Assembly: GCF_014522325.1 (NCBI RefSeq)
Contig: NZ_CP041983.1
Span: 806,001-870,000, forward strand
Direction: 5' to 3'
DNA from: Lactobacillus sp. PV012
GTDB lineage: Bacteria > Bacillota > Bacilli > Lactobacillales > Lactobacillaceae
DNA length: 64,000 nt
This document shows, one piece after another, positions 1 to 64,000 of this stretch (the stretch's first letter is position 1; each line of letters starts with the position of its first letter). The translations under genes and the position numbers were made by a program. A model generated the notes under the pieces. The model did no database searches. It saw nothing but the letters and a program-made list of their open reading frames with translations, and had not been told where the DNA came from.

Positions 1-226
1 CATCTAGGTTGTTTAATAAATCTTGGCTATGATTATAAAAATATTTACCAGCTTGAGTAACAGTAAAGCTGCGCCCTATTCTTTCTAAAAGTTGGACGCC
101 TAATTCTGACTCGAGCTCTTTAATTTGCTGTGAAATGGCTGGTTGTGAGATATGACATTCCTCAGCAGCTTTCGTAAAATTTTTATTTTTAACTACTGAA
201 ATAAAATATCTAATTTGATTAAACAT
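1..226 (-). CDS. LysR-type transcriptional regulator, N-terminal part (cut by window start)
   Basis: The first 75 residues are visible and form the winged helix-turn-helix of a LysR regulator. The start reads MFNQIRYFISVVKNKNF, followed by the recognition-helix stretch HISQPAISQQIKELE and then LGVQLLERIGR, all typical of the family. The effector-binding domain lies beyond the left edge of the window. The gene points left, and the promoter should lie in the AT-rich DNA just right of 226. The regulated genes are not visible. LysR proteins usually control a divergent neighbour, but none is found within 1 kb here. Confidence 0.9.
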   Translation of the reverse strand, partial: MFNQIRYFISVVKNKNFTKAAEECHISQPAISQQIKELESELGVQLLERIGRSFTVTQAGKYFYNHSQDLLNNLD

Positions 227-615
227 AATTATCACCTGTATACAAAAATAAAGAATACAATCCTACTTGCATCCATTATTTAAATATTTTTCTCTTATAA
301 TGTCTAATAATTTTTGTCACTGTCTGTGCATCATGATTTCTACCTTCGATATATCTAAATTATCAGAAATTTGAACACTGTATCCTATTTATCAAAAATT
401 AAAAGGTACAATTAAAAATCTGAAAATAATTAAATACTTTCAGATTAATAAATTCCCACGTTCATTTTTATACCTTATCCTTTAATTTCTAACTATGTAC
501 TTACAGTGGTTACCCTTATTCATTTGGTGTTTAGACTTTTACTACCGGCTTAAAAGTAATTACAGCTTACAATCCAAGCCAATCATCTAATCTATTTAAA
601 GCCTTTGCGATTTGT
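227..615. other. Intergenic stretch without a recognisable gene
   Basis: About 390 bases of AT-rich DNA separate the LysR gene from the type I toxin-antitoxin repeat. I see no open frame with a ribosome site, no clear hairpin followed by a T run, and no recognisable gene remnant. Confidence 0.5.
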
Positions 616-637
616 TAAAGGAGCTAGATTAAACCTA

Positions 638-666
638 TTGAAATCTTATTTAATTTATTTTATAAT
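638..666 (+). promoter_or_regulatory. Promoter of antisense RNA II (copy A)
   Basis: TTGAAA at 638-643 and TATAAT at 661-666 are separated by exactly 17 bases, a near-consensus vegetative promoter. The relic loci on the other strand keep the same spacing (TTGCTT-N17-TATAAT and TTGCGT-N17-TATAAT). The transcript should begin around 672. Confidence 0.8.
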
Positions 667-671
667 TGTAA

Positions 672-761
672 AAGAAAAGGAGCTAACGAGTGCCAGTCGT
701 TAACTCCAATCGTAACTTGAATGACTGAATAGTTAGCTAATCCTTGTGATTAGCTTTTTTT
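672..761 (+). ncRNA. Antisense RNA II of Fst/par-like type I toxin-antitoxin locus (copy A)
   Basis: A short RNA of about 90 bases is predicted from the promoter just upstream to the T run at 755-761. It opens with a hairpin (679-707; arms GGAGCTAACGA and TCGTTAACTCC) and ends in an intrinsic terminator shared with the convergent toxin message. Between them are CGTAACTTGAAT (711-722) and GTTAGCTAA (732-740). Close copies lie in the DNA of the toxin 5' untranslated region as CGTAACTG (886-893) and GTTAGCTAA (941-949). This equals the DRa/DRb plus shared-terminator arrangement of the enterococcal par locus, where the antisense RNA blocks toxin translation. The role here is inferred from that architecture. 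Confidence 0.7.
735..761 (+). terminator. Shared terminator of RNA II and toxin message (copy A)
   Basis: The stem AGCTAATC/GATTAGCT has a five-base loop and is followed by seven T on the plus strand. The last codons of the convergent toxin gene lie inside the same stem, so it can pair in both transcripts. Confidence 0.85.
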
Positions 762-838
762 GTTATTGCATAAGCCTTTGCACAACTCACTAAGAATTTA
801 CCTAGTGCATTGAGTGCAATAGCAGAAGCTATTTGCAA
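737..838 (-). CDS. Putative small hydrophobic type I toxin, Fst-like (copy A)
   Basis: This is a 33-residue frame starting at TTG. It begins MQIASAIALNALGKFLV, giving one hydrophobic segment, and ends in the charged tail ITKKANHKD. The stop lies in the terminator stem shared with the convergent antisense RNA. The second copy (17828-17941) differs by a 12-base insertion adding four hydrophobic residues without breaking the frame, which supports translation. The start is uncertain: no upstream in-frame ATG exists, and a GGAG lies 11 bases before TTG. The start is also overlapped by the 14-codon leader at 829-873, so coupled translation is likely. A weak extended -10 (TGTTACAAT, -10 hexamer at 967-972) may drive the message. 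Known Fst toxins are membrane peptides of about this size; the family link here comes from locus architecture, not sequence identity. Confidence 0.55.
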   Translation of the reverse strand: MQIASAIALNALGKFLVSCAKAYAITKKANHKD

Positions 839-873
839 GGAAGCCTACTTCTCCAGTCTATTCCATGTGGCAT
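829..873 (-). CDS. 14-residue leader peptide overlapping toxin start (copy A)
   Basis: The frame reads MPHGIDWRSRLPCK and has the best ribosome site in the locus, GGAGGTGA at 879-886, seven bases before ATG. Its stop overlaps the toxin frame, with the toxin TTG ten bases upstream of the leader end in another frame. The antisense-complementary element DRa' (886-893) abuts the ribosome site, so RNA II should block leader translation first and the toxin indirectly. This recalls the mok/hok logic. Leader and ribosome site are unchanged in the second copy. Confidence 0.5.
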   Translation of the reverse strand: MPHGIDWRSRLPCK

Positions 874-1010
874 GGCTCTCACCTCCGTAACTGAAAATAG
901 GTTGAGGGGTGTGTAGCCATCCAAAGTTACTAAATCATCGGTTAGCTAAACCAATGACCTAATAATATTGTAACAAGATGATAAACAAAAAGCGATCAAA
1001 TTTTGAAGTG

Positions 1011-1055
1011 CCTCATAATTGTTAGACATAGATCTAACAAGTGTGAGGTATTTTT
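1011..1055 (+). terminator. Long hairpin upstream of the toxin promoter (copy A)
   Basis: CCTCA with TTGTTAGA pairs with TCTAACAA and TGAGG, with a run of T on the plus strand. It can act as a plus-strand terminator and insulates the toxin promoter. Copy B keeps an even longer stem at 18109-18156. Confidence 0.6.
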
Positions 1056-1230
1056 ATACTCCCTCTTTGCTTAACTTTTATTAACAGTTTATAGAGAAAA
1101 GGAATACTTGAAAATTACTAGTTATTTATGCTAGCTTACGTATAACGTAAACTAATGAATTTATCGATCTTTTAGGTGAAAAGATAACTTTCAAGCCGTT
1201 ACTCCGATTGATCAAAAGCTAAAAAATAAT

Positions 1231-1262
1231 CAAAAAGCCGATGAAATTCATTCATCGACTTT
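1231..1262 (-). terminator. Terminator of the peptidase-amidotransferase operon
   Basis: On the minus strand AGTCGATGAA pairs with TTCATCGGCT and is followed by TTTTTG. It lies just past the stop of the amidotransferase gene. Confidence 0.8.
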
Positions 1263-1275
1263 AAAGAAAACCTTA

Positions 1276-1950
1276 CTACCAAGTCCTACTAATAAAATCT
1301 AACAACTTAAACATTATTTTTTTATTTTCTTCTGGCACACCGTGTTTTATTATTTCTTGATAAGTCTGGTGTAGAGAATTGTTTTCTGCAGGATATTCTT
1401 GATCATTAATAGCAATTTCACGAAGATTATCTTCTTCAGGCTCAAAATGGAATTGCAGGCCAATCACATTATCATTAAGCAAAAAGCCCTGATTTTTAAC
1501 TAAATCGCTAGAAAACAACAACTTTGCTTCTTTAGGAATTTCAAACATTTGTTGATGCCAATGTAAAGCAGTTAATTTTTCTGGAAGTCCTGGAATTGTT
1601 TGATCTTGCAAATAAACTGGGGCCCAGCCTACTTCTTTGTAAGGCGCATCTAAAACCTCATATCCAACAGCTTTAGCAATTTGTTGAGCACCAAAACAAG
1701 CCCCAAAAATTGGTTTATGCGCTTTAAGCATCTCTTTGATTAATTCACGTTCTTGTTTAATCCAAGTTAAATCATCATTAGGACTCATTGGCCCACCTAA
1801 AATTACTAGCAGATCTGTTTCTTGCGCACTAGGCAAGTGGCCAAATGTTTCTGGATGATAGACATAAAATTGATAATTATTCTTGTCTGCCCAAGATTTA
1901 ATCGCCCCTGGGCCTTCATTGGGTGTATGCTGCAAAACATTAATTCTCAT
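1276..1950 (-). CDS. Class I glutamine amidotransferase (GMP synthase-like)
   Basis: A 224-residue stand-alone GATase1 protein. The nucleophile elbow is GACFGAQ (Cys85), and the His-Glu pair is in QFHFEPE (His168, Glu170), so the triad is complete. The upstream motif LGGPMSPND matches the YebA/GuaA-like family. I start it at ATG 1950, preceded by GAGAGGAGAGG; the longer frame to 2007 would run deep into the preceding peptidase gene. The first codons overlap the end of that gene by 11 bases, so the two are one operon. Members of this family hydrolyse glutamine or gamma-glutamyl compounds, but the substrate is not readable here. Confidence 0.85.
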   Translation of the reverse strand: MRINVLQHTPNEGPGAIKSWADKNNYQFYVYHPETFGHLPSAQETDLLVILGGPMSPNDDLTWIKQERELIKEMLKAHKPIFGACFGAQQIAKAVGYEVLDAPYKEVGWAPVYLQDQTIPGLPEKLTALHWHQQMFEIPKEAKLLFSSDLVKNQGFLLNDNVIGLQFHFEPEEDNLREIAINDQEYPAENNSLHQTYQEIIKHGVPEENKKIMFKLLDFISRTW

Positions 1951-3109
1951 TTTTCCTCTCCTCTCTAGTGGCAAAAAAGTTTTTAATAATTTCTTGATAT
2001 GTTTCAATTATCTTTAAGTAGCTTGATATTGTAGTATATTCATTACTTTGGTGAGCTTGTTCCCATTTATCAGGACCTAAAACTACTACAGGAAGGTCTT
2101 TTCTTTTCAAGGTGAAAACACTCGCATCAGTTGCTCCATTAATAATATCTAGTTTTATTTCATCAGAAAAATTATTTTTTGCGGCCTTAAAAGCTAGCTG
2201 TACAAAAGAGTCTTCTGGCGCTGTAGCAATCGGATAAAAACTTTGAATCACTTCTAACGCTAAATTGTAGGGAGAATTTTGATTAATATCATCAACTAGC
2301 CCTTGTAGTCTCTCGATCACCTTATCATTATCAAAAACAGCGGTTGGACGAATATTTCCCTTTAGACTTGCTGTCGAAGGAATGATGTTGACCTGACTAC
2401 CTCCCTGGATTAAGGTTACACTATGCTTAACTGCGCCTAAATAAGGATCTTGTGGCACAGCATCAAATAAGGTCTGTTCTTTTTTGATGAATTCAACTAA
2501 ACCATTAATTGCATTGATGCCCTTTTCCGGTTTTGAACTGTGAAAAGATTTTCCTTTACTTTTAATCTCATAATTGAGGCTTCCTGAATGAGCAAAAATA
2601 ATATTCCCGCCCGTCGGTTCTCCAACTAAGAGTGCGCTTAAATCCTGAGCAATATTTTGTTTTTGAAGGCGATTAGCGCCGGGAGTGCCGTATTCTTCGC
2701 CTGCAGTAATTATCAATCTTACTTTTCCATTTTTGGGCAGTTTATCTGCTTCTTTCAGCTCGATTAAAGCAATTATTTGAGCGGCTAAACCACTTTTCAT
2801 ATCACTAGAGCCACGCCCATATAGTCTATCACCTTTGATAGTTGCAGAAAATGGAGGATAAGTCCACTCCCTTTCAGACACAGCAACTGTATCCATATGG
2901 CCAGTTAATCCTAAGATATTTTGACTATCTTTATCTCCTACTTCAGCAATTAAATTGGCTCGCTTATCACCAAAGGCATCAATTTTTGCGTCAATGTCAT
3001 ACTTTTTTAATAATGATCGAAGGTATCTAGCAACCTCTATTTCATTACCGTTAACCGAATTAATCTTAATTAAGTCAGTCAAAATTTTGATTTTTTGCGT
3101 TTTGTCCAT
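1940..3109 (-). CDS. M20 family metallopeptidase (ArgE/DapE/carboxypeptidase G2 type)
   Basis: This 389-residue cytosolic zinc hydrolase carries the M20 metal ligands in order: GHMDTV (His71), GRGSSDMKSG (Asp103), the catalytic AGEEYGTPGA (Glu138-Glu139) and a C-terminal QAHQSNEY histidine. Length and motifs fit the lactobacillal ArgE/DapE deacylase family. Annotation as succinyl-diaminopimelate desuccinylase is common but cannot be separated from dipeptidase or aminoacylase activity by sequence. It is the first gene of a two-gene operon with the amidotransferase at 1276-1950. Confidence 0.85.
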   Translation of the reverse strand: MDKTQKIKILTDLIKINSVNGNEIEVARYLRSLLKKYDIDAKIDAFGDKRANLIAEVGDKDSQNILGLTGHMDTVAVSEREWTYPPFSATIKGDRLYGRGSSDMKSGLAAQIIALIELKEADKLPKNGKVRLIITAGEEYGTPGANRLQKQNIAQDLSALLVGEPTGGNIIFAHSGSLNYEIKSKGKSFHSSKPEKGINAINGLVEFIKKEQTLFDAVPQDPYLGAVKHSVTLIQGGSQVNIIPSTASLKGNIRPTAVFDNDKVIERLQGLVDDINQNSPYNLALEVIQSFYPIATAPEDSFVQLAFKAAKNNFSDEIKLDIINGATDASVFTLKRKDLPVVVLGPDKWEQAHQSNEYTTISSYLKIIETYQEIIKNFFATREERKNEN

Positions 3110-3183
3110 ACTTTCATCTTCTTTATAAAATTAATTAACATTATGATAACATGAAAAGTTTATTCTTAAACTATTTTCCATAA

Positions 3184-3212
3184 CAAAAAGACATCCCTTA
3201 CAGATGTCTTTG
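3184..3212 (-). terminator. Terminator after the 77-residue protein gene
   Basis: GACATC/GATGTC stem followed on the minus strand by TTTTTG. Confidence 0.75.
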
Positions 3213-3219
3213 GTTTGCT

Positions 3220-3453
3220 TTATAAAAAGTGATGCTTCTTCATTCTTTGCTCAAAAATACCATTTACTAATTTGGTCATCTCTTCTTTATCGGCGGTACT
3301 TACTTCATCATTTTCAAATTTTGCATACAAGTCGGGATGTTCTCGAGCAATTAACTTACAAGTACCGCCAGTAGCATGCTTACGAAACATCTTGGGAATC
3401 TTTTCTAAATACTCTGGTTTTACTAAAGCAATAATTTTCTCATTAGCTGTCAT
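3220..3453 (-). CDS. Conserved small protein of unknown function (77 aa)
   Basis: A soluble, charged 77-residue protein starting MTANEKIIALVKPEYLEKIP, with no signal peptide or membrane segment. It has a good GAAGGAGGG-type ribosome site and its own terminator, so it looks like a real monocistronic gene. I do not recognise a domain. A single cysteine follows a TGGT turn. Confidence 0.7.
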   Translation of the reverse strand: MTANEKIIALVKPEYLEKIPKMFRKHATGGTCKLIAREHPDLYAKFENDEVSTADKEEMTKLVNGIFEQRMKKHHFL

Positions 3454-3520
3454 CTTTAACCCTCCTTCGGTTCTTTTAGTTGTCCTTATTTTATTATTTG
3501 GCAGTCAAAATTGCAAAAAC

Positions 3521-4378
3521 TTAATTACCCTTTAAAAAAGATTTTATTTTTTGCATGTTATCATAGGCAGTTTTAACACCAATCTCATACACATTTTGAA
3601 TTGCTTGAGGTGAATTTTTAAAAGTCTTCACCTTTAAAGGCTCAGGCGGCGCAATTATTAGCATTTCTCCACCTTTTTCTAATTTCTTCATTTTATCCAA
3701 AGTAGCATTGTAGTTAACTGCACGATTTAAAACTTGCTTTTTAACCGCTGGATAATCTTTAAAAATTCTTGAATAAAGACGTTGATGTTTCCCAGGAGTT
3801 TTACGATATGAGCGTGGTTGGGTAGTAATTACAACTTGTTTGGTTGGGCCAAATCTAGGAAAGAAGTCAATTGGAATTGAATCACTCACGCCACCATCCC
3901 AATAATGATTGCCATTAATTTCAACTGGTTTGGCAAAAACAGGAATCGAAGCAGAAGCCTTGATCCACTCCATATCTTCACCCCGTCCACTAATCAGACG
4001 ATGAAAGGTCGGCTTCCCAGTTTCAATATTAGTTGCGCAAACCCAAAAGTCCATCGGATCACTAGCAAAAGTATCATAATCAAAATAGTCTAATAAGTCA
4101 GGAATAATATGATAGCACATTTCTACATTATAAAGATTACCAGTTTTGCGCCAACTTTTAAAACTAGCATAGTTATCATCTTTAGCAAATCTCTTATTGT
4201 AACGCAGGGCTCTTTGGGGTTGGTGAGATTTATAATTTACTCCAAAAGCAGCTCCAGCTGATACCCCTACTGCTTGATCAAATTTAATATTGTTTTTCAA
4301 AAAGACATCTAATACACTTGTAGTAAAGATATCTCTGATTGCTCCACCTTCGAGCACAAGTGATGTTTTTTGTTTCAT
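3521..4378 (-). CDS. Patatin-like phospholipase family protein
   Basis: This 285-residue protein has the patatin hallmarks: an oxyanion stretch LEGGAIRDI near the N-terminus, the nucleophile elbow GVSAG (Ser40) and the dyad aspartate in DGGVSD (Asp161). It resembles the bacterial YjjU group of cytosolic serine acyl hydrolases. No signal peptide is present. It stands alone between short intergenic spaces, and nothing nearby indicates its substrate. Confidence 0.88.
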   Translation of the reverse strand: MKQKTSLVLEGGAIRDIFTTSVLDVFLKNNIKFDQAVGVSAGAAFGVNYKSHQPQRALRYNKRFAKDDNYASFKSWRKTGNLYNVEMCYHIIPDLLDYFDYDTFASDPMDFWVCATNIETGKPTFHRLISGRGEDMEWIKASASIPVFAKPVEINGNHYWDGGVSDSIPIDFFPRFGPTKQVVITTQPRSYRKTPGKHQRLYSRIFKDYPAVKKQVLNRAVNYNATLDKMKKLEKGGEMLIIAPPEPLKVKTFKNSPQAIQNVYEIGVKTAYDNMQKIKSFLKGN

Positions 4379-4498
4379 ATAATGTAATCTTCTGATGTAA
4401 TTTTTTTCTTTGTAATAAGAAGAGATATCCCAGATATCAGGTTAAAGTAAAAAATTAACTCTCCATATAACAATTTTGTATCTATTAAGCAATATAAT

Positions 4499-4873
4499 TT
4501 ATTCTTTTCCTACAATGTCTTCTACATATTCCTGGAGTAAATCAATTGTTTTCTTATTTAAATGATTAATAATCTTTCCGTGTCTTGCAACAAAATCGAA
4601 ATTTTGTAACTGCCACAAAACTATGTACCCTTTAACTCCTGTACCGTTAGAACCATTAATAAGAATAGGAAGATATCTTGGATTATTCTCATAATTTGAA
4701 GTAGTTATTGGAAATCCTAAAAACATATGCGTTGCATGATTATAACTATTCGTACTCATTACTACATAATGTCTACGAATATTATTAGTAGAAGGATCAT
4801 GTCCTCCCATTTCATGTCCCGCATGTGGTTCAGCATCTACAATAATAACATCACCTTTATTTGGAAAAATCAT
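4499..4873 (-). CDS. MazF/PemK-family toxin-like endoribonuclease
   Basis: The 124-residue product begins MIFPNKGDVIIVDAEPHAGH and continues with HYVVMSTNSYNHAT and GFPITTS, the beta-barrel signature of MazF/PemK toxins. ATG at 4873 is preferred; the longer frame to 4945 would lie inside the antitoxin gene. It overlaps the upstream antitoxin gene by 17 bases, the usual coupling of such pairs. Family members cleave mRNA at short sequence motifs; the motif here is unknown. Confidence 0.85.
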   Translation of the reverse strand: MIFPNKGDVIIVDAEPHAGHEMGGHDPSTNNIRRHYVVMSTNSYNHATHMFLGFPITTSNYENNPRYLPILINGSNGTGVKGYIVLWQLQNFDFVARHGKIINHLNKKTIDLLQEYVEDIVGKE

Positions 4874-5111
4874 TACTAATCTCCTTACCAACTGGCTTAA
4901 CCTCTTGTAGTAACGGATCTTTTTTAACATCATGTTGATAATCATAATTTTTCCATTCAGGAGTACTAAAGATATTCACATGTTTTTTAACAGGCGTAAA
5001 TACTATAGTCTGACCTACATTCTTAACATCATACTCATTCCCAAGTGTTTTAATATCTTTAGGAACAGTTAAAGTTTTAGAATTTCCTACAGTTCGTAAT
5101 TTTACTGACAT
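4857..5111 (-). CDS. MazE/PemI-like antitoxin
   Basis: An 84-residue protein whose N-terminus (MSVKLRTVGNSKTLTVPKDI) has the AbrB/MazE DNA-binding pattern, followed by a charged, probably disordered tail that would wrap the toxin. It precedes and overlaps the MazF-like gene. A perfect 9-bp-arm palindrome sits just upstream of its ribosome site, consistent with autorepression by the antitoxin-toxin complex. Confidence 0.82.
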   Translation of the reverse strand: MSVKLRTVGNSKTLTVPKDIKTLGNEYDVKNVGQTIVFTPVKKHVNIFSTPEWKNYDYQHDVKKDPLLQEVKPVGKEISNDFSK

Positions 5112-5122
5112 TTTGTTTCTCC

Positions 5123-5163
5123 TTTGTATACATAAGTGTATACAAAAATTATAAAGATGTCAA
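5123..5163 (-). promoter_or_regulatory. Promoter and palindromic operator of the mazEF-like pair
   Basis: TTTGTATAC and GTATACAAA form a perfect inverted repeat with a six-base spacer at 5123-5146, twelve bases from the antitoxin start. A TTGACA (5158-5163) lies 17 bases before TACACT inside the palindrome on the minus strand, and a TATAAT lies at 5149-5154. The operator therefore overlaps the start of transcription, the standard autoregulatory layout. Confidence 0.7.
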
Positions 5164-5315
5164 CTAAACTATAAGTGACTGTTTAAATCAACTAAATTCT
5201 TACTTGTCTACTGATTTACTAACTTTTTATCTTTCAGTTCAATAATTTGTATTTTTTCAAAAAGAGATTATTGTAGAGATATAAGATAATAGTTTGTTTT
5301 AAGGAGGTCTCTTTT

Positions 5316-6680
5316 ATGGATAAACGCAAAGTTATTATTGTTGGTGCTTCTCATGGTGGTCATGAATCTGCAATTGAATTATTAGATAAGTATGATGATG
5401 TTGATGTAACTGTTTATGAAGCAGCTGACTTTATCTCATTTATGTCGTGTGGCATGCAGTTATATCTTGAAGATAAAGTTACTGCTCGTGATGATGTCCG
5501 TAATTTTAAGGCAGAAGATATTGAAAAACGTGGTGGTAACGTTTATGACAGCCACCTAGTTACTGGTATTGATGCCGATAAGCACACTGTAACTGTAAAA
5601 GATCTAAAGACTAATATTAGTAAAGAAGAGCACTATGATAAATTAATTCTTTCATCAGGTGTTACTCCACAAACTCTTCCAGTCCCTGGTAGTGATTTAG
5701 GAAATATTTACTTAATGCGTGGGCGTGATTGGGCTATGCAATTAAAAGATGCAGCTGCTGATCCCGCAATTAAAAATGTAGCTATTATTGGTGCTGGTTA
5801 TATTGGTACCGAAGCTAGTGAAGTATTTGCCAAAGCTGGCAAACATGTTACTTTAATGGATATGATTGGTCATCCTCTTGAAACTTACCTTAACCAAAAA
5901 TTCACCCATATTCTTGAACCTGTCTTTAAAGAACATATGGATCTTAAAATGGGTGCAAAGATCCTTGGATTCGAGGGAGATAAAAAGGTTAAGCGTGTTA
6001 AAACTGACAGCGGTGATGTAGATGCTGACTTAGTTGTTATTGCTGCTGGTGTTAAACCTGCAACTGATTGGTTAAAAGGTACGATCGATTTAGATGAGCG
6101 TGGATTTATTAAAACTGATGATTACCTCCGCACTAATCATGAAGATGTTGTTGCTATTGGGGATGCAATTAAACCACTTTCAATCCCAGCAAATCAAAAG
6201 ATGCCAATTGCGTTAGCAACTACTGCAAGACGCGAAGCTCAATACGTTGTTAACAATCTTTTCGATAAAAAACCTGCTCGTCCTTTCAAGGGTGTAGTTG
6301 GTGCATCTGCTTTAAGTTTCTTTGATTACAAATTTGCCACTGCAGGTCTTAACGAATTTTCTGCTAAAAAGCTTGGGTTAGACCACGCTGAGAGTTATTA
6401 TGAAGATTCAATGCGTCCTGCTTATATTCCAGAAGCTGATAATCCAAAAGTTTATGTAAGTTTAACCTTTAATCCTCTTACCCATCAAATTTTAGGTGGT
6501 GCTGTTTTATCTAAGTACGATATTACTGCTCAAGGTAATGTATTAGCATTAGCCATTAGTCATAAAATGACTTTGGAAGATTTGGCTGAACAAGATTTCT
6601 TCTTCCAACCTGGATTTGATCGTCAATGGAGTTTGTTAAACTTAGCAGCTCAACATGCTTTAGGCAGAGCAAGATTTTAG
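5316..6680 (+). CDS. nox: NADH oxidase / CoA-disulfide reductase family flavoprotein
   Basis: This 454-residue protein has an N-terminal FAD-binding motif (VGASHGGHESA), the single redox cysteine in SFMSCGMQLY (Cys45), an NAD-binding motif GAGYIGTEASE and a C-terminal dimerisation domain. These are features of water-forming NADH oxidases and their CoA-disulfide reductase relatives. In lactobacilli such enzymes regenerate NAD+ under oxygen. A strong AAGGAGG lies 10 bases before ATG. It is a single-gene unit with its own terminator. Peroxide- and water-forming types cannot be told apart by motif alone. Confidence 0.88.
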   Translation: MDKRKVIIVGASHGGHESAIELLDKYDDVDVTVYEAADFISFMSCGMQLYLEDKVTARDDVRNFKAEDIEKRGGNVYDSHLVTGIDADKHTVTVKDLKTNISKEEHYDKLILSSGVTPQTLPVPGSDLGNIYLMRGRDWAMQLKDAAADPAIKNVAIIGAGYIGTEASEVFAKAGKHVTLMDMIGHPLETYLNQKFTHILEPVFKEHMDLKMGAKILGFEGDKKVKRVKTDSGDVDADLVVIAAGVKPATDWLKGTIDLDERGFIKTDDYLRTNHEDVVAIGDAIKPLSIPANQKMPIALATTARREAQYVVNNLFDKKPARPFKGVVGASALSFFDYKFATAGLNEFSAKKLGLDHAESYYEDSMRPAYIPEADNPKVYVSLTFNPLTHQILGGAVLSKYDITAQGNVLALAISHKMTLEDLAEQDFFFQPGFDRQWSLLNLAAQHALGRARF

Positions 6681-6705
6681 AATTTTGAAATAATTTAGAG
6701 CTAAA

Positions 6706-6737
6706 AAGGCATCCCCGCTATGAGGGATGCCTTTTTT
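6706..6737. terminator. Bidirectional terminator between nox and the secreted FnIII protein
   Basis: GGCATCCC/GGGATGCC stem with a T run on the plus side and an A run on the other side, so it can end both convergent genes. Confidence 0.85.
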
Positions 6738-6747
6738 ACATACTGCA

Positions 6748-8100
6748 CTAAGCAGGATTATTAGTGATTGTCACAGTTTTGATGTCTGACCAATCACTTT
6801 TAAGAGAACTAGTTAATGCACGAACTCGTACTTCATATTGTGTTCCCTTTTTAAAGTCTTTTTCTCTATCTATTTCAGTTTTGGATTTGCTACCGGTAAT
6901 AAAACTTTTCCATTCGGAAGTCCCCTTAACTCGGTAAGCAACTTCATAACTATCGACAGCTTTATTTTCATTCCATTTTACAGAAATATAAGGTTCATCA
7001 TTACCATGATCGTCATAGTAATCTAAGTTAATATTTGGTTTAACTGGTGTCTTATCGTTTGATGTTAATGGACGATAGTAAGTAAATTGCTTAACTGCAG
7101 ATTTTGTACCATAAGCTTTATATGGCTCATTAATTCCAATAACCGCTGTCGTCAAATTTTCACCATTAACAAGGGAAGAATTAGGAATTAAACCACTTGT
7201 AGTATTTGAAAAGAATGCCGGATTTCCATATAAATATCCTGAATGATTATTATCAACATTGTAATAAATTCCATACTTAGTTGCGTGGTCAGTAGGTGTG
7301 TAATCTACTTGAACTCCTTGATCAGTTGACTTAATGTTAGTAATCTTAACAGCTCCTGGAATTTGATCAGTATCTTCTTCGGTAAGTTTAAAATTATATT
7401 GTCCAGTTAAGTTAGAAAATGAAAGGTTGTAGCTACCAGCACCTACGTACCAGCTGAAAGTACGATGACGTACACCACCGCTTACATCGTATGGAGCAAA
7501 ATCGTAGGCAGCGTTAAAATCTTTAGCCAAAGACTCTAAGTCAACACCCAATTTGCTCATGTGTCCGTGATAAACTGGCATTGTATTAACATCAAGAGTA
7601 ACTTTTTTAGGTTTGTCTAAGGTAATTTCATAGTCGTGCCAAGTATCAAATTTATAAGTATGATACATATTCAGTAATCCTTTAATAGTCTGCCCCGATT
7701 GAATTTTTTCTACCTTAGGTTTCTCCTCCTTACTCATAATTGGAAACGTATCTAGGTCCTTACGCAAGCTAGTGAGTTTAGTAAAGCTAGTTTTAATCTT
7801 AGCATTTGCAGTCGTCGTTATAGTATAGTTACCAGAACGTAAGTAGTAAACCTTGGTGTCCTTGGTTTTGCCAGGATAAGCAACAGCATTCCATTTATTA
7901 ACATTTTTGATAGTGTATTTGTTACTTCCTTTTACAGTCAACCTACCTGGGACTTTTAGGCGAAGTTTATAGGTTTTTCCTTTGATTAAACTACTAGTTG
8001 CATGGGTTGATACAGTGTTTGTAGCAGCATTTGCAGTTGGGGCGGTTAAAAAGAGAGCTCCAGCTGCAAATGCTGTAAATAAAATTGTGTGTTTCTTCAT
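6748..8100 (-). CDS. Secreted protein with C-terminal fibronectin type III domains
   Basis: A 450-residue exported protein. The first 25 residues (MKKHTILFTAFAAGALFLTA, then an ANA site) are a signal peptide. A lysine-rich beta-strand N-terminal half follows, then two fibronectin III-like modules at roughly 275-355 and 360-448, the last containing SYEVAYRVKGTSEWKSF and YEVRVRALTSS. There is no LPxTG or membrane anchor, so it is released or bound non-covalently. Its start lies 9 bases past the stop of the hydrolase gene, so the two are probably co-transcribed. Function unknown. Confidence 0.75.
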   Translation of the reverse strand: MKKHTILFTAFAAGALFLTAPTANAATNTVSTHATSSLIKGKTYKLRLKVPGRLTVKGSNKYTIKNVNKWNAVAYPGKTKDTKVYYLRSGNYTITTTANAKIKTSFTKLTSLRKDLDTFPIMSKEEKPKVEKIQSGQTIKGLLNMYHTYKFDTWHDYEITLDKPKKVTLDVNTMPVYHGHMSKLGVDLESLAKDFNAAYDFAPYDVSGGVRHRTFSWYVGAGSYNLSFSNLTGQYNFKLTEEDTDQIPGAVKITNIKSTDQGVQVDYTPTDHATKYGIYYNVDNNHSGYLYGNPAFFSNTTSGLIPNSSLVNGENLTTAVIGINEPYKAYGTKSAVKQFTYYRPLTSNDKTPVKPNINLDYYDDHGNDEPYISVKWNENKAVDSYEVAYRVKGTSEWKSFITGSKSKTEIDREKDFKKGTQYEVRVRALTSSLKSDWSDIKTVTITNNPA

Positions 8101-8109
8101 TTTTTCTCC

Positions 8110-8898
8110 TTAATAATTATTTTCTTTTAAAATCTTGGCTAAGATAGAATTGAATTTATCTGGTCGCTCTGCCATAATATCATGACCACTTTGGTCAACC
8201 AAGATAAAATGAACCTTCTCATTTTGTTCATCCATCCATTTTCCAAAGTTAGCATCATAATAGGGGCTTTGAGCAGCTGCAACAATGTAAAGTGGCACCT
8301 GGGTGTGTTGAATAGTTGGACGCCAGTCATGTCTCATATGTTCTTGAAGCAAGTCCAAGTTATCCTGGCGACTAAAAGGAAAATCCTTTTTAGCGGGTTT
8401 TAATTTAGCAAAAATATTATCATCTAACCCATGTAATGTTTCGTGCACTTTAGGCACTGTTTGGGACAGTTCAAGATAATTATTTTTGTCATAATTAAGA
8501 TAACCATAAGGCCAATCTTTGTCATTTAACATATAAGGTGTTTGATCGACGACAACAGCGAGTTCAATAAGCTCAGGTTTTACATGTAATAAGTTATATA
8601 AGAGACTGCCACCCATTGAGTGACCAATAAAAGTAGCTTTAGAAATCTTTAGAAAATCTAGTAATTCAATTAAATCATGGGTTAGTTGTGCTGAAGTGTG
8701 GCCCACTTTTGTTCGTTGACTTTTACCAAAATTACGATGATCATAAGTAATTACTTGATAGCCTTGCTTAGAAAAATAGTCTATTTGACTACTCCACACT
8801 TCTTGGTAGCCACCAAATCCTGTAATGAGTACTAGAGTTTTCCCTTCTCCTGTAACTTGATAATCTAATTCAGTATTATCACTTGTTTTAAATTTCAT
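8110..8898 (-). CDS. Alpha/beta-fold hydrolase
   Basis: A 262-residue cytosolic serine hydrolase with nucleophile elbow GHSMGG (Ser94), an HG-type oxyanion region TGFGGYQEVW, the strand DHRNFGKS and the terminal histidine in SGHDIMAERPD. The fold resembles proline iminopeptidase and lactone/ester hydrolases. The substrate cannot be deduced. It is followed after 9 bases by the secreted FnIII protein gene. Confidence 0.85.
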   Translation of the reverse strand: MKFKTSDNTELDYQVTGEGKTLVLITGFGGYQEVWSSQIDYFSKQGYQVITYDHRNFGKSQRTKVGHTSAQLTHDLIELLDFLKISKATFIGHSMGGSLLYNLLHVKPELIELAVVVDQTPYMLNDKDWPYGYLNYDKNNYLELSQTVPKVHETLHGLDDNIFAKLKPAKKDFPFSRQDNLDLLQEHMRHDWRPTIQHTQVPLYIVAAAQSPYYDANFGKWMDEQNEKVHFILVDQSGHDIMAERPDKFNSILAKILKENNY

Positions 8899-8947
8899 AA
8901 CTTGTGTCTTTTACTAATTAATCCAATTTATATTTTAACAATTATAT

Positions 8948-8988
8948 CAAAAAACATCCCTACAAGAAAGTTCTTCCAAGGGATGTTT
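8948..8988 (-). terminator. Terminator after the MarR-like gene
   Basis: AAACATCCC pairs with GGGATGTTT over a long loop and is followed by T residues on the minus strand. Confidence 0.7.
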
Positions 8989-9007
8989 ATTAACTGTTAA
9001 CTTAATT

Positions 9008-9499
9008 TTATTTAAACATCATATTTTCTAAAGCAGTATAATTAACATCACGCGCTTCATAATTTTTAAGTAATTTCACAATTAACTTATCTAATTGTTC
9101 TTGTTCTTCGGGTGTAATTGAACCATAAGCAGCTTCTGAAATCTCATTTCTTCTATCTTCAAGTTTTTGCGCTTCGTTAAATCCAGCATCAGTAAGACTT
9201 AACTTATATTCTTTATCATTAATATTTTCTTTTGTAACAAGGTTATAAGTAAGTAAAGCACTCGTTGCATCTTTAACTTCACTTGTACGGAAGTCAAAGT
9301 TAAGTACTAATTCTTTATTGGTGAGCGCTCCACCCTGTTTTGCTAATACTCTGATAGTACGATTATAAATATGTTCATCTGGGAACTTTGGTGAGTCAAC
9401 TAAAGTTTCTTTTGAAAGGTGAACTTGTTTTTTGAGCATTGCTTGGTATTTTTCAAATTTTTTAACATCTAAAAATAATTTAGTTGATAATTCAGTCAT
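9008..9499 (-). CDS. MarR-like winged-helix regulator
   Basis: A 163-residue protein with a central winged helix: ALTNKELVLNFDFRTSEVKDA resembles a MarR recognition region, followed by a wing (LSLTDAGFNEAQKLEDRR) and a C-terminal dimerisation helix. It is longer at the N-terminus than a minimal MarR. It is monocistronic with its own terminator. The divergent gene at 9677 is a possible target, by position only. Confidence 0.65.
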   Translation of the reverse strand: MTELSTKLFLDVKKFEKYQAMLKKQVHLSKETLVDSPKFPDEHIYNRTIRVLAKQGGALTNKELVLNFDFRTSEVKDATSALLTYNLVTKENINDKEYKLSLTDAGFNEAQKLEDRRNEISEAAYGSITPEEQEQLDKLIVKLLKNYEARDVNYTALENMMFK

Positions 9500-9676
9500 A
9501 ATCTTACGCCTCCATTAAATTAATGATTTATCTACCTGAATAGTAACACCTGCTATTTTAATAGTAAAATAAAAGGCTCCAAGTTATTAACTATTGATTT
9601 TGCTACCACGCTCTTCTTGTATTGTAGGGGAACCTAGTTTATACTTACTGAAGACATTATTTATTGGAGGAATTTT

Positions 9677-10540
9677 ATGAAAAAAAGTTTTTTAATGCCA
9701 TTTTTAGGTGCTAGTTTATTAGGGATAGGTGGACCAATAGGTTCTCTTAAAAATGCTCCTCATCAAGTAGTACAAGCAGCTAAAAGTAAAAAAACTTCAC
9801 CAAAACAAAAAAATTATCACTTTTCCGGTACTGTAGTAATTAAAAAGAAAAGTTCTAAACATCTTTCGCTTTATTCAAATTCACTAACGAAAGTAACTTC
9901 TCACCTTAATAATACCAGTTATGTATATGTATCATCGGTTAAGAAAGTAAATAAAAAAATTATTGCTTACCGCTATAAAAATAATCAATGGATTAAAACT
10001 AATGATATTTCAAGAGTAAGCAATAAGCAGAAAGTTTCAAAGGATAAAGTATCTAGATTAGCAGCCGGATTTAAGCCTTACAAAGAAACTTTTAAAGTTG
10101 GTTACACTGGTGCTTATCTAATGACTAAAGATGGTAAAAAAACTGATACTATTGATAAAGGAAAAATTGTGAAATTAATTGGAGTGGGTAGTATTAAAAA
10201 TAATCGAGCTTGGGAATTAAACAATGGCTCCTTTATTTATGCTAAGTATCTAGTCTCAGCCAATACTTCCATTTCAACTCAGAAACTCCCTACTATTTCT
10301 ACTAATTCTATGGATAGTTTAGATCCACAAATTGTTAGTCAACTTAAAGATTCTAGCGTTCCATTACTTTCAAAATATTCCATTGTTAAAAGTTTAAGCG
10401 GAGAACAACATGAGCTTGCTGAAAAATTACTTATGGATCAAATGGGTATTAGTTCAACAAGTACTAGTCGTTTTGACAGTATCATGAATAATATTTCTCA
10501 ATCAGCTACTACTTCCCTTAATTGGATTCATAATTCATAA
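9677..10540 (+). CDS. Secreted protein with SLAP-like cell-wall-binding domain
   Basis: A 287-residue protein with a signal peptide (MKKSFLMPFLGASLLGIGG, processing near QAA). Two SLAP-like beta modules follow, with the motifs TSYVYVSSVKKVNKKIIAYR and GSFIYAKYLVSANT. These modules bind S-layer proteins to wall polymers in lactobacilli. The C-terminal 80 residues are serine-rich with no anchor. TTGGAGGAATTTT precedes ATG. It ends in its own terminator. Function beyond wall binding is unknown. Confidence 0.7.
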   Translation: MKKSFLMPFLGASLLGIGGPIGSLKNAPHQVVQAAKSKKTSPKQKNYHFSGTVVIKKKSSKHLSLYSNSLTKVTSHLNNTSYVYVSSVKKVNKKIIAYRYKNNQWIKTNDISRVSNKQKVSKDKVSRLAAGFKPYKETFKVGYTGAYLMTKDGKKTDTIDKGKIVKLIGVGSIKNNRAWELNNGSFIYAKYLVSANTSISTQKLPTISTNSMDSLDPQIVSQLKDSSVPLLSKYSIVKSLSGEQHELAEKLLMDQMGISSTSTSRFDSIMNNISQSATTSLNWIHNS

Positions 10541-10548
10541 TAAAAAAT

Positions 10549-10584
10549 CGTTGATAGATGAAAATAAACTATCAACGGTTTTTT
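10549..10584 (+). terminator. Terminator after the SLAP-like protein gene
   Basis: CGTTGATAG/CTATCAACG stem followed by six T. Confidence 0.88.
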
Positions 10585-10600
10585 GTTTAAAATTAACTTC

Positions 10601-10957
10601 TTATATCTTTTTGTACCAATCGGCATGTCGAGCAGAAATAATAAAGAATGTTCTACTATTGTGATAGTATTTTTTGTTTGTAACTATCCAACCGCCAGTA
10701 CTCATAATCCAGTAAGAAATATGTAATTTTGTCCCCTTTTTAACATATCCAGCCTTATAAAAATGGTTCTGAGCTTCATATTTTCCAGTTCGAACTCGAT
10801 AAATAGGTATTTTTCTTGTAACTTTCACATATCTTGTGGCTGCTCTAGCATAATCATTTCCATTTAAGTAGCTGCTGGCTTGGACTGTATTTGATTGCTT
10901 GGCACCAATTATAAATAATAACAGCATTGAAAGAATAAATAATACTTTTTTCTTCAT
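10601..10957 (-). CDS. Small secreted SLAP-like protein
   Basis: A 118-residue protein with a signal peptide (MKKKVLFILSMLLLFIIGAK) and one basic beta-rich module with KIPIYRVRTGKYE and TGGWIVTNKKYYHN, similar in style to SLAP repeats. I start it at ATG 10957 behind GAGGAGAAAC. The frame is open further upstream, but that extension runs antisense through the dehydrogenase gene and is not credible. Confidence 0.7.
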   Translation of the reverse strand: MKKKVLFILSMLLLFIIGAKQSNTVQASSYLNGNDYARAATRYVKVTRKIPIYRVRTGKYEAQNHFYKAGYVKKGTKLHISYWIMSTGGWIVTNKKYYHNSRTFFIISARHADWYKKI

Positions 10958-11016
10958 TTGTTTCTCCTCATTACTTTTAATTATCCTTACTAAGTATACA
11001 ATATTTTTCCTTATAT

Positions 11017-11047
11017 TTGCTATGGAGTTAGCTCCATAGTTTATAAT
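11017..11047 (+). promoter_or_regulatory. MerR-type promoter with 19-bp spacer and palindromic operator
   Basis: TTGCTA (11017-11022) and TATAAT (11042-11047) are 19 bases apart. The spacer holds the inverted repeat CTATGGAG/CTCCATAG (11020-11039). Overlong spacers with a central dyad are the hallmark of MerR-activated promoters, and a MerR-family gene is the second gene of this operon. Confidence 0.85.
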
Positions 11048-11075
11048 GAAACAAACGAATAGAAAGGTGATTATT

Positions 11076-11831
11076 ATGAGTATTAAAGATAAAGTTGTAA
11101 TTATTACTGGAGGTTCTTCAGGTATTGGAAAAGCTACAGCTAAGTTGCTAGTAGAACAAGGTGCCAATGTAATTCTTGGTGCACGACGAGAAGAAAAATT
11201 GGTTAAAATTTCTGAAAAATTCAAAAAACTTCCCGGTACAATCTTAACCCAAAAAGTTGATGTAACTAAGCGAGAAAATATTCAGCAATTAATTAAACTT
11301 GCATTAGATAGCTATGGCCGGATAGATGTTTTTTATAATAATGCAGGAATAATGCCTCAAGGCTTCTTACGTGATCGTAATTATGATGAATGGGAAGCTA
11401 TGATAAATACAAACATCATGGGAACATTAAATGGGGTTGGAGAAATTTTACCTGTTTTTCGGAAACAAAAAGATGGATTGATTATCGCAACTGATTCAGT
11501 TGCTGGACATGTAGTCTATTCTGGATCTGTTGTTTATAATGCAACAAAATTTGCTATTAGAGCTATTATGGAAGGACTAAGACAAGAAGAAAAAGATGCT
11601 GGTATAAAGTCTACTCTTATATCTCCTGGGGCAGTTAGCACTAATTTAGTTGAAAGTATTAGTAATCCTAATTTTAAAAATAACATCCAAACACTCTATA
11701 ATTCTCCTCGTGAAGAAAAATTAGTACTTACGCCAGAGGACGTTGCTAAAAGTGTAGTATATGCAATTGATCAACCAAAACATGTAACTATTAGTGAGAT
11801 AATTTTAAGACCTACTAAACAAGATGTGTAA
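11076..11831 (+). CDS. Short-chain dehydrogenase/reductase (SDR)
   Basis: A 251-residue classical SDR with the nucleotide motif TGGSSGIG near the N-terminus, NNAG in the fourth strand (YNNAGIMPQ), the catalytic serine in ATDSVAGH and the catalytic YNATK pair. ATG 11076 follows GAAAGGTGA; the longer frame overlaps the promoter and is rejected. It is the first gene after a MerR-type promoter and is followed five bases later by the regulator, suggesting induction by the compound or stress the regulator senses. Substrate unknown. Confidence 0.88.
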   Translation: MSIKDKVVIITGGSSGIGKATAKLLVEQGANVILGARREEKLVKISEKFKKLPGTILTQKVDVTKRENIQQLIKLALDSYGRIDVFYNNAGIMPQGFLRDRNYDEWEAMINTNIMGTLNGVGEILPVFRKQKDGLIIATDSVAGHVVYSGSVVYNATKFAIRAIMEGLRQEEKDAGIKSTLISPGAVSTNLVESISNPNFKNNIQTLYNSPREEKLVLTPEDVAKSVVYAIDQPKHVTISEIILRPTKQDV

Positions 11832-11836
11832 CTATA

Positions 11837-12190
11837 ATGAAAATTAATGAAATTTCTAAAAAATATAATCTTTCAGTAGATACTTTACGCTATTGGGAGA
11901 AAGTAAAAATTATTCCTCAAATTAAAAGAGATAAAAACGGCTACCGAATCTATTCAGAAGAAGATTGTGAATGGATAGAATTTGTTCACTGTATGCGTAA
12001 TGGTGGTGCTACAATAGCATATTTAAAAAAATATTTATCCTTAGCATCTAGTAAAAGAGATACACGTAAAGAAAGAAAAAAATTGCTAGAAAAACAACTA
12101 TTAAACCTAAAAAACCAGCTACATATTTTACAGCAAAACTATGATTTTTTAGAGCATAAAATTAATAATTGGAATAAATACTTTGAATAA
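11837..12190 (+). CDS. MerR family transcriptional regulator
   Basis: A 117-residue protein with the MerR helix-turn-helix and wing at the N-terminus (SVDTLRYWEKVKIIPQIKR, then NGYRIYSEED), followed by a long coiled-coil helix rich in Lys, Leu and Glu. No clustered cysteines are present, so metal sensing is unlikely; it resembles the AdhR/YraB group. It lies directly behind the dehydrogenase gene and probably controls the 19-bp-spacer promoter upstream. Confidence 0.88.
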   Translation: MKINEISKKYNLSVDTLRYWEKVKIIPQIKRDKNGYRIYSEEDCEWIEFVHCMRNGGATIAYLKKYLSLASSKRDTRKERKKLLEKQLLNLKNQLHILQQNYDFLEHKINNWNKYFE

Positions 12191-12196
12191 TACAAA

Positions 12197-12403
12197 TTTC
12201 TGGTGTTGATAGTTTTGTTGAAATTGGTGCCGTCGGTACTGCTGCGGTAATCTCTCCGCTTCATTAACTTACCACAACGAAAAACTACTTTTGGTAGTGA
12301 AGATCATCCTGGACCAGTTACTCAACAATTATACGAAAATTTAGTAGGTATTTAAAATGGTGATTTACCTGATAAATATGGCTGGATAGTTTCTTTAGAT
12401 TAA
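12197..12403 (+). pseudogene. ilvE: C-terminal remnant of a branched-chain amino acid aminotransferase
   Basis: Translation gives ISGVDSFVEIGAVGTAAVIS in one frame, a frameshift, then FGSEDHPGPVTQQLYENLVG, a stop and NGDLPDKYGWIVSLD. This matches the C-terminal end of IlvE-type aminotransferases (EIGAVGTAAVISP, GPVT..LY, GIQ.G...D..GW). Only about 65 of 340 residues remain, with a frameshift and a nonsense codon, so it is a decayed gene end. Confidence 0.8.
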
Positions 12404-12418
12404 TCTACTATAATAAAC

Positions 12419-12470
12419 CCTCTCTATAAACTAGGATATTAGTAAATTCGCTAGTAATAGAGAGGTTTTT
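12419..12470 (+). terminator. Terminator after the ilvE remnant
   Basis: CCTCTCTAT pairs with ATAGAGAGG and is followed by TTTTT. It probably belonged to ilvE and may now end the SDR-merR operon. Confidence 0.8.
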
Positions 12471-12518
12471 GTAAAAGTATGAGTTAGTAAAAGTCGTTAA
12501 AGTGGAATTCTTAATAGC

Positions 12519-13868
12519 TTACGCTAAAGCTGTCTTTAAAGCTGTGATTAAGCCATCGGTAGTTGCTGGAAAAGCAAAAATCATCTTGTTTAAGTCTTGG
12601 AAAGTTAATTTTTTATCAATGATAATAGTAACTAAATTAATCATTTCCCCTGCTTCGTTTCCTAGTAAAGCAGCTCCAGTTAAAGTTTTATCTTTTTTAT
12701 TAACAATAAACGTAAAATGAGCAGTAGCTTCTAATTTATTTTCAAAATTTATTGGCCCGCCAAATGGCACCTCAACAATCTTATACTTATCTGGTTGATT
12801 CGTTGCTTCTTTTACACTAACACCAACTTGTGCAATTCTTGGAAAAGTAAACACTAAATTTGGAATTGCAGGATAAGTAATCGGTTTAGTATTACCAAGA
12901 ATTACAGAAGCAACGTAGTTAGATTCAAAAGTTGCTGTTGGAGTTAATCGAGGTATTGATTTATCAATAACATCCCCTGAGGCAAAAATATTTGAAACAT
13001 TAGTTTGTAAGTGATCATTAACTTCAATTCCGTTTTTATTATATTTAACCCCTACGTCTTCTAATCCTAAGTTAGCTGTATTTGCACTACGACCTGTTGC
13101 ATCAACAATATAATCTGTTTCAATTTCTAGACCTTGAGCTGTAATTAATTTGAAGGAACCATTTTCTTTTACAATTTTACTTACAGCTTGATTAAAATGA
13201 AATTTTACTCCTTCTTGGGTCATTTTATCTACTACAGCTGAAACCATTTTTTCTGGATATGCAAGTAAAGCACGATCTGCAAACTCAACAATATTAACTT
13301 CAATTCCCTCTTTTATAACAATAGAAGCAAATTCCATTGAGATAATACCGGCACCAATGAATGTAATACGTTTTGGTAATGAATCTAAGTCTAAGAATTC
13401 CCGACTATCGTGGGTAAACTCACTGCCAGAAATTTTAAGTTTATTTGGATGCTGTCCAGTTCCAATTACAACATAATCACTAGTGTATTTTTGATTATTA
13501 ACTACAACAGTATGAGCATCTGCAAGTTTTCCCTTTCCCTTTAAAAGAGTAATTTCACTTTGCTCAAATTTCTTTTCAAGTAATGGAGCATAAGTAGAAA
13601 TGATTTTCTTCTTATATGCCATCAGCTTTTCCCAAGAAATTGTTCCCACTGTAGCAATATCTGCTTGTTCATAACGATTTAAATCATCTAAAAATTCAAA
13701 CGGGGTATCTAAAATAAACTTTGCATTACAACCATAGTTTGTGCAAGTTCCTCCGGCTAGTTCTTGTTCAACGATAGCAACTTTTTTACCAGCTTTAACT
13801 AAATCTTCTGCACCATGCCAAGCTGCATGTCCTGACCCAATAAAAATAACATCATAGTCATAAGCTAT
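12519..13868 (-). CDS. Pyridine nucleotide-disulfide oxidoreductase (glutathione/mercuric reductase type) with an ATA start
   Basis: The open frame covers 449 codons. It has FAD motif FIGSGHAAWHGAED, the redox-active pair GGTCTNYGCNAKF, NAD motif FIGAGIISMEFAS, the second FAD motif NIFASGDV and a dimerisation domain, i.e. a complete class I disulfide reductase. AGGAG lies 10 bases upstream of ATA-GCT-TAT-GAC, exactly where ATG would be expected. The codon before ATA is TAA, and no ATG, GTG or TTG occurs in frame until GTG at 13649, which would remove the FAD loop and both cysteines. Either ATA is used weakly or the gene is silent. Substrate unknown. Confidence 0.75.
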   Translation of the reverse strand: MAYDYDVIFIGSGHAAWHGAEDLVKAGKKVAIVEQELAGGTCTNYGCNAKFILDTPFEFLDDLNRYEQADIATVGTISWEKLMAYKKKIISTYAPLLEKKFEQSEITLLKGKGKLADAHTVVVNNQKYTSDYVVIGTGQHPNKLKISGSEFTHDSREFLDLDSLPKRITFIGAGIISMEFASIVIKEGIEVNIVEFADRALLAYPEKMVSAVVDKMTQEGVKFHFNQAVSKIVKENGSFKLITAQGLEIETDYIVDATGRSANTANLGLEDVGVKYNKNGIEVNDHLQTNVSNIFASGDVIDKSIPRLTPTATFESNYVASVILGNTKPITYPAIPNLVFTFPRIAQVGVSVKEATNQPDKYKIVEVPFGGPINFENKLEATAHFTFIVNKKDKTLTGAALLGNEAGEMINLVTIIIDKKLTFQDLNKMIFAFPATTDGLITALKTALA

Positions 13869-14018
13869 TTAATATCTTCTCCTTTATTTATCTACTTTTA
13901 TGTCATCTTATCACTAAAATGAGGAAGAAGTGAAACTATTGAATTGGAATATTGAAAAACGTTGTATCTGTCATCTTAAAAAGCTAAACTGTTTACAGAG
14001 ATTATGATGAGTAAATAC

Positions 14019-14076
14019 TAAAAAGATTTTCTTTATAAGTAGCTTATTAAACTAACTAATAAGGAAAATCTTTTTT
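14019..14076. terminator. Terminator after aspD
   Basis: AAAGATTTTC pairs with GAAAATCTTT over a long loop, with T residues on both sides, so it may work in both directions. Confidence 0.7.
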
Positions 14077-14077
14077 A

Positions 14078-15670
14078 TTAATTATTTTCTTTGTATTTCT
14101 TATAGTACTCTCCTAGTAGTTCGAGTACCTGTTCACCAATTAAAGTATAATCATCAGTTGGCAAGTTTGCCTCAGACACTCGTAGTTCCCCTGGTTTAGC
14201 ACCAAATCCAACACCATCAACTAAAACGACACCATTTTTCTTAGCTAAATTAAGTAAAAAGTCAATTTGATTAAAATCATCTTCTAAATATTTTCTGAAT
14301 CCCTTCCCATATTTCTTTTCAGCTAAACGATAAATATCTATTAGAGAGTAATAGTGTGTATTTGTATCAGTTTCATCTTTTGGAGCGTTCATTGCATTAT
14401 GTAAATCTTCATACCTAATTTTAACTAGTTTTCTTGCACTATCAATATATGCATCAGTAGAACCTTCTGCATACACTAAATGAGTTAATGAAAATAAACT
14501 CATCATAATTTGTTGGGGAGTAGATAAACCTGCAGTATGATAGAGTCCAACTGATCGACTATCTGAACACAAACGGTCAATAAAAGGCATATTATTGGGA
14601 TCTACCACATTACTCTTGTAGCGATTAAATAATTCTCTTTTTTCTGCTTCTGGAAGCTTTTTAATCTTAGCATCAAAAATATTATTATCATTTAAAGCAA
14701 TTGCCCCTAGACGCCAACCCGTACAACCAAATAGCTTAGAATAAGAATAAACTAACATTGTATTATAAGGAAGTACGCTGTAAACACTAGTAAAATTAGG
14801 TACAAAGCTACCATAAACTTCATCTGAAATAATCATTAATTCTGGGTTGCTTTTTACTACATCTTTAAGGGCATGTAAAGCTTTAGAATTAAATTCTTTG
14901 GAGGTAGGATTAGTTGGATCAACTACAATTAAAGCTTTAAGAGCAGGATCTTTCAATTTTTCAATTTCAGCTGGCTCAATTTCCCAATTATTTTTTTCGT
15001 ATGAAGCTAAATCTACTTCAACTAATTGATAATCATTCAGCTCTGGAATCATGATATAAGGTGGAAAAATTGGCTCATTAATCGCTATCTTATCACCTTT
15101 TTTCAGAAGATGATTTTCTTTTAAGCTATGAAAAGCATATGCAATTGCAGCTGTTGCACCTTCAGTAGGAAAGATACTAGTTTGATTTGCTAATTTTTTT
15201 CCTCGATAAGAAATAGATTGTAAGTACTCATTAACAATAATTTCATTGTACTTTAAACAACGACTAGGGACTGGATAATCATTTCCAATAACTCCATTTG
15301 CCCATTCATAAATTAAGTCATCACAATCAACTTTCAAATTTTCTTTACAATAATTTATGGCATCGATAATAAATTTATCAACTTTACTGTTATTAGAATC
15401 TAAATAAGAAAATAGACGCTCTCTAATTCCTTCTTTATTAATAAAACCAGCCATTATTCCATCATTAATTGTATTTTTTGACTCATTCACACTAAATTCC
15501 ACTAAACGTGCAAAAGCTAGTCTTGCTAAAGTCTGAATCCAATTAGGATTTCCTCTTCCAGCATTTAAAAAGATATTCCCTTTTTCATTATTTTTAGCAA
15601 GTGCCAATAATTTTTGACTAATTTCAAAAGTTCCGAGTTGTTCTATTTTCTTTTCACTAATGTTATCCAT
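14078..15670 (-). CDS. aspD: Bifunctional aspartate aminotransferase / aspartate 4-decarboxylase
   Basis: This 530-residue fold-type I PLP enzyme has the long N-terminal extension of AspD (LNAGRGNPNWIQTLARLAF), the PLP-phosphate and aspartate motifs (DPTNPTSKEF, ISDEVYGSFVP) and the Schiff-base lysine in SYSKLFGCTGWRLGA. AspD converts aspartate to alanine and CO2, consuming a proton. ATG 15670 follows GGAG by 6 bases. In many lactic acid bacteria the aspartate:alanine antiporter AspT is adjacent and completes a proton-motive cycle. It is not next to this gene, so the antiporter must be elsewhere or absent. Confidence 0.92.
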   Translation of the reverse strand: MDNISEKKIEQLGTFEISQKLLALAKNNEKGNIFLNAGRGNPNWIQTLARLAFARLVEFSVNESKNTINDGIMAGFINKEGIRERLFSYLDSNNSKVDKFIIDAINYCKENLKVDCDDLIYEWANGVIGNDYPVPSRCLKYNEIIVNEYLQSISYRGKKLANQTSIFPTEGATAAIAYAFHSLKENHLLKKGDKIAINEPIFPPYIMIPELNDYQLVEVDLASYEKNNWEIEPAEIEKLKDPALKALIVVDPTNPTSKEFNSKALHALKDVVKSNPELMIISDEVYGSFVPNFTSVYSVLPYNTMLVYSYSKLFGCTGWRLGAIALNDNNIFDAKIKKLPEAEKRELFNRYKSNVVDPNNMPFIDRLCSDSRSVGLYHTAGLSTPQQIMMSLFSLTHLVYAEGSTDAYIDSARKLVKIRYEDLHNAMNAPKDETDTNTHYYSLIDIYRLAEKKYGKGFRKYLEDDFNQIDFLLNLAKKNGVVLVDGVGFGAKPGELRVSEANLPTDDYTLIGEQVLELLGEYYKKYKENN

Positions 15671-15755
15671 GATTGTCTCCACTATAATATTTATTAATTA
15701 TTATCATTAGCGTAACTCCCTGTTTAAATAAAGGCAAATTTTATGTTTTGATGAG

Positions 15756-15790
15756 AAAGGGAGTTAACGACTCTACTCGTGGACTCCTTT
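15756..15790 (+). ncRNA. RNA II-like hairpin relic
   Basis: AAAGGGAGTTAACGA and TCGTGGACTCCTTT form an imperfect hairpin resembling the 5' hairpin of the type I antisense RNAs at 679-707 and 17769-17797. No clear promoter or toxin frame accompanies it. It may be a leftover of another copy or simply the aspD upstream region. Confidence 0.3.
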
Positions 15791-15875
15791 AAAACTAATC
15801 TTAACTCTTCTAAAACTGTTGCGTTGCCAGCAGACTATGAACAATCTCAGAAGCAAAAAATTTATTAGTTTACAA

Positions 15876-16487
15876 TTAACCAAAGTCTACCCTATCTAAT
15901 AGATGTTCACGTTCTTCTTGATCTAATCCTAGATATGCCAAAGTCATTTGTTCCGAAGAGTGATTAAGTAATTTCATTACTAAGGCAATATTATGGTTAG
16001 TTTGTTGATAAACACGATAAGCTCCAGTTTTGCGCATTGTATGAGTTCCCAAATAATTAATATTAAGAATCTCTCCTACTCTATGCATAATCATGTAATA
16101 TCTTCTTTCGTCAATATGCTTTTCAGGCTTAGTCATTGACGGAAAAAGCCACTCGCTAAAGAAAACACTCTTATCGGGATTCTTTAACTGCCAACCTTTT
16201 AACCAATCATAGTAGTCTTCTAGATCTTCCTTTACGGGTTTTAAATAAAGTACATTTTTCTTTTTAGTCTTTTTATCGATGATATAAGCATTTTTCTTAA
16301 CTCGACCATTTTCCTCATATACATCTGATTTTCTAAGACGCAAAACATCACTCACTCTTAATAAAGTAGCTTTCCCTACTTGAAAAATAGTGTAGTTTCG
16401 TCTTCCTGATTCAAATCTGTTTAAGAGAGTATCTTGGACTGAAGATAAAACCCAAGAATCCTTAATTGGTTTAACTATTTGTTGCAT
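15876..16487 (-). CDS. Tyrosine recombinase/integrase (short form)
   Basis: The 203-residue product is almost only the catalytic domain: Arg44 in TLLRVSD, the HTMRKTG box (His149, Arg152), His176 in LLNHSSEQ and the nucleophile Tyr185 in TLAYLG. It lacks the N-terminal core-binding domain of full phage integrases, like small recombinases that invert DNA or accompany type I restriction loci. A GGAG precedes the ATG by 10 bases; a TTG just upstream is also possible. It stands at the left edge of the accessory island, though no attachment-site repeat is evident. Confidence 0.85.
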   Translation of the reverse strand: MQQIVKPIKDSWVLSSVQDTLLNRFESGRRNYTIFQVGKATLLRVSDVLRLRKSDVYEENGRVKKNAYIIDKKTKKKNVLYLKPVKEDLEDYYDWLKGWQLKNPDKSVFFSEWLFPSMTKPEKHIDERRYYMIMHRVGEILNINYLGTHTMRKTGAYRVYQQTNHNIALVMKLLNHSSEQMTLAYLGLDQEEREHLLDRVDFG

Positions 16488-16870
16488 CAAATTGCATCTC
16501 CTTTATTTGCATGAATGATTAGTTATTAGTCTTTTTGGACGAATAATGCAATAGAATCGTCCTCTCAGCATGATAAGAAAATTGATTTTATTGATAATTT
16601 TATGGAAATTCCTTTATCAACTTTACTAGTTTTACAAACAGTCTATAAAATACCTATTTGTAAAGCTTTATAATATACTAATGTTATTTATACTATATTA
16701 AGAATTATAACACTAGCTATTTTTGGGACATCTTAAAATTGGCGTTATTACGCTATTCCTCAAGCTTGTTACTAGTGTTATTATCTCATTATAACACTAG
16801 CATAATAGCCAAAAGTAAGAATTTATACCTAAACCTTATAAATTCCACTGTTTATATTTATTCGGTTGAT
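16488..16870. other. Intergenic stretch with a small hairpin
   Basis: No credible gene. CTAGTGTTAT (16771-16780) pairs with ATAACACTAG (16790-16799), and the arm ATTATAACACTAGC recurs directly at 16704-16717. This may be the decayed 5' region of the toxin relic at 16871-16960. Confidence 0.45.
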
Positions 16871-16960
16871 TTTGCAACTGGCATTTTGATTCTTTCGATT
16901 GCTGCAATTAACTTTGCAAAAGCATATCGAATAATCAAAAAAGCTAATCATAAAGATTAG
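16871..16960 (+). pseudogene. Relic of an Fst-like type I toxin (locus C)
   Basis: The frame encodes FATGILILSIAAINFAKAY followed by RIIKKANHKD and a stop inside a terminator stem. The hydrophobic core and the KKANHKD tail match the toxin of copies A and B. No start codon with a ribosome site precedes it. The antisense-complementary elements found upstream of the intact toxins are missing, so I regard the toxin as dead. The antisense gene facing it is intact. Confidence 0.6.
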
Positions 16961-17031
16961 CCTTTCCCCTAGTTATTCAAATCTACGATTGAGAGTAACG
17001 AGCCACCACTCGTTGCTCTCTTTTCATTTGT
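16937..17031 (-). ncRNA. Antisense RNA II of locus C
   Basis: A promoter TTGCTT-N17-TATAAT (17061-17066 and 17038-17043, minus strand) should produce a short RNA. It has a 5' hairpin GAGAGCAACGAG/CTCGTTACTCTC, the element AATCGTAGATTTGAAT and the terminator GCTAATC/GATTAGC plus T run at 16937-16961. The layout matches the RNA II of copies A and B. Confidence 0.65.
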
Positions 17032-17249
17032 ACTTATATTATAATTGGACGGATTAATTAAAGCAAATTTTAGATAAAATATCGTGATAAATAATAAGAT
17101 TCTCTTATCAAAAAGTTTATTGCCAATTAAATAGCCATCAATACTAGCAGCACCAGGAATAGCGTATAATTAAGATAGTCTCTTAGAGATTAGAGAAAGG
17201 AGTAAAAAGTTATGCCAGATAATTTTCATGCAAAAAAACAGATGATAAA

Positions 17250-17522
17250 ATGAAAAAAATATTTGACGAATTAAACTTTGTAAATAAAGAAACCAAAAAA
17301 GATATTCTTTTAGCGCTTGCTAAAGATAGAGGTTTAATTGAAGACAATACTCCCGGTTTCACCAATAATAAAAAGTTGATGAATTATATGAAAACTCATG
17401 CAACAGCAATTAAGGAAACAATAGAATTAGAATCTAATGGAGTTGGAGATGTAGTTCGTAAACGTGAAAAGGATAAAAGTGGATTTACAAATATTGAAGA
17501 GATTGATTGGGGCAAGTTATAA
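17250..17522 (+). CDS. 90-residue protein of unknown function, probably frameshifted at its start
   Basis: The frame encodes a charged soluble protein (KKIFDELNFVNKETKKDILL). The only good ribosome site, AAAGGAG, lies before ATG 17212, which opens a 13-codon frame ending in TGA that overlaps ATG 17250 (ATGA). One extra A in the A7 run at 17232-17238 would join both frames into a single product starting MPDNFHAKKTDDKMKKIFDE. A decayed paralogue lies at 21747-21860, also beside a type I locus relic, so the gene travels with that cassette. Function unknown. Confidence 0.55.
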   Translation: MKKIFDELNFVNKETKKDILLALAKDRGLIEDNTPGFTNNKKLMNYMKTHATAIKETIELESNGVGDVVRKREKDKSGFTNIEEIDWGKL

Positions 17523-17555
17523 ATATTTCAAAAAGGAATATAGCTTCAAAAATAC

Positions 17556-17586
17556 AAGAGTAAGGTTACTGAAGTCTTACTCTTTT
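17556..17586 (+). terminator. Terminator after the 90-residue protein gene
   Basis: AAGAGTAAG/CTTACTCTT stem; the following T run is short (TT). Confidence 0.6.
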
Positions 17587-17606
17587 AAGCTAAAAATTAT
17601 TAACTA

Positions 17607-17643
17607 TTACTTTACATAATATTTTTACCGTAAATATAACTTT
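17607..17643. repeat. Short repeat shared with 24877-24913
   Basis: TACTTTACATAATATTTTTA and the following GTAAATATA recur at about 24877-24913 with two mismatches. Both lie in intergenic DNA of the island next to toxin-antitoxin modules. Its role is unknown; it may mark a recombination junction. Confidence 0.6.
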
Positions 17644-17727
17644 TTACTCTATAATTCTCTTCTACCATTTATGAACTACAGCAGGATTAAAATCCCGCAT
17701 ATACTAAAGGAGCTAGACTACTTTCTC

Positions 17728-17756
17728 TTGAATTTTTATTTAATTTCTTTTATAAT
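17728..17756 (+). promoter_or_regulatory. Promoter of antisense RNA II (copy B)
   Basis: TTGAAT and TATAAT with a 17-base spacer, at the same place as in copy A. Confidence 0.8.
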
Positions 17757-17761
17757 TGTAA

Positions 17762-17852
17762 AAGAAAAGGAGCTAACGAGGTCGAGTCGTTAACTCCAAT
17801 CGTAACTTGAATGACTGAAGTGGTTAGCTAATCCTTGTGATTAGCTTTTTTT
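17762..17852 (+). ncRNA. Antisense RNA II of type I toxin-antitoxin locus (copy B)
   Basis: Same organisation as copy A: 5' hairpin (GGAGCTAACGA/TCGTTAACTCC), interaction elements CGTAACTTGAAT and GTTAGCTAA, and terminator stem AGCTAATC/GATTAGCT with T run at 17826-17852. The hairpin loop differs from copy A (GGTCGAG against GTGCCAG), which could help the two RNAs discriminate between their targets. Confidence 0.68.
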
Positions 17853-17941
17853 GTTATTGCATAAGCCTTTGCACAACTCACTAAGAATTTACCTAGTGCA
17901 TTGAGTGCAATGCTTAGTGCAATAGCAGAAGCTATTTGCAA
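17828..17941 (-). CDS. Putative type I toxin, Fst-like (copy B)
   Basis: A 37-residue frame from TTG, identical to copy A apart from four added residues in the hydrophobic segment (IASAIALSIALNALGKFLV against IASAIALNALGKFLV). The in-frame change in an otherwise near-identical repeat argues that the peptide is translated. Start and function carry the same caveats as copy A. Confidence 0.55.
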   Translation of the reverse strand: MQIASAIALSIALNALGKFLVSCAKAYAITKKANHKD

Positions 17942-17976
17942 GGAAGCCTACTTCTCCAGTCTATTCCATGTGGCAT
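17932..17976 (-). CDS. 14-residue leader peptide overlapping toxin start (copy B)
   Basis: Identical MPHGIDWRSRLPCK leader with GGAGGTGA ribosome site at 17982-17989. Its end overlaps the toxin TTG. Confidence 0.5.
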   Translation of the reverse strand: MPHGIDWRSRLPCK

Positions 17977-18108
17977 GGCTCTCACCTCCGTAACTGAAAA
18001 TAGGTTGAGGGGTGTGCAGCCATCCAAAGTTACTAAATCATCGGTTAGCTAAACCAATGACCTAATAATATTGTAACAAGATGATAAACAAAAAGCGATC
18101 AAATTTTG

Positions 18109-18156
18109 AAGTGCCTCATAATTGTTAGACATAGATCTAACAAGTGTGAGGCACTT
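18109..18156. terminator. Long palindromic hairpin upstream of the toxin promoter (copy B)
   Basis: AAGTGCCTCA pairs with TGAGGCACTT around an inner TGTTAGA/TCTAACA stem. It is longer than the copy A version and symmetric, so it may stop transcription from either side. Confidence 0.55.
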
Positions 18157-18361
18157 TAATTAGTCTATCACTTTAAAATTATCCAGTTTATTAATTGCAA
18201 AATCGCAAAAATAGCCTCATTAATAATGAAAAATCTTTTCCAAAAATTTTTCCAATTAAACTTGTATTTCATTTAAAATTTCCTTTCGTCCAATATAGAA
18301 CACAAAAATACAGGATTTTTAATCCACTGTTTCTTGGCTAAGGCTTAAAGCTAAAATTGTT

Positions 18362-18493
18362 ATGAGGTTTGCAACAATTCTAGCTATTACTAAGGTAATT
18401 GTCTTAGCTTTTTTTGTTGATTTTATTATTTTTGCTATTATTTGCTTAAGCATTTATGTTAGCAATTATTACGTACTTTATTATAAAAATTAA
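18362..18493 (+). CDS. Possible 43-residue membrane peptide
   Basis: The open frame gives MRFATILAITKVIVLAFFVD then a second hydrophobic stretch and a KN end, so it would be a small membrane peptide. No good ribosome site is present. A GTAATTGTCTTAGCTTTTTTT stretch inside it resembles the RNA II terminator side of the nearby type I loci, so this may be decayed toxin-locus DNA rather than a gene. Confidence 0.25.
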   Translation: MRFATILAITKVIVLAFFVDFIIFAIICLSIYVSNYYVLYYKN

Positions 18494-18834
18494 TTATTTT
18501 CGATGTAATTTTCCTTATATAAAAGTTGAGTCTCATTATTAACCTTAAGTTCTACTACATCTTCTTTACCTTCTGTCATCTCTAAAATGATTGCTTCTTG
18601 TACGGCTTCTTTCATCCCTTCAGTAAGATCATTGAAATTGCAATTAACGAGAAGCACCTCTCTATTTTGTAATTCACCATTTATTGAAGAAGTTTTTTCT
18701 GCTTGTAAAATTAATACATGATGAAAAGCATCAGTAAGCTTTTCGATGATTTTTTTATTTAAGTCTTCAAGATTATAAGTTTCCTTATCTCTTTTAACTA
18801 AAGTTAGTGTAATTTGATTTTTAAAGTCTTTCAT
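18490..18834 (-). CDS. 114-residue protein paired with an AbrB-like gene
   Basis: An acidic soluble protein (MKDFKNQITLTLVKRDKETY) that I cannot assign to a family. It overlaps the upstream AbrB/MazE-like gene by 14 bases, so they are translationally coupled. The AbrB-type protein is the size of an antitoxin, but this partner has no visible RNase or kinase motif. Whether it is a toxin, an accessory regulator or something else is open. Confidence 0.6.
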   Translation of the reverse strand: MKDFKNQITLTLVKRDKETYNLEDLNKKIIEKLTDAFHHVLILQAEKTSSINGELQNREVLLVNCNFNDLTEGMKEAVQEAIILEMTEGKEDVVELKVNNETQLLYKENYIENN

Positions 18835-19021
18835 TGTCTCTTCCTTCTTTTAATACTTCTGCCCATTCTAATACCGAAGGGGCTTTTTTTATAGTAATTT
18901 CATCACCATTAAGTTTGAAAGAAAGTTTTGTCCCTTTTTCTAACCCCAATGCTTTTCTAATTGAAACAGGAATAACAATTTGTCCCTTTTGGGACATCTT
19001 TCTTATTAATTGATTTTCCAT
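18821..19021 (-). CDS. AbrB/MazE-like (SpoVT-AbrB) DNA-binding protein
   Basis: A 66-residue protein with the swapped-hairpin AbrB signature MSQKGQIVIPVSIRKALGLE followed by KGTKLSFKLNGDEITIKK and a short acidic tail. It is the first gene of a two-gene unit and is probably autoregulatory. Such proteins serve as type II antitoxins or small regulators. Confidence 0.8.
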   Translation of the reverse strand: MENQLIRKMSQKGQIVIPVSIRKALGLEKGTKLSFKLNGDEITIKKAPSVLEWAEVLKEGRDNERL

Positions 19022-19177
19022 ATGATCACCTATCCCTATATTGCATCTTACATAAAGAGTACACCTTAATTTTATCTTCTACAATAAATAAACTATATTA
19101 CTTTTTATTGTTCAGATTATTTGTAGAATCAAATTGCACAATCCTACGAGGGTATTTAAATCCTTTTTTCTTTGATA

Positions 19178-20095
19178 TTAAATTTTTGCACTATTTTTTA
19201 AACGTTCAATTCTTTTATCTAGTGGCGGATGATCGGAAAACAATCTTTGATACCATTTGGTAATTGAGCCAGCATTAAAATATAGACTTTGCAAAACTAA
19301 GTTATTATTTGTTTTTTCATTCTGAGGTAATTTTTTGCCATTTTCTAAATCTTCTAATTTTTGTAAACCAGAAATTAAACCTGATGGTTCTCGAGTTAGA
19401 TCAGCCGATCCGGCATCAGCTAAATACTCTCTTTGACGGGAAATGAGTAATGATAATAATTTAGCGATTGGAATTGCAAAAATACTCACGATTGCCCCAA
19501 AGCCTAAGATTAGTAAACCAAAGCCCTTAATTAAATAAGTTCCCCATCCCTTTCCGTCAGAGGTAACCAAGGTCCAACCACCTAAGAGAGTCCCAAGGCC
19601 AGTCCAAAGAATAAAATTAACAAGAATGCTCGATAGAACTGTAATGCGAATATCATAATTACGAATATGAGCTAGTTCATGTCCAATAACTCCACGCACT
19701 TCATCCCTATTCATAATATCTAGCAAGCCTTGGTAAAGCACTAAACTAGCGTGCTCGGGATCAAAACCAGTTGAAAAAGCATTAACTTCCTTCGTAGGCG
19801 AAATATAGATCTTAGGCATTGGCATTCCAGCGGCTAAGCATAATTCTTCAACCATTTCATAGATTTGGGGATTACTTTTCCTAGTAACTTCTTGGGCACC
19901 GGTTACTTTCAGCAAGGTATTTGTTGCTCTAAAATAATTCCAAGCTACATAACCTATGCTAAAAATGAAAAATATGACACCAAGTATTGGTAAAAGGCAT
20001 CCTATTAATACACTGATTGCCAGGAGCAAAACTAAAAAGATTCCCAACATAATCCAAGTATTTCGCTTATTTTGTTCAATTTGCTTATAGAGCAC
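19178..20095 (-). CDS. htpX: M48 family membrane metalloprotease HtpX
   Basis: A 305-residue protein with two N-terminal membrane helices (LGIFLVLLLAISVLIG and the next), the zinc site GHELAHIRNYD, a downstream pair of helices and the third ligand region REYLADAGSADLTR. HtpX degrades misfolded membrane proteins. I choose GTG 20095 because it gives the usual start (LYKQIEQNKRNT); the frame remains open further upstream to 20140. Confidence 0.88.
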   Translation of the reverse strand: MLYKQIEQNKRNTWIMLGIFLVLLLAISVLIGCLLPILGVIFFIFSIGYVAWNYFRATNTLLKVTGAQEVTRKSNPQIYEMVEELCLAAGMPMPKIYISPTKEVNAFSTGFDPEHASLVLYQGLLDIMNRDEVRGVIGHELAHIRNYDIRITVLSSILVNFILWTGLGTLLGGWTLVTSDGKGWGTYLIKGFGLLILGFGAIVSIFAIPIAKLLSLLISRQREYLADAGSADLTREPSGLISGLQKLEDLENGKKLPQNEKTNNNLVLQSLYFNAGSITKWYQRLFSDHPPLDKRIERLKNSAKI

Positions 20096-20176
20096 AAACT
20101 TCCACTTTCTATTTAGGATGTTACTTATAAAGTATAACACTAATTAAAATAAGGATTTTTACAAGGATTAACTTAA

Positions 20177-20623
20177 CTAACTCATGTGCATGTAAACCTT
20201 GAGTATAAGATCTAACTTCTTACCATCCCAATGAAAAGATTTGACTTTACCAAATAAAAGATTCCCCTCATCCATTAAGCGACTTAAAATTAAGTTGTTC
20301 TTTCGTGGTAAGTAACCTAACTTTAGGCCACTAGTGGTCTGTACATTAATTGCATGTTCATCATAGTGATTACCTGCTTCTCTGATCAAAATTAATGGGT
20401 CATTTTCTTGTAACCTTGGAATAAGATGATCTTCTAAATCTAGATATTGACTGCCAACTACTTCACAACCGTATAAGAAAACATCACGCGAATTCTTAGA
20501 ATTGTTGTAATATTGTTTCTTAAGTTCATCAATCTGCGTCTCCATCTTGTCCATACGATCAAGTACATCTTCAAAAAATCCTGCAGGTGGAATAAATATT
20601 GTTTCATCATTGTTAAATTCCAT
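20177..20623 (-). CDS. HIRAN domain protein
   Basis: A 148-residue protein. Residues 1-50 are an acidic coiled-coil-like region and about 50-146 form a HIRAN domain (GCEVVGSQYLD, LILIREAGNHYDEHAINV, GYLPRKNNLILSRLMDEG). HIRAN domains bind single-stranded or damaged DNA ends and occur alone or fused to helicases. As a stand-alone gene in an accessory island it may help a DNA-processing system, but no partner is evident. Confidence 0.8.
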   Translation of the reverse strand: MEFNNDETIFIPPAGFFEDVLDRMDKMETQIDELKKQYYNNSKNSRDVFLYGCEVVGSQYLDLEDHLIPRLQENDPLILIREAGNHYDEHAINVQTTSGLKLGYLPRKNNLILSRLMDEGNLLFGKVKSFHWDGKKLDLILKVYMHMS

Positions 20624-20676
20624 GATATGACTCCTATATTATAATTTATAAATTTCATTTTGCTACACTTGAATAA

Positions 20677-20716
20677 ATTTTATCAAATAAGCAAAAAGCT
20701 AATCACAAAGATTAGC
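20677..20716 (+). pseudogene. Tail of an Fst-like toxin gene and its terminator (relic G)
   Basis: On the plus strand the frame ILSNKQKANHKD ends inside the stem GCTAATC/GATTAGC, matching the KKANHKD tail and terminator of the type I loci. Everything upstream is lost. On the minus strand the same bases supply the last codons (EANLCD) and terminator of the Phd-like gene. Confidence 0.5.
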
Positions 20717-20983
20717 TTCGTCTCGGTTATACCATTCTTGAGGTGTTAATTTCTTACTACTGTGTTTATCGGTAATAGCTTTTTGAAGAGCCTTTCTATT
20801 TTCTGATGTTGATAGAAGGTAGTTTGTTTCTTGCCATGAACTGTATTCTTTTTCAGATAATAGGACTACATTTTTATTTTCTGGTCTTGTTATAAATATT
20901 ACATCATTATAATTAGAGACATCGTCAGCAAGTTTTTTGAAGTTTTTTCTTAATTCACTTGTGGTTGTTGCTTTAATAGTCAT
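20699..20983 (-). CDS. Phd/YefM-family antitoxin without a toxin
   Basis: A 94-residue protein with the Phd fold (TTSELRKNFKKLADDV, VIFITRPENKNVVLLSEKEY) and a toxin-binding tail. No RelE/YoeB-like gene follows; the frame instead ends in the terminator of an Fst-like relic. The last residues EANLCD are encoded by that terminator stem, so the native C-terminus and the toxin gene were probably lost in a rearrangement. Confidence 0.75.
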   Translation of the reverse strand: MTIKATTTSELRKNFKKLADDVSNYNDVIFITRPENKNVVLLSEKEYSSWQETNYLLSTSENRKALQKAITDKHSSKKLTPQEWYNRDEANLCD

Positions 20984-21019
20984 AGTTTTAATCCTTTCTA
21001 CTAACTTTAAGTTAAATAA

Positions 21020-21319
21020 TTAGGCAAGTGATAATTGCTTAATTTGGTTATAACTGCCACTATGTTCTATTTCTGCATTTCTTAGCTCAATATCATTTTG
21101 AATATTTAAAAAGTACTTTGGAGATACTCCAAATAATTTTCCTAAGCGTATTGAAGTGTCTACAGTAATTTTTCTTTTATCATGGAGAATATCTAATATT
21201 CTTGAAGATGGGACATTAATAGCTTTAGCAACTGCATAAGCAGAGATATTTAAAGGCAACATAAATTCTTCATACAAGATTTCACTTACTTTTGTTGTAG
21301 AAATATTATTCTTTAACAT
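21020..21319 (-). CDS. higA: HigA-family antitoxin (XRE)
   Basis: A 99-residue helix-turn-helix protein of the HigA/VapI type (FMLPLNISAYAVAKAINVPS, SRILDILHDKRKITVDT, LGKLFGVSPKYFLNIQ). It lies 16 bases after the HigB-like fragment, in the toxin-first order of hig loci. With HigB beheaded, it is probably an orphan. Confidence 0.85.
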   Translation of the reverse strand: MLKNNISTTKVSEILYEEFMLPLNISAYAVAKAINVPSSRILDILHDKRKITVDTSIRLGKLFGVSPKYFLNIQNDIELRNAEIEHSGSYNQIKQLSLA

Positions 21320-21335
21320 AGATATTTCCTCCTTA

Positions 21336-21533
21336 TTAATGATAGTCTACAATTTCTACATTATAAAAATAATTTGGCGTTTTAACTACAAAACAAATAC
21401 GGTATTGCTTATTAATGGTAATACTATATTGCCCTTTTCTATCTCCATCAAGTTTTTCTAAATAATTTGCAGGTGGGATTCTCAAATCATTTATATCTTG
21501 TGCTGCAATTAATTTTGTCAAAGCATATCCCAT
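21336..21533 (-). pseudogene. higB: HigB/RelE-type toxin missing its N-terminus
   Basis: Sixty-five residues cover the C-terminal two thirds of a HigB toxin (INDLRIPPANYLEKL, DGDRKGQYSITINKQYRICF, VEIVDYH). Complete relatives are about 90 residues. The missing first ~30 residues would be encoded at 21534-21620, but that DNA is the antisense RNA and terminator of an Fst-like locus. The present ATG is fortuitous and has no ribosome site, so this is a truncated toxin gene. Confidence 0.75.
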
Positions 21534-21536
21534 AAT

Positions 21537-21661
21537 AAAAAGTCAATCATAAAGATTGACTTTCCCCAAAAGTTATTTATTATCTACGATTGAGAGTAAC
21601 AAGTAGCTGCTTATTACTATCTTCTCACTTGTATTATAATTGAACAGATTGATTAACGCAA
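21537..21661 (-). ncRNA. Antisense RNA II relic of locus D
   Basis: A promoter TTGCGT-N17-TATAAT (21656-21661, 21633-21638, minus strand), a 5' hairpin region, the sequence AATCGTAGATAATAAATAAC and the terminator GTCAATC/GATTGAC with T run (21537-21560) match the RNA II of locus C. The opposing toxin frame survives only as AAINFVKAYPIIKSQS, overlapping the broken higB. Confidence 0.6.
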
Positions 21662-21746
21662 ATTTTTTATGAAAGTATTTTGTAGAATTATATACGAGTT
21701 ATTGCAGCAATGGAGAAATTCCTAGGAAAATACTTATCTTAACTCT

Positions 21747-21860
21747 AATAAAAAGAATCTTAATGAAATAAAAAAGCAGTTTGATGAAATCAATTTAGAT
21801 AATTTAACCATAGATACTAAAGAAGCAATACTTTTAGCTTTAGAAAAGATATGGAGTTAA
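21747..21860 (+). pseudogene. Remnant of the 90-residue protein family
   Basis: Translation gives KKQFDEINLDNLTIDTKEAI and LLALEKIWS, clearly related to KKIFDELNFVNKETKKDILL of the gene at 17250. The frame lacks a start and ends early. Its place to the right of locus D mirrors the order locus C then 90-residue gene. Confidence 0.65.
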
Positions 21861-21908
21861 ATTGGTACTTTTCACCGCTAATCCAGTATTCTATCAACAA
21901 TACCTAGT

Positions 21909-22839
21909 TTATTCAAAAAATTCCTTATCTAATTCATATACTACTTTTGGTTTGACAAAAACTTGGTATTTTGCAACTAAATCTAATAACTTTTCACCAT
22001 CAATTAAAGTTATTACTCTTGTTCCTGAACGTGCTGCGTTAATTGCACCTCTCGTAAAAGAAGTAGTGGTAATGAAGATGCCATATTCTGCTCTAAATTT
22101 ATCCATTGCCCCTCTAAATTTATCAATTTCAGGAGATGAGACGGTAGTATTTAAATTCCAGCGTTTTGCTTGAATGGCAACACGTGTAGTTGGCAACACG
22201 TGTAGTTCTGAAATCATCATTAGTCAAGTAACCGTACCCATCTATGCCACCGTCACCCGAAATATTTATACCAATTTTTTCATCTATATCAACACCCATT
22301 TTTTTAATTAATTGTCGACAAAACTCTTCAAATTTTGTGGGCGCAAGACTATTAATAGCCGTTTGAAGTCTTTGGCGCCAATCTTCATTGTAATCAACTA
22401 CTTTTTCAATTTCTTTTCCCTTATCTTTCGAATAAGTCATTTTAGCGTTTCTTTTAGCTTTTCCCTTCCAAAGAGGCTCAGTTATTCGGTAAACAGATGC
22501 TATAAATTTCTCTGGCTGATCTTCAAACTCGTAACTAGCTTTTCTACCCTTTTCTGTTAACACTACGGCACCTAATTTAGGACGGTCAAATAATTTTGCC
22601 ATATTTAAATTTGTCACGGCAAAGTTAAATGGATAGTCAAAGGGATGGTAGAGATTCCCACTTTTTGAAGTTTTAATATGTGTTAATGCATCTTCTGGAA
22701 TAAAATCTATATTCTCAATCAAAGAACGTTTTAATTCTTTAGTAGTTACTTTTCCGCCCAATCGTTTTAATTCTTTTATTAAAGGAAAAAGTAAAGATGC
22801 TTCTTGGTCACGTCTTGATAGATCCTTAAATTCTTTCAT
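21909..22839 (-). pseudogene. mrr: Mrr-type restriction endonuclease split by a 16-bp tandem duplication
   Basis: The first frame has an Mrr N-terminal winged-helix-like domain and the start of the PD-(D/E)xK core (FEEFCRQLIKKMG, GDGGIDGYG). The second frame carries AIQAKRW, completing the catalytic D...QxK, and the rest of the domain. Between them GGCAACACGTGTAGTT is repeated directly (22176-22191, 22192-22207). Sixteen bases shift the frame; removing one copy restores an uninterrupted reading. Mrr enzymes cut methylated DNA. The gene is probably off now but could revert by slippage. Confidence 0.85.
22192..22207. repeat. Second unit of the 16-bp direct duplication inside mrr
   Basis: Exact tandem copy of 22176-22191, and the cause of the mrr frameshift. 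Confidence 0.9.
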
Positions 22840-22929
22840 TTTGATTAATCCTATTCAAACTCATTAAAATACTTTATCTCATATTAGTATAACCTTAATT
22901 TAAATATATTACTATTCAATTACTTTTAC

Positions 22930-24021
22930 TTGGCAGCAACAAAAAGGAACTTTAATTTTTAAATCTAAAACAGAAAAAGGATTTCCGAACCTTACTGTAT
23001 TATCTGCTACTCAAAACAAAGGAATGATACCTCGAAATAAAATTGGAGTAGATATTAAAACTTCACGAACTAGTCTTGAAAGTTATAAAAGAATAGAACC
23101 AGGCGATTTTGTTATCCACTTACGTTCCTTTCAAGGAGGTTTTGCTTACTCAAGAATGGAAGGAATCGGCTCCCCTGCTTACACGGTATTTTCCTTTAAA
23201 GTGCCTGAGAACTTTAATGATAATTTTTGGAAAGAAAAATTTACTAGTTATAATTTTATTCAGTTACTAAAAAAGTAACCTACGGAGTTAGAGATGGAAG
23301 AAGTATAAGTTATTCAGATTTTTTAACTTTAAATCAAAAATTTCCTTTAAAGTTAGAACAAGACAAAATTGGTAATCTTCTTTCAAAACTTGATGAGACT
23401 ATAACCCTTTTGCAAAAGAAATATTCTTTGCAATCTCAACTACAACAAGCAATGTATCAAAGGTTATTTTCCCTTAAGAGTACTCAACTTAAAGTTAAAA
23501 ACTTGAAAAATGATTGGAAAATTTTATCCTTAAAAGAAGTTATATCTAAAGAATTAAAGGGAAAAGCAAAAAAAGAGATGATTGGAAATAATTCTATATA
23601 TCTTGACACTGCCTATTTGAATGGTGGAACTCCCACTTATGTCTCTGCTTCTAAAGATGTAAAAAATGATGATATTTTAATTTTATGGGATGGATCTAAA
23701 GCCGGTACTATCTATCGTGGAATTGAAGGTGCTTTAGGCTCTACTTTAAAAGCATATTCTCCTAAATACTCAAGTTCTTACTTATATCATTTTTTAAAAA
23801 GTAATCAAAATAAAATTTATTTTAATTTTCGCACTCCTAATATTCCGCATGTGGTTAAAGATTTTTCTACTAAATTTATGATTAAAATACCATCTAATGA
23901 AGAACAAAAAGTTATAGGCAATTTATTAGATAAAATAAATATATATCAAGAAAAAAATAAAAGTAGAAGAAATTCATTAAAAAAATTGAAACAATTCCTC
24001 CTTCAAAATATGTTTATCTAA
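22930..24021 (+). pseudogene. hsdS: Orphan type I restriction specificity subunit (hsdS), truncated and frameshifted
   Basis: The reading starts within target recognition domain 1 without a start codon (FKSKTEKGFPNLTVLSAT), continues to LLKK, shifts frame at an A6 run near 23268 and resumes in GVRDGRSISYSDF. It then covers central repeat 1 (LLSKLDETITLLQKKYSLQ), a complete second recognition domain (DILILWDGSKAGTIYRGIEG) and the C-terminal repeat (EEQKVIGNLLDKIN). No hsdM or hsdR lies in the window. It may be a decayed specificity cassette able to recombine with an intact hsdS elsewhere. Confidence 0.8.
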
Positions 24022-24046
24022 TTTTTTGCAAATTAATCTCACATAA

Positions 24047-24105
24047 AAAAGAGTTAACGACTGAACATTCCATTATTGCATTACCTAATAGTCGCTAACT
24101 CTTTT
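24047..24105. terminator. Long hairpin after the hsdS remnant
   Basis: AAAAGAGTTAACGACT pairs with AGTCGCTAACTCTTTT (one mismatch), with T and A runs outside, so it can end transcription either way. The GAGTTAACGAC core recalls the RNA II hairpins of this island. Confidence 0.65.
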
Positions 24106-24146
24106 ATCTTTTAAATAAGTGAGGAGTAAAATTCTAAATATTTTTA

Positions 24147-24491
24147 TTAATCTAAATTTCCTTGTCTAAGTTCATTATGCGTAGTGATGGTTGTAAACCT
24201 GATAGTTCTTTTTGATTCTAACTTATAATAGACTACTAATACATCGCCTAAAATATGATATTCATTGAATCCACTCCAAGGCTCATCTGTTAATTTATGG
24301 TCATAATAAGGTCCATCAGGATCAGTAGAGCTATTACCATTTCGAGGTAATTTTCCATTTTGCTGAAGTAGCATCATAGTATATTTCAAGGATTCAATAG
24401 CATCATTGGCTTCATCTTGTGTCAAATTAAAAAGTTTCTTTAAGTTAGCAAATCTTTTATCAAAAAGTTTAGTTGTTTTAATTTGATACAT
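24147..24491 (-). CDS. yafQ: YafQ-family mRNA interferase toxin
   Basis: A 114-residue RelE-superfamily protein with the YafQ pattern: KLFDKRFANLKKLFNL, GPYYDHKLTDEPWSGFNEYH and VVYYKLESKRTIRFTTITTH. The HKL, W and EYHI positions expected for YafQ catalysis are present. It starts one base after the antitoxin stop. A GTG nine bases upstream overlapping that stop is an alternative. DinJ-YafQ complexes repress their own promoter; YafQ cleaves mRNA on the ribosome. Confidence 0.85.
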   Translation of the reverse strand: MYQIKTTKLFDKRFANLKKLFNLTQDEANDAIESLKYTMMLLQQNGKLPRNGNSSTDPDGPYYDHKLTDEPWSGFNEYHILGDVLVVYYKLESKRTIRFTTITTHNELRQGNLD

Positions 24492-24492
24492 A

Positions 24493-24789
24493 CTAAACAC
24501 CTAATTTTTTGAAGTAGTCATCCAAATCATCAACTTTATTATCATCATCAGGTATCAACCCATTGACGATAGCAAGTTCCTTAATCATTGCGTTTTTACT
24601 TTCCTCATCAAAAGTCTCATTTTTGTTTGGTACCACTTTAAGACTAAAAGGAACTGCTTGTTCTCTTGCTACACGAGTAACAAATATATTTAGTAAAGCT
24701 GATGAAGTTAATCCCATTTTTTCTGCTGCTTGATTAAAAAGTTTCTTTGTACTTGCATCAACTTTAAAGTTCATTGAAGCCGTAGTCAT
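24493..24789 (-). CDS. dinJ: DinJ/RelB-family antitoxin
   Basis: A 98-residue protein with a ribbon-helix-helix N-terminus (MTTASMNFKVDASTKKLFNQ, then LGLTSS-like turn MGLTSSALLNIF) and an acidic C-terminal toxin-binding region. It is immediately upstream of yafQ. This is the only type II module in the island that looks intact on both sides. Confidence 0.85.
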   Translation of the reverse strand: MTTASMNFKVDASTKKLFNQAAEKMGLTSSALLNIFVTRVAREQAVPFSLKVVPNKNETFDEESKNAMIKELAIVNGLIPDDDNKVDDLDDYFKKLGV

Positions 24790-24876
24790 AATATATCCCT
24801 CCTTAATATCACCTTTATATCTGATGTATATTTAAATTATACCCAATGGCTACATATTAAACAATTATAGATATTA

Positions 24877-24913
24877 CTACTTTACATAATATTTTTACGG
24901 TAAATATAGCTTT
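24877..24913. repeat. Short repeat shared with 17607-17643
   Basis: Second copy of the TACTTTACATAATATTTTTA element, upstream of the dinJ-yafQ module. Confidence 0.6.
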
Positions 24914-24994
24914 ATATCATATAGTTAATTTCTATTCCCTCTTCTTTTGTTTCCAAATCATCCTACTTTCAACCTAATATATTATTTAAGTCAT

Positions 24995-25717
24995 CTAGCA
25001 ATTAAATTGTTTTTTTCTTATTACTTCAATTTTCTCTATATCTTTAACCAAAATTATTTTAGGAAGACCTGAGACAATCTCTAAGTAGTTACCGTTATTT
25101 ATAGATTTAATTAACCTATACTCATGTTGAAATTCGTAAGACTTATCTTTATAAAAAAGTGTAGTCCAATTATCTTTTGAAAGAGTTGGTAAAGATTTTG
25201 AGTATGTAGAATTGTAATATTTTATATAGCCTTGTTGCTCCTTTTTGAAATTGTAAAAACAATTTTTGGGTATTGCTACAAGATCTCTTTGATTATCAGG
25301 ATCTATTTTTTTACAATCTTCTATAAATTCTTTTTTTAATTTAAATTTTCTCCCATTTTCATTCTCTTCAACAAAAACAAGATCATCAGTAGTTACTGCA
25401 ATTAGGGAAAAAATTCCTATTTCATTATATTGTTCATCACTTAATATTTGTCGATTTAGCGTTACTTCACAATCAGTAATATCAAAGCTTTCCCCATTTA
25501 ATTTAATCGTTTTCCATTCTCCTGGTAATGATTTTTTAGTTATGTGTCCCTCATTTAAGTCTCCAATATTATTATCACCGTTCAAGCCCAAGTCTTTAAA
25601 ATATCTTACTTTCGTAAAATAAAACTTACCCTTAATAATGTCTTTGGTATAGCGTGGTTTTACATATTTTAAATAAAATACTGTAGACGCAGAACTATCT
25701 TTTTTTCTATTTTTCAT
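24995..25717 (-). CDS. Unknown 240-residue protein, possible defence-associated
   Basis: A soluble protein beginning with FYLKYVKPRYTKDIIKGKFY, then FTKVRYFKDLGLNG and NNIGDLNEGH, and ending with FQHEYRLIKSINNG. The layout (KY..., small structural motif, GD.NEG, then FxxExR near the C-terminus) resembles DUF2971-like proteins common in bacterial defence islands. I make this comparison from memory and cannot confirm it. It has its own promoter space and lies beside a GIY-YIG helicase gene. Confidence 0.55.
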   Translation of the reverse strand: MKNRKKDSSASTVFYLKYVKPRYTKDIIKGKFYFTKVRYFKDLGLNGDNNIGDLNEGHITKKSLPGEWKTIKLNGESFDITDCEVTLNRQILSDEQYNEIGIFSLIAVTTDDLVFVEENENGRKFKLKKEFIEDCKKIDPDNQRDLVAIPKNCFYNFKKEQQGYIKYYNSTYSKSLPTLSKDNWTTLFYKDKSYEFQHEYRLIKSINNGNYLEIVSGLPKIILVKDIEKIEVIRKKQFNC

Positions 25718-25953
25718 ATTTTACCTTTCTTAAATCTTGGAACCTGTCTATCTTTATTTATCATACTCTTTATTAAAAGGTTATACCGATAGTTTTTGAA
25801 ATTGTTTCACATAAAATAGTTAAGAAATTCGCCCTTAAATTTCAAGATTAGAACGACATTATATTTAAGATTGAGTATTTTTATAAGGTATTAAAGGATA
25901 AAGTTATAAATAGGCTAATAAAATGCCCGTTTCCTAAATAAATTAATATAGAT
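25718..25953. other. Intergenic stretch without a recognisable gene
   Basis: AT-rich DNA between two leftward genes. I see no terminator-like hairpin or small gene with a ribosome site. Confidence 0.4.
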
Positions 25954-27735
25954 TTATTTTACTGCTTTCTCTAACGCTTTTTGTAATGCTGGATCAACTG
26001 CATGAAGATAAAGTCCGTGAACTCCGCGTGTCAACAAAACATTTAATTCATTCTTCAAGAGCATTTCTGCGTAACTTTTAGTTGAATTTCTTTTTTGAGT
26101 AGCTTTTGAATTTTTACTACTAGAAGGATCATGAATAAGCTTTCCATCACGATATTTTACTGATGGACCTAACTCTACTCCAACATAATTTAAGTCAAAG
26201 CCTTGCACAGTATAGGTGGATCCAATTTCATTAATTGTATAATCTTTCTCAGCCCAAGCCTGTTGTTTATAAGTAACTGGTCCATAAGGATGATTATGTT
26301 TTTCATAGCCATCACGCCTTCTAATCTCATAGTTCCAAGGCATTTTCCAACTACCTTCGACTACTTCCCAATACTTTTGCCCAGCTGGTAACTCTGCTTT
26401 ACCTCCTGAATATTTCCAATCAAATGTTGCTACCATTCGACTAATTCCACGTTCTTGATTTTTATCTTTATTCTTGATTGCAGCTTGCATTTTAGCAGGA
26501 TCAGAAAATACTTTTACTTCATATTTGTTATCTTTAGGTAATTTTCCAATTTTACCATAATTAATAATATTTTCTATCCAATTAATTGTTTGAGGATTAG
26601 CATCAATTCTCATCTGATTATGTAAATAAATAATATTCTCAGGACCAATTTTCTGCTCTAGTTCTTCTAATTTTCCATCTTCCCAAACTGAAGTAGTTGA
26701 TAATACCTGTTTAGGATCATAAACTGCCATTACAATTTTTGCTCTTTTTAAAATATCTTCTAACATATTTTGACCTAAACCAGCATAAGATTGACTTCGT
26801 TGAGTTAATAATAAATGGACTTCATCAACCAAAACAATGTCAGTTTTATCATCAGGTGAAACGTTTTTTATAAATGAGACCGGCTTTTCAACTGTAACAT
26901 GATCTTGTTTTTCAAAAAGTTTTCTTTTCATTTCTTGGTATACAGTTAACTGTTCATTTTGATTGACTAATAAAGAAATGGATAAGTGTTTGTCATTTTG
27001 CGTTTCAGTTTCATGTACCAAATCATAGAAAATGTTACTCATTAAAACTGTTTTACCAGCTCCTGCTTCTCCTTTAACCAAAATAAGTTCTCCATCAGCC
27101 GATAATTGCTTATTGGCATTAGTTAAAGCAAAATTAATTTTATCAATTATTTTTTCTTTTGCATTTAACTGCTCAGTTGTTAGCTTATTAAAAGGGGAAG
27201 ATTTAAATAAGGCAGAACTTTCTAAAATACTCTGTGCTGGAAAAAGAGTTTTATTTTCCTTGTTTAATTTCTTCCAAATTAAATCAAATAATTCATCAAA
27301 TTCATGTGAATCATAATATTTATTTTGTTCATTATGCCGTCGATTATTAAGATGTTTAACCGCAGGAACACTACTCAAATATTGCATTAAACGATTTTCA
27401 ATATCTAGAGTCATAGATTTATTAAAATGTTGATGTCCAATAACATACATCATAGTATCTCTTGATCTCTTTAAGTTTGAGAAGTCCTGACGATTTTTAG
27501 GATCAACGTCTAAGTGTTGTAATGTTCTTCTTTGAATATCGTTTGTTTCACCAACATAAACAGAAAAGTTATCCTTATGCTGATTGGGAGTATCATTAAT
27601 AATATAAACAGTCGGATATTCGGTTAAAATTGAACTTTTTTCTGAATGATTTCCGTACTCTTTCCGAATTGCATCTTTTAATTGAACTGCACTGTTGAGA
27701 TTATACTTTGTTTGGTAAATTATTGGTTCTTTCAC
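25954..27735 (-). CDS. GIY-YIG nuclease fused to a DUF2075 (Schlafen-like) helicase/ATPase
   Basis: A 593-residue protein. Residues about 40-130 form a GIY-YIG-like nuclease (TVYIINDT, SVYVGETNDIQRR, and Glu113 in DIENRLM as possible metal ligand). From about 185 onward a P-loop helicase-like domain follows: Walker A GEAGAGKT (222-229), Walker B DIVLVDEVH, an arginine-rich sensor stretch near NQMRID, and a C-terminal superfamily I end (STYTVQGFDLNYVGVE, LNVLLTRGVHGLYL). DUF2075 proteins are related to the Schlafen helicase core. The combination suggests nucleic acid cleavage coupled to translocation; an anti-phage role is inferred from family and location. It is monocistronic. Confidence 0.8.
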   Translation of the reverse strand: MKEPIIYQTKYNLNSAVQLKDAIRKEYGNHSEKSSILTEYPTVYIINDTPNQHKDNFSVYVGETNDIQRRTLQHLDVDPKNRQDFSNLKRSRDTMMYVIGHQHFNKSMTLDIENRLMQYLSSVPAVKHLNNRRHNEQNKYYDSHEFDELFDLIWKKLNKENKTLFPAQSILESSALFKSSPFNKLTTEQLNAKEKIIDKINFALTNANKQLSADGELILVKGEAGAGKTVLMSNIFYDLVHETETQNDKHLSISLLVNQNEQLTVYQEMKRKLFEKQDHVTVEKPVSFIKNVSPDDKTDIVLVDEVHLLLTQRSQSYAGLGQNMLEDILKRAKIVMAVYDPKQVLSTTSVWEDGKLEELEQKIGPENIIYLHNQMRIDANPQTINWIENIINYGKIGKLPKDNKYEVKVFSDPAKMQAAIKNKDKNQERGISRMVATFDWKYSGGKAELPAGQKYWEVVEGSWKMPWNYEIRRRDGYEKHNHPYGPVTYKQQAWAEKDYTINEIGSTYTVQGFDLNYVGVELGPSVKYRDGKLIHDPSSSKNSKATQKRNSTKSYAEMLLKNELNVLLTRGVHGLYLHAVDPALQKALEKAVK

Positions 27736-27911
27736 ATTAACCTTCCTTTTTGAGTATCAGCTTAATTATCATTATACTATTTTGCTCGATAATATAACAA
27801 TGCAGTTATCTAAAACGGTTTATAGATACTTTCCCATAAGTAATTTAAATCGTCTTTAATATAATTTTCAAAAGATTAAATACTAGTTACTATACTATTT
27901 TTTCCAAAACA

Positions 27912-27940
27912 AAAAAGCTATCTTCAAATGATAGCTTTTT
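27912..27940. terminator. Terminator after degV (first copy)
   Basis: AAAAAGCTATC/GATAGCTTTTT hairpin, symmetric. Confidence 0.85.
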
Positions 27941-27942
27941 AA

Positions 27943-28821
27943 CTACAAATCAATCTTGTCAATATCTAACAACCATGTAATACCAAGTGATTTTTCACCT
28001 AGGTGAGTGGCTACTACTGCGTCAAAGACCTGCATTTCAACTGGTTGATTTGGATATTTTTCTTTAAAGTGTTCAGCTACTTCTGCGGCTTGAGCTTCAT
28101 CATTAGAATTATAGATAATGAAACGTAACTTATCCTTGTAAGGTAATTCTGCAATCTTTTTATTAGCAATTTCTTCACTCTTTTTAATTGCGCGTTTTAG
28201 AGATCTAACTTTATCAAAACTTTTGATTTCATAAGTTTCAGAATCAAAAGTAAGTAAAGGCTTAATATGAAGCATAGTACCAATAAAAGCAGAGGCGTTA
28301 CTTAAGCGTCCACCTCTTACCAAATTTTGCAAATCATCTACAACAAACAAAACGCCAATGCTTGCCCGAATTTCATCTAATTTAGCAAAAATTTCTTCAA
28401 CACTGCGACCCTTTTTGGCCATTCTTGCTGCTGCTAAAGCCAAATAACCAATTGAACGTACAGTCATTCCTGAATCATAAGGATGTAAATTATATTCAGG
28501 ATGTTCTTTAGCAATTGTTAATAAGGTATTATAAAAGCCAGAAATGGCAGATGTTAAAGTAATAGTAATAATAGCTTCATAACCTTCGTCGTGGAGTTTA
28601 TCAAATAATTCTAACATTGTTCCCAAAGAAGGTTGTGAAGTTTTAGGAAATGAGGCGCCGTTACGTTGTGTTTCAAATAATTTTTCAGCAGTAATATCTA
28701 CTTTATCTAAGTAAGTTTTACCATCAATAATTACAGGAATGGGTACTACTGTAATATCATTTTCTTTTGCTTCTTGAATTGTTACATCACTGGTACTATC
28801 TGTTACAACTGCTATCTTCAA
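27943..28821 (-). CDS. DegV family fatty-acid-binding protein (FakB-like)
   Basis: This 292-residue protein has the DegV hallmarks: AVVTDSTSDV at the N-terminus, FPKTSQPSLG, SGFYNT in the ligand loop and RGGRLSNASAFIGTML. DegV proteins bind a fatty acid and present it to the kinase FakA for phospholipid synthesis. A paralogue lies at 38652-39581; two or more FakB proteins per genome is usual, with different chain specificity. Monocistronic. Confidence 0.88.
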   Translation of the reverse strand: MKIAVVTDSTSDVTIQEAKENDITVVPIPVIIDGKTYLDKVDITAEKLFETQRNGASFPKTSQPSLGTMLELFDKLHDEGYEAIITITLTSAISGFYNTLLTIAKEHPEYNLHPYDSGMTVRSIGYLALAAARMAKKGRSVEEIFAKLDEIRASIGVLFVVDDLQNLVRGGRLSNASAFIGTMLHIKPLLTFDSETYEIKSFDKVRSLKRAIKKSEEIANKKIAELPYKDKLRFIIYNSNDEAQAAEVAEHFKEKYPNQPVEMQVFDAVVATHLGEKSLGITWLLDIDKIDL

Positions 28822-28974
28822 TCTGAAAACCTGCCTTATAATATATTAGTCCGTTTAGTAGTTTAATTATAGCATACTTGAATGCTAGTCTGGTATCAAT
28901 AAGAAACTTAAGAAAATAGGGATTTTTTTAGATTAATAGTATAATAGTAAGGAAAGAAATTTTGAGGTGATTTG

Positions 28975-30645
28975 ATGGCTTATGATGGCCTTTTTATTCA
29001 TAGTTTATTAGCACAATTAGATACCGATCTTGTGGGAGGAAAGCTAACAAAGATTTATCAGCCCTTCCCTTACGACTTAGTACTAAACTTTAGAAAAGAT
29101 CGTAAAAACAAAAAACTACTTATTTCTGCTAATGCACAAAATCCACGCTTTTATATTACAAATGAAAACATTGTCAATCCTGATGTTGCCCCAACTTTTG
29201 TCATGGTACTACGTAAATACCTGGTGGGATCAGTTTTAGAAAAAATTGAACAAGTTGGAGTTGAAAGAATTGTTAATTTTTATTTTTCCAATCGTAATGA
29301 GCTGGGAGATGAAATTAAATTAGTATTATCAATTGAACTGATGGGTAAACACAGTAATGTAATTTTGTATGATGCCCATACTAATAAAATTATTGATCTA
29401 CTTAAACGAATCAATCCTGATGAAAATCGGGCACGGCTTCTCTTGCCTCACGCACCTTATGAACTTCCACCATTAAAGCCAGGAATTAATGGTTTTGAAG
29501 TTGATAAATCTAAGTTCAATGAATTAAAAAAAGAGTTTCCTACTCCTAGCGACTTCGCTCAAAATATTAACGGAGTCGATGGCGATGATCGGCGGGAGTT
29601 AGCAGGATATTTGGAAGACGACTTTTCTTATCCTTCATTTACTACCTTCTTTTCTCATTTTGATCATCCTAAAGCAACTATTTTACAAACTCCTAAACAT
29701 AAGGACCGGCTGTTTTTATACTTACCTTACCATTTAGATTTACAAATGGTGCGTACTTATCCAGAAGTAAACAGTGGCATTGAAGATTTTTATAAAGAAC
29801 AAGCCAATAAAGAATGGGTTCGCCAAAAATCAAAAAAGGTAGAAACTGTTGTTTCAAATGAGCAAAAGAAGCTCAGTAAAAAGCTAGTTAAACTTAAAAA
29901 GCAATTAAAGCAAGCAGAAAATTCTGAAGAGTATCGGATTAAGGGCGAATTATTAAACACCTATCTTCATCAAGTTAAGCCAGGAATGACGGAAATTTCC
30001 TTACCTAACTATTATGAAAATAATCAAGAATTAAAAATCAAACTGGATCCTGCTCTCTCTCCTGCACGCAATGCTCAAAAGTATTTTACCCGTTATCAAA
30101 AACTGCGTAATTCCATTAAGCATGTCAATGAACAAATTAAAATTACCAAAGAAAATTTAGCTTATTTTGATTCTATTCAAACAGCAATTGATAATGCTGA
30201 TCCACAAGATATTGATGCAATTAGTGAGGAATTAATTAATCAGGGTTATTTGAAACGTCCTCAAAATCATCAACGCAAAAAGAAAATAAATGAAAAATCA
30301 CTTAATACTTTTGAATTAAGTGATGGTAAAAAAGTGTTAGTCGGTAAAAACAATTACCAAAATGATTGGCTCACACTTAAAAAGGCTAATAAGAAGCATT
30401 ACTGGTTCCACGTTAAAAATATGCCTGGCTCGCATGTGATTTTGGAAGATGAAAATCCAAGTCCGCAAGACATTCAAGAAGCTGCAGAAATTGCAGCCTA
30501 CTACTCTAAAGGTAAAAATTCCGCTCATGTTCCAGTAGACTATGTTCAAGTTAAGAGAATTAAAAGCCTAATGGTGCAAAGCCTGGTTTTGTCATTTATA
30601 CAGGACAAAATTCAATTGAAGTTACTCCAGAAGAAGAAGTTGTAA
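28975..30645 (+). CDS. rqcH: RqcH/Rqc2 homologue (NFACT family, fibronectin-binding protein A-like) with a frameshifted C-terminus
   Basis: The product has the NFACT-N domain (GLFIHSLLAQLDTDLVGGKL), a long central coiled coil, and NFACT-R with NDWLTLKKANKKHYWFHVKN and PGSHVILED. RqcH binds split 50S subunits and adds alanine tails in ribosome quality control. ATG 28975 follows GAGGTGATTTG. The expected end KKPNGAKPGFVIYTGQ is present in the DNA, but one frame off: one more A in the A4 run at 30562-30565 would give it and a stop at 30663-30665. The deposited frame ends in SLMVQSLVLSFIQDK instead. Either a real C-terminal change or a sequencing error. Confidence 0.85.
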   Translation: MAYDGLFIHSLLAQLDTDLVGGKLTKIYQPFPYDLVLNFRKDRKNKKLLISANAQNPRFYITNENIVNPDVAPTFVMVLRKYLVGSVLEKIEQVGVERIVNFYFSNRNELGDEIKLVLSIELMGKHSNVILYDAHTNKIIDLLKRINPDENRARLLLPHAPYELPPLKPGINGFEVDKSKFNELKKEFPTPSDFAQNINGVDGDDRRELAGYLEDDFSYPSFTTFFSHFDHPKATILQTPKHKDRLFLYLPYHLDLQMVRTYPEVNSGIEDFYKEQANKEWVRQKSKKVETVVSNEQKKLSKKLVKLKKQLKQAENSEEYRIKGELLNTYLHQVKPGMTEISLPNYYENNQELKIKLDPALSPARNAQKYFTRYQKLRNSIKHVNEQIKITKENLAYFDSIQTAIDNADPQDIDAISEELINQGYLKRPQNHQRKKKINEKSLNTFELSDGKKVLVGKNNYQNDWLTLKKANKKHYWFHVKNMPGSHVILEDENPSPQDIQEAAEIAAYYSKGKNSAHVPVDYVQVKRIKSLMVQSLVLSFIQDKIQLKLLQKKKL

Positions 30646-30663
30646 CAGGAAAAAGAATACAGT

Positions 30664-30707
30664 AAAAGCATCCCACTTACAAAGTAAGTATCTAGGGATG
30701 CTTTTTT
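30664..30707. terminator. Bidirectional terminator between rqcH and the carB-like gene
   Basis: AAGCATCCC pairs with GGGATGCTT, followed by T on the plus side; serves both convergent genes. Confidence 0.75.
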
Positions 30708-30712
30708 CTTTA

Positions 30713-33700
30713 TTATAATGGTTGCGTAGTCATCGCCATGGTTTCTAAAACCGTTAAAATATCTGCTGCAGACTGGAGACTAGATAAGACAGGAATATGA
30801 GTTTCTAAAGCTGTATCTTGAATAATAATTGCATCATGGCTAGCCGAATCAGAAAGGCTGGTCACATTAATTACCATATTAATACGATGCTGCGTGATTT
30901 TTTCCAAAATACCCTTATTTCCATCTTGTAATTTACTAATAATCCCAGTAGTAATTCCCTTTTCTGCTAAAGTTGTTGCTGTACCTTCAGTTGCTAATAA
31001 GGTAAACCCTAAGCGGTGGAATCTGGCAGCAATTTTAACAGCATCCTCTTTTTCACTATCTTTAACTGAAATAAAGACAGTCCCATAACTTGGAATAATC
31101 AAGTCACTGGCTTCGTATCCTTTGTACAAAGCGGTTGGCAATCTGACAGCTTGCCCCATTACACTTCCTGAAGTTTTCATAAGTGAATCAAAAGTATTTT
31201 CGCCATGGTATTGTAAGGATGAAAATACTGGCATTTTTACATGAATTAATGATGAAGATGGCCAAACATCATTTGTTAAATTTAATTCTGGTAAATCAGC
31301 TCCCAGTAAAACTTGCGTGGCAATTTTAACGATATTTTGATGGATAGATTTCGTTAAAAATGAAATATTATGCCCCGCATATGTCTTAATTTGTAAAACA
31401 TAGATTTGATTATTAGCAATTAAAAAATGCAGATTAACTGGCCCCCGCAATTTAAACTGCTTAATGATATTTACTGTGCTATCACGTAGTAACCGTTGCT
31501 GGGTTGAACTTAAGTTTTGAGGACGGTAAATTGCAATTGAATCTGAAGCATGGGAGCCACTTTGCTCAAAGTGTTCAATAATTCCTGGAATTGTAACATT
31601 TTCTCCATCTGAGATAGCTGTTACTTCATATTTTTTACCTTCAATAAATTTAGAAATAATTATTTCTTGTAACTCATTTTCAGTAATATATTTATTTAAA
31701 GCCGGAATATCAAAAACAACAGCTGATTTAGGCTTTTTTTGATTGTTGCTTAACCCACCGATTAAAAGTGGGAAGCCATGTTTTATAACAAATTCTTCTA
31801 CTTCCTCTGGTTGCTTAGTAGTTAAAGCTGGCACTGGACTTACATTTGCATTTTCAATTACTTTTGTTTTATCCAGCTTAAGAGTATGTTCAATATTTGG
31901 TTGGCCAATAATTTTAAGGCCATTTTTAAGCAGCGGGATTCGATAGCGATTTGCCTGTTTCCCAGAGAATTGCGTTAAGACATACTCGATGTTCTCTTTT
32001 TGTGCAACTGCGAGAATATTTTCTAAAGTAATCGGCTCAAAATAAACTCGGTCACATACATCATAAGAAGCACTAATACTTTCGGGATTATTACTAATAA
32101 TTACTGGACTTATCCCCTGCTCTTTTAATGTTTTAGCTGCGTGATAAAGCATGTAGTCAAATTCACCAGTCAGTGAAACTTGAAATGGCTTAAGTCCAAG
32201 GATTAAACATTTCTTTGCAGCTGCTAATGGTTTAATTTCATCCTGAACCCCATAAGCAGAAAATGTTGCCCTGATTTCTGGTTCTTCCAAACCAGCAGTT
32301 CCATCTACTCGAATATATGAAGGATAAATTTGCCATTGCTGAGCTAAGTCGATAATTTCATCATAAGGTTTGTTAGTTAGGTAGGCAATTAAGCGATTAG
32401 AGAAGCCGTATTTTTTAACTTTAAGCAAAAGGTTTGAAGAAAGTGGTTCTTCCTTTAGTTTTTTGGTTAAAGCAATTAAGTGATTAAATTTTTGTAAGAA
32501 GACTGGATGAATATGAGTAGCTTTTCGTAAATCCTTGTACGGGATTTCTTTAAAAATAGCAGCGACTAAGATTAGAAGGTGATTTTCCCAAGGATCAGCT
32601 AGGTCTTGCAAAATCTCCTCTTTGCTTTTTCTAAGTTCTGTTCTAACTGTCTGTAAATTATTAGTAAAGCTGGTGGTTGATTGAAATGCCTTCATAAAGG
32701 CAGCTTCAAAGTTCATCCCTTTCCCTAAAGCTGCTCCTCCAGATGTGGTTTTATTTCCTAAAGTATAGTGGTTTGTACCTGACTCTACAAAGGACCAGTA
32801 AGGCAAGCGGACATTGAAAGAATCTTTACGCGGTTCAATAGCTGCATTAAGACCAGATTGGGGATCAATTATTTCATTTAAATGATAGCCCAAAGCTATT
32901 TTCGCAACTACATAACCTACACTATATACCCCACTGCGATAGGCGAGCAAACTAGTGTGTGTAAGACGCGGTTTAACACTCAAAACCTTAAATTTAAATT
33001 CATCATTACTTTGTTTAACCGCAAAGTGGATTGACAAAGCACCATGGAAATTTAAAGCATCTGCAATTTTTTTACTATAGCGCCGTAACTGTTGCATTTG
33101 ATTATTATTACGAGTAATAACCGGAGTTACTAAAAGCGAATCTAATGAATCAATTCCAACAGGTTCAAGACTGCCTGAATTATTAATAAAACAGAAATTA
33201 CCGATTGGGTCGCGGATAACATCTAGAATTAATTCTTCAAAGTTAGAAAGATCTTCAGTAAGACGATAATTTTTGTAATTGAAATGATCTTGATCTACTT
33301 CTTTTTCATGATCAAAATATAATTTTAGTTCTTCATAATTTTTAAAAGAACGATGAATATCTGGCCGGTAACGTTGCTTTTTAACTAAAAGAAGTGGATA
33401 AGTTACTCTACTTAACTCATTTAAAATAGTCGCTTCATCTTCGATTAACCATTGACGCGTTGTTGGAATCTGATGACGATCCAAAAATTCATGAAATTTT
33501 CTTGAATCTTGTAAATCCAGACTTAAATCATTAATTCCTAATAAACTAATGTCCATGTCGGATAAAATACCATCTTTTTCCAATGCCTTAAGCAAGCGTA
33601 ATGCTGGCTTGCCACCAGCTGCTGCAAATATTGCATCTGGTTTTTCCATCCGCAAAATCCTTTTAGTAAAATCCAGTGTCATGGGTTCCAAAAAGACTTT

Positions 33701-33886
33701 TAAGTTCTTCTTCCAGTCAGTTTCAACAGTAGCTGGATTAGGATTTAACAAAACAACCTGAATATTTTCTTCTAAAAATGATTCTAAGACTTGCTCTCCC
33801 AAAATATCCATTTCTGAAACTTCGCCAATTATTGTTGGGCCAGCTCCAATAATCATTACCTTATTAAATTCATTATGTAGTGGCAT
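30713..33886 (-). CDS. carB: Carbamoyl-phosphate synthase large subunit homologue, predicted inactive (CarB-like)
   Basis: The 1057-residue length and full CarB domain order are kept: ATP-grasp 1, oligomerisation region, ATP-grasp 2 and a C-terminal MGS-like regulatory domain (about 930-1050). Key ATP-grasp residues are replaced. In half 1 the metal and carboxyphosphate site EVNPR reads SVKPR (Ser303, Lys305), the Q of the NVQ strand is His287, and the glycine-rich loop GGTGGG is absent (KKQRYRPDIHRSF). In half 2 EVNPRASR reads QIKTYAGH (Gln832, Lys834, Tyr836), the Q is His820, and the PSYVLGGR loop is lost. AISDGENVTIPGIIEHFEQS and the MGS domain are well kept. With no stop or frameshift in 1057 codons it is probably expressed, as a pseudoenzyme. 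It follows carA after 3 bases. Confidence 0.85.
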   Translation of the reverse strand: MPLHNEFNKVMIIGAGPTIIGEVSEMDILGEQVLESFLEENIQVVLLNPNPATVETDWKKNLKVFLEPMTLDFTKRILRMEKPDAIFAAAGGKPALRLLKALEKDGILSDMDISLLGINDLSLDLQDSRKFHEFLDRHQIPTTRQWLIEDEATILNELSRVTYPLLLVKKQRYRPDIHRSFKNYEELKLYFDHEKEVDQDHFNYKNYRLTEDLSNFEELILDVIRDPIGNFCFINNSGSLEPVGIDSLDSLLVTPVITRNNNQMQQLRRYSKKIADALNFHGALSIHFAVKQSNDEFKFKVLSVKPRLTHTSLLAYRSGVYSVGYVVAKIALGYHLNEIIDPQSGLNAAIEPRKDSFNVRLPYWSFVESGTNHYTLGNKTTSGGAALGKGMNFEAAFMKAFQSTTSFTNNLQTVRTELRKSKEEILQDLADPWENHLLILVAAIFKEIPYKDLRKATHIHPVFLQKFNHLIALTKKLKEEPLSSNLLLKVKKYGFSNRLIAYLTNKPYDEIIDLAQQWQIYPSYIRVDGTAGLEEPEIRATFSAYGVQDEIKPLAAAKKCLILGLKPFQVSLTGEFDYMLYHAAKTLKEQGISPVIISNNPESISASYDVCDRVYFEPITLENILAVAQKENIEYVLTQFSGKQANRYRIPLLKNGLKIIGQPNIEHTLKLDKTKVIENANVSPVPALTTKQPEEVEEFVIKHGFPLLIGGLSNNQKKPKSAVVFDIPALNKYITENELQEIIISKFIEGKKYEVTAISDGENVTIPGIIEHFEQSGSHASDSIAIYRPQNLSSTQQRLLRDSTVNIIKQFKLRGPVNLHFLIANNQIYVLQIKTYAGHNISFLTKSIHQNIVKIATQVLLGADLPELNLTNDVWPSSSLIHVKMPVFSSLQYHGENTFDSLMKTSGSVMGQAVRLPTALYKGYEASDLIIPSYGTVFISVKDSEKEDAVKIAARFHRLGFTLLATEGTATTLAEKGITTGIISKLQDGNKGILEKITQHRINMVINVTSLSDSASHDAIIIQDTALETHIPVLSSLQSAADILTVLETMAMTTQPL

Positions 33887-33889
33887 AAT

Positions 33890-34945
33890 CTACTCCATCA
33901 TTCTTACAAATTGATCATAGATACTATCAGCATCAAAATTACCAGGTGACCCTTCTGGATTAAAGGCAGTCGCAATACACTTTTCCTTTTCTAAAACGTA
34001 TCCAGCCAGTAAATCAGATTTTAAATCATAGTATACTCTAGAAAAGTTTAAAGTGATATTTTCTGGGAAAACTAATTGTCCCAGATTCATTGCAGTTTGC
34101 CAAATTCGATGATTTTGTTGATCAATTACCGGAAAGTTACTTCCATTATATGGTGGCTGCAATTCAAAAGTTTCTAAATTTAAATAGTCACTAATTGCTA
34201 AGAAGCCCAACCCAATTCCTAAAATTGGCAATTTACCGTAAAACTGGTCAAAGATGGGCGCTAAATCCTTTTTCAATTCTTCTGGATTACTTGGTCCATT
34301 AGAAAAAATGATTCCGTCAGCTCGAATATTAATTATGTCATAGATTGAGGCGTTGTACGGCAAAACGACACTATTAATCTTTCTTAAAGATAATTCACGT
34401 AATAAAGAGTGTTTTAATCCTAAGTCAATTACTGCAACAGTTTTACCAATATTAGGTGCGGCGTAAGGATTAGAAGTAGAAATTTGGGCGGTTTTATTTT
34501 TAGGTAACACCAAGGCCCGAATTTGATCAAAAGCATGCTCATCGTCTGTATCCATAATCGAGGCCTTAATTACCCGTTGTTGTTTTAATTTTTGGACTAG
34601 AGCTCTCGTATCTACCCCATAAATTCCGGGGATATTTTTTTCTTTAAGAAAATCATCTAAATCTTGAAAAGTATTACTATCAGAAATATGAAAAGCAATG
34701 TCGTTAGCGATAATTCCTTTAACTGAAGGATTAATAGATTCATAATCAATTGGATTAATACCGCTTGCTCCAATTAATGGTGTAGTAAAAGTAAGAATTT
34801 TTCCAAAATTTGCTGGGTCAGAGATTGCTTCTTGATAGCCAAAATTTGCTGTCTGAATTGCTAATTCTCCAGTTGAAGTAATTCCTGCCCCAAAGTCATG
34901 GCCACTAAAGGAAGTGCCATCTTCTAAAACTAAGTATCTTTTCAT
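33890..34945 (-). CDS. carA: Carbamoyl-phosphate synthase small subunit homologue, predicted inactive (CarA-like)
   Basis: A 351-residue protein with the CarA N-terminal domain (YLVLEDGTSFSGHDFG, TGELAIQTANFGYQEAISDP) and a GATase1 domain. The nucleophile motif GICLGHQ reads GIGLGFL (Gly245 replaces Cys), and the catalytic histidine in HPE is Asn329 (FNPEGSPG). The glutaminase triad is therefore lost. The gene begins 8 bases after the rluD stop, with no PyrR-type attenuator between them, and is followed by the carB-like gene. It is full length, so selection for some other role is likely. Confidence 0.85.
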   Translation of the reverse strand: MKRYLVLEDGTSFSGHDFGAGITSTGELAIQTANFGYQEAISDPANFGKILTFTTPLIGASGINPIDYESINPSVKGIIANDIAFHISDSNTFQDLDDFLKEKNIPGIYGVDTRALVQKLKQQRVIKASIMDTDDEHAFDQIRALVLPKNKTAQISTSNPYAAPNIGKTVAVIDLGLKHSLLRELSLRKINSVVLPYNASIYDIINIRADGIIFSNGPSNPEELKKDLAPIFDQFYGKLPILGIGLGFLAISDYLNLETFELQPPYNGSNFPVIDQQNHRIWQTAMNLGQLVFPENITLNFSRVYYDLKSDLLAGYVLEKEKCIATAFNPEGSPGNFDADSIYDQFVRMME

Positions 34946-34953
34946 TTAACTTT

Positions 34954-35859
34954 TTATCCTCGACGTAACTTCTCCAACTGCTTTTGAAAAATTTCTGGTA
35001 CATCTACACTAAATTCTAACCATTTATCAGATGTAGGTTGATAAAAGCCTAAAGTTTTCGCATGCAAAAACTGGCCGTTACCTTTAAGCGTTTTTTTAGG
35101 ACCATAGACTGGATCTCCAGCTAAGGGATGCCCAATGTATTTCATGTGTACCCTAATTTGATGAGTACGTCCAGTTTCTAAAATACACTTTACGAGCGCA
35201 TAATCTTTGAATTGTTCTAAAACTTCAAAGTGAGTTACTGCATTTTTACCGTTAGGATTAATTGCCATCTGTTTTCGGTTATTTGGATTTCGTCCAATTG
35301 GGGCATCAATTTTGCCACTTTTTGTTTTAAAATTGCCATGCACAAGAGCAAGATATTCTCTCTTATTTGTTTTAGAAGCAAGTTGTTTTTCTAAACTTTG
35401 CCTTGCATGATCGTTTTTAGCAACCATTAATAGCCCTGATGTATCTTTGTCAATTCGGTGAACAATTCCTGGACGAAAGCCTTCTTCACTATCTGCCAAA
35501 TCTTTTGTGTGATACAAAAGCCCATTAACTAAAGTATGATTAGGATGGCCCGCAGCTGGGTGAACAACCATTCCTTGAGGCTTGTTTACTACAATTACGT
35601 CATCATCTTCGTAGATGATATCTAAGTGTAAATCTTCTGGTTCTAAATTTAATGGTTCTTTTTGGGAAATCACTACTTCAATTTGATCCCCACTTTTAAC
35701 CTTATAGGAAGCTTTTTCTTTTTTAGAATTTACTAATATATTGTTATTATCAATAAGTTCTTGAACTTGGGTTCTGCTTAATTTTTCAATTTCTTTGGAT
35801 AAAACTTTATCTAACCGACCTGATTGATCGGTAATCGTTAAGCTGTGCTTTTCTTCCAT
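34954..35859 (-). CDS. rluD: RluD-family 23S rRNA pseudouridine synthase
   Basis: A 301-residue protein with an N-terminal S4 domain (GRLDKVLSKEIEKLSRTQVQ) and the pseudouridine synthase core with the catalytic aspartate in HRIDKDTSGLL and the motif GRTHQIRVHMKYIGHPL. ATG 35859 lies behind AAGGAT; the longer frame has no ribosome site. In lactobacilli rluD normally sits between lspA and pyrR; here pyrR is missing and carA follows directly. Confidence 0.9.
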   Translation of the reverse strand: MEEKHSLTITDQSGRLDKVLSKEIEKLSRTQVQELIDNNNILVNSKKEKASYKVKSGDQIEVVISQKEPLNLEPEDLHLDIIYEDDDVIVVNKPQGMVVHPAAGHPNHTLVNGLLYHTKDLADSEEGFRPGIVHRIDKDTSGLLMVAKNDHARQSLEKQLASKTNKREYLALVHGNFKTKSGKIDAPIGRNPNNRKQMAINPNGKNAVTHFEVLEQFKDYALVKCILETGRTHQIRVHMKYIGHPLAGDPVYGPKKTLKGNGQFLHAKTLGFYQPTSDKWLEFSVDVPEIFQKQLEKLRRG

Positions 35860-35934
35860 TTCTTTAATCCTTATAATTTTAACCTGTTTATTCCTGTATA
35901 AGTTTAGCACATTCTTAGAAAAAATCGTAATAAG

Positions 35935-35962
35935 AAAAGTACAAGATTGCTCTTGTACTTTA
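35935..35962 (-). terminator. Terminator after lspA
   Basis: GTACAAGA/TCTTGTAC stem followed by TTTTC on the minus strand; it separates fhs-lspA from rluD-carAB. Confidence 0.8.
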
Positions 35963-35966
35963 AGAA

Positions 35967-36443
35967 TTATTTTGTTTTCTTTTTGTCTTCTAAAAAAATT
36001 AAATAGATAAAAACTAACAACAAACCAACACTAATTGCCATGTCAGCAATATTAAAAATATTGAAATTGATGAAATCTAGCTGAAACATATCTACTACAT
36101 AATGCATTTGTAGCCGATCCATGAAGTTCCCAATTACCCCACCAAAAATAAGTGCTAATCCAATATCAAAAGTAATATTTTGATATTTTAAATTAAAAAG
36201 GTAATAAATTACTACAATGCTAGCAATTAAAGTGATAATATAGAAAATCCACATTTTTCCTGCCAGTAGATTCCAAGCAGCGCCGTTGTTTTGTAAATAA
36301 TTAAAAGAAAATACGCCAGGAAGGACTTCTCTTGTTTCACCAACTCGAAAATTTGTTTTAATATAGTACTTTAAACTTTGATCAGCAAAAATTACCGCAA
36401 AGGAAATTAATAAATACCAAGCTTGTTTAAGTTGCTTACCCAT
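35967..36443 (-). CDS. lspA: Lipoprotein signal peptidase (signal peptidase II)
   Basis: A 158-residue protein with four membrane helices and the two catalytic aspartates in GNFMDRLQMHYVVD and FNIADMAIS. It removes signal peptides from prolipoproteins at the outer face of the membrane. The start is one base past the fhs stop, so the two are co-transcribed. Confidence 0.93.
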   Translation of the reverse strand: MGKQLKQAWYLLISFAVIFADQSLKYYIKTNFRVGETREVLPGVFSFNYLQNNGAAWNLLAGKMWIFYIITLIASIVVIYYLFNLKYQNITFDIGLALIFGGVIGNFMDRLQMHYVVDMFQLDFINFNIFNIADMAISVGLLLVFIYLIFLEDKKKTK

Positions 36444-36444
36444 T

Positions 36445-38118
36445 TTAGAATAATCCTGAAATTTTACCGTTGTTATCTACGTCGATATCTAAAGCTGCTG
36501 GATGTTTAGGAAGACCTGGCATATCAAGAATTGATCCAGTTGCTACTACAATAAAGCCAGCTCCATTTTTAAGAGCTAAATCCTTCACATGAAGAGTAAA
36601 GTTTTCAGGAGCACCTAATTGTTTCTTATCATCAGTAAAGGAAGCTTGAGTTTTAGCAATGATTACTGGAAGATGGTCCTTGTTCATCTTTTTAATTTCT
36701 TTTAATTGGTCTTCAGCCTTATCGCTGTATTCGATATTACTTGCACCATAAATATTTTTGGCAATTTTTTCAATTTTTGTCTTAATATCATCATCTTCAC
36801 GATAAATAGAAGCAAAGTTGCCACCCTTTTCAGTTAGTTCTACTAACTTTTCAGCTGCTTTAACTCCACCCTTTGAGCCTTCATCATGGTAAGAAACTAC
36901 TTCACAAGTAAATCCTTCTTGTTCAACTAGTTCCTTGAGGCGGTTTAACTCTGCATCTGTATCAGTAGCAAACTTATTAATTACTACCATAACAGGCATG
37001 CCGTACTTAGCCATGTTAGTCATATGACGTTTCAAGTTTGCAAAACCTTTTTCTAAAGCTTCAAGATTTTCTTCATCTAAGTGATCAGTAGTCTTTTCAG
37101 CTTGGTATTTAAGTGCACGAACAGTAGCTACTACAGCAACAGCATCTGGACGCTTTTCCAAGTGTGTTGAAACAAAGTCCATGAATTTTTGTCCACCCAA
37201 ATCAGCTCCAAAGCCAGCTTCAGTTAAGACATAGTCACTCAAATGAAGAGCTAAATTAGTTGCAATAATTGAATTGGCTCCATGAGCGATATTAGCAAAT
37301 GGTCCACCGTGGACTAAAGCAGGAGTATGTTCTAATGTTTGAACAAGGTTTGGCTTTAAAGCATTTGAGAGCAAGGCAGCAATTGCTCCTTCAAAACCTA
37401 AATCTTTAACAAAAATTGGTTCGTCTTTAGTTGAGAAACCTACTAACATATTACCGATACGACTCTTTAAGTCATCGATATCTTGGGCTAAGCAAAGAAT
37501 AGCCATTAATTCATTAGCTACAGTAATTGCAAATGAACTTTCGTGTTCAATACCATTAAAACGAGAACCTTCTCCGACGGTAACTTTTCTTAGAGTACGG
37601 TCGTTTACGTCAATTCCACGCTTTAATAAAATACGGTTTGGATCTAAATCTAAACTATTATCTTGGTAAATATAGTTATCTACTAAAGCAGCTAAAGTAT
37701 CAATCGCACTAGTTAAGGCGTGCATATCCCCAGTAAAGTGGAGGTTAATGTCTTCCATAGGAATAATTTGCGCATATCCTCCACCTGTAGCACCACCCTT
37801 TAATCCAAATACTGGACCCATTGAAGGTTCACGTAATGCAATTAAGGTATCTTTATGAAGTTGATTTTTAATTGCATCCCCTAAACCAATGGTAATAGTT
37901 GATTTACCTTCGCCAGCAGGTGTTGGTGAAATAGAAGTTACTAAAATTAATTTTCCTAACTTATCATTTTTTTGAACGCGATTAATTGCTTCCCATTTAA
38001 TCTTTGCTTTATCAGCACCATAAGGTTCAATATCAGCAGCTGATAAATTTATTTTTTCTGCAATTTCAGCAATTGGGTTAGCAGTAGTTTTTTGTGCAAT
38101 TTTAATATCTGATTCCAT
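36445..38118 (-). CDS. fhs: Formate-tetrahydrofolate ligase
   Basis: A 557-residue enzyme with the FTHFS P-loop [17 protein letters not shown] near residue 65 and signatures [20 protein letters not shown] and [11 protein letters not shown]. It makes 10-formyl-tetrahydrofolate from formate and ATP for purine and initiator-tRNA formylation. Upstream of it is a 111-residue membrane protein 17 bases away; lspA follows. Confidence 0.95.
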
Positions 38119-38135
38119 GTAGATTCTTCTTTCTT

Positions 38136-38471
38136 TTATTTGCTAATTGACAATACCAAGTATGAATGAGATTTACCTTTTAATTCGTAGATTTTAAAAA
38201 ATTTCCATTTCATCCGCAACTTAGGTGAATTGATTGTCATGGCAGCTGCGTAAGGAAGTTTTAAAATATAATTTGTTTGATCTTCTTTATAATAAGAGGT
38301 TAGCCAAGTATAAATTACCAATAAAACAAAAATTATACTTAAACTTAAACATGGGATACTTACCCCCTTATTTGCTTCATAGCCAAAAATTACAGCTACA
38401 AAAATTAGGGAAAGCAACCAGGAATAGTAAGTAACCCCTTCTACTCCTAAAAAGATAAAATGTTTTTTCAT
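38136..38471 (-). CDS. Small membrane protein of unknown function (111 aa)
   Basis: Two hydrophobic segments ([17 protein letters not shown] and [16 protein letters not shown]) are followed by a basic cytoplasmic tail. It lies 17 bases upstream of fhs and probably shares its transcript. No family recognised. Confidence 0.7.
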
Positions 38472-38651
38472 TAGAATTTAGGTCCCACCTTAATTAAACT
38501 ATCTTTTTTATTATAACAGATTTAGTATTTTTGGCTAATATATAGCAAATACTAAATTTAAACGCTTTTTAACCTTTTATTTAATTAAAATTTAGTTTAA
38601 ACTATTAAAAAAATGCTTAATTTAATTAAATAATAAGGGAAGGAAATTAAA

Positions 38652-39581
38652 ATGAAAATTGGTGTCTTAACAGATAGTTCTGCGTATTTAACTCCTCAGC
38701 AATGTGCTGATAACGGAATTAAGGTTATTCCAATACCAATCATTTGGAATAAACAAGTTTACCACGATATGGTAAATATTGGTTTTCATGAATTTTACGA
38801 AAAACTAGCAACAGCCTCCACTTTACCTTCTACTTCTCAGCCTTCTATTGGAGATATTCAAAAGTATGTTGATTCTTATGTAGAAGCTGGCTATACTGAT
38901 TTGATTATCGTTACTATTTCAAGTGGACTTTCCGGTTTTTATGATAATGTTTTATCAATTGCTAAGACTGAAAAACGAATCAATATTCATCCCTTTGATT
39001 CAAAAATAACCTGTGCTGGGCAAGCAAATGCTGCTTTATTAGCTGGAAAACTTGTTAAAAAAGGTGCAGACATTGATCTAATCATGCATGACCTCGAAGA
39101 CTTACGCAATACAACCGATGTTCGTTTTGTAGTGGATAACTTGCAACACTTAAAGCGGACGGGTCGCCTATCAAACGCTGCTAGTTTCGTAGGTTCCTTA
39201 TTGAGAATAACCCCAATTCTTTCAATGGATGTTCAAGACAAAGGAAAAATTTCTGCAATTTCTAAAGAAAGAAAATACCAACGTGCTTATAACAGAATTC
39301 AGCAAGATTTTACTAAATTAATTACTGATCTTCCCTATCCAGTTCAACTAACAATTTTTCACGCAGATGATATTGAAAGAGAGACCGCTTGGCTTGAAGA
39401 TTACGAAGAAAAGTTTCCGCAAGTCGAAATTAACTCAAGTATCATTGGCCCAGTAGTAGGAACCCACGTGGGACAACATACCATTGCAATGATTTGGAGT
39501 CGTAATATTAACTCTTACTTTGACCAAGATGGTCAACCACTACCTGCTAGTGAAATTCACTCACCAATTGTTGAAGACTAA
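38652..39581 (+). CDS. DegV family fatty-acid-binding protein, second paralogue
   Basis: A 309-residue protein with GVLTDSSAYL at the N-terminus, LPSTSQPSIGD, SGLSGFYDNV and RTGRLSNAASFVGSLLRI, so a FakB-type protein. It is distinct from the copy at 27943-28821 (about one third identical by eye). AAGGGAAGG precedes ATG. It ends in its own terminator. Confidence 0.88.
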   Translation: MKIGVLTDSSAYLTPQQCADNGIKVIPIPIIWNKQVYHDMVNIGFHEFYEKLATASTLPSTSQPSIGDIQKYVDSYVEAGYTDLIIVTISSGLSGFYDNVLSIAKTEKRINIHPFDSKITCAGQANAALLAGKLVKKGADIDLIMHDLEDLRNTTDVRFVVDNLQHLKRTGRLSNAASFVGSLLRITPILSMDVQDKGKISAISKERKYQRAYNRIQQDFTKLITDLPYPVQLTIFHADDIERETAWLEDYEEKFPQVEINSSIIGPVVGTHVGQHTIAMIWSRNINSYFDQDGQPLPASEIHSPIVED

Positions 39582-39605
39582 AATATCTAGAAAATTTATA
39601 AATTT

Positions 39606-39668
39606 AAAATCACCAATACATCCAGGTTTATATCAGCTTAAACCAAGATTATTGGTGATTTTATTTTG
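39606..39668 (+). terminator. Terminator after degV (second copy)
   Basis: AAATCACCAATA pairs with TATTGGTGATTT over a long loop, followed by TATTTTG. Confidence 0.7.
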
Positions 39669-39850
39669 CTATAAATAGAGGACAATCTACATGATTAAGG
39701 TGAAAATTATATCTACTATTCTTTTCAAAGTCATAAAACCAGTAGACCTAGCACAATTAAGTATCTAACTTAAAAAGTTATAATTGGTCTAAAATTTTTA
39801 CTTTTATTTCCTCAGTAAGCTGAAGTTGGTTCAAATTTAACTACTAGCCT

Positions 39851-42800
39851 TTATTTAGTAGCATTACCGTTGTATGAAGCATTAAAGTCAGTGTCGGAAC
39901 TAGCGCTTGACCAGCCACTAGGAAGTTTTACACTACCTTTTTCTAAAGTAGTATTTTCAGGCAGTGGGTCGCTAATCTTCAAGTTGCGTAAATCACGATC
40001 AGTACCGAGTTGGGCATCAATGCGGTAGCCGATTTCGTAGTCATGATTTGGATTAAGTGGTGGATTACTATCACCTTTAGAGTTACCCGGATCAACATCT
40101 TTGCCAGTAGTTAAGTCTTTGATGCTAGTAATTGACTTACTTACAGCAGATGGAATTTGATCCTCTTCAACAGGTTTACCTTCCCAAGTTGCTTCATCAG
40201 AAACTACATTGTTAGATGGTGTATTTTCTACACTAGTTTCAACGTAAGCTTTATCACTGGCACCGTCCCAACCAGCTTTGTAGCTGTATGAGTGATGAAT
40301 AGTACCAGGAACTGCTAAGATAAAGTTATTTTCTTCATCATCAGGAAGTTTATCTAAGTAAGCTTTATTAGCATCTGCAATTACAGATTTACTTGAAGTT
40401 TGAATGTGGAAGTTACTTGTTACATCTTTACCGTTTCTAAAGACGCGGATTCCAGTATAAGTACCATCTGGAACATGACCATCATTTTCACTAGTCCAAG
40501 TCTTAGAAGCATCTAAGATTTCACTACTTTCAACTTTATCTTTTAAGCGTACTTGAGTTAAAGGTTTACCTTGCTGCTTATTAGAAGCTAAGTTACTTAC
40601 TACTTCCCAGACCTTGTCTTGGTCGTTGACGACATTTCCACTATCTTCATAAGAGCTGTTAACTACTTTCCCGCCTCCATTATGTGGAACCATAAGGTAA
40701 TTCTTAACCTTGTTAGTTTCGCGTTTCTTAATTAAATCAGATTCGCCAGCAATAGACTTGTTTGACGTTGTCCATGTATCACTTACAGTGGTGCGACTAT
40801 ATGGATTGCTACCACTAAGGTATTCGCTGTGATTTTCTTTAATCTTCTTTTTAGCTGCTGAATTAGGAGCTTTTTGCCATTCATTGTACCAGTAATCATA
40901 GGTAGCTTCCCATTCTTGGTAGTCAGCACTTTCAGTTTCTTCACGTGTCTTGTGAAGCCAGTGTCCATCAATGTTAGCCTCGTTTTGAATGGTGTGAGCT
41001 TCATCACGTTTACCATTATCTTCGTAATGTAAGTTAAGTGGCTTCAAGTACTTATTAGCATTTTCGCCAACTTCATTAGGTCTAATTTGAACACGGTATT
41101 GAACCCAGATTACACCACCATTCTTAGAAAGCTCTTTAAGCATGGTTTTATCTTTGTCTTTACCGCTGTCTTTGTTGATCTTAATACTTAACTTGTTACC
41201 ATTGATAGTTGCACCGTGCGTTGCAGAGTTACTTTCAAAATCTTTTGGATCTAAGCTAACTTGCACGTGGTCAACTGCGGCATCGCCACTACTATCGAGT
41301 TTAGTTCTAAACTTATCGTCGAGCGTGTCGTGAATAGTAAAGTCAGTGTATTTATCATCTACCAACTTTTGCCCATCGCTACTGGTTAACTTGTGCCCGT
41401 CTTTTTTCTCTACTTGCGTAAAATCATTAATCTTAAAGTGTAAACGGTAGTATAAGTATTGATTTGGATAAACGGTTTGTTCATGAATGTCTGCTGCACC
41501 GGTATCTTTAACTTTAGTTGGATCCTTTGGATCGGCTTCATAAACAAACTTGTGAGCAGTTAAACCGTTTTTCGAGTCACCTTTAGTGGTCGTATCAGTG
41601 TGTTTGTAAGTAACTTTTAATTTGGTGGTTTTAGTTGTCTTACTTTCATTTAAAGTAGCCGTATTATTAACAATTGTAGAACCGTTGTAGATACTACCTT
41701 CGGTAGGTTGTTGGTCGGGCTTAGGCTTAACTTCAATAATCAAATGATAGTTCTTATGCCAAGCATCAGAAGTGGCCTCAGCAGCCTTATCTGTAATCTT
41801 AGCTTCAACTAAGGTGTAACCTTTTTTATTGTTAATGGCTGGAGTACCTTTATCGCTGCTAACCATTTTAAAAGCGTTACTTGTTTTAAGTTTCTTACCG
41901 TACTTATCGCCCCAGTCACTTTCATACACTTTAGCACTAACTACTTCTAAGCTAGGATCAATATAGTCTTTCAAAACAAGTTGCTGTTTAGCATGCTTAG
42001 CCTTAACATGGCTAATCAAAGGATCATCTTTATCCTTTAAAGCTGCTGCAATAGGAAGTGCATTGTAGTTGTCTTTGGTGTTACCAGATTTAACTAAAGC
42101 ACTTGAGGGTGCTTTTAAGCTAGTGTGAATGTCAAAATAAGCAGTTCCAGTGTCATTGATTGTTTCTTTAGTTGAGTGCTTAGTAAAGTTATTGGTTTTA
42201 GAGACCCATTTGTCAACTGGTATATCGTAAGAAGTAGTCATACCTTTGTCGAAATCAAAACCAAAGTAGTCTGCTTGAGATGCATCTTCATAGTTACTTT
42301 TACTATCAATGTTGTTAGCGTCGTGTGCAAATTTACCAGTAAGCACTTTAAATGAAGCAGAAGGACGTGCGTACTTATGCCACTGTGACAGGTAAGTTTG
42401 ATTATTGTATCCGTGAACAAATGTTACATTATATTCACTTGTTGGGTTCTTGGGAATATAAGAGAATCTACCATCTGGATCATCTGGCCAAACAGTACCT
42501 TGACGTAAATTCTTACCTGTCTTTTTGTCACGCAATATACGATGTTCATCACCAAAGATACGTGCTAGACCGTTTTGAATACCAGAATTTATTCCATAGC
42601 CTGTCTCAACACCAGCATTTAATTTAGTAGATTTATTAACAATGATATAACTTGGTATGTTAAAAAGTATTCCTTGTTGAGAATCTATATCAGTTTGGGA
42701 TAATTCACTTTTAATCTTCTTAAAGGGTTGGCCTTTCTTTTTTCCTTTGGCGTAAGTTAAAATTAAAGAAAAATTACCTTCACCATCATAAGGTTCTTTG

Positions 42801-43444
42801 ACAGCTAAATGCTCGGTATCAAAATGAATATTTGGATTACCCATTTTACCTTTATTATCATAGTGGTAGTCACCATTCCAAACAATACGAGCATCCAAGG
42901 GAACTTTTGAACCTTGCGTTTGATTTTTACCTTTTTCATTAGGATAATAAGTCAAAGCATTTTTATAATACATTCCAAGTTTACCTGAAACACCGTCCCC
43001 ATTTTCGGGATCATTTTTAGGCAAGTGATAAACGTACCACTCGTGTTTCTTACCTTTTTTAATCCTTTTTGGGTCAGCTTCGTTGGATATATGCCACTTA
43101 GCTTTTTTACCACCAAATGGTTGACCACTAAGGCCTTTATTTTCTACTAAGAAACCTGTAGTGTCGTGACTATTCACATAGTTCGCCATGTTATTACCAT
43201 TTTTACTACCTTGTTCAATACCAATATATGGTGAGATAGCAGGATTTTTTTTATTATTGTACTTCTTTATTTTGGCTACACCATAGGCATTTTTAATAGG
43301 TCTTTGAACATTAAGTTCGCCTTTATATGGCTTAGAGCTATCCCACGTTGCCTGCGCAATACCAGCAGAAGAAGTAAAAGAAATTAAAGTTGTTAGTGCA
43401 ACAGCACTTAACATGAATTTTTGAAAACGTTTTCGATTTTTCAC
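39851..43444 (-). CDS. Large secreted adhesin-like protein without a C-terminal anchor
   Basis: A 1197-residue exported protein. The first 32 residues are a signal peptide (RFQKFMLSAVALTTLISF, ends QA). The N-terminal 330 residues form a unique module (GFLVENKGLSGQPFGGKK, WYVYHLPK, GMYYKNALTYYPN). Several beta-sandwich, isopeptide-type repeats follow (TAYFDIHTSLK, DFTIHDTLDDKF, VRLKDKVESSE, NLKISDPLPENTTLEKGS). It stops abruptly inside the last repeat with NASYNGNATK: no LPxTG, wall-spanning region or membrane anchor. Probably a 3'-truncated wall-anchored adhesin, now released. Fragments of paralogues lie at 44690-45201 and 48055-48317. Confidence 0.75.
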   Translation of the reverse strand: MKNRKRFQKFMLSAVALTTLISFTSSAGIAQATWDSSKPYKGELNVQRPIKNAYGVAKIKKYNNKKNPAISPYIGIEQGSKNGNNMANYVNSHDTTGFLVENKGLSGQPFGGKKAKWHISNEADPKRIKKGKKHEWYVYHLPKNDPENGDGVSGKLGMYYKNALTYYPNEKGKNQTQGSKVPLDARIVWNGDYHYDNKGKMGNPNIHFDTEHLAVKEPYDGEGNFSLILTYAKGKKKGQPFKKIKSELSQTDIDSQQGILFNIPSYIIVNKSTKLNAGVETGYGINSGIQNGLARIFGDEHRILRDKKTGKNLRQGTVWPDDPDGRFSYIPKNPTSEYNVTFVHGYNNQTYLSQWHKYARPSASFKVLTGKFAHDANNIDSKSNYEDASQADYFGFDFDKGMTTSYDIPVDKWVSKTNNFTKHSTKETINDTGTAYFDIHTSLKAPSSALVKSGNTKDNYNALPIAAALKDKDDPLISHVKAKHAKQQLVLKDYIDPSLEVVSAKVYESDWGDKYGKKLKTSNAFKMVSSDKGTPAINNKKGYTLVEAKITDKAAEATSDAWHKNYHLIIEVKPKPDQQPTEGSIYNGSTIVNNTATLNESKTTKTTKLKVTYKHTDTTTKGDSKNGLTAHKFVYEADPKDPTKVKDTGAADIHEQTVYPNQYLYYRLHFKINDFTQVEKKDGHKLTSSDGQKLVDDKYTDFTIHDTLDDKFRTKLDSSGDAAVDHVQVSLDPKDFESNSATHGATINGNKLSIKINKDSGKDKDKTMLKELSKNGGVIWVQYRVQIRPNEVGENANKYLKPLNLHYEDNGKRDEAHTIQNEANIDGHWLHKTREETESADYQEWEATYDYWYNEWQKAPNSAAKKKIKENHSEYLSGSNPYSRTTVSDTWTTSNKSIAGESDLIKKRETNKVKNYLMVPHNGGGKVVNSSYEDSGNVVNDQDKVWEVVSNLASNKQQGKPLTQVRLKDKVESSEILDASKTWTSENDGHVPDGTYTGIRVFRNGKDVTSNFHIQTSSKSVIADANKAYLDKLPDDEENNFILAVPGTIHHSYSYKAGWDGASDKAYVETSVENTPSNNVVSDEATWEGKPVEEDQIPSAVSKSITSIKDLTTGKDVDPGNSKGDSNPPLNPNHDYEIGYRIDAQLGTDRDLRNLKISDPLPENTTLEKGSVKLPSGWSSASSDTDFNASYNGNATK

Positions 43445-43650
43445 ATAATTACAACCTTTCTATTTAAGATTGTAATTAGTATAAATAATTTTTAAGGTGT
43501 GTTATGAAAGTAACAAAAAAAGTTTAAGATAAATTTTTATTGATCTAATTCTGCTTTATAATTAAAAAAGTGCATTTCTTTAAATTATGACATTATATTA
43601 TTGCTTTTATTTAAAAAATAGCTGTTTTTTTTAAATCCAAATTTTTGAAT
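43445..43650 (-). promoter_or_regulatory. Promoter region of the adhesin, repeated upstream of its paralogue
   Basis: The segment with AGATTGTAATTAGTATAAAT and the following TTTTTAAGG.GTGTTATG recurs at about 45203-45300, and a short piece recurs at 48316-48345. It lies directly upstream of each adhesin start. The TTTAAATTATGACAT sequence near 43580 recurs at 47527. These repeats show how the array was built and broken. Confidence 0.6.
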
Positions 43651-43653
43651 AAC

Positions 43654-43681
43654 AAAAAAGCATCCCACGTAGGGATGCTTT
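43654..43681 (-). terminator. Terminator after the matrixin-like gene
   Basis: GCATCCC/GGGATGC stem with T run on the minus strand; a copy lies at about 47606-47632 after the second matrixin-like remnant. Confidence 0.8.
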
Positions 43682-43692
43682 CATTTTAAATA

Positions 43693-44586
43693 TTACAAAT
43701 CATGTGCTTCTGAACCACTAAAAATAGGATTATCAGCAAGACTAGTATAAGGGTGTGAATAAATCCAATCAATATGATTTAAGTCATCTTGAGTTACACG
43801 CCAATTTTTATTGTATTTTTCAGCAGCCATAATATCATCGAAATCACCTACTGAGTTTGGAACAGCATCGTCACCTTGTGCTATCGTTCCTAATCCAATA
43901 GCACGCCCTAATTGTTGAGTTACAGCATTAACTTTACCTTGTTCAGTTAAATTGCTAGACCAAACAACAAGATTCATATGGTTAGTAAAAGCATTCTTTC
44001 TCCAATCTTTAGGAGCAAACTTATTCGCAGTTGTATAACTTGGGTGTTTTTTAAGAAAATTAATACGTTTAGGTGTTAAGTGGTCATTAGCATAAGGCTG
44101 ATATTTAGCATATCCAGAATTAATATTATGGTAATATTTAATTACTTCAGGATTTTTATTCTCATAAACACGCGTAGTAGTAATGTCTGCGCCACTTCCA
44201 TCTTTGGTTTTATTATCATCATAAACCACAATATTAGCGTATTTAGCAGAGTTAAAGCTAGCATGTTTAGCAGACTTAACTAACTTAAATTTAAACTTAG
44301 GAGCCCAGAGTTTGATGGCCTTTTTAACAGCGGGCAAAATGGACTTGTCTTTAACATAGATGTTAGCAGAGCGCTTTTTAAAGTTACGATTAGAAGTGTC
44401 AAAATCTTTACCGTCTGCATCAGCATAAGTATCTTCATTAGTAGCATCATCAGGGTTAGAGACATAGTATTTGGAGTTAGGCACCCAACTAGCAGCTAGG
44501 GCGGCAGAATGAGAGAAAGCGCCGAGTGCAGGCGTAGCCAGCATGGCTGCAATAGTAACTTTTTTCACGACATTTTTAATTTTCAT
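43693..44586 (-). CDS. Secreted matrixin-like protein lacking the zinc site
   Basis: A 297-residue exported protein with a signal peptide (KKVTIAAMLATPALGAFSHS). Its C-terminal half follows the matrixin metalloprotease fold: HMNLVVWSSNLTEQGKVNAV, then QQLGRAIGLGT at 224-234 where HELGHxLGLxH is expected, then the Met-turn DIMAAEKYN (251) and VTQDDLNHIDWIY. All three histidines and the glutamate are replaced (Q, Q, R, T), so it cannot be a zinc protease. The fold and secretion signals are intact and it has GGAGG before ATG, so it is likely expressed with a binding role. A paralogous fragment at 47642 shares the loss. Confidence 0.75.
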   Translation of the reverse strand: MKIKNVVKKVTIAAMLATPALGAFSHSAALAASWVPNSKYYVSNPDDATNEDTYADADGKDFDTSNRNFKKRSANIYVKDKSILPAVKKAIKLWAPKFKFKLVKSAKHASFNSAKYANIVVYDDNKTKDGSGADITTTRVYENKNPEVIKYYHNINSGYAKYQPYANDHLTPKRINFLKKHPSYTTANKFAPKDWRKNAFTNHMNLVVWSSNLTEQGKVNAVTQQLGRAIGLGTIAQGDDAVPNSVGDFDDIMAAEKYNKNWRVTQDDLNHIDWIYSHPYTSLADNPIFSGSEAHDL

Positions 44587-44665
44587 TTTTAAACCTCCAT
44601 TAGTGTTTGGGTAGTTTGTGTTTAAAATAACTTTTCCATTCTTTACACAAGGTATTTTATCATGG

Positions 44666-44929
44666 AGTGTAATTGAAAATAGCCCATCTTCTAAATCGAA
44701 ATTTTAATATGCCTCCCTCTCTAAATCTTCGCATTTTTGTAAAGCATTCCAATTTGGCCGTGATTTTTACTGTAGTCGCCATTAGGAAAGGTGTCAATAT
44801 ACCAGTAATGGTGATCGCCCTTTTTGATGTTGGCTGGATCACCTTCATCAGATTTACTCCAATTTTTGGCAGCAGATCCAAATGGTTCACCCTTCAGAGC
44901 TTTGTTTTCTACTAAGACACCTATAGTAT
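44666..44929. repeat. 264-bp direct repeat, left copy
   Basis: Nearly identical to 48055-48317. It encodes part of an adhesin N-terminal module (on the minus strand WYIDTFPNGDYSKNHGQIGM). The two copies bracket the ATPase/TOPRIM-like pair and other fragments, so recombination between them would delete 3.4 kb. Confidence 0.9.
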
Positions 44930-45201
44930 TAGGAATTTTATTTTTTAAGTCCTCGGCCGCCCAAGCAGCAAGTTTATTACCATTTTTAGAACCTTCATGA
45001 ATGGCAATTTTACCATTATTATGTTTGGTATTGAGTTCACCGTAAACGTCTTTAATATTGAGTTGTTTCAGGTGAGTCTTACTAGCCACATTTTTATTCC
45101 ACTTAGCCTAACGCAATGCCAGGTTGAGATGTAAAAGGAATTAAAGTTGTTAGTGCAATAGCACTTAACATGAATTTTTGAAAAAGTTTTCGTTTTTTCA
45201 T
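44690..45201 (-). pseudogene. Fragment of an adhesin paralogue (signal peptide plus N-terminal module, frameshifted)
   Basis: The ATG at 45201 starts a signal peptide (KLFQKFMLSAIALTTLIPFT) almost identical to that of the adhesin at 39851-43444. After GIA a frameshift gives a stop; the next frame continues with the mature module (IAIHEGSKNGNKLAAW, IGVLVENKALKGEPFGS, GQIGMLYKNAKI) and stops. About 1000 residues are missing. The promoter region upstream resembles that of the full adhesin. Confidence 0.8.
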
Positions 45202-45391
45202 ATAATTACAACCTTTCTATTTGAGATTGTAATTAGTATAAAGAATTTTTAAGGCGTGTTATGTAAGTGACAAAAAAGTTTGAGATAAATTTTTCTGAAT
45301 AACAAAAATAAAATTTTGCTATGGTCAAAAACACCCCCTTTAATTTTAAAAGCTAAAAAAACACCCCCTTAACTTTCATTTTTCCTATTCT

Positions 45392-45431
45392 TAAAAATAG
45401 TCCCCTAACTTTTTTAGTTAGAGGACTATTT
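45392..45431 (-). terminator. Terminator after the ATPase/TOPRIM-like pair
   Basis: AAATAGTCC pairs with GGACTATTT with an inner TAACT/AGTTA stem and T residues on the minus strand. Confidence 0.75.
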
Positions 45432-45950
45432 CTATTTAAGCAAATCCGCAATTGCTAATTCTTTTTTATGATAAGACTTATACTGTTTTAAAGCTTTAAT
45501 TAAGTCATCAAAATGATTATCCCAAAATTGATAATTATCCTCATATGTCTTTACATGCTCTAAATCTTTATAATGACTACGAACATACTTACTGGGTTTA
45601 TCATTATTGCCATTAGTATAATATTGAAAATCATTATGATAAATAATATAAAGAATTTCAATTTCTGGCCTCATAGTCACATTATTTATCTCTGAAATTT
45701 TTCTTTGATAAACTTTTGGTAACTTAAAGTTTTCTTTTCTAGAGTCTAAAATTCTAATTATCTTTATAGGGACTGAAAAACTTTTATTTAAATACATTTT
45801 TGCAAAGTTTGCTCCTTTTCTGGTTGTAATTATTTCTTCTTGGAGCATTTCTCTGCGGTCAAATGTTAAAGCTTCATGATCTAAAAGAACATCAATTACT
45901 GCCCGTTCACTTTCACCTTCTGCAATCACAGCAATTAGTTCTTTACTCAT
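45432..45950 (-). CDS. Putative TOPRIM-like nuclease partner of an ATPase
   Basis: A 172-residue protein beginning LIAVIAEGESERAVIDVLLD, an EGxSE motif at the end of a first strand as in TOPRIM-type nucleases (OLD, RloB/AriB relatives). RPEIEILYIIYHNDFQYY follows in the middle. The usual DxD motif of TOPRIM is not clear, so the fold call is tentative. Its start overlaps the ATPase stop by 8 bases, a coupled pair. Comparable ATPase plus small TOPRIM pairs are anti-phage modules (AriA-AriB, RloA-RloB, AbiL-type). The role here is inferred from that layout. Confidence 0.55.
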   Translation of the reverse strand: MSKELIAVIAEGESERAVIDVLLDHEALTFDRREMLQEEIITTRKGANFAKMYLNKSFSVPIKIIRILDSRKENFKLPKVYQRKISEINNVTMRPEIEILYIIYHNDFQYYTNGNNDKPSKYVRSHYKDLEHVKTYEDNYQFWDNHFDDLIKALKQYKSYHKKELAIADLLK

Positions 45951-47181
45951 GTTTATCTTCTACCACCTTTTTCGTTTGTTTCTTTAATCGTAAATATGAT
46001 TCATATTCTGGAGCCGTTCCTCCTAAAAGATCAGATTCAAATACTTCTGACTTTTTATAATCATTGCGAATATCCGTAGAAGAATAACGTTGAAGTTCTA
46101 TTTTCTCTTTTCTTTTAGTTATATAAATTTCATCCCCTCTATTTATGTTATCTAGTAATTCATGATAGTGCGTACTAAAAATTAAAGTAGCTCTATTTAC
46201 ATTTACTTTTGGATCACTAAAGTATTCAATGAATGAACGTACAATTGCGTGATTAAAGTGGTTTTCTAATTCATCTACAAAAATTATTCCTCCAGATTTT
46301 AATGCAGATACTACATTGCCATATAATGTAATTCCTTTAGATGTTCCTGATGATAAAAAGCATTGAATTACATCGAACCCAGTGGCTGTGATCTCTTCAT
46401 CTCTATTTTTAAATTTTAAGCGGTATAACAGCTTTATTGCTCCCGCCTCATCCCTTTGTTGCTCAACCTTTAAATAATCAATTGTAGGATCTAAAAATCT
46501 TAATATTTCAGTTGGTACCGTACTTTCACCGTAGTAAATAGCATTTACATTTGTAAATATTATATTTTCTATTATAGTTTGAGTTTTATAATTTTCTTTT
46601 GCGATTATTACTCTAAATATAGAGTCATTTGTTGCTAAAATAGTTGCGGCTACTTCATCTAGTTCTTTTCTATCAAGAATTGGCTTAATTCCAGTAAAAT
46701 CAAGGATTTGCTTTTTTGTAAATTGTGGCTTGAATTCTTTCTGATAAATTTTTTCACTGTCTATTATCCACTTCTTGTCTGCTCCATTATTTTTAAATAC
46801 TATTTCATCCTTATACAATTTTTCATTACTACCGTAGAAAAAAGTAGTAATTTTTATAGGATTATTCCCTATTAACATATTCTTTAGGGAGGTCTGTTCA
46901 ATTGATAAATCATAGAAAAGTAAGGTTAAGATACCAGCAATAGTATTTAAGATTGTTGTTTTACCTGTAGCATTTTTTCCAACAATTGTTGCTAAATTCG
47001 TTACCCATAATTTTCCACTTAAATTTGTCAATTGATCTTTAGTACGTGCAGTTACTCGTGCACCACTCATCAAAGAGAATTCTAACCCATCTTTAAATAA
47101 TGGGTGATTCTCTATTTTTACTTTCAAAAACGTAAGTTTTGGCTGTATTTTTTTAATATGCCTTGTTTCTCTGTTGGTCAC
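45943..47181 (-). CDS. ABC/OLD-like AAA ATPase of a two-gene defence-like pair
   Basis: A 412-residue ATPase without membrane segments. Walker A GKNATGKTT at 68-76, a signature-like FLSSGTSKGI, Walker B GIIFVDELENHFNH and the switch histidine in STHYHE show an SMC/Rad50/OLD-type ABC ATPase. The start is GTG behind TAGGAGG. It is first in a two-gene unit with the TOPRIM-like gene and shares a terminator with it. The pair sits inside a broken surface-protein array, flanked by direct repeats, as expected for laterally acquired cargo. Confidence 0.8.
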   Translation of the reverse strand: MTNRETRHIKKIQPKLTFLKVKIENHPLFKDGLEFSLMSGARVTARTKDQLTNLSGKLWVTNLATIVGKNATGKTTILNTIAGILTLLFYDLSIEQTSLKNMLIGNNPIKITTFFYGSNEKLYKDEIVFKNNGADKKWIIDSEKIYQKEFKPQFTKKQILDFTGIKPILDRKELDEVAATILATNDSIFRVIIAKENYKTQTIIENIIFTNVNAIYYGESTVPTEILRFLDPTIDYLKVEQQRDEAGAIKLLYRLKFKNRDEEITATGFDVIQCFLSSGTSKGITLYGNVVSALKSGGIIFVDELENHFNHAIVRSFIEYFSDPKVNVNRATLIFSTHYHELLDNINRGDEIYITKRKEKIELQRYSSTDIRNDYKKSEVFESDLLGGTAPEYESYLRLKKQTKKVVEDKHE

Positions 47182-47332
47182 CTGTTATTCCTCCTAAAAT
47201 ACAAACCTTATATTCTACTTAACTATTATACATTATTTTTAAACGGATTATACGATTAAAAATATTTACTAAAAAAACATCTCTCTTAATTTTTTTAAGC
47301 AAAAAATACCTCCTAACTTTTTAGCTAGAGGG
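47182..47332. other. Spacer upstream of the ATPase pair
   Basis: AT-rich promoter-like DNA with an imperfect hairpin (TACCTCCTAACT against AGCTAGAGGGTTATTTT, about 47308-47340) similar in wording to the terminator at 45392-45431. The two resembling hairpins flank the gene pair and could mark its borders. Confidence 0.4.
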
Positions 47333-47527
47333 TTATTTTGTAGACTTTATATTATCTTTTGTAAATTTATAATTTTTATAATCTAATTGATTATGTTTTT
47401 TGCTTGGGTATATCAGATGATGGTCAATAAACAATGGATAAAATCTAGTAATTTCGTCTGGTATCATGATTCCTATTAACATAATTTCTTCTTTTTTTGC
47501 TGCTAATTCCCATAAATGGCCTTTTTT
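47333..47527 (-). pseudogene. C-terminal fragment of an unknown gene
   Basis: The minus-strand frame reads HLWELAAKKEEIMLIGIMIP, then FYPLFIDHHLIYPSKKHN and ends at TAA 47333. Its upstream end is cut where the repeated TTTAAATTATGACAT segment begins. It was probably the gene lying before the ATPase pair when the DNA was inserted. No family recognised. Confidence 0.55.
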
Positions 47528-47641
47528 TAAATTATGACATCATATTATTGCTTTTATTTAAAAAAATAGCTGTTTTTTTAATTTTAAGCTAAATTTTTGA
47601 ATAATAAAAAACATCCCACGTAGGGATGCCTATAAATAATA

Positions 47642-48053
47642 TTAAAACTCTGTGGCACGTGACTCATAATAAACAGGATTATCATTAATATTGGTATAAG
47701 GGTGTGAATAAATCCAGTCGATATGGTCTAAATCACTTTGGGACACATGCCAATTATCATTAAAAGAATCTTGATTATCAGAATTACAGCCAAATGCCAT
47801 GATGTCAGTTTTATCTTTTGGCGCAACATCTTCAGCATTTTCAAAGTCCCCTAACCCAATAGCACGTCCTAACTGGTTAGTAACTGCATTTACTTTACCT
47901 TGTTCAGTCAAAGCGCTAGACAAAACAATAAGATTCATATGGTTGGTGAAAGAATTCGTTTTCCAATCTTTAGGGAAAAATTTACCTGCTGTAGTCATTC
48001 CAGGATACCTTTAAAAATATTGAATGCGTTTATAGGTGAGGCGAGAACTAGCA
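47642..48053 (-). pseudogene. Fragment of a second matrixin-like protein lacking the zinc site
   Basis: From about 47642 to 47998 the frame matches the C-terminal part of the protein at 43693 (HMNLIVLSSALTEQGKVNAV, NQLGRAIGLGD, TDIMAFGCN, LDHIDWIYSHPY). Upstream, RLTYKRIQYF matches too but is interrupted by TAA, and the gene breaks at 48053 where an adhesin fragment begins. N, Q and R replace the HE..H residues, as in the intact copy. No signal peptide remains. Confidence 0.75.
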
Positions 48054-48054
48054 T

Positions 48055-48317
48055 AGTGTAATTGAAAATAGCCCATCTTCTAAATCGAAATTTTAATATG
48101 CCTCCCTCTCTAAATCTTCGCATTTTTGTAAAGCATTCCAATTTGGCCGTGAGTTTTACTGTAGTCACTATTAGGGAAGGTGTAAATATACCAGTAATGG
48201 TGATCGCCCTTTTTGATGGTGTCTGGATCACCTTCATCAGATTTACTCCAATTTTTGGCAGCAGATCCAAATGGTTCACCCTTCAGACCTTTATTTTCTA
48301 CTAAGAAACCTGTAGTA
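48055..48317. repeat. 264-bp direct repeat, right copy (adhesin module fragment)
   Basis: Near-identical to 44666-44929. On the minus strand it encodes part of the adhesin N-terminal module but is cut off on both sides. It is joined to the matrixin-like fragment on the left and to adhesin promoter DNA (TTGTAATTAGTATAAATAAT) on the right. Confidence 0.88.
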
Positions 48318-48344
48318 TATTGTAATTAGTATAAATAATTTCTA

Positions 48345-48602
48345 AGAGAAACTATAAAATGTTGCTAATAAATTTGATTCCATCGCTAAAATAACAACTG
48401 TCCAATTTTCTTTTTTTCTAATTTTTCGACCAACTTCCGTTAAAAAAGTAGTTTTGCCCACACCACGAGTCCGATAGACAATGGAAATTTTGTATGGGCT
48501 ATTAGGATTATCTAATTCATTTGTTACGTTATCTATTAACTGTCCTCGATTTAGAAAAGTCTCAGGTATTCTACCAAAACTTGGGTTAAATGGATTATTC
48601 AT
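48345..48602 (-). pseudogene. N-terminal fragment of an AAA ATPase
   Basis: About 80 codons encode NPFNPSFGRIPETFLNRGQL and the Walker A RGVGKTTFLTEV typical of archaeal-type/ORC-like AAA proteins of 370-400 residues. After LAMESNLLA it runs into adhesin promoter DNA and stops. It was cut by the rearrangement that built this array. Confidence 0.75.
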
Positions 48603-48691
48603 TTTTATCTCCTTATGTATCTTATCATATTTTGTGTATCTCTGTGTATCTTTATGTTTATATTAGTAAACTCATACTCATTCTTCTAAAT

Positions 48692-48752
48692 AAAAAATCA
48701 CCAATGATCTTAGCTTGATTTACATCATCAAACTTTGATACATTGGTGACTT
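48692..48752 (-). terminator. Terminator after the 38-residue peptide gene
   Basis: CACCAATG pairs with CATTGGTG over a long loop, followed by ATTTTTT on the minus strand. Confidence 0.7.
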
Positions 48753-48793
48753 TTACTATCATCTAGGCAAGCTTTAACTTTCCCAGATCCTTT

Positions 48794-48910
48794 TTAATAT
48801 AACCACTTAGTTAAGTCTGCACCTTCACCTGTTGGTAATTCATCAACAAAAGGATTAAAATCTTCATCTTTAAGTGGTTGATTAGTATTTAATTTTTTAA
48901 TAGCATCCAT
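48794..48910 (-). CDS. Small acidic peptide (38 aa), unknown
   Basis: ATG 48910 is preceded by AAGGAGGAAAAAGCA, one of the best ribosome sites in the window, and the gene is followed by a terminator. The peptide starts MDAIKKLNTNQPLKDEDFNP and ends VDELPTGEGADLTKWLY. It has no signal peptide or hydrophobic segment. The size, acidic leader-like front and distinct end recall precursor peptides, but no modification enzyme lies beside it. It lies 72 bases downstream of the serine hydrolase gene and could be co-transcribed or have its own weak promoter. Confidence 0.6.
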   Translation of the reverse strand: MDAIKKLNTNQPLKDEDFNPFVDELPTGEGADLTKWLY

Positions 48911-48982
48911 TGCTTTTTCCTCCTTGAAAATTATTAATAGTTAGTTTAGCGTTTTCAAAAAGAAAAAGCAACAAATTTGTTT

Positions 48983-50113
48983 CTATCCTTCTACAAAAAA
49001 GTCATCTTGCATAGTTTGCAAAATCTTGTAGCCAACTTTTTTAGCCACCCCATTATCACTTGGAGTCTGATTTAAGAAGATAACAATTCCATTGGCGTTA
49101 TCAGGAGTAAGTTCCATCCAGTTGCTAAAATGTGTATACCCAATATTTCCGTAGGCTACTTTAAATTTACCTCCTGCTCTGCGATAGATGCCGCCTGAAT
49201 AAGTTGTCTTTTTTGCCGAAAGAGTAGTCATGTAATCATATTGCGTAGGCGTTAAAATTTTGCCATTGTACAATCCCTGCATAATCTTATAGTAGTCTTG
49301 TGGTGTTGTAAATAAATTGCCTGCACCAGGTAATTGACTAGCTAAAGCTTTGGTGACTTTTACCGGATCTTGATAAGAACGGCCATGGCGATATCCATAA
49401 GAAGTTGCGATGGTTTTATTTTTGGGAATATCTTGATACTCAAAAGTGTTCTTTAATTTAAGAGGCTTAATTATTCGATTTTTTAAATTAGTATCGTAGG
49501 ATTTACCAGTTACCTTACGAATTATGCCAGCAAGTAATAAATAATTAGCATTATTATAGTTAAAGCTATCACGTTTAGAACTTGAAGTAGAATTAATCTC
49601 GTTTATTGCCCATTGAATGGCACCAGTTTCAGAATAAAAATGATTTTGGGTTCTTTCTGTACCAATAATGTTGATACCAGAAGTGTGGGTCATTAAATGC
49701 CCAATAGTGATATTTTTACTTCCCTTAACCTTGGGAAACCAACGTGATAGTTTTGAATCTTGGGTGATAGGATTTTCAGAATCCTGCGATTCAAAAATTA
49801 ATTGAGTCATCATCGCTCCGGTAACAACTTTTTCCATTGATCCTAAAGGGTACAACACACGATTATTTAAAGCCTTATTTTTATAATTACCATACCCATA
49901 ATTTACGGTTTGGGACTTACCATCTTGTACCACCAAGACACTCCCACGCACATGATTTTTTTCTAAGATAGATTTTATTTTGCTAGTAGTATTTTGTTTA
50001 CTCGAAGCAGCTGAAGCTCGGTCAGGTAGATGAGTAAGAATAGAGCTAGGTGCTCCTAAAATTAAAGTTAATGAAGCAGTAAGCTTTAAAGTAAAATGTT
50101 GCCAATTTTTCAT
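48983..50113 (-). CDS. Secreted serine hydrolase, class C beta-lactamase/PBP4*-like
   Basis: A 376-residue exported protein with a signal peptide (KLTASLTLILGAPSSIL). The SxxK motif is LGSMEKVVTG, the second motif is YNYNNANY, and MTHTSGI and GYTHFSNWMELTP follow as in the beta-lactamase family pfam00144-type enzymes. These act as D-alanyl peptidases, esterases or peptide hydrolases at the cell surface. Substrate unknown. Confidence 0.85.
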   Translation of the reverse strand: MKNWQHFTLKLTASLTLILGAPSSILTHLPDRASAASSKQNTTSKIKSILEKNHVRGSVLVVQDGKSQTVNYGYGNYKNKALNNRVLYPLGSMEKVVTGAMMTQLIFESQDSENPITQDSKLSRWFPKVKGSKNITIGHLMTHTSGINIIGTERTQNHFYSETGAIQWAINEINSTSSSKRDSFNYNNANYLLLAGIIRKVTGKSYDTNLKNRIIKPLKLKNTFEYQDIPKNKTIATSYGYRHGRSYQDPVKVTKALASQLPGAGNLFTTPQDYYKIMQGLYNGKILTPTQYDYMTTLSAKKTTYSGGIYRRAGGKFKVAYGNIGYTHFSNWMELTPDNANGIVIFLNQTPSDNGVAKKVGYKILQTMQDDFFVEG

Positions 50114-50426
50114 TAATTAGATACTTCCCTTTCTAAAAGCAAAATCCTATGCTCTATTTTAACATGCATGCTAAACTTGAGGAGACAATTATTAGAAGTT
50201 GCCTACACAAAAAGCATCCCTGAAGTATAAAATAGGATGCTTTTTGCGAAATGAAAAAATTATATTAGAATTGATCCAAAGAGGATCTTATAGAAAGTAG
50301 AGACAAAAGTTTCTTCCCACATCGCTTTTGTCCTAAAATTATTATAATATAAACTTACCTAAAATTCATTAAAATTATTTTGCTTATTTTTCTACTCTGA
50401 AATAACTTGATAGAAAGGATTACTTA
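50114..50426. other. Divergent intergenic region with an isolated terminator
   Basis: Between two divergently transcribed genes there is an intrinsic terminator-like hairpin at 50209-50245 (AAAAAGCATCC/GGATGCTTTTT). A terminator has no gene to serve here, so a gene or small RNA has probably been lost or escaped detection. A TATTATAATAT stretch near 50342 may be the promoter for the rightward gene. Confidence 0.5.
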
Positions 50427-51286
50427 ATGAAACACAGACTCATTTTCAAAATTTTGTTAGCAACTAGTATGATGTCGCTCTTTTCTTCCCAGCCTGTCCA
50501 GGCAGCTACAAAAGCTGCAAAAGCAACAGTAAAAACTAAAAAATACCAGCAAGCAAAATCATTTTACCCAAGAATTATACCCGGCATAATTTACTACAAG
50601 CTTTTATTAGTAGCCCTTCTACCAAATTTAAACAAGCTTGTGTAAAAGGGATGGACGAAAACAACTTTTCAAGAATTACTGCAGCTGAAAGTAAAAAAGA
50701 TAACCAAACTAAGATTAATCTTAACAAACTAACTCCAACTCAAAAAAGAAAGCTAGCAGATTTTACCCTCAAACTTATTAATCAAGCACGTAAGCAGTTA
50801 GGACTACCTGTTTGGCGCTATAGTTCCAGTGCGCAAAAATTGGCTAATGATATTGCCATGCAGTACGCCCTTCACCATAAAAGTATCTCTGATCAAACTG
50901 GTCACTACATCAAAGGCATTACTACTGCTACTAAAGCAAATGGCTTTACCGGACCATTAACACAGGATAATTATGTGGAAAATATGGGAGGCTTTTTAGG
51001 AAAGCAAACTATCACAATGACCCAAGCTAAAAAGAAAATTTACTTCATCTTAAAACAAATGATTTTTGGTTTTGCTGGCAATAATGAAAGTCAACGTCAA
51101 GATCAAACTAAATACTTAGAGTGGCAACATGCTGCTTCAATTTTTAATACTCAAGGCTCTAAACATGATGGCGATTGGGATTACTTTGGTCTTAGTATTT
51201 CTAAAAAAGGCAAAGCTTACACAATTCACTTTATTTGCATTCCTAGTTTTATGGTGAAAGAATATCATCATGGAACTTGGAAATAG
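50427..51286 (+). pseudogene. Secreted SEC10/PgrA-like (CAP-fold) protein, frameshifted
   Basis: The first frame encodes a signal peptide (LIFKILLATSMMSLFSSQPV, QAA). A single-base shift between about 50545 and 50600 moves the reading to RHNLLQAFISSPSTKFKQAC, then the surface-exclusion type domain (FTLKLINQARKQLGLPVW, SSAQKLANDIAMQYALHH, YVENMGGFLG, WQHAASIFN). The DNA between is coding-like in both pieces. The C-terminal half has no ribosome site of its own, so only an untargeted product could be made. A wall anchor is absent. Confidence 0.75.
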
Positions 51287-51300
51287 AAAGTGTGAATCTA

Positions 51301-51747
51301 ATGAAAAAATTTCCTCCGATTGAAAAAATAATGGAAGCTTATACAGCTATTGGGGATCATCATGTTAAGATGTTTGAAAATTACGCCCTGGTTACTTCAT
51401 CTAATAATGCTAAAACTTATACAGTAAAATGGCATGATGGTATTTATCAAGCAAATGATAATGCTACTTATTGGCAAGGATATGCTGGTTATCCGATCAT
51501 CGCAGTATTATTATTACAAAATAAGCTCCCCTTTGATGAAGCTTTAGCTAAAGCTTTTGCCGGTATTAATTGGCATGAACTTAATGAAAAATTTAAGCGC
51601 AATTACACCGAAGCAGCTAAATTTATTTTTAAAGAAAAGAAGCTCGATGAAAATACCATTCTAACTAAAATTGATCAATGCTACGCTATTTTAAAAGAAC
51701 TTCCTTTAACTATTAAACGCACTACTACAAAAGTCATCAAAAATTAA
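51301..51747 (+). CDS. Unknown 148-residue protein
   Basis: A soluble protein (MKKFPPIEKIMEAYTAIGDH) rich in aromatic residues, with no signal peptide. The central YWQGYAGYPIIAVLLLQ is a short hydrophobic stretch. It starts 15 bases after the SEC10-like gene, so it was or is in the same operon, and it ends before a terminator. I do not recognise the family. Confidence 0.65.
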   Translation: MKKFPPIEKIMEAYTAIGDHHVKMFENYALVTSSNNAKTYTVKWHDGIYQANDNATYWQGYAGYPIIAVLLLQNKLPFDEALAKAFAGINWHELNEKFKRNYTEAAKFIFKEKKLDENTILTKIDQCYAILKELPLTIKRTTTKVIKN

Positions 51748-51761
51748 TTTTAACTTTATGC

Positions 51762-51803
51762 AAAAAGCTACTATGTCCCTTTTAACGAAACATGGTAGCT
51801 TTT
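51762..51803. terminator. Bidirectional terminator
   Basis: AAAAGCTACTATG pairs with CATGGTAGCTTTT, with T or A runs on both sides. Confidence 0.8.
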
Positions 51804-51819
51804 ATAATGTTTAATTTTC

Positions 51820-52518
51820 TTAAGCGAAGTTTGATTTTTGGAAATGGTCACCAACTAATTGGCGGTAGTAATTAGCCCGAGTTACACCAAAATATGGACG
51901 CAACCATAAAAAGCCAATTCCGCAAGTAATAATTGAAAGCAAGAACCAACCAATAAAGCTCAAGTCTAAGCAAAATAATTGCCACTTATGTCCCTTCATT
52001 ACTTGACGGCTTAAGCGAATTGCTTGTGTTGGTTGAACTTCATTTCCATTATCTGTTAAATCTTTAATAATGTATGGTGCCATAGAGTAAGCGTAAGATT
52101 TAATAATTCCTGGAATAATAAATAGCATACTCCAAAGAGCGATAAAGACACTTGCTAAAAAGCTAGTTAACAAACTTGGAATTATTCGTTTATTAGTTAC
52201 AGCTGCAAAAGCGCCTGTGAACACATTGCCTGCTTGCTCTGTATCTACTAAGTTAAGGTATGCATAGTAAATGCTGTAACTGAGCATCCCTACTACAATT
52301 GAGCTAAGCGCTACAGTTGAACTGGTACTACTTAATAGTGCAGATTCTTTAGGCGCTTGGCCCAAAAATCCATTACTAAATCCAATAAAATAACTTGGAT
52401 TTGAAACAATACCAATAACTCCAGCAAAAATACTATTTACTAGCGGCACTAAGATCGCCCAACCCCAGTCTCCCCTTAACTGAGATTTTGCATTCTTTTT
52501 CAATGTAGAAAATTTCAT
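51820..52518 (-). CDS. DUF975 family membrane protein
   Basis: A 232-residue protein with the DUF975 start (LKKNAKSQLRGDWGWAILVP), four or five membrane helices and the conserved LSRQVMKGHKWQLFCLDLSF segment before the last helices. The family is common in lactobacilli and streptococci; function unknown. Monocistronic. Confidence 0.82.
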   Translation of the reverse strand: MKFSTLKKNAKSQLRGDWGWAILVPLVNSIFAGVIGIVSNPSYFIGFSNGFLGQAPKESALLSSTSSTVALSSIVVGMLSYSIYYAYLNLVDTEQAGNVFTGAFAAVTNKRIIPSLLTSFLASVFIALWSMLFIIPGIIKSYAYSMAPYIIKDLTDNGNEVQPTQAIRLSRQVMKGHKWQLFCLDLSFIGWFLLSIITCGIGFLWLRPYFGVTRANYYRQLVGDHFQKSNFA

Positions 52519-52584
52519 TTTTTCCCCCTAAATAAAATTATTAATTCCTAGTTATTATAGCAATAATTTTATTTAGAATCTATT

Positions 52585-53709
52585 CTATCTTTGATTTGCC
52601 CAATATTGATAGTAATCTGTTCTTAAGTTACCATTGAAAAATTTTCTCTTTTTAGTAGCTTTTTCACCAAAGTACTTTTCAAATTCAGGATCAGAGGTTA
52701 AATAGTATTGACTAAAACTTTCAAGTGGACGCAAAGTTTGCCCCATTTCCTCATAAATTTTTTCAGCAGCTTGCCGGTCTTTTAATCTTTTCCCATAAGG
52801 TGGGTTAGCAATGATAATTCCATTTTCTAAGTCAGTTGAAAAATCTTTAACAGCCACTTGCTTAAACTTTATATCTTGTAAAACTCCAGCATTATGGGCA
52901 TTAACTTTTGCAATTTCCAAGATTGATTGATCGATATCACTGGCAATAATTGGAGCATGATCTTTTATGATTTCGGCTTTAGCTTTTTCAACTAATTCTG
53001 GGTGTAACTTTTTATCGAACCAGTCAAAATCATCAAAAGCAAATTTACGCCAAATTCCTGGTGCAACATGCTTAGCAATTAAGGCAGCTTCAATTGCAAT
53101 TGTCCCGGAACCTGTCATTGGATCAATAAAGGGATGACTACCATCGTAAGGTGTTAGTTCAATTAAGCCAGCTGCAAAATTTTCTTTAAGCGGTGCACCA
53201 CCATGTTCTACGCGATAACCACGTTTAAATAAACTTTGTCCTGTGGTATCTAAGCTTAAACGTACCTTATCTTTATAAATATGAACATCTAGTGGGTATA
53301 AGGCTCCTGTTTCTGGTAAAAAGCCACGTCGATGGTACTGATCTGTCATTTTATCTACAATTGCTTTTTTTACAATTGATTGGACATCAGGTTCAGAGTG
53401 CAATTTACTTTTAACACTCCGCCCCTTAACAGGAAATTGCGCATCCATTGGTAATAACTGTGCCCAATCATAGCTATAAGTTTCCTCATAAAGTTTGTCA
53501 AAATCAGTTGCTTTAAATTCTTTCAGCAAAATCTTAACACGATCAGCACTTCTTAACCATAAATTAGTTTTAACAATGTCTTCTTGCGTTCCCTCAAAAA
53601 AGACACGGCCGTTTTCAGTTTCAGTTTCATAGCCTAAATCTTGTAATTCCTTAGCTACTACACTTTCAAATCCTGCACCCATCGTTGCATATAATTTGTA
53701 TTTTTCCAT
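52585..53709 (-). CDS. THUMP-domain 23S rRNA (guanine-N2) methyltransferase, RlmL/YpsC-like
   Basis: A 374-residue protein with an N-terminal THUMP domain (LYATMGAGFESVVAKELQDL) and a Rossmann methyltransferase with DPMTGSGTIAIEAA and the catalytic NPPYGKRL. ATG 53709 lies behind GGAGATGATATT. It resembles the N-terminal half of E. coli RlmL, which makes m2G2445. It lies beside rnpB and gpsB as in other Firmicutes. Confidence 0.9.
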   Translation of the reverse strand: MEKYKLYATMGAGFESVVAKELQDLGYETETENGRVFFEGTQEDIVKTNLWLRSADRVKILLKEFKATDFDKLYEETYSYDWAQLLPMDAQFPVKGRSVKSKLHSEPDVQSIVKKAIVDKMTDQYHRRGFLPETGALYPLDVHIYKDKVRLSLDTTGQSLFKRGYRVEHGGAPLKENFAAGLIELTPYDGSHPFIDPMTGSGTIAIEAALIAKHVAPGIWRKFAFDDFDWFDKKLHPELVEKAKAEIIKDHAPIIASDIDQSILEIAKVNAHNAGVLQDIKFKQVAVKDFSTDLENGIIIANPPYGKRLKDRQAAEKIYEEMGQTLRPLESFSQYYLTSDPEFEKYFGEKATKKRKFFNGNLRTDYYQYWANQR

Positions 53710-53723
53710 AATATCATCTCCAT

Positions 53724-53752
53724 AAAAAAAGTTGAGCATTAATGCTCAACTT
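53724..53752 (-). terminator. Terminator of rnpB
   Basis: GTTGAGCATT/AATGCTCAAC stem followed by seven T on the minus strand. Confidence 0.9.
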
Positions 53753-54127
53753 ACCATACAAGTTTCTATAAGCCACGTTTTGTTCCAACAAAGCTTGGCA
53801 AACTTTGTTTTCAGCAATCATCTATCTCTACTATGTAGTCTCACCCATCGTTCATTTCCTTAGGTGAAAACGCCCCTACCAAATTTGGGTTGCTCACTTG
53901 CAGGGTTTACCTCGTTCCACCAACAAAATTTCTTTTGTTGCTCCGTCACTGTGGCACTTTCAGGATATTCACGCATGTCTAACAGATTTAGCGCTTTTTC
54001 CGCCATGATTTTTATAAAATCCCTCAGCTTATTGGGCTGAGTACAAACACTACGAGCATCGCAGCTCGTGTGAGCGTGGACTTTCCTCAGCTAGCTCTTG
54101 GCTAACCGCGATTGCTCAAAACTTGCA
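53753..54127 (-). ncRNA. rnpB: RNase P RNA (type B)
   Basis: On the minus strand the RNA opens with the P4-flanking consensus GAGGAAAGTCCACGCTC near 54090 and carries the universally conserved downstream stretches. It ends with AGGCTTATAGAAACTTG before the terminator. Length of about 375 bases and the Gram-positive gene order (rRNA methyltransferase, rnpB, gpsB) fit. A TATAAT at 54134-54139 (minus strand) gives a transcript start near 54127. Ends are approximate. Confidence 0.92.
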
Positions 54128-54165
54128 AAATAAATTATATCACAAATGCTAATAAAAATTAATCT

Positions 54166-54594
54166 CTATAGCCCTTGCTTATCAAGTCTTTGTTCTAGAT
54201 TAAAGACTTTACGCTCTAAAGTAGAAATTCTTTGAATCATTGCTACGTTAGTCGTAATTTCGTTACTTCCATATTTATAATCAGTTATCGGCGGTACACT
54301 CTTATTACCCTCACTTGAAGGATAATACATCTTAACGTCGTCTTCCTCAACAGATTTTGCATTTGGAAAACGTCTACTATCTGTTTCAGCTTCTTGCTTT
54401 TGCTGTAATTTTGTATTTAATTCTTGTATTTTTGTTTGATATTCATTAATGATTTGGATGAAATTGGTATAATCTGCAATAATTGTATCTAAATAACTAT
54501 CGACCTCTGTTTGGTCATATCCTTTTACTTTAGATTTAAATCTCTTTTGCAGAATATCATCCGCTGACAATTTAATGTCTTGTAAATCTGCCAT
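54166..54594 (-). CDS. gpsB: Cell-cycle protein GpsB (DivIVA family)
   Basis: A 142-residue protein with the GpsB N-terminal lipid- and PBP-binding coiled coil (ILQKRFKSKVKGYDQTEVDS), a long central coiled coil, a variable linker, and a short C-terminal trimerisation helix (ISTLERKVFNLEQRLDKQ). GpsB couples division and elongation by binding PBP1-type enzymes. ATG 54594 is preferred to the upstream in-frame codon. Confidence 0.9.
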   Translation of the reverse strand: MADLQDIKLSADDILQKRFKSKVKGYDQTEVDSYLDTIIADYTNFIQIINEYQTKIQELNTKLQQKQEAETDSRRFPNAKSVEEDDVKMYYPSSEGNKSVPPITDYKYGSNEITTNVAMIQRISTLERKVFNLEQRLDKQGL

Positions 54595-54659
54595 GTTTCT
54601 CACAGCTCCTTTGCTTATATTTTAGCAAAAAAGCTCCTTTATTAAAATAGAAGTAACCT

Positions 54660-55205
54660 CTATCTTGCTAAATATTCTTCTGCTGTCTCTTGCAAATCAT
54701 AAAAATCAATTAAATTAACATCATAATTGCTTTTTTCCTGGTTTCTTTTGATAAACTCATAATCATATCTGCTTTTGCCAGGATGTTCTGGATCGTAAAT
54801 CAGTAAGGCTTGGTCGCTATGAGTAAACATAAATTGTTGATAGTTTTTCAATTGGCTTGGATTTTGATACGATTGCTTAGAAACAGAAGCATAAAAATCA
54901 ACTTTATTTTTTAACTCTTCAAAATGAAGTTGGTTTTTTTCATTCCAATTTTTAGCAAAATCTGCATAAGGTGTTAACATCCCCACCTGCAAAGGATACT
55001 CCTTTGCTAATTCTAACCCTACTTCTAGACTCCATTGTTCAACACCTAAATTTCCCCCACTTAAGATCCAATCGAGTTCGCCGTTTTCTAAAAGAGATCG
55101 ATAATATTTCTTTAATGCATACTTTATTACTTGCAGCTTTTTTTCTTTCTCATTAAAAATATTTAATTCATAACTGCGATATCCTGTTACCCATAATCTT
55201 TTCAT
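54660..55205 (-). CDS. ypsA: DUF1273 (YpsA, SLOG superfamily) protein
   Basis: A 181-residue protein with the YpsA start RLWVTGYRSYELNIF, the nucleotide-binding GGNLGVEQWSLEV and the conserved YDPEHPGKSRYD. The SLOG fold binds nucleotide-like ligands; YpsA affects cell division in B. subtilis and staphylococci. It is next to gpsB and divergent from recU, the standard order. Confidence 0.88.
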   Translation of the reverse strand: MKRLWVTGYRSYELNIFNEKEKKLQVIKYALKKYYRSLLENGELDWILSGGNLGVEQWSLEVGLELAKEYPLQVGMLTPYADFAKNWNEKNQLHFEELKNKVDFYASVSKQSYQNPSQLKNYQQFMFTHSDQALLIYDPEHPGKSRYDYEFIKRNQEKSNYDVNLIDFYDLQETAEEYLAR

Positions 55206-55281
55206 AATTTTTCCTTACTTTTTCACACTTTTAAAATTTGTTCAATAACTGCTATAATTGATGCTATCAGGAGTGAAGTAA

Positions 55282-55935
55282 ATGGTCAATTATCCTACTG
55301 GAAGTCTGATCAATTTTAATGATGGTCAGACAAGAGATTTAATTAATAAAACAAAGAACAAAAAGGTAGCTCGACATAAAGATACTGTTTTTTCTGATCG
55401 TGGAATGAACTTAGAGCAGCAAATTAATGAATCGAATAACTATTACCTTTCAAAAAATATAGCTGTTGTCCATAAAAAGCCTACTCCCGTTCAAATTGTC
55501 AAAGTCGACTATCCTAAACGTTCACGCGCCGTAATTAAAGAAGCTTACTTCAGACAAGCTTCAACTACAGATTATAATGGTGTCTACAAAGGCTACTATC
55601 TTGATTTTGAAGCTAAAGAGACCCGTAATAAGCAATCTTTTCCTTTAAAAAATTTTCATGAACACCAAATAATTCACTTAAGTCAATGTCTAAGACAACA
55701 AGGAATTTGTTTTACGATAATTAGGTTTGCGAGTTTAAATCGGTATTTTGTTACGCCTGCCAGTTTTATTGTAGATGCTTGGTATGCGTGGAAGAAAAAA
55801 GATAAAAGTTCAATTAGTTTAATTCAGCTTAGTGAAAATTCAATTGAAATTAAAAGTGGCTATCGCCCTACTCTCCCTTATTTACAAGCTGTTGACAAAA
55901 TTATAGAAAGATCGGAAGTAAAAAATGACAGATAA
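55282..55935 (+). CDS. recU: Holliday junction resolvase RecU
   Basis: A 217-residue protein with the RecU signatures GMNLEQQINESNNYYL, the catalytic YNGVYKGYYLDFEAKETRNK and FHEHQIIHL. It resolves recombination junctions and aids chromosome segregation. It overlaps pbp1A by 11 bases, the conserved recU-pbp operon. Confidence 0.93.
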   Translation: MVNYPTGSLINFNDGQTRDLINKTKNKKVARHKDTVFSDRGMNLEQQINESNNYYLSKNIAVVHKKPTPVQIVKVDYPKRSRAVIKEAYFRQASTTDYNGVYKGYYLDFEAKETRNKQSFPLKNFHEHQIIHLSQCLRQQGICFTIIRFASLNRYFVTPASFIVDAWYAWKKKDKSSISLIQLSENSIEIKSGYRPTLPYLQAVDKIIERSEVKNDR

Positions 55936-58327
55936 TCAAAATCAATCTCGACCCTCCAGAGTATCTCGCCTACGTTCAAAAGGAAAAAAGAAAAATATTT
56001 TTCTTAGAATCATAAAATGGATTTTTATTACTTTTTTGATTGTAATTGTGGGTGGAATTGGGCTTTTTGCTTACTATGCTAAAGATGCACCTAGCATTTC
56101 TCAAGCACAACTCCAAAGTGGCGGAACAAGTAGCTTATACACTAATAATGGAAAGTTTCTTCTTTCTTTAGGTTCCTCTAAAAGAACTTACGTCAAAAAT
56201 AATAAAATACCTACTACTTTAAAAAATGCCGTTGTCTCTGTCGAAGATAGACGCTTTTACAAAGAAGGCATTGGTCTAGATCCAATTAGAATTATCGGAT
56301 CAGTTTTAGTTAATGCTAAAAGTGGTGGCGTTGCTGCTGGTGGATCAACCATTACCCAACAATTAGTGAAGTTGTCCGTTTTTTCAACTGATGCTTCTCA
56401 GCGTACACTTAAACGCAAAGCCCAAGAAGCCTGGCTTTCAATGAAAGTAGAACGTGAATTTAGTAAAAACCAAATTTTAGAGTTCTATATTAATAAGGTT
56501 TATATGAATTATGGTATTTATGGGATGGGAACAGCCGCTGAGTTTTATTATGGTAAAAGTCTAGATGATTTATCTTTGCCGCAGTTAGCTTTATTGGCAG
56601 GGATGCCTAATGCACCAGTTGCGTACGATCCTTATGTATATCCTGCAAAGGCAAAATACAGACGTGACATTGTTTTAAAATCGATGCTGACTAATCATAA
56701 GATCACCAAGGCACAATATAAAAAGGCAGTTAACACGCCAATTACTGAAGGACTCCAGCCTAAGAAAACAACTGTTGATTCTACTTTGAGAAAAGTTGAT
56801 GATCCATATATTAAAGAGGTAATTTCTGAAGTTAAAAGTAAAGGATTTAATCCTTACAACGATAATTTAAAAATTACTGTCAATATTGATCAAGATGCAC
56901 AAAATAAACTTTATGAACTTGCAAATGATGGCGAAGTGCCTTTTACCAATGATAAGATGCAAGTGGGTGCAACGATTGTCAATCCAAAAAATGGACACGT
57001 AATTGCTATCCTTGGAGGGCGAAAACTCCCTTCTGTTCAATTAGGGCTTAACCGTGCTGTTCAAACTGGGCGTTCAACCGGTTCTACAATTAAACCAGTA
57101 CTTGATTATGGACCAGCAATTGAGTACCTGTACTGGCCAACTTCTTACATTCTCAATGATAGTAAGTACATTTATCCTGGTACTAATATTCAACTCTATG
57201 ATTGGGATAATACTTATAAGGGTAAAATGTCTATGCGCCAAGCACTAGTTGAATCACGAAATGTTCCAGCTGTCCAAACTTTGGCTAAAGTTGGTGTAAG
57301 TCGTGCTTCCCTTTTTGCTAAAAAAATGGGTGTCAATGTTCCTTCAGATTCAGGTTTATCTGTTGGTATCGGTGCCAATGCTTCTTCTCTTCAAATGGCA
57401 GGTGCTTATAGTGCTTTTGCTAATAATGGTGTATACCACAAGCCACAATTTGTTTCTAAAATTGAAACTCCTGATGGAATTACTCGTAAGTATGACAGTG
57501 AAGGAACTCGTGTTATGAAGGACTATACAGCTTACATGATGACAGATATGCTTAAAGGTGTCTTCACTGGAAAAGGATCTGGGACCGCTGCTAGAATTGA
57601 TAACCTTTATGAAGCTGGTAAAACGGGAACTGTAAAATATTCAGAAGATGATCTTGTTAAATATCCGCAATACGCAAATTCTCCAAAAGATGCTTGGTTT
57701 GTAGGATATACTAAATTATATTCAATGGGTATCTGGACAGGATATGACAATCTTAAAGATGGAACTCCATCAGGCGTTGGAGAGAACTCGGCTCAACTTC
57801 TTTATAAAAAGATGATGCAATACTTGATGGAAAATAAACCAAATGAAGATTGGAGTCAGCCTTCATCAGTTGTTGGACGTAAAATTGTTAATGGTACTGA
57901 AAATGATGTTGCAAGATCTGGAGCAAGTAACGCAACTTGGCAATTATTTGTTAAAGGCCATGCTCCAATTGATCCTTATGGTAACAGTGATGAAAAAGTA
58001 ACCACTGTCAAAAGAAGAGATGAAGATTATGATGATGATACAAAAGTAGATAATGATGAAAAAATAAGTAGCTCACGTAAAGATAAAGATGAGGATGATA
58101 CTTCTTCCACTTCAAAGAGTTCTATTTCTGAAAAAGAGAGTTCAGCCTCCTCATCTAAACAAACTGCTACACAATCTTCAACTCAAAATAATGAAACAAC
58201 AAATACAAATTCACAGTCAAAAGCTGAAAGTGTTTCTCAGTCTACCCCTCCATCATCTTCAGAAACTAGTCAGACAAATGCTCAACCTAAAGCAACCACT
58301 GATAATAAGGATACAAATCTTAACTAA
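55925..58327 (+). CDS. pbp1A: Class A penicillin-binding protein 1A
   Basis: An 800-residue bifunctional enzyme: a short basic cytoplasmic tail, one membrane helix (WIFITFLIVIVGGIGLFAYY), a glycosyltransferase domain (VEDRRFYKEGIGLD, GGSTITQQLVK) and a transpeptidase domain with SxxK in STGSTIKP, the SRN motif and KTGT. The last 110 residues are a Ser/Thr/Asp-rich, low-complexity extracellular tail. It polymerises and cross-links peptidoglycan; GpsB is its usual partner. Confidence 0.95.
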   Translation: MTDNQNQSRPSRVSRLRSKGKKKNIFLRIIKWIFITFLIVIVGGIGLFAYYAKDAPSISQAQLQSGGTSSLYTNNGKFLLSLGSSKRTYVKNNKIPTTLKNAVVSVEDRRFYKEGIGLDPIRIIGSVLVNAKSGGVAAGGSTITQQLVKLSVFSTDASQRTLKRKAQEAWLSMKVEREFSKNQILEFYINKVYMNYGIYGMGTAAEFYYGKSLDDLSLPQLALLAGMPNAPVAYDPYVYPAKAKYRRDIVLKSMLTNHKITKAQYKKAVNTPITEGLQPKKTTVDSTLRKVDDPYIKEVISEVKSKGFNPYNDNLKITVNIDQDAQNKLYELANDGEVPFTNDKMQVGATIVNPKNGHVIAILGGRKLPSVQLGLNRAVQTGRSTGSTIKPVLDYGPAIEYLYWPTSYILNDSKYIYPGTNIQLYDWDNTYKGKMSMRQALVESRNVPAVQTLAKVGVSRASLFAKKMGVNVPSDSGLSVGIGANASSLQMAGAYSAFANNGVYHKPQFVSKIETPDGITRKYDSEGTRVMKDYTAYMMTDMLKGVFTGKGSGTAARIDNLYEAGKTGTVKYSEDDLVKYPQYANSPKDAWFVGYTKLYSMGIWTGYDNLKDGTPSGVGENSAQLLYKKMMQYLMENKPNEDWSQPSSVVGRKIVNGTENDVARSGASNATWQLFVKGHAPIDPYGNSDEKVTTVKRRDEDYDDDTKVDNDEKISSSRKDKDEDDTSSTSKSSISEKESSASSSKQTATQSSTQNNETTNTNSQSKAESVSQSTPPSSSETSQTNAQPKATTDNKDTNLN

Positions 58328-58341
58328 TTAAATAAAATAAT

Positions 58342-58388
58342 AAAAAGCTTGATAATTCAACGTTTTAAACGAAATTATCAAGCTTTTT
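58342..58388. terminator. Bidirectional terminator between pbp1A and nth
   Basis: AAAAGCTTGATAATT pairs with AATTATCAAGCTTTTTT. Confidence 0.88.
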
Positions 58389-58393
58389 TATTT

Positions 58394-59014
58394 CTAACTA
58401 AGCAAACTATAAGGATCAATGTCTTTTTTGCGAGCTGGTAATTTATAACGACCAAAAGCAATTAGGGCATGATGAGCATGAATCCACTGCTCCTGTGGTA
58501 AAATTTCTTCCAGGCGTTTTTCAATTTGATGAGGCGTAGCTTTTGCAGGTACAATTTTAAAAAGTTTAGAAATTCTAGACACATGAGTATCAACAGCGAT
58601 AGCAGGTATTTTAAAGGCTTCTGCTAAAACAACATTTGCTGTCTTTTCCCCTACTCCCGGAAGAGTAATTAAAGTTTGTTTTTCTCGGGGGACTACCCCA
58701 TTAAAGCGGTCTGTAAGAATAGTTGCTGTTTCCTTTAAATGTTTAGCTTTAGTACGATAGAGACCAATAACCTTAATTGTAGACTCTATTTCTGAAAGAG
58801 AAGCATTTTTTAAGCTTTTACTATCCGGAAACTTTTGATTAAAATTAGGAGTTACCTTATTTACCATCTTATCTGTAGTCTGTGCGCTCATCATTACTGC
58901 ACATAGCAAGTGAAAAACACTATCCCATTTTAGTTCTCCTTTTGCATCAGGAAAAATATTCATTATTTTTTGAAGAACAACTAGCGCTTCTTCATCAGAA
59001 AGTAATTTTTCCAT
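58394..59014 (-). CDS. nth: Endonuclease III without the iron-sulfur cluster cysteines
   Basis: A 206-residue HhH-GPD glycosylase/lyase with MMSAQTTDKMVNKVTP, the hairpin LPGVGEKTANVV bearing the catalytic lysine, and the catalytic aspartate in AVDTHVSR. The C-terminus reads AFGRYKLPARKKDIDPYSLLS, where the usual C-x6-C-x2-C-x5-C cluster is expected; no cysteine is present there. The enzyme should keep the catalytic residues but lack the 4Fe-4S cluster. It is last in a dnaD-nth unit, as in other Firmicutes. Confidence 0.9.
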   Translation of the reverse strand: MEKLLSDEEALVVLQKIMNIFPDAKGELKWDSVFHLLCAVMMSAQTTDKMVNKVTPNFNQKFPDSKSLKNASLSEIESTIKVIGLYRTKAKHLKETATILTDRFNGVVPREKQTLITLPGVGEKTANVVLAEAFKIPAIAVDTHVSRISKLFKIVPAKATPHQIEKRLEEILPQEQWIHAHHALIAFGRYKLPARKKDIDPYSLLS

Positions 59015-59031
59015 CTTTGGTATCCCTTCAT

Positions 59032-59667
59032 TTAAAATTTTGTTCTTTGTAAAAATCCCTTAACTTGTTCTGGTGTCTTTAAGTTGTGTTGTTGCCAATT
59101 TAATAGAATTCGATCAACATATTTAAAATTATATACTTGAGCTAAAACAGCTTCACATAAAGCCATCTTTATTATTTCATTATCATAATGATCAATATTT
59201 ATCCAAGCAGCTACTTCTTGACGTTCAATTGGACTTAACAACCTTCCAAACTCTACTTCAAATTGATGGACTAAAATTTGAATTGGATCTTCTTGAACTT
59301 CCTTAATTTCTAAATTCTCACTGGCCACTTCCTGATGATTTTTAAGGTAATTGTCTAATTTTGTATATAATGGCGAAAGGTCATAATAGCTTGTAATCTT
59401 ACCATTCTCATCCTTCTTTTGTCGCAAAGCAATCACTTTATCATCAATAAGTTCTTGAATTACTTCCCCAACTTGTATTGGACTAAGTGTCATTTCTTGA
59501 GCTAGTAATTCATTGCTAGGAAATAAATTATTCTTTTGATAGTATGCTTCCAATTTTAATAAGACCAGTAGAGATAATTCACTTAAATTTAAATGAATAT
59601 AATTTTTTAACAGTACATTAGGAATGCTCAAAAAACCATCTGTGCGGTAGTTATTAAAAGATACCAT
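59032..59667 (-). CDS. dnaD: DnaD-family replication initiation protein
   Basis: A 211-residue protein with the DDBH1 winged helix (SELSLLVLLKLEAYYQKNNL, LSPIQVGEVIQELIDD) and the C-terminal DDBH2 domain with the YxxxIxxxW-type ending (YVDRILLNWQQHNLKTPEQV). It helps load the replicative helicase with DnaA and DnaB. AAAGGAGGGG precedes ATG; nth follows 17 bases after its end. Confidence 0.9.
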   Translation of the reverse strand: MVSFNNYRTDGFLSIPNVLLKNYIHLNLSELSLLVLLKLEAYYQKNNLFPSNELLAQEMTLSPIQVGEVIQELIDDKVIALRQKKDENGKITSYYDLSPLYTKLDNYLKNHQEVASENLEIKEVQEDPIQILVHQFEVEFGRLLSPIERQEVAAWINIDHYDNEIIKMALCEAVLAQVYNFKYVDRILLNWQQHNLKTPEQVKGFLQRTKF

Positions 59668-59680
59668 ATTTCCCCTCCTT

Positions 59681-59714
59681 TAAAAAAGAGCTGAACAATG
59701 AGTTCAGCTCTTTT
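59681..59714. terminator. Terminator after asnS
   Basis: AAAAGAGCTGAAC/GTTCAGCTCTTTT hairpin, near perfect, between asnS and dnaD. Confidence 0.88.
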
Positions 59715-59722
59715 AATCTAAT

Positions 59723-61021
59723 TTATGGACGTAAGCGATTGATCATTCTTGGGAATGGAACAGCTTCACGAATATGATCTAACTTACAAATCCAGCCGAG
59801 ATATCTTTCAAATCCAATACCAAAGCCAGAGTGAGGAACAGAACCATATTTACGTAAATCAAGGTACCATTCATAATCTTTTTCGTTTAATCCTGCTTCT
59901 TTAATTTGTGCCTTTAAAGTTTCATAGTCACTTTCACGTTCACTACCACCGATAATTTCTCCATAACCTTCTGGAGCAAGAACATCAGCACATAAATATT
60001 CTTTTGGATTATCTGGGTTCTTCTTCATATAGAATGGTTTGATAGAAGTTGGATAATTTAAAATGAAAACTGGACGATCAAATTGCTCAGAAATATAAGC
60101 TTCATCTGGTGCACCAAAGTCGTCTCCCCACTTAAAGTCACGTCCTGCATCTTGAAGCATCTTAACAGCTTCATCATAACTTAATCGAGGGAAATTACCT
60201 TCAGTAGTTGGTCTTAACTTTTCAGGATCTCTTCCTAAAAGGCGTAATTCATATTCACAGTTATCTAAAATACGCTTAGTTACGAAAGCCAATAATCTTT
60301 CTTGAATATCTAAAGATTCATCTTGACTCATCCAAGCCATTTCTGGCTCCATCATCCAAAACTCAGTCAAGTGACGACGTGTTTTAGATTCTTCAGCTCT
60401 AAAAGTTGGACCAAAAGTAAATACCTTACCGAAGGCAGCTGCTCCAACTTCTCCATATAATTGACCTGATTGTGAAAGGTAAGCATCAGTATTGAAATAG
60501 TCAATATGGAATAATTCAGTAGTTCCTTCTGGAGCTGATTGCATTAAAATAGGTGCATCAAATTTTATAAATCCTTCTTGTTCGAAGAAATCTACAATTG
60601 CCTTGAAAGCTTGATTTCTAATTTGCATGATAGCAAAAGGTCTCTTAGATCTTAGCCATAAATGACGGTGATCTAACAAGAAATCAATCCCATGTTCTTT
60701 ATTACCAATTGGATAGCCTTCATTATTAGTTACAATCTCTAAATCAGAAATTTTTATTTCATAACCAAAGTGAGATCTTTCATCTTTATTAATTGTTCCA
60801 GTAATGTACATGCTTGCTTCTGGGTGTAAACTCTTTGCAGCATTAAATACTTCTTCTGGAACATCCTTTTTTAAAAGAACTCCTTGGAAAAATGCAGTAC
60901 CATCACGTAATTGTAAAAACATGATTTTACCACTTGAACGCTTGTCTGTAAGCCATACATGCATCTTGACTTCTTCGCCAACATGCTTTGAGGCATCTTT
61001 AATTGAAATTAATTCTGTCAT
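59723..61021 (-). CDS. asnS: Asparaginyl-tRNA synthetase
   Basis: A 432-residue class II synthetase with an N-terminal OB fold ([20 protein letters not shown]) and motifs 2 and 3 ([20 protein letters not shown] and [13 protein letters not shown]). Length and the asparagine-type motif details fit AsnRS rather than AspRS. A terminator follows, so dnaD is separate. Confidence 0.94.
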
Positions 61022-61103
61022 TCGTTACCAACCTTTATTGAATAAACTTAACTTAATTATACTAAAAAAAATTATTAACGTTAAGATGCTAAGAGAATCT
61101 AAT

Positions 61104-61598
61104 TTATAAATTATCAATATAAGAAAGTTTTTCTCCAGACTTAAAACTATAAATTACATAGAGATAATTTCCATTATCTTTCTTATAAGTGATTTCCCAA
61201 ACTGGGGTATCCTTATACCACCCCAATTCCACTTGAGGATTTTTGTAATTAGGATACTGCGTATTAAATAATTTTAATACTTTTTGCTCACTAATACCAT
61301 CTTTTGAATTATAAAGATACGATTTTTTACTTTTTGGAAGATAAATAAAGTAATATTTTTTCCCTTTTTTATCTGTTCCTAGTAAGCTATTACTTTCTGT
61401 ATCCCCACTTAAATGGTACGTCTCTTCAACTTTAGTAATTGGTGTTTTCTTAAGGGCAATCTTTTCGACTGCTTTTTCTCCTTGTGCTCGTGAATTAGTA
61501 CCGACTAAAAAAATAACCACACAAATACCATAGATTATGATTAAAGTGGCAATAATCCCACCTAAAATTTTTAAACCTCTTTTAACTGTTTGATTCAT
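61104..61598 (-). CDS. DUF5590-type membrane-anchored protein
   Basis: A 164-residue protein with one N-terminal membrane helix (GGIIATLIIIYGICVVIFLV) and an extracellular domain containing KYYFIYLPKSKKSYLYN and WEITYKKDNGNYLYVIYSF. This matches the YpmB-like family found between dinG and asnS in Firmicutes. Function unknown. ATG 61598 overlaps the end of dinG by 17 bases. Confidence 0.8.
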   Translation of the reverse strand: MNQTVKRGLKILGGIIATLIIIYGICVVIFLVGTNSRAQGEKAVEKIALKKTPITKVEETYHLSGDTESNSLLGTDKKGKKYYFIYLPKSKKSYLYNSKDGISEQKVLKLFNTQYPNYKNPQVELGWYKDTPVWEITYKKDNGNYLYVIYSFKSGEKLSYIDNL

Positions 61599-64000
61599 GT
61601 TTAAATCTCTCTGCAAGTAATTTTCTTAATTCTTTTCTTGAAACTTTTTTAGCTCCAACTGGTAAACTCTTTAAAAAATTTTTACCATAATTTTTGTGCC
61701 AAAATCTTTGATCTAAAATTACAAAACTACCATAGTCTTTTTCATTTCTGATTAATCTTCCCACTCCCTGACGGAAACGAATAATAGCTCGTGGAAGAGT
61801 ATCTAATTCAAAGAAATGGCTCCCAACTTGTTGTTTCAGTCGTTCATCTCTTAATTTAATTTCTGGTTGATCTGGAGATTCAAATGGTAGGCGTGTAGCT
61901 ACCACAAGATCTACACCACTATCTTTAAAGTCCATCCCTTCCCAAAAAATATTTGCTCCTAAAAGAATTGATTTTTTGGCAATCCCAAATCTTTTAGCTA
62001 GACGCTCATTAGAGCCTGTAATTCCTTGGGCTAAAATTTCATAGTCTTTCAATTCTGGCGCATTATTTATTTTAGCAAAAACTTCTTTAATAGTTGAGAG
62101 ATTAGTAAATAAGACTAACACATGATTTTGTTTTTTAATATCATTAATCAAAAAATCTGTAATAAAGTCTGTATATTCTTCTTCATTAGGATCTTGCGGA
62201 GCCTTTTCATCATCCAAAGCTAAAACCTGAAGGTGCTTTTCTACTGGATATGACGGCTTTGCACTGTAAAGTAAAGTCTTACTTGGATCTAACTCTAATT
62301 CTTTCAAAGAATAATTATAACTACCCTGTTGAGTTAAAGTAGCAGAAATAAATAATTTCTTTTTAAAATTTTGATATAGTTGCAATAATTCAGCTTGCGG
62401 ATCTAAAGTTAACCATTGTAAATTCGTTGATAAAGGATCTTCAATATTTGTAATTTGTAAAACAAATCCCTTTTCGCCAAATTTACTTTGATCAGTTAAT
62501 TGATCACTCAAGAGAAAGGTTTGCTGAGAATAATAATCTATCTTATCAATTTCCTCTTGTAACTCAATAATTAAACTATCAATAATTTGTTGGTTACTTG
62601 CAGAATTGCGGTATAAGATCGACTCAACGTTATTTACATCCCGACGAACCAGTTCAATTTTTCCCTGCAAAAAATTAAGCTTTTCCTTGAAGTTAGCTAT
62701 ATTTGGAAATAAAGCATAGCCTTGAATTCCTAAATTAACTCGTTCTTGATTCCCATATTCCTTTGTAAGAGCCTTGTCTTTTTGTGCATATAATTCTCTT
62801 TGAATATTATTAATAGCATGAATCAAATCATCGATTTCTTTCTCAAGTTTCTCTAAGTAAAAAGTTACTTGTTTATTTTGAGAAAATTCGTTTTTAACAC
62901 TCTTATCTGCAAATAAGAGTAAATTTTTTAAATGATTTGCTACACCCCAAAAACTTTCAAATTGAAGAGAATCATTACGAGAATTAGCTACATTATCAGC
63001 AAAACGATGCGCTTCATCTACAACTAAATATGGATTTTGTCCCCAAATTGAATCTAGATAGTGGTTGGCAAGATAAGCATGATTTGTAACTAAAATATCT
63101 GCTTTTTCTTGCTTATCCCGGGCTAAGTTCCAAAAATCATATTCAGAAAACGTAGTACCTATTCTTGCATCCCCTGGATGGCGAATCATTTCAAATAAAG
63201 GATCTTTAAAATTAGTTAATTGTAATTCGTCTAGGTCTCCTGTCTTTGTTTCTGTCAGCCAGATAATAATTTTCATTTGTAAAATTAAGGTTTGAAGAGG
63301 CCAGTTTTTTTGTAATAAAGAGGCGTAAAAATTATCTAAATCTATATAGTGTGAACTTGCTTTTACCTCTTGCGCCGAAAGATCCAAGCCCGTTATTTTT
63401 AATAATTGCGGGATTTCCTGATGCATTATTTGTTCTTGTAAAACTTTAGTAGGAGTCGCAATAACCAGCTTTCGTCCTGAATATAGTTCATAAGCATAGG
63501 CCATTAAAAAACTTAGTGTTTTTCCGCTCCCATTAGGAGCTTCAACAACCATGTTTTCTTCTTTAGAAGAACTTAAAAAGTTGTGGATTCTATTAATCAG
63601 GCTAACCTGTCCTCTTCGAAAACGTACAATATTTTTAAAAAGAGCTTTCTTTTCATCATCGCTTTCTGGAAATGTAGTCTGTTTTGTAGAAACTTCCTTA
63701 CCAACTTGTTCAGTTTGTCTTCTCAAAACAAGATTTTTTACTTGAACTAAATCTTTAGGGAGTTTTCTTTTCTGTAAACGCCTTTCTTTCGTAATTTCAG
63801 CGAAAACATCTGCAGTATTTTTTACCAATCCTTTGGATAAAGAAGTTAAAGTATTTAATGTGGATTGAGGAAGAGACTCAAGTTTTTCAATTATTTGAAG
63901 CAGCAGTTGTCCTGTAACGTAAGCATCTGAATCAGCCTGATGAGGATTTAAGTGTTCAATATGTAGCCGATCAGTTAAATCTTTCAGTTTATAAGATGGA
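61582..64000 (-). CDS. dinG: DinG-family helicase with exonuclease domain, N-terminus beyond the window
   Basis: The frame is open to the right edge. Near the edge, HLNPHQADSDAYVTGQLLLQ is the last motif of a DnaQ-like 3'-5' exonuclease domain. The helicase follows: Walker A EAPNGSGKTLSFLMAY, DEAH box VVDEAHRFADNV and C-terminal motifs NIFWEGMDFKD and RFRQGVGRLIRNEKDYG. The cysteines of the Fe-S cluster of E. coli DinG are not evident, as in Firmicute DinG. The N-terminal exonuclease and start are outside the window. Confidence 0.92.
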   Translation of the reverse strand, partial: PSYKLKDLTDRLHIEHLNPHQADSDAYVTGQLLLQIIEKLESLPQSTLNTLTSLSKGLVKNTADVFAEITKERRLQKRKLPKDLVQVKNLVLRRQTEQVGKEVSTKQTTFPESDDEKKALFKNIVRFRRGQVSLINRIHNFLSSSKEENMVVEAPNGSGKTLSFLMAYAYELYSGRKLVIATPTKVLQEQIMHQEIPQLLKITGLDLSAQEVKASSHYIDLDNFYASLLQKNWPLQTLILQMKIIIWLTETKTGDLDELQLTNFKDPLFEMIRHPGDARIGTTFSEYDFWNLARDKQEKADILVTNHAYLANHYLDSIWGQNPYLVVDEAHRFADNVANSRNDSLQFESFWGVANHLKNLLLFADKSVKNEFSQNKQVTFYLEKLEKEIDDLIHAINNIQRELYAQKDKALTKEYGNQERVNLGIQGYALFPNIANFKEKLNFLQGKIELVRRDVNNVESILYRNSASNQQIIDSLIIELQEEIDKIDYYSQQTFLLSDQLTDQSKFGEKGFVLQITNIEDPLSTNLQWLTLDPQAELLQLYQNFKKKLFISATLTQQGSYNYSLKELELDPSKTLLYSAKPSYPVEKHLQVLALDDEKAPQDPNEEEYTDFITDFLINDIKKQNHVLVLFTNLSTIKEVFAKINNAPELKDYEILAQGITGSNERLAKRFGIAKKSILLGANIFWEGMDFKDSGVDLVVATRLPFESPDQPEIKLRDERLKQQVGSHFFELDTLPRAIIRFRQGVGRLIRNEKDYGSFVILDQRFWHKNYGKNFLKSLPVGAKKVSRKELRKLLAERFKHESNS

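Follow-up and report, generated by a model that had tools for sequence, protein, structure and literature searches.

Why does Lactobacillus sp. PV012 keep genes for both subunits of carbamoyl-phosphate synthase (CPS) when the residues expected for catalysis appear to have been replaced? The locus lies in the window, the whole stretch of 64,000 nucleotides analysed here, and a sequence-only reading had proposed that it encodes a full-length but non-catalytic pair, here called CarA* and CarB*. The open reading frames of the window confirm that the pair is full length, with 351 and 1057 residues and a carA*-carB* spacing of 3 bp, in the following setting:

28972..30645, plus strand: rqcH/fbpA-like gene, convergent with carB*
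30713..33886, minus strand: CarB*, CPS large subunit without catalytic residues, 1057 aa (ORF, Pfam, alignment, AF2, Foldseek)
33890..34945, minus strand: CarA*, glutaminase-like CPS small subunit lacking the catalytic residues, 351 aa (ORF, Pfam, alignment)
34954..35910, minus strand: rluD, adjoining carA* directly upstream, a synteny shared by 39 of the 44 loci retrieved
35967..36443, minus strand: lspA, syntenic
36445..38118, minus strand: fhs (formate-THF ligase), heading the presumed run fhs-lspA-rluD-carA*-carB*

Catalytic positions in the two subunits

Both proteins were aligned to E. coli K-12 CarAB, whose numbering stands before the '>' in the substitutions below; the catalytic, metal-ligand and MGS nucleotide-site roles of these positions are those we take from the E. 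coli CPS literature. Family rows were drawn from the best 120 matches listed. The positions discussed map to the window as follows:

34211..34213, minus strand: Gly245, replacing the nucleophile Cys269 (Gly in 105/105 rows examined, among the matches listed)
33959..33961, minus strand: Asn329, replacing the catalytic His353 (Asn in 105/105 rows examined, among the matches listed)
32675..33886, minus strand: CarB* N-terminal ATP-grasp half, residues 1-404
32966..32980, minus strand: former N-site Mg2+ motif, now SVKPR (303-307), from the alignment
31112..32236, minus strand: CarB* C-terminal ATP-grasp half, residues 551-925 (E. coli 553-933), from the alignment
31379..31393, minus strand: former C-site Mg2+ motif, now QIKTY (832-836), with Q832 and K834 fixed in 91/91 rows among the matches listed

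CarA* retains K202 and E355 and is altered at C269>G245, H272>F248, Q273>L249, Q310>M286, H312>L288 and H353>N329, and so lacks both the Cys nucleophile and the His of the triad required of a catalytic CPS. The Gly and Asn named in the sequence-only reading are thereby confirmed, and C269G, Q273L and H353N are common to all 105 CarA* rows among the matches listed, while canonical CarA rows carry Cys269 and Gln273 in 10/10 and His353 in 9/10. CarA* matches the Pfam domains CPSase_sm_chain and GATase and scores 260.9 bits, under the TIGR01368 equivalog cut-off of 307.35 bits; the NCBIfam PRK models name the pair CPS with scores over their cut-offs.

In CarB* the N-site is changed at R129>S, R169>V, G175>R, G176>P and H243>D and at the metal positions Q285>H287, E299>S303 and N301>K305, and the C-site at D753>S, E761>K, Q829>H820, E841>Q832, N843>K834, R845>Y836 and R848>H839, with E. 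coli R715 falling in a gap left by a shortened loop. The conversion of EVNPR to SVKPR and QIKTY, and of the preceding Gln residues to His287 and His820, is therefore borne out. The further statement that all catalytic sites are replaced holds for the nucleophile, the His and nearly all metal ligands, but E215 (N-site) and H788 (C-site) remain, the latter in 91/91 CarB* rows among the matches listed. Across those same listed rows the N-site Mg2+ ligands are gone (Q285>H and replacement of E299 in 91/91; N301 replaced in 88, by K in 71 and R in 12, and kept as N in 3), as are those of the C-site (Q829>H in 88/91 and T in 3/91; E841>Q and N843>K in 91/91), and the R715 position is missing in 91/91. 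Misalignment is an unlikely source of these losses, since the same ligands are intact in 25/25 canonical CarB rows of that alignment, and no intact catalytic residues were found elsewhere in either protein. As read from the alignments, the glutaminase has lost its nucleophile and His, and both ATP sites their metal ligands.

The fold, by comparison, is kept. Pfam and AF2 for the pair, and Foldseek for CarB*, recover the CPS fold and domain order, and modelling of the full-length pair gave confident predicted folds for both subunits (CarB*: pLDDT 88.9, pTM 0.90; top Foldseek match E. coli CPS 1c30_A, TM 0.89; the structure alignments comprised 74 rows (A1) and 59 rows (A2)). The two halves of CarB* have changed differently: in the N-half, 96 positions that never vary among canonical rows are no longer conserved, and in the C-half 18 positions have exchanged one fixed residue for another and 40 are newly fixed, among them S745, K752, Q832, K834, Y836 and H839.

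Domain conservation and retention within Lactobacillus

Across the family, the best retained part of CarB* is its C-terminal domain:

30725..31111, minus strand: MGS-like allosteric domain, residues 926-1054, family-wide the most conserved of the domains, with UMP/IMP-site positions intact

The phosphate and nucleotide positions S948, K954, T974, T977, K993 and N1015 are all present and unchanged in 91/91 rows among the matches listed, consistent with a nucleotide-binding MGS domain and with the earlier remark that it is well kept. Fixed columns in the 91 CarB* rows among the matches listed amount to 16% in the N-half, 5% in the oligomerisation domain, 26% in the C-half and 35% in MGS. Across the genus MGS is the best-conserved domain of dead CarB* (identities N.54, oligomerisation.42, C.58, MGS.68) and the least-conserved of canonical CarB (.80,.52,.72,.49), in hand-picked sets of 10/91 dead and 10/25 canonical rows that differ in depth. 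Between the close genomes G148 and G124, dN/dS is lowest in the N-half (0.010), followed by MGS (0.017) and the C-half (0.024). MGS Lys positions are altered in L084, L086, L134, L135, L093 and L119.

CarB* was found in 74 of 75 Lactobacillus genomes, the sole miss being a genome 59% complete, and in 60/60 good genomes, whereas full-length canonical CarB was present in 45 and not found in the other 15; the sampled Lactobacillus thus retain the dead pair more faithfully than the working CPS. PF02729, the ATCase/OTCase domain, had no match in 8/60 good genomes, all of which have CarB* and one of which is the window genome. A search of the PV012 genome for a second carAB found none, the other match being an 86-residue partial GATase (37%).

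Between close genome pairs dN/dS of the dead pair is mostly 0.01-0.05. In one genome pair it is 0.010 for CarA* and 0.021 for CarB*, beside 0.028 and 0.026 for canonical CarA and CarB, 0.027 for pyrB and 0.038 for pyrC, and in L. taiwanensis/L. rodentium CarB* reaches 0.182, a weaker constraint than that on rluD, fhs and rqcH (0.11-0.14). No stop was found in the CarB* matches of the genus search; in draft G215, CarB* is split over two frames. These substitution rates indicate that the pair is under purifying selection and, with values near 1 not seen and retention in all good genomes searched, speak against decay, as the sequence-only reading had argued. Catalytic residues lost, with fold and selection retained, are the marks of a pseudoenzyme, and by sequence the pair fits that description.

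The site in other Lactobacillaceae

What had looked like an oddity of one locus is in fact genus-wide and has counterparts beyond the genus. The same genomic site, with the rqcH/fbpA-like gene as its distal boundary, holds a canonical pyr operon in four other genera, and carA/carB with lost catalytic residues stand there in 23 of the 38 Lactobacillaceae genera that could be read, where they often follow a pyrR (the CarB tally omits rows below 700 aa, L106 and L111; L104 has no CarA row). Other genera have pyr genes, pyrR, a PyrR RNA element or uracil permease at the site. The element was detected in 4 of 10 sources searched, lying upstream of dead copies in L074, L081 and L082, and was not found in L132, L113, L084, L119, L105 and L127. 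In the window, RNase P alone reached its Rfam gathering score, and no PyrR RNA element did.

In many regions of other genera the rluD...rqcH site has a pyrR immediately upstream of the dead carA, and so it does in 21/21 Lactiplantibacillus (g38) genomes, where a PyrR2-like gene, probably PyrR2 itself, lies 33-42 bp upstream of CarA*. The CarA* of this group is 93-100% identical to that of G038, in which Gly269 was verified; G038 CarB* is short, without an MGS domain. No pyrR is present between the listed ORFs of the window locus or at this site in the Lactobacillus loci inspected, and seven of 16 genomes searched, the window genome included, lack a true PyrR. PyrR, uracil permease and ATCase were each considered as a general Lactobacillus partner and rejected, each being not found in some genomes that keep CarB*.

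Short CarB* forms without the MGS domain occur in many other genera, so MGS nucleotide sensing cannot be the function common to all dead forms. They carry K/R at position 299 in 66/66 rows below 900 aa among the best 120 matches listed, a tally for which 15 of the 54 long rows served as the comparison set. ORFs in other-genus regions were measured from the first ATG, which makes some of them shorter than they should be (L132, 730 aa versus 854 aa in the database). On a possible single origin of all dead copies, in a CarB tree of full-length copies, containing no short forms and with L098 and L101 dropped, the dead copies fall on one side of a branch supported at 97/99, with a long-branch warning; the corresponding CarA branch has 48/90 (L098, L101, L124, L136, L077, L085, L086, L140, L137, L138 and L135 dropped).

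A putative non-catalytic role

The evidence suggests that the pair has turned from catalyst to sensor or regulator. On balance, a dead CPS complex has probably been retained where the old pyr operon lay, to serve as a non-catalytic regulator that responds to nucleotides. Synthetic function would have been lost or taken over elsewhere while CarA* and CarB* remained at the ancestral site, still pairing, we infer, as CPS subunits do. The MGS domain would bind a nucleotide, for instance UMP or IMP, shifting the remodelled C-terminal ATP-grasp half, in which fixed Lys, His and Tyr in place of the Mg-ATP site may hold a metal-free anionic ligand; the output may be a protein or RNA contact that tunes pyrimidine or nucleotide homeostasis. 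PyrR, ATCase, canonical CPS and uracil permease cannot serve as a general target of the pair in Lactobacillus, since there are CarB*-keeping genomes that show none of these. The sequence-only reading had likewise proposed a retained non-catalytic complex, and that part stands on the lost residues, the selection and the retained MGS; the suggested tie to RluD and translation is unsupported, since lspA-rluD also precedes pyr genes in other genera and dead copies there are flanked by pyrR and uracil permease.

A neofunctionalised enzyme, with the C-half, its newly fixed residues and H788 as a new active site and the N-half and CarA* as scaffold, could account just as well for the 18 switched-and-fixed C-half positions. 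We think this unlikely: the loss of E299, E841 and the R715 position in 91/91 rows among the matches listed makes Mg-ATP chemistry of the ATP-grasp type look impossible; moreover MGS, not the C-half, is most conserved across the family. Weak formation of carbamoyl phosphate or carbamate by unusual chemistry is very improbable. The preserved fold and the PRK assignments speak for it, and human CPS1 makes carbamoyl phosphate without a small-subunit Cys, but CPS1, which resembles CarA* in this, retains working ATP-grasp sites, whereas the Glu ligand is lost from both sites of CarB* in 91/91 rows among the matches listed, and in 8/60 genomes no carbamoyltransferase domain was detected that could consume the product. 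A decaying pseudogene or an annotation or sequencing artefact, to which the split G215 draft and the eroded N-half might point, is scarcely credible given the absence of stops in the CarB* matches of the genus search, the mostly low dN/dS and the conserved synteny.

A dead pair that stabilises or assembles another enzyme is also improbable, more so than a new enzyme. Its fold is entire as predicted, and the same pathway offers a precedent in the inactive dihydroorotase that plays this part for Pseudomonas ATCase (PMC6022934); it and the counterpart in yeast URA2 are described as dead enzymes with a non-catalytic role (PMC6022934, PMC6245113). These resemble the present pair as dead pyrimidine-pathway enzymes that were retained, but there the dead enzyme is bound to an active partner; here PF02729 is unmatched and full-length canonical CarB not found in several genomes, so any stabilised partner would have to be universal. 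Compared with bacterial CarAB/PyrAaAb (E. coli 1bxr, 1c30), the pair shares the two subunits, domain order, predicted fold and MGS positions, and differs in that nucleophile, His and both sites' metal ligands are replaced, many by one fixed residue.

Database names among the matches listed label these proteins carbamoyl-phosphate synthase, so Lactobacillus metabolic models, including those of species without carbamoyltransferase, may credit the pair with a reaction that, on this evidence, it cannot carry out. One paper mentions a carbamoyl phosphate synthetase conserved near some L. acidophilus complex termini, not necessarily CarA* or CarB* (PMC6099100). In the literature searched, mainly openly readable papers, we found no description of these proteins as inactive, and prior notice is possible.

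It is unusual for a dead complex, here of two subunits and 1400 residues, to be more universal than the active paralogue across a major commensal genus. L. plantarum PyrR2 (lp_1782) reportedly mediates inorganic-carbon control of pyr genes, and the PyrR2-like gene upstream of CarA* in Lactiplantibacillus makes that system akin to the dead-CPS loci, in contrast to the window genome and the inspected Lactobacillus loci, which lack pyrR as described above. Tentatively, and with considerable doubt, we propose that Lactobacillaceae turned the dead complex into a sensor of inorganic carbon, nucleotide or carbamoyl-phosphate status, partnered with the adjacent PyrR in many genera and PyrR-independent and universal in Lactobacillus, with Lys substituted for metal ligands (K834 at the Lactobacillus C-site; K/R299 in short forms among the matches listed) marking a repeated conversion of metal-ATP site to sensing pocket. 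High-CO2-requiring phenotypes exist in lactobacilli, and with PyrR2 they open a test of how these bacteria sense CO2 and pyrimidine status. If the proposal is true, the published inorganic-carbon phenotype of PyrR2 may partly belong to a unit of PyrR2 with CarA* and CarB*.

Gene pair, domains and catalytic residues

The carbamoyl-phosphate synthase (CPS) gene pair of the window is, as the sequence-only reading had it, full-length, with both reading frames complete:

33890–34945, minus strand: CarA*, complete gene
30713–33886, minus strand: CarB*, complete gene, 3 bp from CarA*

In Pfam, CarA*/CarB* match the CPS small-chain, GATase, pre-ATP-grasp, ATP-grasp, oligomerisation and allosteric MGS domains. 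NCBIfam PRK models name both as CPS subunits with scores over their cut-offs, and both lie under the stricter NCBIfam cut-offs (CarA*, TIGR01368, 260.9 vs 307.35 bits; CarB*, TIGR01369, 612.8 vs 1027 bits). AlphaFold folds were predicted with pLDDT 88.9 and pTM 0.90 for CarB*, whose best PDB match is E. coli CPS (TM 0.89), and 82.7 and 0.82 for CarA*. A search of the 1.54-Mb window genome found no second carAB. Two paralogues, which we take to be DegV-like, lie on either side of the region (27943–28821 and 38652–39581), and a bacterial RNase P class B RNA is found at 53764–54123, minus strand.

Catalytic and ligand roles of CarAB residues are known from E. coli, whose proteins served as reference for alignment and numbering. 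The rows comprised the window protein with relatives among the matches listed (CarA*, 104 relatives, 105 rows; CarB*, 90 relatives, 91 rows). Cys269 is Gly, Gln273 is Leu and His353 is Asn in 105/105 CarA* rows; ten canonical CarA rows retain Cys269 and Gln273 throughout and His353 in nine. At the C-terminal CarB* site D753S, E761K, E841Q, N843K and R848H each occur in 91/91 rows, R845Y in 90 and Q829H in 88 (Thr in three), while R715 falls in a gap in all 91. At the N-terminal site Q285H is found in 91/91, E299, H243, R129 and R169 are replaced in all (Lys in one row each for the two arginines) and N301 in 88, Asn being retained in three. All 25 canonical CarB rows of this alignment retain the same ligands. 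E215 is kept in 90/91 CarB* rows and H788 in 91/91, so the sites are not wholly erased; the earlier claim that all catalytic sites are replaced is slightly too strong, but it holds for the Cys, the His and nearly all metal ligands. The MGS domain was rightly described as well kept: S948, K954, T974, T977, K993 and N1015 are identical in 91/91 rows, and 35% of its columns are fixed, compared with 26% in the C-terminal ATP-grasp half (C-half) and 16% in the N-half, again among the matches listed.

Family limits, retention and selection

Among the matches listed, the 90 CarB* relatives lie at 47–93% identity, followed by a drop to 30% for ordinary CarB, and on these identities they appear to form a discrete family. 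The step is smaller for CarA*, with relatives at 55–96%, one Holzapfeliella protein at 52%, then full-length proteins at ∼43%. In a tree of full-length CarB copies, a branch supported at 97/99, which drew a long-branch warning, has 17 catalytically dead rows together on one of its sides. The CarA tree likewise has its dead rows to one side, at a support of only 48/90; a single origin is possible.

Across 75 genus genomes, CarB* (at least 45% identity) is present in 74, the single miss being 59% complete, and in 60/60 genomes counted as good (completeness 90%, contamination no more than 5%). Full-length canonical CarB is present in 45 of these 60, rearranged in G250, reduced to a fragment with a stop in G208, and was not found in 13. 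The canonical pyrimidine genes look damaged in G208, with stops in a PF02729 match and the carB fragment, and in G250, with its rearranged carB; CarB* is open in both. PF02729 (ATCase/OTCase) was not found in eight of the 60, the window genome included, all of which keep CarB*; drafts can miss genes, but at 96–99% completeness draft gaps are unlikely to explain all eight. CarA*B* is therefore not there to supply these enzymes with carbamoyl phosphate.

Retention rather than decay, as first proposed, is borne out by dN/dS (NG86) of 0.010–0.040 for CarA* and 0.025–0.048 for CarB* in close pairs other than G148/G124 (dS >1 in several), and by the lack of stop codons in the CarB* matches of the genus search, of which that of G215 is broken into two frames. 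The G148/G124 pair gives 0.010 for CarA* and 0.021 for CarB*, and 0.028, 0.026, 0.027 and 0.038 for canonical CarA, CarB, pyrB and pyrC. L045/L046 give 0.07 for both subunits; the CarB* value of L006/L008 (0.137) is meaningless at dS 0.003, and the CarB* dS is undefined for L046/L047. For the distant L. taiwanensis/L. rodentium pair, values are 0.127 (CarA*) and 0.182 (CarB*), the latter above rluD (0.136), fhs (0.108) and rqcH (0.113) and below lspA (0.221), so that over long times CarB* evolves somewhat faster than most neighbours, yet far from neutrally.

Over 10 hand-picked rows each, the dead family has mean pairwise identities of.54 (N-half),.42 (oligomerisation),.58 (C-half) and.68 (MGS), and the canonical set of.80,.52,.72 and.49; the sets differ in depth and levels are not directly comparable, but the conservation ranking appears turned over. 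In the CarB* C-half, 18 positions are now fixed for a different residue, and 40 have become fixed. By domain, dN/dS is 0.010 (N-half), 0.017 (MGS) and 0.024 (C-half) for G148/G124, and 0.032, 0.026 and 0.056 for taiwanensis/johnsonii; constraint on the N-half between close species is thus similar to that on the MGS domain, and stronger in G148/G124, which counts against MGS-centred constraint.

The rluD–rqcH site

In 39 of the 44 loci fetched, a few of which duplicate one another, rluD is the immediate upstream neighbour of carA*; L013, L039 and L043 stop at a contig edge, and uraA intervenes in L010 and L012, both of other genera. All nine long loci read fhs-lspA-rluD-carA*-carB*. Wherever sequence extends, convergent rqcH comes next. 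An extra gene separates it from carB* in L081 and in three loci, L040–L042, of L. delbrueckii, L. equicursoris and a relative, with a length of 447 aa in both L040 and L042. The site was inspected in 39 genera, g29 not being reached: 23 carry carA/carB with lost catalytic residues, four (g12, g13, g26, g32) a canonical operon and 11 neither, and in g21 a contig end cuts the site. In those four, pyrB-pyrC-carA-carB with pyrD, pyrF or pyrE adjoins rqcH on the same side with intact sites, rluD being visible only in g13. We take this canonical operon as the older order; Bacillus has a similar gene order.

At the site, CarA has Gly at 269 in 32/33 and His at 353 in 0/33; CarB has E841 and N843 together in 0/32 and an intact N-site in one. 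The CarA exception, L093 (G033), retains Cys with His353 and the CarB metal ligands lost, possibly through gene conversion or an independent history. L119 (G021), with the whole CarB N-site kept and the C-site and CarA Cys lost, is possibly a partly active intermediate. CarB is short in 15 of the 23 genera. The 66 short relatives among the matches listed (771–862 aa) have no MGS domain and an incomplete second ATP-grasp domain, and carry R169K and E299K/R in 66/66 and R303Y/F in 65/66. Short CarB* of other genera (L132; short rows among P0241–P0360) have Lys/Arg at 299 and Tyr/Phe at 303 in the N-site; in Lactobacillus CarB* it is the C-site that carries Lys and Tyr (K834, Y836). The replacements are thus alike but lie in opposite halves.

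Two sister genera (L081, L082) read lspA-rluD-(pyrR)-uraA-carA*-carB*. Of 10 sources searched, a PyrR RNA element lies upstream in L081, L082, L074 and the canonical control L069, and none was found in the other six. In g38, PyrR (at least 83% identical to that of G038) lies 33–42 bp upstream of CarA* in 21/21 genomes, each with a second PyrR elsewhere (∼65% identity); the two of G038 are 64% identical. Because G038 CarB* matches Lactiplantibacillus plajomi at 100% among the matches listed, we assign g38 to Lactiplantibacillus. L. plantarum pyrR1 is lp_2704 and pyrR2 lp_1782, according to an excerpt of PMC7911632, and genus, copy number and similarity, rather than a named record, suggest that the pyrR beside CarA* is lp_1782. 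PyrR2 is reported to act in the regulation of pyr genes by inorganic carbon. The canonical operon of G124 (L068, gasseri/johnsonii-like) also has two pyrR, before pyrB (1081–1617) and after carB (8291–8833), 68% identical; L069 looks alike.

Possible function

No description of such proteins as inactive was found in the open-access literature searched. Several general Lactobacillus targets were ruled out: PyrR, since 7/16 genomes searched (the window genome, G220, G232, G234, G235, G240, G267) give only phosphoribosyltransferase matches of 22–28% identity, save one short 37% stretch in G267; uracil permease, unmatched in G235 and G240; ATCase, without a PF02729 match in 8/60 good genomes; and canonical CPS, full-length in just 45/60. 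CarA*B* may be a new enzyme or, by analogy with inactive DHOase, a scaffold, but both are less probable than the reading we favour, a non-catalytic, nucleotide-responsive regulator, in which a nucleotide would bind the MGS domain of CarB* and the signal would pass through its remodelled C-half.
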